Virus record (IMG/VR): IMGVR_UViG_3300048927_000740
Coordinates: 1 to 23,971 of that record
Source: a virus
Length of the DNA stretch: 23,971 nucleotides
Reading direction: 5' to 3' (one strand)
The notes under the pieces were generated by a model. That model did not search any database and was not told the origin of the DNA. It saw only the letters and a list, made by a program, of their open reading frames with translations. Every line of letters starts with the position of its first letter. Positions within the stretch are counted from its first letter, which is position 1. Both the position numbers and the translations under genes were made by a program. Below, one piece after another: positions 1-23,971 of the stretch.

Positions 1-624
1 GCCTTCGCCTAAACCGAGGTTTTTGAGAACGTCAGCAATCAGCCCGGCGTCTTTGATTTCTGCCAGGGCATTTGCGATCTGCAGGTACTGGCTGTGGGGG
101 TTATCAGCATCGATATGCTTTTTCATTACGCCGTCAGCGTATGCCTTTACCTCGATCACGGCATCATCAACATACTTGCGCGTCGCCAGCACTACTGATG
201 GATCAATTTTCAGCGTGACGGCCGCTGTGCTGTTCACGATTAAAATCATGCGCACGGTCTGCGTCCGCCCGCTGCCTTCAGCCAGTTGCGGCTTATAGGT
301 TTCCGGGCAGTTAGCAACGGCAATCAGCACGCCGTCGGCATCATACAGGCCGATTTCGCGGATCCAGAAACCGCCGTCACTCTCCGGGATAACCTGCTCG
401 GCGATAATCTGGCTACTGTTTACCGCGTCAACGGTCAGGGAATTAAGCTGCGCGCGACGCTTCTCGCCGATGAGCTTTGTCTGTGCCGTGTCAGGCGTCG
501 GCAGCGTGCCCCCTCCATCACCCAGGGCCATTGAGGTGATATCTACTTTAGTGCCGAGCGCAGCGGCGTTTGCCAGCTTAGCCGCGCCCTGGTTGGTCAA
601 CAGACCAAAATATTTTGTCGTCAT
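1..624 (-). CDS. H: Tail fibre protein gpH, N-terminal part (runs off window)
   Basis: This frame is open from the ATG at 624 to the window edge, 208 codons with no stop, so the gene is partial. The N-terminus (MTTKYFGLLTNQGAAKLANA) is the conserved start of P2-type side tail fibres (the DUF3751 tail-collar region), which attaches the fibre to the baseplate through gpI/gpJ. The distal receptor-binding part lies outside the window. The start codon overlaps the stop of gene I in an ATGA arrangement, as expected for translational coupling within the V-W-J-I-H late operon. The family assignment is confident from the N-terminus and the gene order; host specificity cannot be judged. Confidence 0.93.
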   Translation of the reverse strand, partial: MTTKYFGLLTNQGAAKLANAAALGTKVDITSMALGDGGGTLPTPDTAQTKLIGEKRRAQLNSLTVDAVNSSQIIAEQVIPESDGGFWIREIGLYDADGVLIAVANCPETYKPQLAEGSGRTQTVRMILIVNSTAAVTLKIDPSVVLATRKYVDDAVIEVKAYADGVMKKHIDADNPHSQYLQIANALAEIKDAGLIADVLKNLGLGEG

Positions 625-1229
625 GCGCTCACTTCCGTCAGGTCAATAAGATGCACCGCCGCGCCGGAATAGACCGGCCCGCCGACGCTGATGAGTTCAG
701 GGGTGTAAGGGTAAACAGTCAGCTCGTCGCCGCTGTAGCTGGCAACGGCGACCGGCAGCGTGCCGTTAGTATCGAGATTAATGGACAGGCCGATAAGGTG
801 ACGGCTGCAGGGCTTGGCGTCAGCTATCAGGCGCTCCAGTTCGTTATACATTTCCTCGGTAATGCCGGTATCAAGTACGCCTACATCCAGCCGGAATGTG
901 CCAGGCGCTTCGCCGGTTTTCCACCACTCGATTATTTTGATGAGATAGCCCAGCGGCTCAACGACGCGGCGGATAGCGCCTATCGTGCCCTTGTGTCGGT
1001 GCACGTACTGCGAGGCAGCAACCACGGCGCGCTTTGTCGATTCAGGCCAGGCTGAATCCCAGCGGTCAACTGACCACGCCCACGCCAGATAGGGCAGAAG
1101 CTCCACCGGGCAAGTGTACGGATTCCACAACTGGCGCAGCGGCACGCTCATCGCGCCGGGGCTTGCCAGCGCCTCGGCGGCAGCAATCTCAAGCGCTGAA
1201 GAGCCGGTCGGCAGCAGGCGATCACTCAT
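621..1229 (-). CDS. I: Baseplate/tail protein gpI
   Basis: The 202-residue product is a P2 gpI-type baseplate component (phage tail protein I family). It works with J and W to build the baseplate wedge that holds the fibres. The motif LWNPYTCPVELLPYLAWAWS, followed by DRW and a stretch around KGTIGAIRRVVEPLGY, is typical of the family. I choose the ATG at 1229 over an in-frame TTG at 1241, because GGAGG stands five bases before the ATG. The gene overlaps the 3' end of J by eight bases and the start of H by four. It is somewhat longer than P2 gpI (about 176 residues). Confidence 0.94.
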   Translation of the reverse strand: MSDRLLPTGSSALEIAAAEALASPGAMSVPLRQLWNPYTCPVELLPYLAWAWSVDRWDSAWPESTKRAVVAASQYVHRHKGTIGAIRRVVEPLGYLIKIIEWWKTGEAPGTFRLDVGVLDTGITEEMYNELERLIADAKPCSRHLIGLSINLDTNGTLPVAVASYSGDELTVYPYTPELISVGGPVYSGAAVHLIDLTEVSA

Positions 1230-2130
1230 CCGATCCTCCAACTGTCAGCGTGTAGCCTGTGCAGTAAGCGGCCTGCGTTTTGTCGAGCACCACATCAGCC
1301 GATGGCTTAATCAGGTTGACGCGCTGCACGCCCTCAACGTGCATGGCGGCATACAACGCAGACAGGCGAATGTCTCGGCCGAGGCGCTTCTGCGCAGTAA
1401 CGTAGGCGGCGAGCTTTGCCTCAGAGGCGGCGCGGATCGGCTCCGCTTCCGGCCCCGGATAGAGGTACAGCTCTGCCACGATTTCATAATTCACAATGTG
1501 TGCTGACTGCACCGTCACCCGGTCGGCAACCGGGCGCACGTCTTCGTCATTGAGCGCAGCGCTAACCACGGCCAGCAGCTCATCACTCGCCATGCCGCTG
1601 CCCTCACGCGCGAGCACTGTCACCGTGACCACTGAAGGCGACGGGCTGATGGCTGAGGCATCGGCTACGCGGCCGTCAGCACTTTTGGCATGGTACTCAT
1701 AAGCGCCGGTCGGCCCGGCCACGCTCAGCCCTTCAAAAGCGGAGGCGATGCGCAGCCGGAAATCATCGTTACTTTCCATCACTGCGGGGGTTGGCGGAAT
1801 GGTTGTATCGTCGGCCGGGGTAATGGTCAGGCGGGGTACGCCATTATTCACGCCGAGCTGGTCAAGGTCGCCATCCAGCGCATACGCAACCATGACGGCT
1901 TTTGCCGCCTCGTTGATGCGCTGGCGCAGGATCAGCTCACGGTAGGCATTTTCCTGCAGCAGCTTAACGATGGGTTCCGACTCCAGCGTCAGCGTGCGGG
2001 CGACGGCGTCCTGCTGGTCAGCAGGGTAAAGGGAAATCAGCGTAGCCTTTCGCTCGGCCAGCAGGGTCTCATAGTCCAGCGACTCCACCACATTGGGCGC
2101 GGGCAGCTGGCTCAGGTCGATAGTTGCCAT
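1222..2130 (-). CDS. J: Baseplate assembly protein gpJ
   Basis: The product has 302 residues, the same length as P2 gpJ as I recall it, and belongs to the Baseplate_J family. It begins MATIDLSQLPAPNVVESLDY and includes the conserved stretch LILRQRINEAAKAVMVAYA near residues 65-85. In contractile tails, J-like proteins form the peripheral wedge between the W (gp25-like) protein and the fibres. The gene follows W with a short gap, and its end overlaps I. It lies in ordinary GC-rich phage DNA with no sign of damage. Confidence 0.95.
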   Translation of the reverse strand: MATIDLSQLPAPNVVESLDYETLLAERKATLISLYPADQQDAVARTLTLESEPIVKLLQENAYRELILRQRINEAAKAVMVAYALDGDLDQLGVNNGVPRLTITPADDTTIPPTPAVMESNDDFRLRIASAFEGLSVAGPTGAYEYHAKSADGRVADASAISPSPSVVTVTVLAREGSGMASDELLAVVSAALNDEDVRPVADRVTVQSAHIVNYEIVAELYLYPGPEAEPIRAASEAKLAAYVTAQKRLGRDIRLSALYAAMHVEGVQRVNLIKPSADVVLDKTQAAYCTGYTLTVGGSDE

Positions 2131-2134
2131 AGTC

Positions 2135-2485
2135 TCAGCTCACAGGAACGGTTAAGGAAAAAGGCTGCGCGCTGTCGGTGCGGTTGCCTGACAGCTCAAC
2201 CACCATTGCGCCGTTGATATCCGACTCAAAGCTGATGGCGGTCAGCTTTACGCGCGGCTCCCATTTCAGGATCGCCATATAGCAGGCCGACATAATCTGC
2301 AGGCGCAGCGCCTCGTTTTGCGGCTGGTCAATCAGGGCGGATAAAAGCGAGCCATACTGGCGGCGCATCACCCTTGAGCCGAGCGGGGTCAGCAGAATGT
2401 CACGCACCGACTGCCGGATGTGATCGAGGTCGGTCAGCGTGCCGCCGGTTTCCCGGTTCATGCCGATATATTTTGCGGTTGTCAT
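2135..2485 (-). CDS. W: Baseplate wedge protein gpW (gp25-like)
   Basis: The 116-residue product is a GPW/gp25 family baseplate wedge protein with lysozyme-like fold ancestry. It is essential for nucleating sheath assembly. The signature stretch LDHIRQSVRDILLTPLGSRV with RRQYGS just after is clearly visible at residues 20-46. The length matches P2 gpW (115 residues). The start overlaps the 3' end of V by four bases, so the V-W pair is probably translationally coupled. Confidence 0.95.
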   Translation of the reverse strand: MTTAKYIGMNRETGGTLTDLDHIRQSVRDILLTPLGSRVMRRQYGSLLSALIDQPQNEALRLQIMSACYMAILKWEPRVKLTAISFESDINGAMVVELSGNRTDSAQPFSLTVPVS

Positions 2486-3066
2486 ATCGGTTCCCCTGTC
2501 TGGCCGCCGCTGTCGCCAGGGTGTTTATGCTTATCCAGAACTTTGCCGTTTGATGAAAGTTTGCCGCCGGTATGCGTCACGTCGCCTTTCATCGTTGCGC
2601 CCTTTGTGACTTCCAACTGCGCAGTTTTGAGCAGCGTTGTGCATTCCACTTCGGGCGAGTCGAACAGGATTTTTACCGCCGCTTTTATGGTTGCTGTCTG
2701 TATGCCGGTTGCGGTCAGCGCGCCGGTTTCCGGCTCGTACTCGATCACCGCGCCGTCAGGAAATGACCAGTGCAGCGCATCGGCCGAGGTAGACGGAGCC
2801 GGGTTGTCATCCGAGAAAATGCCCGGCAGCACAAAGCCGGTATCGAGTTCGCCGCCGAGGCACAGAACAAGCACCTGCTCACCCACTGACGGCGCATTCC
2901 AGGAGCGGGTTTTACCCGCGCGGGCGTTCAGCCAGTGCAGCCAGTTGGTTGTGTTTTTTCCTGTATCGACACGGCATAGCCCGTCGTCGAGATTGACGGC
3001 CGACACTGTTCCGATGCGGATCAGGTTGCGCAGCAGGCGCTGGATTTCAAAAATTTGCTCGTTCAT
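2482..3066 (-). CDS. V: Baseplate spike protein gpV
   Basis: The 194-residue product is the membrane-piercing spike at the tip of the tail tube, a trimer with an OB-fold followed by a beta-helix. The OB-fold region shows SVGEQVLVLCLGGELDTGFV and the helix region contains DGAVIEYEPETG. The C-terminal tip has the HKHPGDSGG motif; H180 and H182 correspond to the iron-binding HxH of the P2 spike. P2 gpV has about 211 residues, so this one is slightly shorter in the middle. No convincing Shine-Dalgarno sequence stands before the ATG at 3066. The upstream DNA is the AT-rich flank of the cargo gene, so the native leader may have been replaced. Confidence 0.95.
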   Translation of the reverse strand: MNEQIFEIQRLLRNLIRIGTVSAVNLDDGLCRVDTGKNTTNWLHWLNARAGKTRSWNAPSVGEQVLVLCLGGELDTGFVLPGIFSDDNPAPSTSADALHWSFPDGAVIEYEPETGALTATGIQTATIKAAVKILFDSPEVECTTLLKTAQLEVTKGATMKGDVTHTGGKLSSNGKVLDKHKHPGDSGGQTGEPI

Positions 3067-3155
3067 GGCAAGATAATGAAGCAGGGCAATTCAAGACACA
3101 AAACCATGTCGTATGGTGGTCTACTAACAAACACAATTATTATTTGGGTGAATGT
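3067..3155. promoter_or_regulatory. Divergent intergenic region between V and the cargo gene
   Basis: These 89 bp separate two divergent starts, so they should hold the late promoter for the V operon (PV in P2) and a promoter for the cargo gene. On the minus strand, TGT and ACC stand 12 bp apart around 3119-3136. This is close to, but not a full match for, the TGT-N12-ACA half-site spacing of Ogr/Delta-activated late promoters. A short hairpin (ACCAT, five-base loop, ATGGT at 3103-3117) is also visible. For the cargo gene, GGTGA at 3147-3151 serves the ATG at 3156. I could not assign a convincing -35/-10 pair. Confidence 0.35.
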
Positions 3156-4223
3156 ATGCAGGATTTTTTTACGTTAAGTAATGTTCAGAATGTGATTGCT
3201 TATTATCGCAATATGATCAATAACCTTACGCCAGAAAACTCTTTTGAAAAAAACAGGAATGAACATATTTCTACAATGCTTGCCTCATTTTCAAGAAATG
3301 CCCAACAGTGGGATCAAAAGGTACAAGTTAACATTAATTATATAGGTGATAGGTTTTATAATGAATTGCAAGCTAAAGAGTCTAACAAAGATTCTGTAGA
3401 TGAGATTTTTTCCAGCTGCTTTAGGTTTTTACTTGAATACTATATAAATATGCCAGGCGAACTTGGCCACCCTTTAGGTTCTATCAAGTCATTTGCCATA
3501 CATCACCTTGATGATTTTACTGATTCTACGAAGAATCAAATCGAATATGCCCTAAGAGAGATGCCAATAAACATCCTTAAAGACATTTTGCATAATGCAG
3601 ACTTTAAAGCTCTAAGAGAATTGCCGTCAATAACAAAACATACTGAAACACTAAAAGAACAGTGGAATACTGAGCTGAAAGACAGGATTGAAAAAATAGA
3701 TGACCTAAAAGAAACCCTGAAAGAATATGAGCATGCTTTCAATTTCGCAGGTTTATTCAAGGGTTTTCTCGACTTAGGCAATAGTAAGAAAAAAGAAGCT
3801 CGCTCAGGAAAAGTACTCCTTGTAGGTTTAGCAATGATGGTTCCAGTGCCTATCATATTTGAAACTGCGTACTTTGTTTTTAGAGACGTAACGTTCGCCT
3901 CAGCTTGGGATTTGATTAAGATATTACCCGCTGCATCAATGTCTTTGTTGTTAATTTACTTCTTTCGAATATCTCTTAGGAATTATAATTCCTTAAAGGC
4001 CCAACTATTGCAAATTGAGTTAAGAAAAACCCTTTGTCAGTTCATACAAAGCTATGCTGATTACAGCAAAGAAATTAAAAGCAAAGAGCATAACCCGCTT
4101 GATAAATTCGAAGACGTTATATTTTCGAATATCATGACTGCTGAAGAGAAAATACCATCGACATTTGATGGCGTTGATCAGCTTGCTAACATGATTAAAG
4201 CCATTAAGGGATCGAAGGGCTAA
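3156..4223 (+). CDS. Unrecognised cargo (moron) protein with two central membrane helices
   Basis: I do not recognise this 355-residue protein. Residues 1-160 look soluble and helical, with a striking GELGHPLGS stretch. Residues about 165-198 are rich in charged heptad-like sequence (probable coiled coil). Two hydrophobic segments at about 219-243 and 253-275 look like a transmembrane hairpin, and a charged helical tail follows. The ATG at 3156 is preferred over an in-frame TTG at 3144, because GGTGA lies about five bases before it. The DNA is much more AT-rich than the flanking V and S genes, and the gene runs against both. Its stop codon overlaps the stop of S. This is the profile of a horizontally acquired accessory gene expressed from the prophage. 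An anti-phage or superinfection-exclusion role is a guess from position and topology only. Confidence 0.85.
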   Translation: MQDFFTLSNVQNVIAYYRNMINNLTPENSFEKNRNEHISTMLASFSRNAQQWDQKVQVNINYIGDRFYNELQAKESNKDSVDEIFSSCFRFLLEYYINMPGELGHPLGSIKSFAIHHLDDFTDSTKNQIEYALREMPINILKDILHNADFKALRELPSITKHTETLKEQWNTELKDRIEKIDDLKETLKEYEHAFNFAGLFKGFLDLGNSKKKEARSGKVLLVGLAMMVPVPIIFETAYFVFRDVTFASAWDLIKILPAASMSLLLIYFFRISLRNYNSLKAQLLQIELRKTLCQFIQSYADYSKEIKSKEHNPLDKFEDVIFSNIMTAEEKIPSTFDGVDQLANMIKAIKGSKG

Positions 4224-4675
4224 TAAGAACGGTTTAGATAATTTATTACATAATCCTCAACCATAATGATGTCATGGCTATTCATTCCTAATAGTTGCCT
4301 AGCCTCGTATCGAACCTCCTTACCTTTACGTGACGGCCGGTCGCGCAGCCCGTAATGATGCACGCGGGCCATGCGCTGCACGTTGCCCGCAAACTCGATC
4401 ACAGCCTCATTCGGGCTGGCCTGTGTTTTCAGGTATTTAGCCGTGCGCAGCTTTGCAAACATCTCGCGCTTTATGCGGCCCTTTTTGCTGCGCACCGGCT
4501 GCGCTTTACGAGGCTTAAACGGCGTGCCGTCAGGTGCCTGCTGGCGCTTGATGTTCTGCTGCTGACTCGCGCGCAGCTTGCGGCCAATACTGCGCGCCAT
4601 TTCTTTACGCGCCGGGGCTGACAGGCTGTTGATAAGCGCCTCCAGACGGTCATTTACCATCTGCAGCTCGCTCAT
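4220..4675 (-). CDS. S: Tail completion protein gpS, possibly with a replaced 3' end
   Basis: The 151-residue product matches P2 gpS (150 residues), a tail completion protein needed for joining heads and tails. The basic central region (RKLRASQQQNIKRQQAPDG, then KPRKAQPVRSKKGR) and HHYGLRDRPSR are characteristic. The first three quarters of the gene are GC-rich. From about 4325 down to the stop the DNA turns AT-rich like the cargo gene next to it, and the two genes meet tail to tail with overlapping stop codons (TAG at 4220-4222 on the minus strand, TAA at 4221-4223 on the plus). The last 35 codons were therefore probably brought in with the cargo cassette. The start overlaps the stop of R. 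Confidence 0.93.
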   Translation of the reverse strand: MSELQMVNDRLEALINSLSAPARKEMARSIGRKLRASQQQNIKRQQAPDGTPFKPRKAQPVRSKKGRIKREMFAKLRTAKYLKTQASPNEAVIEFAGNVQRMARVHHYGLRDRPSRKGKEVRYEARQLLGMNSHDIIMVEDYVINYLNRSY

Positions 4676-5139
4676 GTCTGTAACTCGCTGACCAGCTCGC
4701 CCTTAACGTAAAGCTGCACCGGCCGGGCGTCATTCTCCGGCAGCGGGTTCTCGCCGACGTGGGTCACGTGCAGCCCGTCGTCGGCCTGCTTCACGATCAC
4801 GCGCTCGCTCAGCTGCAGCTCAATGCTGATATCGCTGGCCGTGTCGCTGATAACATCCGCCTCAAAGGTGAAGCCTGTCCGGCGCTTTTCCTCGCTTGCC
4901 ATAATGTCGGGTTCATTCGTTCGCAGCCAGGCAAGCAGCGGCACGATCAGCAGGTCGATGTTACCGGCGTAGTCGGTAATAACCATGTTAAGCCGGTACT
5001 GGTATTCAAACGACAGCGAGCTGGCAAGCGTCGAGACGATGCGCCCGCTGTCGATAAACACGTTCAGCGCGTCAGGGTTTCGCTGCAGCTCCGGCACGCT
5101 GTCGGTCAGTGTCTGGCGCAGTTGTTGGGGTTTCAGCAT
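4672..5139 (-). CDS. R: Tail completion protein gpR
   Basis: The 155-residue product has the length of P2 gpR and its typical opening MLKPQQLRQTLTDSVPELQR, followed by NPDALNVFIDSGRI. R acts with S in tail completion and head-tail joining. AGGAG stands seven bases before the ATG. The first 68 bases overlap the end of lysC in another frame, and its stop overlaps the start of S. Confidence 0.94.
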   Translation of the reverse strand: MLKPQQLRQTLTDSVPELQRNPDALNVFIDSGRIVSTLASSLSFEYQYRLNMVITDYAGNIDLLIVPLLAWLRTNEPDIMASEEKRRTGFTFEADVISDTASDISIELQLSERVIVKQADDGLHVTHVGENPLPENDARPVQLYVKGELVSELQT

Positions 5140-5392
5140 CGTGCTGCTCCTGGCAGTCTTTAATTATTTCGACCTGCAGCCCGCAGGCGGCGAGTGCGGC
5201 CTCAAGCTGGCGATTGTCCGCCGCCAGATCGCCCGCCATTTTAAGGCTGTTTCCCGGCACCGGGCAGCTTGTCACGCGCGGACACCCAATCCAGATAATC
5301 TCTGGCGCTGGCGAAGGCCGGACGGGCGTGCAGCCGGATAACATCGTCAGGCAGAGCAGCAGCAGACCAGTCACGCAGTATCGGATTCGCAT
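5072..5392 (-). CDS. lysC: Outer-membrane spanin lipoprotein LysC (Rz1-like)
   Basis: The 106-residue product starts with a short basic N-terminus and a hydrophobic stretch, ending in the lipobox L18-S19-G20-C21. It would be processed to an outer-membrane lipoprotein with C21 as the acylated residue. The mature part begins proline-rich (PVRPSPAPE), as in Rz1-type o-spanins. It would pair with LysB across the periplasm to fuse inner and outer membranes at lysis. The gene starts inside lysB in a different frame and runs 68 bases into R, the classic nested Rz/Rz1 arrangement. The C-terminal third overlaps the R start region and may be poorly constrained. Confidence 0.85.
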   Translation of the reverse strand: MRIRYCVTGLLLLCLTMLSGCTPVRPSPAPEIIWIGCPRVTSCPVPGNSLKMAGDLAADNRQLEAALAACGLQVEIIKDCQEQHDAETPTTAPDTDRQRAGAAAKP

Positions 5393-5663
5393 CGGTTTCT
5401 CTCTGTATGGTCATTTCACGGTTAAGCGCGGCCGTGCTGACGCGCCCCTGCATCAGCCGCAGCTCGGCCTCACGCTTCTGGCTGGCCCTCGCATCGGCAT
5501 CCAGCCGGGCTATTGCCCTGTCGCGGCTCTCGATACCGGCTGACAGCGTGCCGATAATGCGCTGTGCGCTGGTCAGGTCGTCTCTGGCTTCTTTCCACTG
5601 CCAGCCGGTTACGCCCAGCGCCAGCAGAGCCACGGCCAGAAGCAGAGCTATCAGGCGCGTCAT
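5241..5663 (-). CDS. lysB: Inner-membrane spanin LysB (Rz-like)
   Basis: The 140-residue product has one N-terminal membrane helix (about residues 4-20, LIALLLAVALLALGVTG). A long charged helical region follows (about 24-90, coiled coil), then a short C-terminal tail. This is the topology of an i-spanin, and the length matches P2 LysB (141). Its start overlaps the endolysin stop (ATGA), and lysC lies partly inside it. No lysA-like antiholin gene is present between the endolysin and lysB, unlike in P2. Confidence 0.92.
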   Translation of the reverse strand: MTRLIALLLAVALLALGVTGWQWKEARDDLTSAQRIIGTLSAGIESRDRAIARLDADARASQKREAELRLMQGRVSTAALNREMTIQRETDANPILRDWSAAALPDDVIRLHARPAFASARDYLDWVSARDKLPGAGKQP

Positions 5664-6169
5664 GACACACCCCGCAGACAGTAGGCTGTCTCATTCGCGC
5701 GGCGGTTTTCCAGCCCGCGATTTCTCACGCCCTTAACGAACACCCAGCGCCGCAGCTCGTTACAGGCATCAGACCAGTGCTGCAGCCGGATATACCGGGC
5801 AAAGGTCGAGCTGCAGGCCGCGCGCACGCCGACGTTAAAGGCGAATGACACGGCCGTGTCATAGACCGGCTGTGGCATATCGCTGCGCATACAGGCATCT
5901 ATCCCGCGCTCGACGCGCATCACGTCATACACCAGATTAACCGCCGCCTGCCGCTCGCTGACCTGGCTTTGCGGCGTTACGCCCTCTGTGTGACCGATAC
6001 CGTTCGTCCAGACTCCGGCACTGCACTGATAGGGCGAGGTGCGGCACCCCTCGGCGTTGGCGATGAGCGCAAGCCCGGCCTCGGACGTTTTCAGGGTTTT
6101 GAACTGAGGCAGCAGCGCGGCAATCGCCAGCACGGCCACGACGGCGCAGCGTTTAACGGTCTGGCTCAA
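5660..6169 (-). CDS. SAR endolysin (glycoside hydrolase 24 lysozyme)
   Basis: The 169-residue lysozyme cleaves peptidoglycan at lysis and takes the place of gene K of P2. The catalytic set reads E40-(8)-C49-(5)-T55, matching the T4 lysozyme E-D-T spacing but with Cys in place of Asp, as in P1 Lyz. Residues 8-20 (CAVVAVLAIAALL) form a weakly hydrophobic, alanine-rich signal-arrest-release segment followed by PQFKTLKTSE, so export needs no holin. C8, C42 and C49 sit like P1 Lyz C13, C44 and C51. This suggests activation by disulfide exchange when the SAR segment leaves the membrane. The start is TTG at 6169 with GGGGTG six bases upstream; no nearby ATG fits. It overlaps the holin gene by 17 bases. 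Confidence 0.93.
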   Translation of the reverse strand: MSQTVKRCAVVAVLAIAALLPQFKTLKTSEAGLALIANAEGCRTSPYQCSAGVWTNGIGHTEGVTPQSQVSERQAAVNLVYDVMRVERGIDACMRSDMPQPVYDTAVSFAFNVGVRAACSSTFARYIRLQHWSDACNELRRWVFVKGVRNRGLENRRANETAYCLRGVS

Positions 6170-6383
6170 GGTTCACCCCCCGCAGGCGCTGCAGCTCGTA
6201 GGTTTTGCGGCGGTAATGCCAGTTGATAAAGAACGTCGCCACGTTAGTGATAAGCGTGATAACCGCCACGCCGGAACCGACCATAAAGGCGATATCCTGC
6301 GGCGTATGACGGCCGAACCACATCAGGATGAGGCCAATCAGGTAGTTGATCACAGAGCTGATTTTTTCCATTTTTAGTCCCAC
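6153..6383 (-). CDS. Pinholin-like holin with possible dual start
   Basis: This small protein (76 residues from GTG 6383, 72 from ATG 6371) has two membrane segments, about residues 9-24 and 31-54. A charged C-terminus (NWHYRRKTYELQRLR) follows. The MEKIS start and the PQD between the segments resemble the phage 21 S holin family, which forms small pinholes that depolarise the membrane. That fits its position immediately before a SAR endolysin. The long form would begin MGLKMEK, adding a Lys before the normal start much as MKSMDK does in S21, where the longer product is an antiholin. The ATG has GTGGGA six bases upstream. The GTG has only a distant AGGTG, so the dual start is tentative. Confidence 0.85.
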   Translation of the reverse strand: MGLKMEKISSVINYLIGLILMWFGRHTPQDIAFMVGSGVAVITLITNVATFFINWHYRRKTYELQRLRGVNLEPDR

Positions 6384-6577
6384 AGGTTGACGGTTTCACC
6401 TGCTGAAGATTCAGGCAGATCGGGCAGCGTCACCTCGCAGCCGTGTGGCAGCACCGGCCCGCTTTCGGCGAGGCCCGGATTAGCCGCATAAACCAGTTCG
6501 ACGGCCTGACCGGTTCGCCCGTAATAGCGCTGACAGATTTCGTCAACGGTATCGCCCTGCTGCGCGTAAACGTTCAT
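6374..6577 (-). CDS. X: Tail protein gpX (LysM-like)
   Basis: The 67-residue product is P2 gpX, the small tail protein with a LysM-like fold. The sequence GDTVDEICQRYYGRTGQAVE followed by VYAANPGLAE is the LysM signature, and LPHGCEVTLPDLP forms its C-terminal strand. The length is identical to P2 gpX as I recall it. Its ATG overlaps the stop of L (TGATG), and its end overlaps the possible GTG start of the holin. Confidence 0.95.
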   Translation of the reverse strand: MNVYAQQGDTVDEICQRYYGRTGQAVELVYAANPGLAESGPVLPHGCEVTLPDLPESSAGETVNLWD

Positions 6578-7047
6578 CAGAGCAGATCCACAATGCAGCC
6601 AGGCTTACCGGCGATGCGGCTGATGCTGAATCGCGCGTCGCGCCAGTACTCGTCGGCGCTCGCCTCAATTTCGCCCGCTTTTTTCGTGCCGCTTGCGTCG
6701 TAGCCGCGATAGCGCTCGACGATGGTGGCGGCAGTCAGCGCGCCGACGGCGGCAAGGTAGGCCGTAATCTTTTCGCTCTCGCCGTCGAGCGATTCCGCAG
6801 GCACGTCGGCCAGTGCCTTAAAGCCCGCGGCCATCTGCGCGGCGCGCCAGTCGTACAGCTCGGCGTTAACTTCTGAAATCGCCGTCTTCACGGCAAGGCG
6901 CAGGCGCTGCGCCGTGACCGTTCCCTCATAGCGCAGCGAATCGCGCAGCTGCTGCAGGTCAACGTCAGGCCAGAAAAACGTATTCTTTACCGGCGGCTCG
7001 GCAGCGTCTGCCGGTCGCGGGGCGGGGATAACAACCGTGTTATTCAT
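6577..7047 (-). CDS. L: Head completion/stabilisation protein gpL
   Basis: The 156-residue product is the P2 gpL-type head completion protein, which seals the filled head for tail attachment. Recognisable parts are FFWPDVDLQQLRDSLRYEGT, RLAVKTAISEVNAELYDWR and the C-terminal ADEYWRDARFSISRIAGKP. I start it at the ATG 7047, which has AAAGG six bases upstream, rather than at an in-frame GTG at 7092. The longer reading adds 15 residues without a ribosome binding site. Confidence 0.94.
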   Translation of the reverse strand: MNNTVVIPAPRPADAAEPPVKNTFFWPDVDLQQLRDSLRYEGTVTAQRLRLAVKTAISEVNAELYDWRAAQMAAGFKALADVPAESLDGESEKITAYLAAVGALTAATIVERYRGYDASGTKKAGEIEASADEYWRDARFSISRIAGKPGCIVDLL

Positions 7048-7139
7048 AATCGGCCTTTGAAATAGGTGGGCGGTGGAGGACGGAGCAGACACTGAAAGTG
7101 CGTTGCCGTCCTGCCGCCCGTGCGCGGGGTCGCGTTCGG

Positions 7140-7808
7140 TCAGCGGCTGGCGATGGCCTGTTTTTTCATCGCCGTTCCCAGCCGCTCAATGTCTTTTTTG
7201 ACGCCGCAGCCGTCGTGTAGCTGATGCGCCCTTACAAGGTGGGTCATCGCCTCCGAAGCCCTGCCCGCATCGCGAAGCACATACCCGGTTATCTTGTGCA
7301 GCTTGGCGCGCACCTGATCGGGCATGTCTTCAGATTCCGTCATCGCAATGGTTACCAGCAGCGGGTCAACATCAACCGGCTCTTTTGCCGTCCAGGCGCG
7401 CGTTGCCGCGCTGGCGACTTCCTCGGCCAGCAGGTAAGGCAGGCTGGCGCGCTTAAAGCCGTCTGGCGACACAAGGCCATGCGTCAGCGCGTACCGGGCA
7501 ATCTCCAGCGCGCCAGGCACGTCGCCCGCATCAAGCCGCCAGATCATGACGGTCATCAGCACGGCATCCTGTGCGCCTTTGCCTTTCTCCAGCACGCCGG
7601 ACACCCACGGCAGGTACTCAGGCAGCAACTGACGCTTCATTTCCGCCTTGCGCTCCTTAGAGTGCACTTTCTTCAGGCGGCGCTTGTCGTCGTTGAGCTT
7701 GATGAGCATCTGCTCATAGCCGCTGGCGTGGCGCAGCGGGTTGTCGGCACTCTGCGAGGCTTCGATAGCCTGCTGGCGCATGCGGTGACGTCGGGCAGGG
7801 CTTAACAT
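7140..7808 (-). CDS. M: Terminase small/endonuclease subunit gpM
   Basis: The 222-residue product is the P2 gpM-type terminase subunit, which works with ATPase P to recognise and cut cos. It starts MLSPARRHRMRQQAIEASQS and contains LPEYLPWVSGVLEKGKGAQD and VMIWRLDAGDVPGALEIARY, both hallmarks of the family. It is somewhat shorter than P2 gpM (247). GGAGG lies eight bases before the ATG, overlapping the end of N. The gap to L (7093-7139) is short and shows nothing clear. Confidence 0.95.
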   Translation of the reverse strand: MLSPARRHRMRQQAIEASQSADNPLRHASGYEQMLIKLNDDKRRLKKVHSKERKAEMKRQLLPEYLPWVSGVLEKGKGAQDAVLMTVMIWRLDAGDVPGALEIARYALTHGLVSPDGFKRASLPYLLAEEVASAATRAWTAKEPVDVDPLLVTIAMTESEDMPDQVRAKLHKITGYVLRDAGRASEAMTHLVRAHQLHDGCGVKKDIERLGTAMKKQAIASR

Positions 7809-7811
7809 GCG

Positions 7812-8891
7812 TTACGCCTCCGGGGTTTCTGCTGCCGGGGTTTCTGCAGCCGCGCTGAACTCACCGACTTCGATGTTTTCAACCAGACAACCGGCCGCGT
7901 AATCCTCGATCACGTAGTCCTCGTTGATGGACTCATAGTTTTCGATGCGGTCGCGCTTCGGTACTTCATCAATCAGGCGGCGGTGCGTGCCTTCCTGAAA
8001 GTAAATTGACAGGTTATCCAGACGGGTAATCATCAGCGCATTAGCCGGGAAGTACGGCACACGGATAGCTGGCAGGTTGCCGATGCGTTTCTGACTGACG
8101 ATCAGGTCGGCGGCCAGCTGCTCGGTGTTGGCCTGCGACTGGTTGACGATCGGGAAATATTTGTCAGCCAGCAGCTGACGGCCGCAGATCACAACCAGCT
8201 CCGGGTCTTCCTGATACCACGGTTCGATCAGAGTGTTGGTGGCATCCATAACCAGCGCGTCAAGGTTGGCATAGTCGCCGTTTTTACCGATGCGGATTTT
8301 CGCAGACACCACGGCACCGGCTTCGTCGGTGATTTTGCTCAGCACGCGCTCCGGCGCATCGTTGCGGTACTTTTGCAGCCAGCCAACGGCCACGTCCTGC
8401 AGCATCGGGAACTTCGCACGGTCAGAGGTTTTAGCGCGGGTCACGCCGTTGAAGCCGATCATGATGCGGTCAAGCGCCTGGCGCTTCACGATGGCGTCAC
8501 GCAGGCGGGCCTGGAAATCTTCATATCGCGCCCACAGGTCGAGGGTGTTATAGCGAATGTGAAAGTCGTAGTTGACCTGCACACACTCATAACCCCGCTT
8601 ATCCAGCGCGGCAAAGTCAGCGGTTTCGCGCTCGTCGCCGCCTGCCGTGTCGGTCACGCTGGCAATTGAGCCGGACACGCCGATCCCGATTTTCTCGCCC
8701 TTCATTTCAGACACCGGCACGATGTTGACGCGGGTCAGGAAATCGGAAGACTCCTGCACGCGGTTCATCAGGGTCTGCGTGACCGTCGGCTCAACGGTAA
8801 ACTTTTTGTTCATGTCGTCGGTTTCGACGCCGTTCAGCTCTGCGAGGCGGGTCATGAACTGGTTAAACTTAAAGCGGGTATTCTTACGCAT
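7812..8891 (-). CDS. N: Major capsid protein gpN
   Basis: The 359-residue product is the P2 gpN-type major capsid protein (HK97 fold, 357 residues in P2). It has the typical start MRKNTRFKFNQFMTRLAELN. Further motifs are GVSGSIASVTDT, the Y-x-C-x-Q region (KRGYECVQVNYDFHIRYNTL) and the C-terminal EDYVIEDYAAGCLVENIE. P2 gpN is cleaved near its N-terminus by the gpO protease encoded just upstream. A spaced AGGA precedes the ATG. Confidence 0.97.
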   Translation of the reverse strand: MRKNTRFKFNQFMTRLAELNGVETDDMNKKFTVEPTVTQTLMNRVQESSDFLTRVNIVPVSEMKGEKIGIGVSGSIASVTDTAGGDERETADFAALDKRGYECVQVNYDFHIRYNTLDLWARYEDFQARLRDAIVKRQALDRIMIGFNGVTRAKTSDRAKFPMLQDVAVGWLQKYRNDAPERVLSKITDEAGAVVSAKIRIGKNGDYANLDALVMDATNTLIEPWYQEDPELVVICGRQLLADKYFPIVNQSQANTEQLAADLIVSQKRIGNLPAIRVPYFPANALMITRLDNLSIYFQEGTHRRLIDEVPKRDRIENYESINEDYVIEDYAAGCLVENIEVGEFSAAAETPAAETPEA

Positions 8892-8943
8892 TGGCGTTCC
8901 TGTTTATCTCTGTGTTGGGTTTTAACGTTCAGGCAACGCCTGA

Positions 8944-9792
8944 TTAGCAGTCGGTCTGCGCGCCGGACTTCGGATCGCTGCCGGTTGCCGCCGGGCGGCG
9001 GGTAAAACTGCCGTCGGTCTGCGAAAGCTGGCCCTGCAGCGCAGCGAAAGCGGCGCGGTCTTCCCCGGCCTGCTGCTCGATAGCCTCCAGACGTGCGGTG
9101 ACGGTTTGCTCCAGCGCTGAAAGTTTCTGCGTCTGGCTCTCCGCGTTCAGCTGCACCTGCTCAGCAACGGCGGTTACCGCCGCGCCGACGTCGGCGAACT
9201 GCTCACCATCGGTTTTCTTTTTGGCAGAGAACATCGCCGAGATGCGCGCCAGCAGGGACGGTGACGGCTCGGCCACTTCCTCAAACTCGATCACGGTTTC
9301 TTCAGCGGCGCTGAAAAGGTTGTCTTTATGCTGCTTGCGGGATTCCAGCGGGTTAACGGTCGCCGAGGCGCTGAAGCTCAGGATTTCCGTGCCGAGGCTG
9401 GCAGGATTGTCGGTAACAGCCAGGCCGATCAGATATGCCTCACCGGTATCCGCGAACTTGGGGTTGTACTGAATTGACGTATAGATTTTCTGGCGTGCCT
9501 TGGTCATAGCAACCAGCTCATCTGTTGGATCTATATCCCCGAACAGCGCCAGCTTGCCTTTTAGCGGCCCGTCAGCAATTTCTTCAGCTGACAGCGCCAC
9601 CACGTCACCAAAACGACGGAATGGGCTGTCAGGCGTGATGCCTTTGATGTGCTCAAGGTCAATTCGCGCCCCGTACATCGTTGGATCATAGTTTTTCGCC
9701 ATTTGCGCAATGTGCTCACGCGGAATTGCGCGGCCGTCTGTAGTTGCGCCTTCAACTGCGATACGAAAACGCTTTGATTTGATTGCTGCCAT
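8944..9792 (-). CDS. O: Capsid scaffold and protease gpO
   Basis: The 282-residue product (284 in P2) combines an N-terminal serine protease with a C-terminal scaffold. D19, H48 and S106 fall at the positions of the P2 gpO triad (D19, H48, S107 as I recall it). The C-terminal half, about residues 190-265, is alanine/glutamine-rich and likely coiled coil, as expected for the scaffold that directs gpN assembly. GGAG stands eight bases before the ATG. O diverges from P across 144 bp that must contain two late promoters. Confidence 0.95.
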   Translation of the reverse strand: MAAIKSKRFRIAVEGATTDGRAIPREHIAQMAKNYDPTMYGARIDLEHIKGITPDSPFRRFGDVVALSAEEIADGPLKGKLALFGDIDPTDELVAMTKARQKIYTSIQYNPKFADTGEAYLIGLAVTDNPASLGTEILSFSASATVNPLESRKQHKDNLFSAAEETVIEFEEVAEPSPSLLARISAMFSAKKKTDGEQFADVGAAVTAVAEQVQLNAESQTQKLSALEQTVTARLEAIEQQAGEDRAAFAALQGQLSQTDGSFTRRPAATGSDPKSGAQTDC

Positions 9793-9936
9793 TAATCAGG
9801 CTCCGGTCAGGTGTTGGGTTGGTTCGGGGCCAGTTTCCCCGTCGCCACACAATCCCTCAACGAATGCCAGCCCGCTGATGCATCAGCAAACAGGGACAGC
9901 AGGCGCGCCATTTTCGGCACCGGTAGCCTTGCCGGT
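9793..9936. promoter_or_regulatory. Divergent O/P intergenic region (expected late promoters)
   Basis: In P2 the equivalent interval holds the Ogr-dependent promoters PO and PP. Here I see GGTGTTGGGTTGG at about 9811-9823 and CACACAA at about 9846-9852, which contain half-site-like TGT and ACA triplets. They do not stand at the canonical 12-bp spacing. The function is inferred from gene orientation, not from a clear motif. Confidence 0.4.
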
Positions 9937-11700
9937 ATGAACATGACACCGACAACCATCATCAGCGATCCGCGCCGTCAGGCCGCGCTGCTTTACTGGC
10001 AGGGTTATTCCGTGCGCCAGATTGCGGAGACGCTCGGACAGAAAACGCCAACCGTGCAGAGCTGGAAGCTGCGTGACGCGTGGGACAACGTTGCGCCCAT
10101 CAGTCGCGTGGAATCCAGCATGGAAGCCCGGCTGATTCAGCTCATCATGAAAGAGGTAAAGGGGAATGGTGATTACAAAGAGATAGACGCGCTCGGCCGT
10201 CAGATTGAGCGCCTTGCCCGCGTTGAGCGCTACCGCAGCAGCGGCAACGAGGCCGACTTAAACCCCAACGTGCGCAACCGCAACAAAGGCGAGCGCCAGC
10301 CGGTTGTTAAAAATGAGTTCAGCGAGGAACAGGTAGACAAGCTGACCGGCGTGTTTATGGATAACTGCTTTGAGTATCAGCTCAACTGGCACCGCGCCGG
10401 GCTGACTCACCGCATCCGCAATATCCTGAAGTCCCGCCAGATTGGCGCTACGTTCTACTTTGCCCGCGAGGCGCTGATCGACGCGCTGACCACCGGCCGC
10501 AACCAGATTTTTCTTTCGGCCAGCAAGGCGCAGGCGCACGTTTTTAAAAACTATATCCTCGACTTTGCCCGCCAGGCTGACGTTGACCTGAAAGGCGATC
10601 CCATCGTACTGCCGAACGGCGCGCGCCTGATATTCCTCGGCACCAATGTGCGCACCGCGCAGAGCTATACCGGCAACCTGTACCTGGATGAGTATTTCTG
10701 GATCCCGAAATTCCAGGAGCTGCGCAAGGTTGCCAGCGGCATGTCGCTGCACAAGAAATGGCGCACGACGTACTTTTCCACGCCGTCGGCCCTGTCACAC
10801 AGCGCTTATCCGTTCTGGTCAGGTGAGCTGTTTAACAAGGGGCGGCGCAACAGAGATGATCGCATCGAGATAGACCTGTCGCATTCACACCTGGCGAAAG
10901 GCGCGCTGTGCGGTGACGGCCAGTGGCGGCAGATCGTGACGGTTGAGGATGCGCTGACCGGCGGCTGCAACCTGTTCGACATTGAGCAACTGCAGCTTGA
11001 ATACAGCCCGGCGGAATATCAGAACCTGCTGATGTGTGATTTTGTCGATGATGAGGCGAGCGTGTTCCCGTTTGCCGAGCTGCAGAGCTGCATGATCGAC
11101 AGCCTGGAAGAGTGGGAAGATTTTAACCCGTACCTGCCGCGCCCGTTTGCATACCGGCCGGTCTGGATCGGTTATGACCCGTCGCACACCGGCGACAGCG
11201 CAGGCTGTGCGGTAATCGCGCCGCCGCTCGTTGCGGGCGGTAAGTTCCGCGTGCTGGAGCGTCACCAGTGGCGGGGTATGGACTTTGCCGCACAGGCGAA
11301 ATCTATCGAGGACTTAACGAAAAAATACACCGTGGAATATATCGGCGTTGATGCGACCGGCATCGGCCAGGGTGTTTACCAGCTGGTACGCCAGTTTTAC
11401 CCGGCCGCGCGTGAAATCAAATACTCGCCGGAAGTGAAAACGGTAATGGTACTGAAGGCAAAAGACACGATCAGCAGCGGGCGCCTTGAGTATGACGCCG
11501 GGGCCACGGATATCACGCAGTCGTTTATGGCTATTCGCAAAACCATGACGGCCAGCGGCAACCGCTCAACCTATGAGGCGAGCCGCAGCGAAGAAGCCAG
11601 CCATGCTGACGTCGCCTGGGCAATCATGCACGCCCTGTTAAACGAACCGCTTACCGCAGCCAGCGGCGGCGCTAACCCTTCTATTCTGGAATTTTACTGA
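9937..11700 (+). CDS. P: Terminase large (ATPase/nuclease) subunit gpP
   Basis: The product is 587 residues from the ATG at 9937 (P2 gpP 590). Residues about 12-45 hold an HTH (YSVRQIAETLGQKTPTVQSW). The ATPase part has a Walker A-like K165-SRQIGAT and Walker B LYLDEYF with D251/E252. The C-terminal nuclease part shows GYDPSHTGDSAG with D414, YIGVDATGIGQ with D472 and HADVAW with D558, the acidic residues expected for an RNase H-like nuclease. It drives DNA packaging into gpN procapsids through the gpQ portal. The open frame extends upstream, but only this start gives the family's normal N-terminus. P and Q overlap by one base (TGATG). Confidence 0.95.
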   Translation: MNMTPTTIISDPRRQAALLYWQGYSVRQIAETLGQKTPTVQSWKLRDAWDNVAPISRVESSMEARLIQLIMKEVKGNGDYKEIDALGRQIERLARVERYRSSGNEADLNPNVRNRNKGERQPVVKNEFSEEQVDKLTGVFMDNCFEYQLNWHRAGLTHRIRNILKSRQIGATFYFAREALIDALTTGRNQIFLSASKAQAHVFKNYILDFARQADVDLKGDPIVLPNGARLIFLGTNVRTAQSYTGNLYLDEYFWIPKFQELRKVASGMSLHKKWRTTYFSTPSALSHSAYPFWSGELFNKGRRNRDDRIEIDLSHSHLAKGALCGDGQWRQIVTVEDALTGGCNLFDIEQLQLEYSPAEYQNLLMCDFVDDEASVFPFAELQSCMIDSLEEWEDFNPYLPRPFAYRPVWIGYDPSHTGDSAGCAVIAPPLVAGGKFRVLERHQWRGMDFAAQAKSIEDLTKKYTVEYIGVDATGIGQGVYQLVRQFYPAAREIKYSPEVKTVMVLKAKDTISSGRLEYDAGATDITQSFMAIRKTMTASGNRSTYEASRSEEASHADVAWAIMHALLNEPLTAASGGANPSILEFY

Positions 11701-12734
11701 TGAGCAAACGCAGAGGCCGCAAGGCCCACACCGCCACCACACAGCCGGTACAGGCAACCGCACCGCAGCAGCACGCCGAGGCATTTACCTTTGGCGATCC
11801 GACGCCGGTCATGGATAAGCGCGACATTCTGGATTACGCCGAGTGCATCGGTAACGGGCGCTGGTTTGAGCCGCCTGTCAGCTTTAGCGGGCTGGCTAAG
11901 AGCCTGCGCTCGGCCGTGCATCACAGCTCGCCGATTTACGTGAAGCGCAACATTCTGGCCTCGACCTTTATCCCGCACCCGATGATGAGTCAGCAGGAGT
12001 TCAGCAAGTTTGCGCTTGATTATCTGGTCTTCGGCAACGCCTTCGCCGAGCTGCGCCGTAACAGCCTGGGTAAACCGCTGCGCCTTGAAACCACCCCGGC
12101 CAAATTCACCCGCAGGGGTGTGAAGGACGGCGTTTACTGGTTTGTGAATGACTGGAAAGAGCCGCATGAGTTTTCGGCCGGCAGCGTGTTTCACCTGCTG
12201 GAGCCGGATATCAATCAGGAGCTTTACGGCCTGCCGGAATACCTCAGCGCGCTCAATTCGGCCTGGCTGAATGAGGCGGCGACGCTGTTCCGCCGCAAGT
12301 ATTATCAGAACGGCGCGCACGCCGGTTACATTCTCTACATGACCGATGCGGCGCAAAGCAGCAGCGACGTTGACCGGATGCGACAGGCGATGCGCGACAC
12401 GAAAGGGCTGGGTAACTTCCGCAACCTGTTTATGTACGCGCCGAACGGAAAGCCGGACGGGATCAAGATTCTGCCGCTTAGTGAAGTGGCGACGAAAGAC
12501 GATTTCTTTAATATCAAGAAAGCCAGCCGTGACGACCTCTTAAGCGCGCACCGCGTGCCGCCGCAGATGATGGGGATTATCCCTGACAACTCCGGCGGAT
12601 TTGGGGACGCGGTGAAAGCGTCTCAGGTATTCGTGCGTAACGAACTGACACCGCTGCAGCAACGAATGAAAGAGATCAACGATTGGATTGGAATTAAGGT
12701 AATTGATTTCAAAAATTACCAACTTGAGCTGTAA
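11700..12734 (+). CDS. Q: Portal protein gpQ, possibly with a replaced 3' end
   Basis: The 344-residue product (same length as P2 gpQ) is the connector through which DNA enters the head. It shows the family stretches VMDKRDILDYAECIGNGRWF, YLVFGNAFAELRRN and SAHRVPPQMMGIIPDNSGGF. The last 20 or so codons (INDWIGIKVIDFKNYQLEL) are in AT-rich DNA unlike the rest of the gene. A second, different version of the same protein end is found 1.8 kb downstream, after the cargo gene (14546-14602). The simplest reading is that a cargo cassette recombined into Q, supplying a new 3' end and pushing the old one away. Confidence 0.95.
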   Translation: MSKRRGRKAHTATTQPVQATAPQQHAEAFTFGDPTPVMDKRDILDYAECIGNGRWFEPPVSFSGLAKSLRSAVHHSSPIYVKRNILASTFIPHPMMSQQEFSKFALDYLVFGNAFAELRRNSLGKPLRLETTPAKFTRRGVKDGVYWFVNDWKEPHEFSAGSVFHLLEPDINQELYGLPEYLSALNSAWLNEAATLFRRKYYQNGAHAGYILYMTDAAQSSSDVDRMRQAMRDTKGLGNFRNLFMYAPNGKPDGIKILPLSEVATKDDFFNIKKASRDDLLSAHRVPPQMMGIIPDNSGGFGDAVKASQVFVRNELTPLQQRMKEINDWIGIKVIDFKNYQLEL

Positions 12735-12763
12735 TCATACTAAAAAATTTCATTTCCAAAATT

Positions 12764-12812
12764 GGACTCCATATGAAAAGATAAAGAAAAAACTTTCAAT
12801 GTGGAGTCTTAA
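12764..12812 (+). promoter_or_regulatory. Hairpin covering the ribosome binding site of the cargo gene
   Basis: GACTCCATAT (12765-12774) pairs with ATGTGGAGTC (12799-12808), ten pairs with one G-U wobble. Further pairing of GAAA (12775-12778) with TTTC (12794-12797) is possible inside the loop. The right arm contains GTGGAG, the only Shine-Dalgarno sequence for the TTG start at 12813. The messenger would thus hide its own ribosome binding site. This could limit translation of a harmful product or prevent translation from read-through transcripts of P-Q. I infer the function; the pairing is seen directly. Confidence 0.6.
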
Positions 12813-14420
12813 TTGAATATTCAAAAAGGTACCGTATGGCATACATACACAATGCAGTGCCCAAATATAAAATTATCCAGAAGGATGATCAAGGATGTAA
12901 TGCATAGCCGAATTTTTCTTAGTGCATTCGATTACACTAAAAACCTTTACTATTTTGACGGGGATAGACTAAAGAAAAGCCGCTTAGATTTTCAATTTAA
13001 CACAGACGTAACAGGCTTAAAAGTAACTGGCTTACCGTTTGATAAAAAACACGCAGCATGTGATTTTACGCTTTACTCCACTCACATACTAATCAACAAA
13101 ATATTATCACAAAACAAAATCTTGCAAGCTGACGGAACTTTTTATAGTGATTATGTATTCTTCGCTTTAAAACCATTTTTCTTAGGGTCTGATGACAATC
13201 AAAAAATCATAATTCCAGTGATTAGCATATACGAAAATGGCATAGCTCAAGTAAACTTCATTGATTTAAATGACTATTCCAATACACTCAATGAGTTCAT
13301 TCGAGACAATGTTAATTATCCATTTACAAGACCACACTCCATAATCTGCCCAATTGAATACGCAGTAACATACCTTAGCTTTGACAATAAAATCTCGCCC
13401 CTATTTAGGCGATTATTAGATTATAGATACTACCGAGAAGTAAAACGAACCTTATTAAATAATTCCGAACCACTTGAATATGGAGAGCGATCCCTTAATG
13501 GGAACTATGTTGATTACATGAAATTTAGCAACGCCAAGCATGGTCTAGGTGACATTGCCAGAACCATAGTGGCCTTAGTTTACTCTCATGTTATTAAAAT
13601 AAGTCCTCGCGAGTTCCTTTTAGGCCTTGACGTTAATAAATATTATTCAGGATGGCAAGGCAAACCAAATATATTCATTCTTGAACACGACAATCAGAAA
13701 ACAAAATCATCTTTAAACTGGCTGGAAAATAAAAGAATGATAAATGCATTACTATCTAAGACTATGGGCCTCTATCAAGACAACATCCCACTACGTTATG
13801 AAGATTATCGTATGTTTGATGATTTCAACTACTTTTCTGCGCAAGGCGTTTCTTTGAGCATGCTAACCAGCAAATCCCTGAAACAACTCAACTTAAGTAG
13901 CGGCTTTACCGTTGATAATTTTAAGTGGGATAACTTAGTAAAAAGTGATTTGCGTGAAATCGTCAGCTTCTTCTATGAAGGTACAATCTATAAAATAAAC
14001 AATATAAATAAAAATATTGAGCTGGCGCAGATTAAAAAAGAAATATTCGAATTTGAGGAATGGTTACGACAAACGTCACGCAGATCGGGAGAGATACACA
14101 ACTATGCCTTATCATTGTTCGAACACAACGATATAAAACAAAGTCGAAAAAGCATTGATAGTTTAATTAAATCGAAAATGGAATTGATAAAAATACAGGA
14201 AACCGAGTCCAGTGATAAAGCCAACAACAATTTAACTCTCATATTTGGCTTAATTGCCACAACTTCAATCTCACCCATTTTAGTAAAGCCCGCGTTTGAA
14301 TATTTCAAACTTGATGATTGCCTAAGGGGAACAGTATTCTACGATTTCATTGATGCCATATACTTTGTGATCTCTATCACTTTAGTATATTTATTAATCA
14401 AAATTCTTAACAAAAAATGA
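12813..14420 (+). CDS. Unrecognised cargo protein with two C-terminal membrane helices; candidate phage defence gene
   Basis: I do not recognise this 535-residue protein. About 390 residues look like a mixed soluble domain (FDYTKNLYYFDGDRLKKS near the start, SLNWLENKRMINALLSKT in the middle). A charged helical stretch follows (about 393-470, part probably coiled coil). Two hydrophobic segments at about 474-492 and 510-531 end with basic LNKK. The protein would be anchored in the inner membrane with most of its mass in the cytoplasm. The TTG at 12813 is chosen because GTGGAG is six bases upstream; the next ATG (12852) has no binding site. The DNA is strongly AT-rich and sits between Q and the cos/A region. 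P2-like phages keep variable anti-phage genes there (old and tin of P2 lie in this Q-A interval). Defence is an inference from place and topology. Confidence 0.85.
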   Translation: MNIQKGTVWHTYTMQCPNIKLSRRMIKDVMHSRIFLSAFDYTKNLYYFDGDRLKKSRLDFQFNTDVTGLKVTGLPFDKKHAACDFTLYSTHILINKILSQNKILQADGTFYSDYVFFALKPFFLGSDDNQKIIIPVISIYENGIAQVNFIDLNDYSNTLNEFIRDNVNYPFTRPHSIICPIEYAVTYLSFDNKISPLFRRLLDYRYYREVKRTLLNNSEPLEYGERSLNGNYVDYMKFSNAKHGLGDIARTIVALVYSHVIKISPREFLLGLDVNKYYSGWQGKPNIFILEHDNQKTKSSLNWLENKRMINALLSKTMGLYQDNIPLRYEDYRMFDDFNYFSAQGVSLSMLTSKSLKQLNLSSGFTVDNFKWDNLVKSDLREIVSFFYEGTIYKINNINKNIELAQIKKEIFEFEEWLRQTSRRSGEIHNYALSLFEHNDIKQSRKSIDSLIKSKMELIKIQETESSDKANNNLTLIFGLIATTSISPILVKPAFEYFKLDDCLRGTVFYDFIDAIYFVISITLVYLLIKILNKK

Positions 14421-14711
14421 TATTCATCTTTTTCCTTCGTGAACACCTTTATCATGAACACATCCCTTCTTATTAACCCGCTTCGTAGTAGTAAGTTCCA
14501 AACCAATGTGATGTTGCTTACGAAGATGTTAATGGATTATTTAATAACTGGATCGGTGTTGAGGCAATCCAATATGGCCCTTACATTCTGGATATTGAAT
14601 AGGGGGTCCTAAGGACGAAGTTCTGCCGCTACGGTGATTGCGAAAGTTCACGCCGTGGCTGGCAAGGCTAGCCCTCCCCCACCAAACGCCCCTTACTTCC
14701 TAGCCCGAACA
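14418..14711. other. Non-coding stretch between cargo gene and the cos region
   Basis: This roughly 290-bp stretch holds no intact gene. It starts with a weak AT-rich inverted repeat around the cargo stop (AAAAATGA and TCATCTTTTT, 14416-14437), which might act as a poor terminator. It continues with decayed-looking AT-rich sequence and the Q-end remnant described separately. It then returns to GC-rich phage DNA at about 14603, where a short palindrome GTCCTAAGGAC (14606-14616) stands. The right-hand junction of the cargo cassette therefore lies within or just left of 14546. Confidence 0.6.
14546..14602 (+). pseudogene. Displaced 3' end of portal gene Q
   Basis: In one plus frame this segment reads NWIGVEAIQYGPYILDIE followed by a TAG stop. 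It aligns with the end of the intact gpQ upstream (NDWIGIKVIDFKNYQLEL). It shares N-x-W-I-G... and the aromatic-x-x-Y-x-L pattern, and both end within one residue of the same place. The DNA of the two copies is too different for a recent duplication. It is best read as the original end of Q, cut off when the cargo cassette recombined in with its own Q end. Upstream of 14546 the similarity stops. Confidence 0.65.
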
Positions 14712-14924
14712 TCACCCCATCAGACGCGCTGGAACGCCTTTTGCGGGTTTTTTCCATTTCGCCACCTTCGCCCCGATGCAATGACGTGCGCCCGCCTCCG
14801 TGCGGTAGGCGCAGCCTGAACATACATGTTTGTACCCCTCGCGCGCAATGCTATCCCCGCCACGCCTGCCCGCTTTGTGCATCGCTTTTAATGCAGTTGC
14901 ATTCACATAGCAAAACAGCGCCAT
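14712..14924 (-). CDS. Possible small zinc-binding protein gene spanning cos
   Basis: A 70-codon frame starts MALFCYVNATALKAMHKAGR and continues with the cysteine-rich segment HVCSGCAYRTEAGARHC, then a basic tail. The CxxC...C pattern and codon use look like a real small protein rather than chance. However, no good ribosome binding site precedes the ATG at 14924. The cos cut falls inside it (around codons 20-26), so the gene would be whole only in the circular or integrated genome. I do not know a function. It could still be a chance frame imposed by conserved cos DNA. Confidence 0.45.
   Translation of the reverse strand: MALFCYVNATALKAMHKAGRRGGDSIAREGYKHVCSGCAYRTEAGARHCIGAKVAKWKKPAKGVPARLMG
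14733..14753 (+). terminator. Weak possible terminator of the P-Q transcript
   Basis: AACGC, a CTTTT loop and GCG followed by GG and six T (14748-14753) give a short imperfect stem with a T run on the plus strand. This is where transcription from P, Q and the cargo gene must stop before cos. The stem is only three clean pairs, so this is tentative. Confidence 0.28.
14848..14866 (-). other. cos: cos site (19-bp cohesive-end sequence)
   Basis: Read on the minus strand the 19 bp are GGCGTGGCGGGGATAGCAT. As I recall them, the cohesive ends of P2 (GGCGAGGCGGGGAAAGCAC) and 186 (GGCGTGGCGGGGAAAGCAT) differ from this at three and one positions. It lies between A and Q, where P2-like phages carry cos, and is the target of the M/P terminase. 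Its intact presence supports an integrated or circular form. It also fixes the virion genome ends: Q/P on one side, A on the other. Confidence 0.85.
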
Positions 14925-15005
14925 GACAGGCGCTGCAGGGTGTTTCAGTGCTTAAAAAATTAATGCGAATCCATGCGCGTTATGCATGCATAGCTCATTT
15001 ATGAG

Positions 15006-15251
15006 TCACATTGCCTGAAAATCGGAGGATGCGGCACTACCATAGCGCAGCTGCTGCAGGTAAATAATGCCCTCACGAAGAGAAACGGGGCAAGGCAGCT
15101 CGATCATAAAAACAAAATCGTAAGTCCTGCCGAGCCAGAATCCTCCGCCAGCCTCTTTAGGACGCTGAAAGAAAACCCAGCCGCCAGAATGGAAGCACTC
15201 CAAACAATCGCCCCGGTAAACTATCTGATAATTAGTGTCGCTTCCGGCCAT
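15006..15251 (-). CDS. Small protein of unknown function, second gene of the LexA-box operon
   Basis: The 81-residue product (starts MAGSDTNYQIVYRGDCLECF) is rich in aromatic and glycine residues (GGWVFF, GGGFWLGRTYDFVF) with a C-terminal helix. It has no membrane segment, and I do not recognise a family. GAGG stands nine bases before the ATG, and the gene follows the 61-residue gene after a 58-bp gap, so both probably share the promoter at the LexA box near 15520. In phage 186 the comparable place holds the SOS-induced antirepressor gene tum, but this protein does not resemble Tum or DinI as far as I can see. Confidence 0.6.
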   Translation of the reverse strand: MAGSDTNYQIVYRGDCLECFHSGGWVFFQRPKEAGGGFWLGRTYDFVFMIELPCPVSLREGIIYLQQLRYGSAASSDFQAM

Positions 15252-15309
15252 TTGCTAAAGCCTCACAATGCTCGCTGTTCAACCATGCCGCCGCAAAAAT
15301 CATCAATCT

Positions 15310-15495
15310 CTAATCGGCAGCATAAAAGATTTCCTCGCCAGCGTTCTGGTTGATCTCCGAGTTCGCCAATTCGGCAATAATGCTGAGTGCCAGTTTTAGG
15401 TCTGACGGCTTGCAGTTTGAGATTAACGAAACCTCCGCAATGAACTGCACGCACGCCATTTTTTTATGTATTTGGTTTGATTCCTGAACCGTCAT
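15310..15495 (-). CDS. Small SOS-regulated phage protein, first gene behind the LexA box
   Basis: The 61-residue product begins MTVQESNQIHKKMACVQFIA and continues with CKPSDLKLALSIIAELANSE, a compact all-helical protein typical of small cargo genes near cos in P2-like phages. The ribosome binding site is very strong (GGAGGGGA immediately before the ATG), so it should be well translated once transcribed. Its start lies only 17 bp from the LexA box, which overlaps the presumed -10 element. Expression should therefore follow DNA damage. A role as antirepressor or SOS modulator is possible from position; no function is visible in the sequence. The overlapping frame at 15263-15454 is rejected. Confidence 0.72.
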   Translation of the reverse strand: MTVQESNQIHKKMACVQFIAEVSLISNCKPSDLKLALSIIAELANSEINQNAGEEIFYAAD

Positions 15496-15512
15496 TTCCC
15501 CTCCCCTAACTT

Positions 15513-15532
15513 AACTGTGTATTTATACAGTA
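15513..15532 (-). promoter_or_regulatory. LexA operator and SOS promoter
   Basis: AACTGTGTATTTATACAGTA contains a perfect CTGT-N8-ACAG core (15515-15530) with AT-rich spacer and flanks, close to the consensus TACTGTATATATATACAGTA. On the minus strand TATAAA inside the box is a good -10, so bound LexA would block it; the -35 is weak. The box stands directly before the 61-residue gene. In 186 a LexA-controlled promoter in this interval makes the antirepressor that links SOS to prophage induction. Confidence 0.88.
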
Positions 15533-15586
15533 GCATAGCACTTATAAGTTGAGAAATGAAAAATATTTGGTTTATTTGTTTTTTAT

Positions 15587-15635
15587 CTTGTTGATATGAA
15601 ACAAGTAAATCTAAGGAGTTTTTTAGAATCACTTG
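15587..15635. repeat. Two overlapping inverted repeats downstream of gene A
   Basis: CTTGTT (15587-15592) and AACAAG (15600-15605) form a six-pair perfect hairpin. CAAGTAAATCTAA (15602-15614) and TTAGAATCACTTG (15623-15635) form an eleven-of-thirteen hairpin with an eight-base loop. They share CAAG and exclude each other. Both are placed where transcription of A should end before the LexA promoter, but neither is followed by a proper T run on the minus strand. They may be a terminator variant or a protein-binding site. Confidence 0.35.
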
Positions 15636-15694
15636 CTCATAAATCGTGGTCATCAGAACGACGGTCACCTAATTTCGTTACTCTAATGCAGAAA

Positions 15695-17983
15695 TCACGC
15701 CCTTTTTTTGCGGTTTTTTTCTGCTAATAGGTTAAATCGTTCTAATACGAAAGTCTGCTTTGGCTCCAGTATTGGGCGGGCCAGTTCTCCATTAGGTAAG
15801 CTGCGGAATACTTGACCAGCGATTTTCGTCTGCGTCCCTTTAATGAGACGCACGGCCAGCCCGCGACTGATCGTTTCACCGCTTAAATCTCTTACTTGGG
15901 CGATCAGGTTGTCGCATGCAGCTTCAGTTTTGTCCGACCGCCGCAGCTTCAGATGCCGCCTTTCTGGCCTTTCTGTCCTGATACGACTCAGAAGCTGCCG
16001 CCGTTCTTTTCTGTTCATGTTGTCCAGGTCGATTTTTTCGAAACTTTCCGGCGGGCTCGAATCCTCAGATCTCAAACCTCCCGTACAGTTATTGACAGAA
16101 CTCCGAGAGGACGCGGACGCGTCCTTAAATTCAAAAGCCAAATCAACGACACGTTTCGGGACAATCTTCCATTGCATCAGACGGGTTAAAATTGGCGTAT
16201 CGTCGCCAACTTCGGTTGCGTAAACACCCTTAATGCGCACGGTTTCCTCGCCGTACTCATTCACGTCTTCGCTTGCCTGATACCAGGTGCGCACGGCCAG
16301 ATCGTCGCGGCGTACGAACGGCCCACCCTGCGCGTTAACGTATCCGGCCCAGTCTCCTGCGTCGGCGGCGTCATGCGCGGCCGCAAACTCAACGCTCAGG
16401 CCATGCGCGGTCTCGCTGTCTGCCATGCGGCGCAGCTCGCGGTAAACCGTGACCGGCGCACCGCCCACAAACTGAAACTGCCGGATGTGCCAGCGTGCCG
16501 CCCAGGCAGAAACGGCCGAGGCTGTTTCTTTCAGATCTTTTCCGCTCTCGTCGTCTGTCTCACCATCCAGTGCATAACCATCAATATTTTTGGAAATGTA
16601 TTTAGCAACGTAACCCGTTGCGCTGCCTTTCTCTGGATCGATAGCCTCGGCGTGAAAACGTGCCTTACGGGCCTTGTCTGTCGTCAGCTCGCTGCTATCT
16701 TCCTGCCAGGCATAATCGCGCATAATTTCGCGCACGCGCTCAGCCTGCTCAGGGCGCATAAACATAAGCATGTGCCAGTGTGGGGTCGCATCATGATGAG
16801 GCTCAGCAACGCGGATCCCGAAGATGCGGATTTCTTCGCGGTGCAGCTTGGCGCGGATTTTCTGCCAGACGCTGCAGAGATAACGCTGCGTATCGGCCGG
16901 ACTGGCACCATTCCATTTGCGGTTACGATGCCCGGTTTTGATTGTGGCGTGATAGCGAGCCGGAGCTGTCAGCGTGTAGAACTCGCCTATAAAGCCCATT
17001 TCATTGCAGATGTTTTCGAAGCCACGAATGCGGGTCATCAGCTCGCAGCGGCGGATCGCCGGGTTGGCCACACTGCCGTCGTATTTCTCGATCAGGCTGA
17101 TGCGGTTGCCTTCCTCGTCTTCCAGCTCCATTCCCTTCAGAAATTCACGGGTGCGTCGCTTCTGCTCGCGCCACTCTGAAACGGTCATGCTGCTGGCGTA
17201 GGGGGTATGCTTCTTGCTGACGTTAGCCAGGGCGATTTGAAGATGTTCACGCCATGATGCAGCCACGCGGCGCAGTCGGCCCTTCCACCATTTTTCCGTC
17301 TGCATACGCATGATCGCCGGGGTAACTTCCTCCGGGTCAAACAGTCGTGACGTGACTTTATCCCATAATGGCGGCGTCTGGCTCAGCTCACGGGTGATGG
17401 TGGCGGCGGTCATGTAAACGCGGTGCGTATATTTATAATCTGACTCGTCGCTGGCCTGCGCGTGTGCCTGTATCAGCTCGGCGAGAATGAAATTAGCCAC
17501 ATCTCCGGCAAGCAAATCGACGTCGGCGCGAGCCATATCCGGCAGGCGGTTAAAGCGGCGCATCAGCTCCCAAAGAGTGCCGCCCGCGCTGGCCGCGCCT
17601 GCCTGGTTGGTGGCATTGCCTGCCAGCAGGTTAAACGTGCCGTGACTCATTTCACCGAGGCGATATTGAGCGTTAACGGTTTCAACGCGTGGCAATGTGC
17701 GCTCAACGAAGGTTTTCGTTAAGTACGCATTGGCACGATCAATACCCTGTGTTTTTTCTAACTCACTAACCCGGCGCTTTACATCAATCTGAATCAGCGT
17801 CGGCTGCTTTTCGAGTAGTTCCTGCGCACGTACTAAAGCCGCAATCATCTGACTGCGGCTGTGCATTTCCTCATAGGTTGGGTATGGGCTGGCAATGGCT
17901 TCCCGTGGAACATTCCACGGGTAAGCATAATTTTCTAGCATTTTACCGGCCCGCAACTGATGTCGGGACTTAGCCAGAGGCAT
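15695..17983 (-). CDS. A: Replication initiator protein A (HUH endonuclease, rolling circle)
   Basis: The 762-residue product (P2 gpA 761) nicks one strand at the phage origin and starts rolling-circle replication. The metal-binding HUH motif is H402-W-H404 (ATPHWHMLMF). The two catalytic tyrosines are Y458 and Y462 in GYVAKYISKN, matching Y450/Y454 of P2. The start at 17983 has AAGGTG upstream and overlaps the methylase gene by 49 bases; a second ATG at 17941 is possible but has a poor site. Residues about 615-645 form a serine-rich, poorly conserved-looking linker whose DNA carries the probable origin. No B-like helper gene is present, as in 186. Confidence 0.96.
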   Translation of the reverse strand: MPLAKSRHQLRAGKMLENYAYPWNVPREAIASPYPTYEEMHSRSQMIAALVRAQELLEKQPTLIQIDVKRRVSELEKTQGIDRANAYLTKTFVERTLPRVETVNAQYRLGEMSHGTFNLLAGNATNQAGAASAGGTLWELMRRFNRLPDMARADVDLLAGDVANFILAELIQAHAQASDESDYKYTHRVYMTAATITRELSQTPPLWDKVTSRLFDPEEVTPAIMRMQTEKWWKGRLRRVAASWREHLQIALANVSKKHTPYASSMTVSEWREQKRRTREFLKGMELEDEEGNRISLIEKYDGSVANPAIRRCELMTRIRGFENICNEMGFIGEFYTLTAPARYHATIKTGHRNRKWNGASPADTQRYLCSVWQKIRAKLHREEIRIFGIRVAEPHHDATPHWHMLMFMRPEQAERVREIMRDYAWQEDSSELTTDKARKARFHAEAIDPEKGSATGYVAKYISKNIDGYALDGETDDESGKDLKETASAVSAWAARWHIRQFQFVGGAPVTVYRELRRMADSETAHGLSVEFAAAHDAADAGDWAGYVNAQGGPFVRRDDLAVRTWYQASEDVNEYGEETVRIKGVYATEVGDDTPILTRLMQWKIVPKRVVDLAFEFKDASASSRSSVNNCTGGLRSEDSSPPESFEKIDLDNMNRKERRQLLSRIRTERPERRHLKLRRSDKTEAACDNLIAQVRDLSGETISRGLAVRLIKGTQTKIAGQVFRSLPNGELARPILEPKQTFVLERFNLLAEKNRKKRA
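16091..16124 (-). other. Probable origin of replication / nick region inside A
   Basis: On the minus strand the sequence CTCGGAGTTCTGTCAAT (16107-16091) is close to the P2 A-protein nick region as I remember it (CTCGGAGTCCTGTCAA), which also lies inside gene A. Next to it is a perfect ten-base palindrome GGACGCGTCC (16115-16124) with a repeated GCGTCC. Here the protein is only a serine-rich linker (SASSRSSVNN), so the DNA rather than the protein may be under constraint. The assignment rests on remembered similarity. Confidence 0.55.
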
Positions 17984-18768
17984 TCGGTTTTCACCTTCGT
18001 GCCTCTACCTGCGCTGATCCTGGAGTCTTTGCTTACAAGACTCCAACCAGTAAGTAAGTCGCGGTACAATTCGCAGTCGTAGCCGCTGATCATTACCTTA
18101 CCAGCCAAAGTTGTGGCCACAGCTAACAGCTGAATATGATCGCCGTCGGTCATTTCGTGGTTGTAACTGCGATTACCTTTTGCACGAGTTTCAGTAACAT
18201 AAGGTGGATCGATGTAGTGCAGAGTAGTTTCGGCATCGTGAGCGCGCATAATTGCAAGCGCGTCTTTGTTTTCGATGATCACACCTTGCAGACGCTGGCA
18301 AATGACTGCCAGATTGTGCGGGTAGCGCTCCCAGAGGTATGCGGCGGTGGCATACTTCCGCTTACTGTCTCCCCGGAACCCTGAATTACCTCCGAGACCA
18401 GCAGCGGAACCGAAACCCATACTCGCCCGTACAACCATGCGGCGAGCGCGCTCTACTGGCTCATTACTTAATTCACGAGCTGCATAAAATTCATCACGCG
18501 CGTAAGGCGTTAGCAGGCAGGCATCTTTAAGGCGCTGGCACAATTCCACATCGCGTAATACGCGAAACAGATTTACCACCTCACCATCAAGATCGTTATA
18601 AACCTCTGCATAGCTGCGCGGCTTTTGAATCAACACTCCAGCTGCACCCCCAAACGGCTCGACATAACAGGTGTGCTCAGGCATGTGCTGGATAACCCAT
18701 GATGCAAGACGAAACTTGCCGCCGTGGTATCGAATCACCGGATGCTTAATTTTGGCAGTTGTCATCAT
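17935..18768 (-). CDS. D12-class DNA adenine-N6 methyltransferase (first of two)
   Basis: The 277-residue product transfers a methyl group from S-adenosylmethionine to adenine. The class D12/Dam-like motifs are YHGGK (14-18), EPFGG (37-41, SAM-binding motif I) and the catalytic DPPY (187-190). It differs from the neighbouring methylase in every motif context (YHGGK against KWAGNK), so the two are not a recent duplication. The start ATGATG overlaps the stop of the other methylase and GGGG is seven bases upstream. Its end overlaps the start of A. Target sequence unknown. A phage-protection or gene-control role is likely; no restriction partner is present. Confidence 0.93.
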   Translation of the reverse strand: MMTTAKIKHPVIRYHGGKFRLASWVIQHMPEHTCYVEPFGGAAGVLIQKPRSYAEVYNDLDGEVVNLFRVLRDVELCQRLKDACLLTPYARDEFYAARELSNEPVERARRMVVRASMGFGSAAGLGGNSGFRGDSKRKYATAAYLWERYPHNLAVICQRLQGVIIENKDALAIMRAHDAETTLHYIDPPYVTETRAKGNRSYNHEMTDGDHIQLLAVATTLAGKVMISGYDCELYRDLLTGWSLVSKDSRISAGRGTKVKTECLWLSPDISCGPVKC

Positions 18769-19574
18769 GCTGCAGCCCCGCTTGTTGCCGGTTTACGGAC
18801 TGCAATAATTTCTGAAGCTCGCTTTTTATCGCCTGCCTTAACACCTACCGAGCGGGCTACGCTGATATTGGTGATATCAAAAGCGCGCAGAATGCTGCGG
18901 GTGTAAAGGGTATCGCTGTTCGAAACTACAACCGGGCAGCGCTCCGAGACGTCCAGCAACATGCTGGCCAGATCATGATGCTCATCCTTATTAAATCCGG
19001 CAGAGTGATAGTCCGAGAACGTACCGTCATACGGCGGATCGCAGTACACCACATCGCCAGCCTTAGTCAGGCGCAGCGTTTCGCGAAAGTCCGCGCAGAT
19101 GAATGTCGCGCGCTGTGCTTTCTCTGCAAATGTCTCTATCTCAGTAAGCGGGAAATATGGCTCTGTGTAGTTACCAAAGGGGATATTAAACTCTCCGCGC
19201 TTGTTGTAGCGACAAAGACCGCGATAGCCATTGCGGTTCAGGTACAGGAAATAAGCGGCGCGCTCCAGTAAAGGCAGCGACGGATCATGATTGAATGCTT
19301 CACGCACAGCGTAATAACTTTCGCCGGTCGTGTTCTGATTAAAGAGGCTAGCCGCCAGAATTATAAACGGGCGGGTGTGCTCTTTTATCTGGCGATAGAG
19401 ATTAATGAGGTCAGGGTTTATATCCGCAACCAGATAGGCCGGGTAATCGGTGTTCATCATTAATGCGCAGGAACCGGCGAAGGGTTCAACCAGGCGATCA
19501 CCTTCTGGCAGGTGCGCCATCAGCTCCGGCATAACGCGGGACTTGTTGCCCGCCCATTTCAGAATCGTGCTCAT
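18765..19574 (-). CDS. dam: Dam-like DNA adenine methyltransferase (second of two)
   Basis: The 269-residue product has the layout of E. coli and T4 Dam: KWAGNK (6-11), EPFAGS (30-35), the RYNKRGEFNIPFGNY region (122-136) and DPPY (179-182). The RxNxxGxFNxPFG segment is typical of GATC-specific Dam enzymes, so GATC methylation is the best guess. The real start is the ATG at 19574, which overlaps the stop of the zinc-finger gene (ATGA). A longer open frame up to 19649 lacks family similarity. The gene is in an operon with its neighbours from Apl/Cox to A and would act early in the lytic cycle. Confidence 0.93.
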   Translation of the reverse strand: MSTILKWAGNKSRVMPELMAHLPEGDRLVEPFAGSCALMMNTDYPAYLVADINPDLINLYRQIKEHTRPFIILAASLFNQNTTGESYYAVREAFNHDPSLPLLERAAYFLYLNRNGYRGLCRYNKRGEFNIPFGNYTEPYFPLTEIETFAEKAQRATFICADFRETLRLTKAGDVVYCDPPYDGTFSDYHSAGFNKDEHHDLASMLLDVSERCPVVVSNSDTLYTRSILRAFDITNISVARSVGVKAGDKKRASEIIAVRKPATSGAAA

Positions 19575-19798
19575 ACCGCACCGCCTTTTGATACTTTGGT
19601 GCGAAGTTCGGCCACGTCCTGACAGCCGACGCAGCGAGTTACGCCACACACCGCACGGCGGCGCTGTTCCGGGATTGGGGCATCGCAGTCTTCGCAGAAT
19701 GAAGCCGCCACGCTGACCGGGCGGTTAACCACGCTGGCGATATTGCGCGCCAGCAGTTCATCGGCGCGGGCCTGCGCCATGTCGATTGAGTCGGCCAT
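19571..19798 (-). CDS. TraR/DksA-type zinc-finger protein
   Basis: The 75-residue product has an N-terminal helix (MADSIDMAQARADELLARNI) and a four-cysteine finger with C35-x2-C38 and C56-x2-C59. The linking loop PIPEQRRRAV precedes the second pair. This matches the short TraR/DksA-like proteins of P2 (orf82) and 186. Relatives such as TraR bind RNA polymerase in the secondary channel and mimic DksA-ppGpp, but whether this phage version does so is unknown. The start overlaps the preceding stop (TAATG). Confidence 0.92.
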   Translation of the reverse strand: MADSIDMAQARADELLARNIASVVNRPVSVAASFCEDCDAPIPEQRRRAVCGVTRCVGCQDVAELRTKVSKGGAV

Positions 19799-20028
19799 TA
19801 GTGAATCGCCTCCTGCGCTTCGCTCTGATAACGCTCAGCTTCCTGACGCAGTAACTCGGCAGCTTCAACACCGCTAAGCCCTTTTTGCTGAATACGCATG
19901 GCAATCTCAGTTAAGCGGTGAGCCACCTCCAGACCGCGCTCGGCACGCTCTTCAGCGCGGGCGGTCGTGATGATTGCGGAAAGTTGCTCCACGTCGGCGT
20001 CAAATTTTCTTGTTTCGATATTTCTCAT
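19798..20028 (-). CDS. DUF2732 family protein
   Basis: The 76-residue helical protein (MRNIETRKFDADVEQLSAII, then RAEERAERG and GLSGVEAAELLRQEAERY) belongs to the DUF2732 family. This family is found in the same place in P2- and 186-like phages, between the CII side and the zinc-finger gene. GGAG is eight bases before the ATG. No function is known to me. Confidence 0.9.
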   Translation of the reverse strand: MRNIETRKFDADVEQLSAIITTARAEERAERGLEVAHRLTEIAMRIQQKGLSGVEAAELLRQEAERYQSEAQEAIH

Positions 20029-20096
20029 TTCACTTTCTCCAGAATTTAGGCAAAAGAATGCCCGGCGGGTTTACGCCTTTCGTTTTTGGTATTTAA

Positions 20097-20477
20097 TTAC
20101 TCAGGTAAAAAACAGTCTGCGGTTGAAAACTGACGAGGTAAAATGCTGCCCCATCGAGCCATCTTATTCATGGCGATAATAATCAACTCCCTGCGGTTCT
20201 CTTCGAAATACTGAAATGGCTTACCTATTTCTTCCGGCTTAAAGCTTTTCGGATTTTCACGATTTGCCAGCGTAAGCACACAGAATTTAAATTCGTCATT
20301 CTGATGGTTGAAATAACGCAATGCGGCGTTAGCGTTATTGTCACGCATCTGACGCCACGTTTTACGAAATTCATCAAACGTCATTGGCTGAATCTTATCA
20401 ACACGACTGCCCATCAAATGAACTTTGGAAAATCTGGCGGGTTCGTGTTGCTTTGGTACTTCCCATAAAACTCGCAT
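20097..20477 (-). CDS. DUF5347-like phage protein
   Basis: The 126-residue product is soluble and helical, with MTFDEFRKTWRQMRDNNANA and ENRRELIIIAMNKMARW. The second resembles the C-terminal pattern of DUF5347 proteins of enterobacterial phages, as far as I can recall. I choose the ATG at 20477 (GGTGG six bases upstream, directly after the Fil stop) rather than an in-frame GTG at 20486. It sits in the early operon between fil and DUF2732. Function unknown. Confidence 0.72.
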   Translation of the reverse strand: MRVLWEVPKQHEPARFSKVHLMGSRVDKIQPMTFDEFRKTWRQMRDNNANAALRYFNHQNDEFKFCVLTLANRENPKSFKPEEIGKPFQYFEENRRELIIIAMNKMARWGSILPRQFSTADCFLPE

Positions 20478-20478
20478 A

Positions 20479-20661
20479 TTAGCCACCGAAAATACGGCGC
20501 AGGCGTTGAGAATATCCGGCGCGCTTTGTTGTAATACTCTTCAGCAGCTCCTGCTGGTTTTTACATGGATGCCAGGGTCTGCCGTTCTCGCCCATAATCC
20601 AGCCGTTGCCGTAGGACATTGACGGACTCTGGCGCTTGAGGTGTGCTGCAAATGAAATCAT
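20479..20661 (-). CDS. fil: Fil family protein (DUF2724)
   Basis: The 60-residue product (MISFAAHLKRQSPSMSYGNG, ending RRIFGG) belongs to the Fil/DUF2724 family. It is named after the 186 gene that causes host filamentation when expressed. Residues GNGWIMGENGRPWHP are the conserved core. GAGG stands seven bases before the ATG. It follows cII directly in the early operon. Confidence 0.88.
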   Translation of the reverse strand: MISFAAHLKRQSPSMSYGNGWIMGENGRPWHPCKNQQELLKSITTKRAGYSQRLRRIFGG

Positions 20662-20670
20662 CGTGCGCCC

Positions 20671-21180
20671 TCAGCTAATGCCAATCGAAGCACCCAGCCC
20701 GCTTATAACGTCAACGGTTGAGGCTAAGGTCGGGTTAGAGTGAACGCGGTTCTGCACGGCCAGTGCGGCCAGCATCATGCAGCGAATGCCGGTATTTGCG
20801 GCTTCCATAATACTGCGGCGGCACGTTGCAGTTATCCGCTCCGGGTTTGCAGCGCTGGCGGCCATGCTTCCGACTTCAGCGGTAGCCTTCAGCACGTAGG
20901 ACGGAAACTTATCTTTTGCCAGCTCATTAACCGGTACGCATGGCAGGCACTGCAGCTGCGCTAACATCCCATCCATCAGCGTGGCATCTTCGGTCAGGTC
21001 GGTAAGTAACAGTACTTCTGGAGCGGTCAGTTGATGCACCTGATCCGGATTGAGCTTATTACGCAAAGTTTGAACTTTCATGCCTGCACGCTGCGCCAGC
21101 TCAGCCATGTTATGTGTAAGTGCGAACTTGCGGCAGGCGTCATCATAGTGGTTATGGGTGGAAGTCTTAAAATCAAACAT
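20671..21180 (-). CDS. cII: CII-type establishment regulator
   Basis: The 169-residue product has the length of 186 CII and its characteristic sequence: MFDFKTSTHNHYDDACRKFA, an HTH at about 24-45 (MAELAQRAGMKVQTLRNKLN) and LTDLTEDATLMDG. In 186, CII activates the promoter that establishes repressor synthesis and lysogeny. The ATG at 21180 has AAGGG seven bases upstream; an in-frame start at 21198 is less likely. Confidence 0.95.
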   Translation of the reverse strand: MFDFKTSTHNHYDDACRKFALTHNMAELAQRAGMKVQTLRNKLNPDQVHQLTAPEVLLLTDLTEDATLMDGMLAQLQCLPCVPVNELAKDKFPSYVLKATAEVGSMAASAANPERITATCRRSIMEAANTGIRCMMLAALAVQNRVHSNPTLASTVDVISGLGASIGIS

Positions 21181-21213
21181 GGCTATTCCCTTGCTCAACT
21201 TAAATAATCAAAC

Positions 21214-21591
21214 TCAGTTCAGAGATTGCGAAGTGCGGGCATCGATATAGCGACAATCGACAGCCTGCTGTGTGAGTTTGTCGCGCCATGCTTTGACGTT
21301 GATAAGGACTTTGCTGCGTTTTTCAGCACTTTTTTTATTGTTGAAATCTTTGGTTGGAGCCTTGAGCAGTATGCCCTCGTCAAGCCACTGCCAGACAAGG
21401 CGCTCACTGACGCCGCGCATTGCTGCAAAGTCGCGAACGCTCATGGCGTCTGCCATTGCAGAGCCGATCATTTTTTGCAGGCTTGGCAGTAAGGCTGAGA
21501 CAAGCGCATTGATTTGTGAGTCGGTAAAAGGACTTGATTGCTTTTGCGAGCTTTCAGGCTCATGCGTTGAAGTTGCTTTTGCATCTTTCAT
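21214..21591 (-). CDS. Apl/Cox-like excisionase and regulator
   Basis: The 125-residue product has a winged-helix DNA-binding domain at about 51-105: MSVRDFAAMRGVSERLVWQW, then DEGILL and a positively charged wing ending VLINVKAWRDKL. It sits where 186 has apl and P2 has cox, first in the lytic operon and divergent from the repressor. Those proteins bind the switch and att DNA to favour lysis and excision. The domain is preceded by a roughly 50-residue extension that 186 Apl (87 residues) lacks, with a helical part at 24-48 that might mediate oligomerisation. Assignment is by domain and place. Confidence 0.82.
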   Translation of the reverse strand: MKDAKATSTHEPESSQKQSSPFTDSQINALVSALLPSLQKMIGSAMADAMSVRDFAAMRGVSERLVWQWLDEGILLKAPTKDFNNKKSAEKRSKVLINVKAWRDKLTQQAVDCRYIDARTSQSLN

Positions 21592-21706
21592 ATCGCATTA
21601 TCTCCGGTTAAGTAAATTATGGTGCAGTGACGTGCATCTTGGTCGATGAACGTCACTTTAGATCGAAAATGCGATCATGTAAATCGATTTTGAGTGTGAG
21701 CTAATA
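21592..21706. promoter_or_regulatory. Lysis-lysogeny switch with early promoter and operators
   Basis: On the minus strand TTTACA (21683-21678), a 17-bp spacer and TAAAGT (21660-21655) make a good promoter for the lytic operon. The spacer starts with the 16-bp inverted repeat GATCGAAAATGCGATC (21661-21676), which has two GATC sites. A perfect eight-base inverted repeat, AGTGACGT (21626-21633) and ACGTCACT (21650-21657), covers the -10 and the start region and is the best repressor operator candidate. AAATCGATTT (21681-21690) is a further palindrome over the -35. No clear promoter for the repressor gene was assigned. Confidence 0.7.
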
Positions 21707-22549
21707 ATGAATGATGAAAATTTGAATACGCAGGAGTTGATAGAGCGGATCAGCTCGTCATATGGCGTTACCACTCAAAGAGCGCTTGCAGAAGTCTTGG
21801 GTGTGCCATCTAACAGCATCAGCACCTGGATTCAGCGCAACAGCCTGCCTGGAAAGGCCATTATCAAATGCTCTCTTGAAACCGGCGCAGACTTGAACTG
21901 GTTAATGACTGGTGAGCTTGTTAATTCGCATTTGCGAGATGAGCCTTTACTGAAAGGTAAGCAGCTTTACGATGAAATCATGGCTAATGGCGGGAAGTTA
22001 GTTTTACGCCGCCTATTAGATGCCTACGGCTTTAGCATGCAAAAGGAGCTGGGCGATTTACTTGATATCTCTTCTGGCACAATCAGCACATGGATCCGTA
22101 GGGAATATTTCCCCGGAGATGTAGTGGTTGCATGCGCGCTAGACACAGGCGTGTCTCTCAGATGGTTAGCAACTGGTAAAGGTGAGATGTTCGATAGTCA
22201 GCCCGAAGTTGTCACATCATCAATAAGTATTCCGAGGAAAAAATTAGTGTCGGGCGTTCTTAATGACGCAGGCAATTGGCTTATGGATCCGGCGCTTTCT
22301 ACAGTCGATAAAGAATGCTTAGTGTTTATTGATGGTGTTGGTCACTCATGGTTAGTGAATACAGAAGCCAAGAACATCGCTAATGGTCGCTGGTTCGTTA
22401 ATATTGATGACTCTTATGATGTGTATGATATTTCTCGCTTACCCGGTGGAAAAATTAAGCTAGCCAATCCAAGTGTCTCGTTTGAATGCAGGGCATCTGA
22501 TGTTACCCCTTTTGGGGCTGTATTATTTACTCTGGAAAAACACGTATAA
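21707..22549 (+). CDS. cI: CI-type repressor with two tandem HTH domains
   Basis: The 280-residue product is a 186 CI-family repressor. An HTH domain at about 9-69 (QRALAEVLGVPSNSISTWIQ, then LETGADLNWLMTGE) is followed by a second at about 98-159 (LGDLLDISSGTISTWIRREY, then LDTGVSLRWLATGKGE). The two share ISTWI-x-R-x(3)-PG, C-x-L-x-TG-x(2)-L-x-WL-x-TG. The C-terminal part (about 175-280) would be the oligomerisation domain. 186 CI has only one HTH (192 residues). No obvious Ala-Gly cleavage site and Ser/Lys dyad of LexA-type repressors is visible, so induction probably needs an antirepressor. The gene starts the operon cI-yebY-like-int. Confidence 0.9.
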   Translation: MNDENLNTQELIERISSSYGVTTQRALAEVLGVPSNSISTWIQRNSLPGKAIIKCSLETGADLNWLMTGELVNSHLRDEPLLKGKQLYDEIMANGGKLVLRRLLDAYGFSMQKELGDLLDISSGTISTWIRREYFPGDVVVACALDTGVSLRWLATGKGEMFDSQPEVVTSSISIPRKKLVSGVLNDAGNWLMDPALSTVDKECLVFIDGVGHSWLVNTEAKNIANGRWFVNIDDSYDVYDISRLPGGKIKLANPSVSFECRASDVTPFGAVLFTLEKHV

Positions 22550-22557
22550 GGAATGGA

Positions 22558-22899
22558 ATGAAAAAGTTATTTCTTGCCATAGCATGTCTTATTGGAGCAT
22601 CTGCATCTTATGCTGCAGAAAAATCAGTTGATTTGGATTCATCAAAACTAGGTGAAGACTGGCCCCTTACTTTTAACAAAGCTAAGGTTTCCTGCATTAA
22701 TAAACGTTTTATCTTCGTTTATAACACTGATACTGATGACCGATATCCTGTAAATGGCAACGCAAAAGATGCAGTCCAGTCGGGGAAAATGGAGGGTTAC
22801 GACATAGATGCTGTATGGGCTGACGACCCAAACTATAAAGGGGTTAAGAAAAGCATTAGTCCAATTCTTGATGCTGGCAACAACCTTTGTGAACAATAA
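22558..22899 (+). CDS. YebY-like periplasmic protein (DUF2511), lysogenic cargo
   Basis: The 113-residue product has a clear signal peptide (MKKLFLAIACLIGASASYA, cut near 19/20). The mature domain resembles YebY/DUF2511: DWPLTFNKAKVSC, RYPVNG-x-AKDAVQSGKM and IDAVWADDPN. C46 and C111 could form a disulfide in the periplasm. It stands nine bases after cI and 22 before int and so should be made together with the repressor in lysogens. AAGGA precedes the ATG at 22558. YebY-type genes are normally chromosomal, so this may alter the host envelope. Function unknown. Confidence 0.85.
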   Translation: MKKLFLAIACLIGASASYAAEKSVDLDSSKLGEDWPLTFNKAKVSCINKRFIFVYNTDTDDRYPVNGNAKDAVQSGKMEGYDIDAVWADDPNYKGVKKSISPILDAGNNLCEQ

Positions 22900-22921
22900 G
22901 TAAACTACCTCGGTTCTCACT

Positions 22922-23971
22922 ATGACTGTTACTAAACAAAAAAATGGCAAATGGCTTGCGCAGATATTCCCTAACGGCAGGGATGGAAAGCGCATCCGTA
23001 AGCAATTTAACACCAAAGGTGAAGCCGAGGCTTATGAGGACTATGAAAGAAAAAAGACTGAAGATAAGCCCTGGCTCGGTGAAAAAGAGGATCGCCGGAA
23101 GCTAAGTGAACTAATCCAACTTTGGCACAACCTCCATGGGCAATCACTAACAGCAAGCAAACTGCGTCTCGCAAAGTTGAAGATTGTTTGCAGGGGCTTG
23201 GGTGATCCGATTGCTTCGAGGATAACAACTAAGGATTGGGCGCATTATCGAGATCAGCGGCTAAGCGGGAAAATTGACAATGGCTATCATGCCAATCCAC
23301 AGAAATGGATAGCGCAACCAATAACCGTAAACCGCGAACAGTACTACCTCGAAGCTGTATTCAACGAGTTGCGCCGACTTGGAGAGTGGAAACTACCTAA
23401 CCCTCTTGAGGGAATTCGGCCCTTTAAAGAAAAAGAAAAAGAGATGTCCTGGCTAACCGACGGGCAAATCAAAACCCTACTTAAAGCCTGCGATTCTTTT
23501 GGCAATATCAACCTTACACTAATCGTTAAAATCTGCCTTGCAACAGGTGCCAGATGGCGTGAAGCCGAGAACCTAACCCGATCTCAGTTGTCACCTCATA
23601 AGATCACCTTCATAAAAACCAAAGGTGGGAAAAACCGAACTGTACCTATCCCACGGTGGCTTTATGATGAGCTTTCCCCCCTGAAGGATAAAATGTTTCA
23701 GCCCTGCTATAAGGCTTTCAGTGAAATGCTGAACATTGCCAATATCCAGTTAGCTGATGGTCAAAATACGCATGTGCTCCGGCACACATTCGCGAGTCAT
23801 TTTATGATGAATGGAGGCAACATCTTGGTACTGCAGCGCATACTTGGTCATGCCAATATTCGTGAAACTATGAGGTATGCTCACTTCGCACCAGACCATC
23901 TTGAAGAGGCTGCACAGCTGAACCCTATCGCGGGATATAGTGGCAGCAATGTGGCAGCAGAGGATTCATAA
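22922..23971 (+). CDS. int: Tyrosine integrase of the 186/P2 family
   Basis: The 349-residue product catalyses integration and excision. The catalytic residues are visible: R211 (TGARWREAENL), K234 (KTKGGKNR), H284-x-x-R287 (HVLRHTFASH), H310 (GHANIRETM) and the nucleophile Y319 (MRYAHF). The N-terminus (MTVTKQKNGKWLAQIFPNGR) is the arm-binding domain, and DDRRKL...LWHNLHGQSL-like sequence begins the core-binding domain. It ends exactly at the window edge with a complete stop codon. The att site must lie just outside. All active residues are present, so it should be functional. Confidence 0.96.
   Translation: MTVTKQKNGKWLAQIFPNGRDGKRIRKQFNTKGEAEAYEDYERKKTEDKPWLGEKEDRRKLSELIQLWHNLHGQSLTASKLRLAKLKIVCRGLGDPIASRITTKDWAHYRDQRLSGKIDNGYHANPQKWIAQPITVNREQYYLEAVFNELRRLGEWKLPNPLEGIRPFKEKEKEMSWLTDGQIKTLLKACDSFGNINLTLIVKICLATGARWREAENLTRSQLSPHKITFIKTKGGKNRTVPIPRWLYDELSPLKDKMFQPCYKAFSEMLNIANIQLADGQNTHVLRHTFASHFMMNGGNILVLQRILGHANIRETMRYAHFAPDHLEEAAQLNPIAGYSGSNVAAEDS

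Follow-up and report, generated by a model that had tools for sequence, protein, structure and literature searches.

In phage P2 (NC_001895) the nonessential gene for Orf30 (P2p15, NP_046770) lies between genes S and V in antisense orientation, and is followed by the annotated activator site of the V promoter. In excerpts of two papers (PMC3091744, PMC6823313) the S/V region is one of three regions of moron carriage or horizontal transfer in P2-like phages. Excerpts of two others (PMC9122126, PMC9519451) present the cos-proximal old/tin region and the fun(Z) region as defence hotspots; the words orf30, baseplate and tail completion occur in neither text, so the S/V junction is not covered there under those terms, and orf30 is not named among the matches listed from the post-2020 literature on P2-like defence hotspots. 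The gene analysed here resembles the old/tin and fun(Z) loci in being a moron in a variable region of a P2-like phage, and differs from them in its site. It is like the nonessential orf30 in its position at the S/V junction and its antisense orientation, and the Orf30 sequence also has hydrophobic stretches. However, Orf30 is 261 aa in length and has no detectable sequence relation to the protein studied here; homology between the two was rejected, the hhalign probability being 0.1%. A preliminary description of this DNA had stated that the V/S junction holds no gene in core P2 maps. This is wrong, as Orf30 is located exactly there, and nor is the site unrecognised, given P2 orf30 and the two excerpts that name the region.

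The window (the whole stretch of DNA that was analysed) is a 23,971-base IMG/VR virus record in which the order of the late genes is that of P2. The cargo gene (positions 3156–4223, + strand) is a moron encoding a two-transmembrane (TM) membrane protein of the phrog_9373 family, as judged from the open reading frame, a profile match, hydropathy, AlphaFold2 modelling and dN/dS. The frame begins with ATG and has 355 codons; an alternative in-frame TTG at 3144 would extend the product to 359 aa. The flanking late genes encode the baseplate spike gpV (2482–3066, − strand; Phage_spike E = 1.6e-22, Phage_base_V E = 2.2e-18) and the tail completion protein gpS (4220–4675, − strand; Phage_tail_S E = 3.9e-37). 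Since both of these are on the − strand the cargo gene is antisense to them, and its 3' end converges with that of gpS, the two overlapping by 4 nt. The GC content is 0.34–0.36 in the cargo gene (500-base windows wholly inside 3001–4250) compared with ~0.58–0.63 in the late genes on both sides, confirming that the gene runs against the late genes in AT-rich DNA. It has two of the properties by which a P2-like moron at this site is recognised, namely a location between gpS and gpV and a foreign base composition. A simple scan of the 89-bp gap upstream found no sigma-70 promoter scoring above shuffled sequences. Comparison with an 86% identical copy in another phage (L002) gives dN = 0.066 and dS = 0.72 (NG86), while the gpV genes of the same pair give control values of dN = 0.046 and dS = 0.272. 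The dN/dS of ~0.09 for the cargo gene indicates that the protein is kept, under purifying selection. The gene is real and intact, and beyond chance, as evidenced by its match to phrog_9373, the intact homologues in many phages and bacteria, and dN/dS.

The protein begins with a variable, all-helical domain (aa 8–155; 3177–3620, + strand) that is compact in the AlphaFold2 model and is presumed to be a cytoplasmic sensor. It is followed by a long coiled-coil-like helix (aa 156–219; 3621–3812, + strand) that is continuous in the model to residue 228 and so passes into the first TM helix (aa 220–238; 3813–3869, + strand; 19-residue mean hydropathy 2.08). The second TM helix (aa 256–274; 3921–3977, + strand; mean 1.78) lies within a modelled helix spanning residues 250–307. 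Both TM helices are predicted from hydropathy. Six lysine or arginine residues precede the first (residues 200–219) and four follow the second (271–290), while the loop between them (240–253) has just one. This distribution of positive charge suggests that both termini are in the cytoplasm. Reading frame, hydropathy and model are thus in agreement with the membrane hairpin, helical N-terminal half and coiled-coil-like stretch of the preliminary description. The model, computed from 101 sequences (the window protein and its relatives), has a mean pLDDT of 85.5 and a pTM of 0.56, with a C terminus of low confidence; residues 1–160 predicted alone have a mean pLDDT of 94.8 and a pTM of 0.88.

Conservation is distributed very unevenly along the chain. 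The segment running from the second TM helix to near the C terminus (aa 263–345; 3942–4190, + strand) has a mean pairwise identity of 55% over 5050 pairs, compared with 21% for residues 1–155. Within it Y268, R271, Q283, Q286, R290, L293, C294, F296, Y300, F318, F323, P334 and G339 are invariant or near-invariant among the 101 members. Thirteen residues of the protein are invariant in this set, every one of them at N196 or later. Much of the most conserved segment (~300–345) is also the least confidently folded part of the model, as would fit an effector that oligomerises or switches conformation.

The protein matches phrog_9373 over residues 17–351 (E = 1.7e-79; PHROGs v4) and belongs to that family, which PHROGs annotates as of unknown function. 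The family is not recognised by Pfam, NCBIfam or PADLOC. The window protein has no accepted match in PADLOC (best E = 0.0062), and when all 101 members were searched no more than three matched any one model (best E = 1.6e-4). Weak matches to DUF4953, PDC-S15, NpmA and similar profiles were rejected as being below the cut-off or isolated. No solved structure in the PDB matches the protein by sequence. Searching the PDB by fold with the whole model returned generic long-helix and helical-bundle entries only, the highest VIA Z of 9.9 going to an axonemal protein and the IpaB coiled coil, while the N-terminal domain alone gave a highest Z of 7.2 (a designed repeat protein) followed by 6.2 and 6.1; all these Z values are in the range that is uninformative for helical models, where absence from the results excludes no family. 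A fold search of BFVD gave a single match (E = 7e-4), to an uncharacterised 300-aa phage protein. Remote-homology and structure searching of the kind proposed in the preliminary description therefore places the protein in phrog_9373, with no defence profile or solved fold. We found no assayed activity for any member of the family.

A similar layout is seen in DUF6161 (PF19658), which also has a coiled coil, two TM helices, a conserved helix after the second of these and a C-terminal motif; the DUF6161 proteins compared were L262, L263, L278–L281 and L283–L285. Its Pfam model matches 2 of the 101 family members (best E = 8.6e-5), and not the window protein itself. Under a relaxed setting hhalign aligns the two families collinearly over 238 columns with a probability of 42% (pairwise E = 2.6e-4). 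However, this score stems from the coiled coil, and the half from the TM helices to the C terminus gives 1.5% when aligned alone. The probabilities for the SLATT two-TM effectors PF18181 and PF18160 are 2.4% and 0.3%, obtained from only four and two sequences respectively. No literature on DUF6161 was found.

To survey the occupancy of the S/V junction, we took the best 80 (gpV 87–99% identical) of the 431 relatives of gpV in IMG/VR; 78 of the 80 have both S and V. Seventy of these junctions contain cargo and the remaining eight are empty, with lengths of 72–76 bp. Just seven hold the present family, and 63 hold other cargo; being missing from close relatives or replaced there, the gene is dispensable, as expected of a P2-like moron at this site. 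The occupied junctions have between one and four ORFs of at least 70 aa with a GC content of 0.33–0.40, falling into 36 clusters. They comprise 62 distinct sequences upstream of gpV, so some loci are near-copies. The empty junctions (L208, L214, L217, L223, L249, L255, L260 and L261) have a hairpin-like stretch, GGCGGC...GCCGCC or close to it (GGCAAT...ATTGCC in L260), at the place where the occupied ones have cargo and the dyad described below.

A set of 34 cargo proteins was scanned, comprising 33 of the 35 non-family cluster representatives (two of <100 aa were left out) together with P2 Orf30. Among the 25 of 145 families listed, PADLOC matches include a retron reverse transcriptase (E = 3.4e-156, the best of the set), PDC-S21, beta, AriAB-like (two members) and capP-like. 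The Pfam matches comprise 19 families, including RVT_1, AbiTii, RelA_SpoT, Beta_protein, FRG, Peptidase_M78 and AAA_21/AbiEii. In addition, five of the 70 occupied junctions (L182, L183, L184, L201 and L254) encode [YF]xDD motifs of reverse transcriptases. Most of the cargo families in the survey are unrecognised. These matches, which are set-level and carry no background rate, suggest that genes of antiviral type enter the S/V site alongside many that are unrecognised, and with that same limit the cargo gene shares its site with recognised defence genes. The retron-type cargo at the S/V site of P2-like phages is separate from the cos-proximal locus.

The window has a second cargo gene (12813–14420, + strand), encoding a protein of 535 aa that matches phrog_24946 (E = 3.5e-129) and has no Pfam or PADLOC match. 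It follows the portal gene, which is where published work places the cos-proximal old/tin defence hotspot, and its product also ends in hydrophobic stretches.

Between the cargo gene and gpV there is an activator-like dyad (3110–3133, − strand) located 67 bp before the gpV start, at the position of the annotated V-promoter activator site of P2. It has 10 of the 12 bases of the consensus TGTTTG-N12-CAAACA. Dyads with at least 10 of 12 matches are present in 46 of the 70 occupied junctions, compared with 11 of 350 shuffles and none of the eight empty junctions, though the comparison with shuffles is not an independent one, as the consensus came from visual inspection of these very sequences and shuffling preserved nothing beyond single-base content. 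The dyad begins 66–68 bp before gpV in 49 of the 62 distinct sequences. The best match in P2 has 8 of 12 bases, begins at the same distance from gpV and coincides with the annotated activator site. From these sequences we infer that the cassettes supply the V operon with a late promoter of its own, and this may be how an antisense gene can be accommodated between S and V.

Altogether 161 family loci were collected. The arrangement V–cargo–S is found with the gene antisense in 66 and sense in three, five loci show a single one of the two flanks, and in 87 both V and S are missing from the vicinity. Two Yersinia Peduoviridae phages have homologues at the S/V site that are annotated as hypothetical, and no literature on these phages was found. 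Apart from P2-like phages, carriers of the family include Klebsiella phages and plasmids, most of them ~110 kb in size (4 of 8 phage records and 225 of 227 plasmid records); the three copies sampled from these are antisense to genes whose annotations are primase and helicase or ligase. It is also found in Catenovulum plasmids and in scattered genomes of Pseudomonadota and others. Its presence is patchy, in 2 of 369, 6 of 198 and 20 of 149 genomes (the last being a sample of the genus Acinetobacter), each count including the centre genome, which was picked for having the gene. Nearly all of the 87 non-P2 loci have flanks of higher GC content than the gene itself. No fixed partner was found, no neighbour cluster being common to more than seven of these loci. 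The neighbour scan left aside 15 of the 87 loci; the others supplied 145 neighbour references, of which 130 were scanned once 15 near-repeats or fragments had been removed. The neighbours scanned include housekeeping families and integrases, together with matches to cyclase, HEC-06 and putAbiC.

On a tree of 111 sequences the family has changed between the V/S site and other locations three times, compared with 35 in shuffles. In the main P2 lineage the gene has thus mostly been passed on by descent at this site, but there have been independent arrivals too. One of these is L159, a sense-orientation S/V copy in an Enterobacter P2-like prophage; it is closest to copies from Klebsiella phages and plasmids and nests with the Klebsiella phage-plasmid clade (L005, L008 and L009), an apparent transfer between two types of phage. 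Among phages whose gpV is 89–94% identical to that of the window, the cargo proteins are 68–86% identical in two (L011 and L002) but just 37–40% in six (L050, L025, L078, L051, L023 and L062). Divergent cargo alongside similar gpV points to the swapping of cassettes or alleles.

The cargo gene is a known kind of cargo, and not a new kind of system. The explanation that we favour, at about even odds of being correct, is that a P2-like phage carries, at its S/V (orf30) cargo site, a single-gene moron cassette whose product is a stand-alone inner-membrane anti-phage protein. The site, the company it keeps there, the solitary mobile habit, and the pattern of variable input and conserved output all point to single-gene membrane defence. 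In its favour are the 55% identity of the putative output segment against 21% for the input domain, a dN/dS of ~0.09, and the lone, AT-rich and patchy nature of the gene. Against it, a moron site can hold genes unrelated to defence, most cargo families at this junction match nothing recognised, some members keep one chromosomal place across several species, and the family lies outside PADLOC, NCBIfam, Pfam and the solved structures. The candidacy for exclusion or defence raised in the preliminary description thus gains circumstantial support from the antiviral genes that relatives carry at this junction and from the habit of the gene, while it gains nothing from PADLOC.

The action would probably be of the abortive-infection type, and the layout suggests membrane damage as its output. 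The variable N-terminal domain would sense a cue of infection and signal through the long helix to both the TM hairpin and the strongly conserved segment beyond it. This segment might then oligomerise or rearrange so as to damage the inner membrane, whereby the infection would be aborted and other lysogens protected. The late genes would stay expressed, since the V operon would have its own activator site inside the junction. A wider proposal is that phrog_9373 is a new single-gene membrane immunity family, whose members pair a variable sensor with a conserved effector placed after the membrane helices, and that P2-like phages have at the S/V junction a third defence hotspot, one not described so far. 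Each cassette there would bring a late-activator box to maintain expression of the V operon. We consider this combined proposal a tentative one, with somewhat less than an even chance of being right.

An unlikely explanation is that the gene is a moron serving host physiology or fitness, acting on membrane stress, the envelope or signalling with no effect on phages. The family occupies the same chromosomal place across several species, in six Psychrobacter, five Acinetobacter and four to five Pasteurellaceae loci, which could mean a housekeeping-type role, and has IGPD and other metabolic neighbours. Matches to IGPD account for 5 of the 130 scanned neighbour proteins, and in five Pasteurellaceae loci (L131, L136, L137, L139 and L140) the gene is just downstream of a 361–388 aa gene common to all; together these suggest insertion in the his operon. 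However, the family is patchy even within these genera, is markedly AT-rich relative to the host and is often broken, and its phage site is common to antiviral genes.

Small inner-membrane proteins of prophages often act by superinfection exclusion. It is improbable, however, that this protein blocks the DNA entry or injection machinery of incoming phages in such a manner, i.e. without killing the cell. The TM-hairpin anchor and the occurrence in Klebsiella phage-plasmids as well as P2-like phages are consistent with an entry block. Yet the protein, with its 355 aa and its large helical domain and conserved segment that both face the cytoplasm in the proposed topology, is bigger and more inward-facing than a typical exclusion protein. 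Its presence in bacterial chromosomes away from prophage genes (87 of 161 loci lack V and S nearby, and housekeeping neighbours are seen) is better accounted for by general defence.

A late, structural or lysis-related function in the phage is very improbable. While the gene lies inside the late operons it is antisense to them, the family is present in only 7 of 78 close-relative junctions, and plasmids and bacterial chromosomes also encode homologues. The protein matches no profile for tail, head or lysis functions in Pfam or PHROG; homology to a tail or head protein, named in the preliminary description as grounds for abandoning a defence role, was thus found in neither. That the gene is a non-functional remnant or spurious ORF is scarcely credible and is refuted for the window copy by its intact frame, dN/dS of ~0.09 and the 13 residues invariant in 101 members, although lengths outside 320–420 aa (short or frame-broken copies, several being at contig ends) are found for 5 of the 74 copies at the P2 site and for 13 of the 87 elsewhere.

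The favoured reading, that of a stand-alone membrane protein acting against phages, bears on both the family and its site. P2-like phages, Klebsiella phage-plasmids and scattered chromosomes all carry the family, yet it has no assigned function. If it is protective against phages, it would add a single-gene membrane system that was missed by the defence catalogue searched. The survey of junctions suggests that the S/V site merits cloning screens like those that have been productive at the cos-proximal and fun(Z) sites.

Follow-up and report, generated by a model that had tools for sequence, protein, structure and literature searches.

The window analyzed here (the whole 23,971-nucleotide stretch of the IMG/VR virus record IMGVR_UViG_3300048927_000740) carries an AT-rich gene next to the cos site of a P2-like prophage, raising the question of what this gene encodes and whether it acts against other phages. 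The terminase gene P and then the portal gene Q lie upstream of it, and cos and the replication gene A lie on its other side:

11700 to 12734, plus strand: portal gene Q, the left boundary of the slot.
12813 to 14420, plus strand: cargo gene of the PHROG 24946 family, 535 aa, with a predicted soluble part (residues ~1-470) and predicted membrane helices (~473-497 and ~508-534).
14848 to 14866, no strand assigned: putative cos core ATGCTATCCCCGCCACGCC, by similarity to P2 cosL (L048:1-19), a P2-type 19-nt cohesive end.
15695 to 17983, minus strand: replication gene A, the right boundary of the Q-A interval.

In P2-like phages, this interval has been reported to be a hotspot of anti-phage genes, for which 169 systems were curated and some validated (PMC9122126), and the location of the gene between gpQ and gpA, adjoining cos, makes it well supported that the gene is cargo in this slot. 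The original prediction had placed it between Q and cos/A; this held and was refined to the pocket between Q and cos (Q end at 12734, cos at 14848-14866), in which the gene follows Q by 79 bp on the same strand. The original prediction also named P2 old and tin as occupants of the same interval, which is correct for the Q-A interval as a whole, but within it both genes are situated between cos and A, on the opposite side of cos from the window cargo and on the side where the E. coli homologues lie. Known defense genes, which were to be sought at this locus in relatives, were indeed found there, with an AbiU-family gene in the Q-A interval of Fels-2 (E 3e-112) and a type VI retron RT in that of Klebsiella phage ST147-VIM1phi7.1 (E 5e-104). 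Non-defense cargo, namely partition genes and a toxin gene, also occupies the hotspot (PMC9122126), and therefore the position raises the probability of a defense role without proving it. On balance, we lean modestly toward reading the gene as exchangeable lysogenic-conversion cargo of the prophage, most likely a single-gene anti-phage effector of the abortive-infection type.

The reading frame at 12813-14420 is intact over 535 codons and begins with TTG. This start codon was considered credible, as the N-terminus (LNIQKGTVWHTYT) aligned with the ATG-start residues of homologues (MQIKKGTVWHTYT) and a Shine-Dalgarno GGAG ended 6 nt 5' of the TTG. The claim that the gene has its own start signals was thus upheld for the Shine-Dalgarno sequence but not for a promoter, as the promoter scan returned signals at chance level (7 found versus 7.8 expected). 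The GC and GC3 contents were 34% and 35% in the cargo, versus 57% and 73% in neighboring Q, a foreign composition that bore out the earlier description of an AT-rich gene of 535 residues. In five allele pairs dN/dS was 0.13-0.18, indicating purifying selection and hence a selected protein gene. Together with a full-length match to PHROG 24946, a family of unknown function (E 1e-129), this selection ruled out a chance open reading frame. The start site is preceded by an inverted repeat:

12764 to 12809, plus strand: inverted repeat GGACTCCATAT/ATGTGGAGTCT, fold z -2.8, with the cargo Shine-Dalgarno in its 3' arm.

A hairpin formed here could possibly limit translation of the cargo. The stem was present in the window and in the near-identical L004, was less clear in the L006/L009 type, and was absent when the upstream DNA of the L013, L014, and L001 homologues was compared; it is therefore not claimed as a trait of the family.

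The protein gave no significant match in Pfam, NCBIfam, PADLOC, or PDB sequences, and membership in a PADLOC, Pfam, or NCBIfam family was rejected on these grounds. The earlier statement that no known defense family is recognizable agreed with PADLOC, which returned 0 matches for 10 family members at E values up to 10. Searches of PDB sequences with the single protein or with a profile yielded no solved-structure relative, none of three different family members matched any INPHARED phage, and two scans of GTDB genome contigs yielded 413 and 245 pattern matches, none of which was a confirmed relative. As far as these libraries show, the protein family is uncharacterized, while the hotspot and the kind of gene are already known.

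Relatives with 33-37% identity occurred in E. coli P2-like prophages and viral contigs, the E. coli version being matched in 13 of 5426 complete E. coli genomes. Wherever the context of an enterobacterial homologue could be read, the gene was found in a P2-like prophage between Q and A and ran in the same direction as Q and P2 old, as expected for cargo of this hotspot. The order was Q-cargo-cos-A in the window, L004, L013, and L014, and Q-cos-cargo-A in L001, L006-L012, L015, L016, L018, and L019; E. coli-type homologues thereby share the position (cos-A) and strand of P2 old, whereas the window gene is on the Q side. With copies on both sides of cos, the family has been gained or relocated at least twice. 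No partner gene was constant across the family loci, so sensing and action would have to reside in a single protein. A small gene of 113 aa is present between cargo and cos on the minus strand in L013 (3648-3989) and L014 (3235-3576), is absent from the window, and had no match in PADLOC. Among the distant relatives (18-24% identity), those in the Pseudomonas-type prophage contigs L020 and L021 adjoin an integrase or genes for lysis and tail, and one carried by an Azotobacter plasmid adjoins a RelB/YafQ toxin-antitoxin pair. The Pseudomonas-type homologue at L020:7932-9602 is beside an integrase at a dusA attachment site, which is likewise a position typical of cargo.

Comparison with close relatives indicated that the slot has been subject to exchange. 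Erwinia phage ENT90, 87% identical over P-Q, carries no cargo (its Q stops at 8929 in L033, with cos at 9129), and in L013 the flanks (Q and A) were 93% identical to the window, but the cargo protein was only 33% identical. The gene thus varied between relatives with the same flanks rather than being conserved in all of them with core-like composition, the pattern that the original prediction had named as contrary to its proposal. The difference between flanks and cargo in L013, along with the occupation of both cos sides, indicated that the family was exchanged repeatedly. Identity to ENT90 DNA ended in the window at 12680, inside the Q 3' end, and restarted at 14787, and two features lie within this range:

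12681 to 12734, plus strand: AT-rich replacement Q 3' end (WIGIKVIDFKNYQLEL), beginning where identity with ENT90 and L013 stops (~12680).
14480 to 14590, plus strand: displaced non-coding Q 3'-end remnant (..FNNWIGVEAIQYGPYILDIE*), downstream of the cargo.

As ENT90 identity stops within the Q 3' end, the window Q has a different, AT-rich tail. The segment at 14480-14590 scored 56 against Q C-termini, while other loci scored 29-40, except the near-identical L004. The simplest reading would be that a cassette with its own Q end and the cargo recombined into Q, and that the older Q end stayed behind. The displaced Q end and the use of both cos sides suggest a mode of swapping in which the incoming cassette supplies a Q end of its own to replace the resident one.

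The 79-bp distance from Q on the same strand could also be expected of a late gene that is transcribed together with P and Q and serves virion assembly or lysis. We consider this very improbable, as E. coli-type homologues lie beyond cos, ENT90 has none, and the composition is sharply different. The structure match to a virion or lysis protein that would have spoken for such a role was not what the searches returned; there was no match to a virion or lysis family or fold, and the best fold match, below threshold, was CorA. A virion or lysis protein was thus largely refuted.

Not all copies of the gene are intact. Single-base length changes in A-runs break the copies in L008, L018, and L019, some of which could be sequencing errors, while the L016 copy has a 5-bp deletion and an IS5 element is inserted in the Azotobacter copy. 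The broken homologues (frameshifts, 5-bp deletion, or IS5 in L016, L018, L019, L008, and L002) suggest frequent gene loss. With several copies frameshifted or IS-interrupted, the cargo gene is evidently often dispensable, and its repeated breakage fits a costly, conditional gene.

What the protein might do was approached through its conservation and predicted structure, in which two regions stood out:

13551 to 13931, plus strand: most conserved block (residues ~247-373), by invariant columns over 12 members.
14229 to 14414, plus strand: predicted C-terminal two-helix membrane hairpin (residues ~473-534), from hydrophobic segments and the AlphaFold model.

Two C-terminal hydrophobic segments (~473-491 and ~513-531) occupied the same relative place in 12 of the 12 members checked, in agreement with the two C-terminal membrane helices proposed originally. 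The AlphaFold2 model of the cargo protein, built with ten family members (mean pLDDT 80.8, pTM 0.78), predicted a soluble alpha/beta part, helices at 367-396 and 401-422, a 59-residue helix at 439-497 entering the membrane, and a helix at 508-534; it thus showed a long stalk helix followed by two membrane helices at the C-terminus. Across 12 members, the conserved block displayed the motifs D-x-A, W-x-GKP, H-x2-Q, N, D-x-R-x-F-x-D-x-N, and N-x3-D, and from these residues 247-373 would be the likeliest candidate for a ligand or active site.

With this model, no PDB entry reached E 0.001 in Foldseek. Ranks 1-4 were CorA chains (E 0.019-0.11), and for the model of a second member (pLDDT 76.3) the best CorA chain was at rank 21 (E 0.24). 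The CorA Mg2+ channels (PF01544) have a long stalk helix leading into a C-terminal membrane hairpin, as predicted for the cargo, and hhalign against eight CorA/ZntB proteins aligned the membrane hairpins in register, at a probability of 1.4%. However, the cargo has no match to the Pfam family, its second member matched more weakly, and the GMN motif, looked for as GMN or GVN where the first membrane helix ends, was absent in 12 of 12 members, the family having FG-(I/L/V)-x-A..(S/T)P at the CorA GMN position. Membership in CorA was accordingly not established despite the similar layout, and CorA-like is used here as a description of the predicted layout and as a lead. Structure searches with the two models gave no recognizable fold for the soluble domain, so its trigger and mechanism cannot be read from homology.

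The sub-threshold matches to CorA ion channels, taken with the partition and toxin genes that share the Q-A slot (PMC9122126), are compatible with lysogenic-conversion cargo outside defense, for example a transporter or channel in the membrane, a stress or persistence factor, or a host-fitness gene. We regard this as distinctly unlikely, as the gene's rapid turnover in a slot used for anti-phage genes, its rarity (13/5426), and its repeated inactivation better fit a conditional, costly function, and the CorA selectivity motif GMN is lacking. An anti-phage effector was favored because of the Q-A position, the exchange, the AbiU and retron RT in the interval of relatives, and the purifying selection, and also because distant relatives lie beside an integrase, lysis and tail genes, or a toxin-antitoxin pair. 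Against it stand the 10 members without a PADLOC match, the non-defense cargo of the hotspot, and the often-broken copies. From this evidence we consider a defense role of the cargo likely.

If the protein is such an effector, the C-terminal hairpin would anchor it in the inner membrane, leaving the soluble part of 470 residues in the cytoplasm. The central block (247-373) may recognize infection by another phage through a phage protein, a nucleotide signal, or a change in ions or energy, and the long stalk helix would relay the signal to the membrane hairpins. These could then assemble into a pore or channel, depolarizing the cell and stopping phage production. We infer defense, phage sensing, oligomerization, and membrane opening for a protein whose topology is predicted by software, and membrane damage in particular is a guess from that topology.

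The same position and topology would also fit superinfection exclusion without cell death, in which the protein either blocks entry of other phages' DNA at the inner membrane or acts as a membrane-tethered nuclease. Most known exclusion proteins acting at DNA entry are small, which argues against the first form. For the second, the polar invariants H292, Q295, D331, R333, D337, N339, and D373 could be catalytic, judging by conservation, and a nuclease bound to the membrane is known to cleave incoming phage DNA (PMC13190303); however, the cargo matches no nuclease family or fold. Exclusion or nuclease activity is thus an unlikely explanation next to the abortive-infection effector.

Among known systems, an abortive-infection effector of this layout would resemble the CRISPR-associated CorA of the B. 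fragilis type III-B system, a SAM-AMP-activated membrane effector proposed to form a pore in immunity, in which a C-terminal membrane domain is joined to a larger one with a fold of its own (PMC10600005). By its described layout it shares with the cargo a C-terminal two-helix membrane part and a larger N-terminal domain. The cargo differs in having no Cas10 or phosphodiesterase partner, no detectable CorA sequence similarity, and no GMN motif. A doubtful extension of the likeness would be that the cargo is a stand-alone, phage-encoded CorA-like immune pore, combining a new cytoplasmic sensor with inner-membrane opening, acting without a CRISPR or nucleotide-cyclase partner, and passed between P2-like prophages on either side of cos.

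By location, the closest counterparts are P2 old and tin and the other hotspot cargo, which are likewise exchangeable, AT-rich, and situated in the Q-A interval beside cos (PMC9122126). The cargo differs from the defense genes among these in matching no PADLOC family, and its anti-phage role is inferred. The AbiU of Fels-2, identified with PADLOC as a single-gene abortive-infection family protein, also lies between Q and cos, but on the opposite strand, and the cargo family had no match to the AbiU model. As the Q-A interval is already a source of validated anti-phage systems, the cargo represents a conserved full-length family there with a domain matching nothing known. If it defends, a membrane effector encoded by one gene and equipped with a new sensor would be added to them.

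A second AT-rich gene (35% GC) was observed in the window at 3144-4223 on the plus strand, encoding 359 aa with a central hydrophobic segment and assigned to PHROG 9373 (function unknown). It faces the tail genes in the S-V slot, where P2 carries the nonessential orf30, and gave a weak PADLOC match to PDC-S26 (E 2.6e-4).
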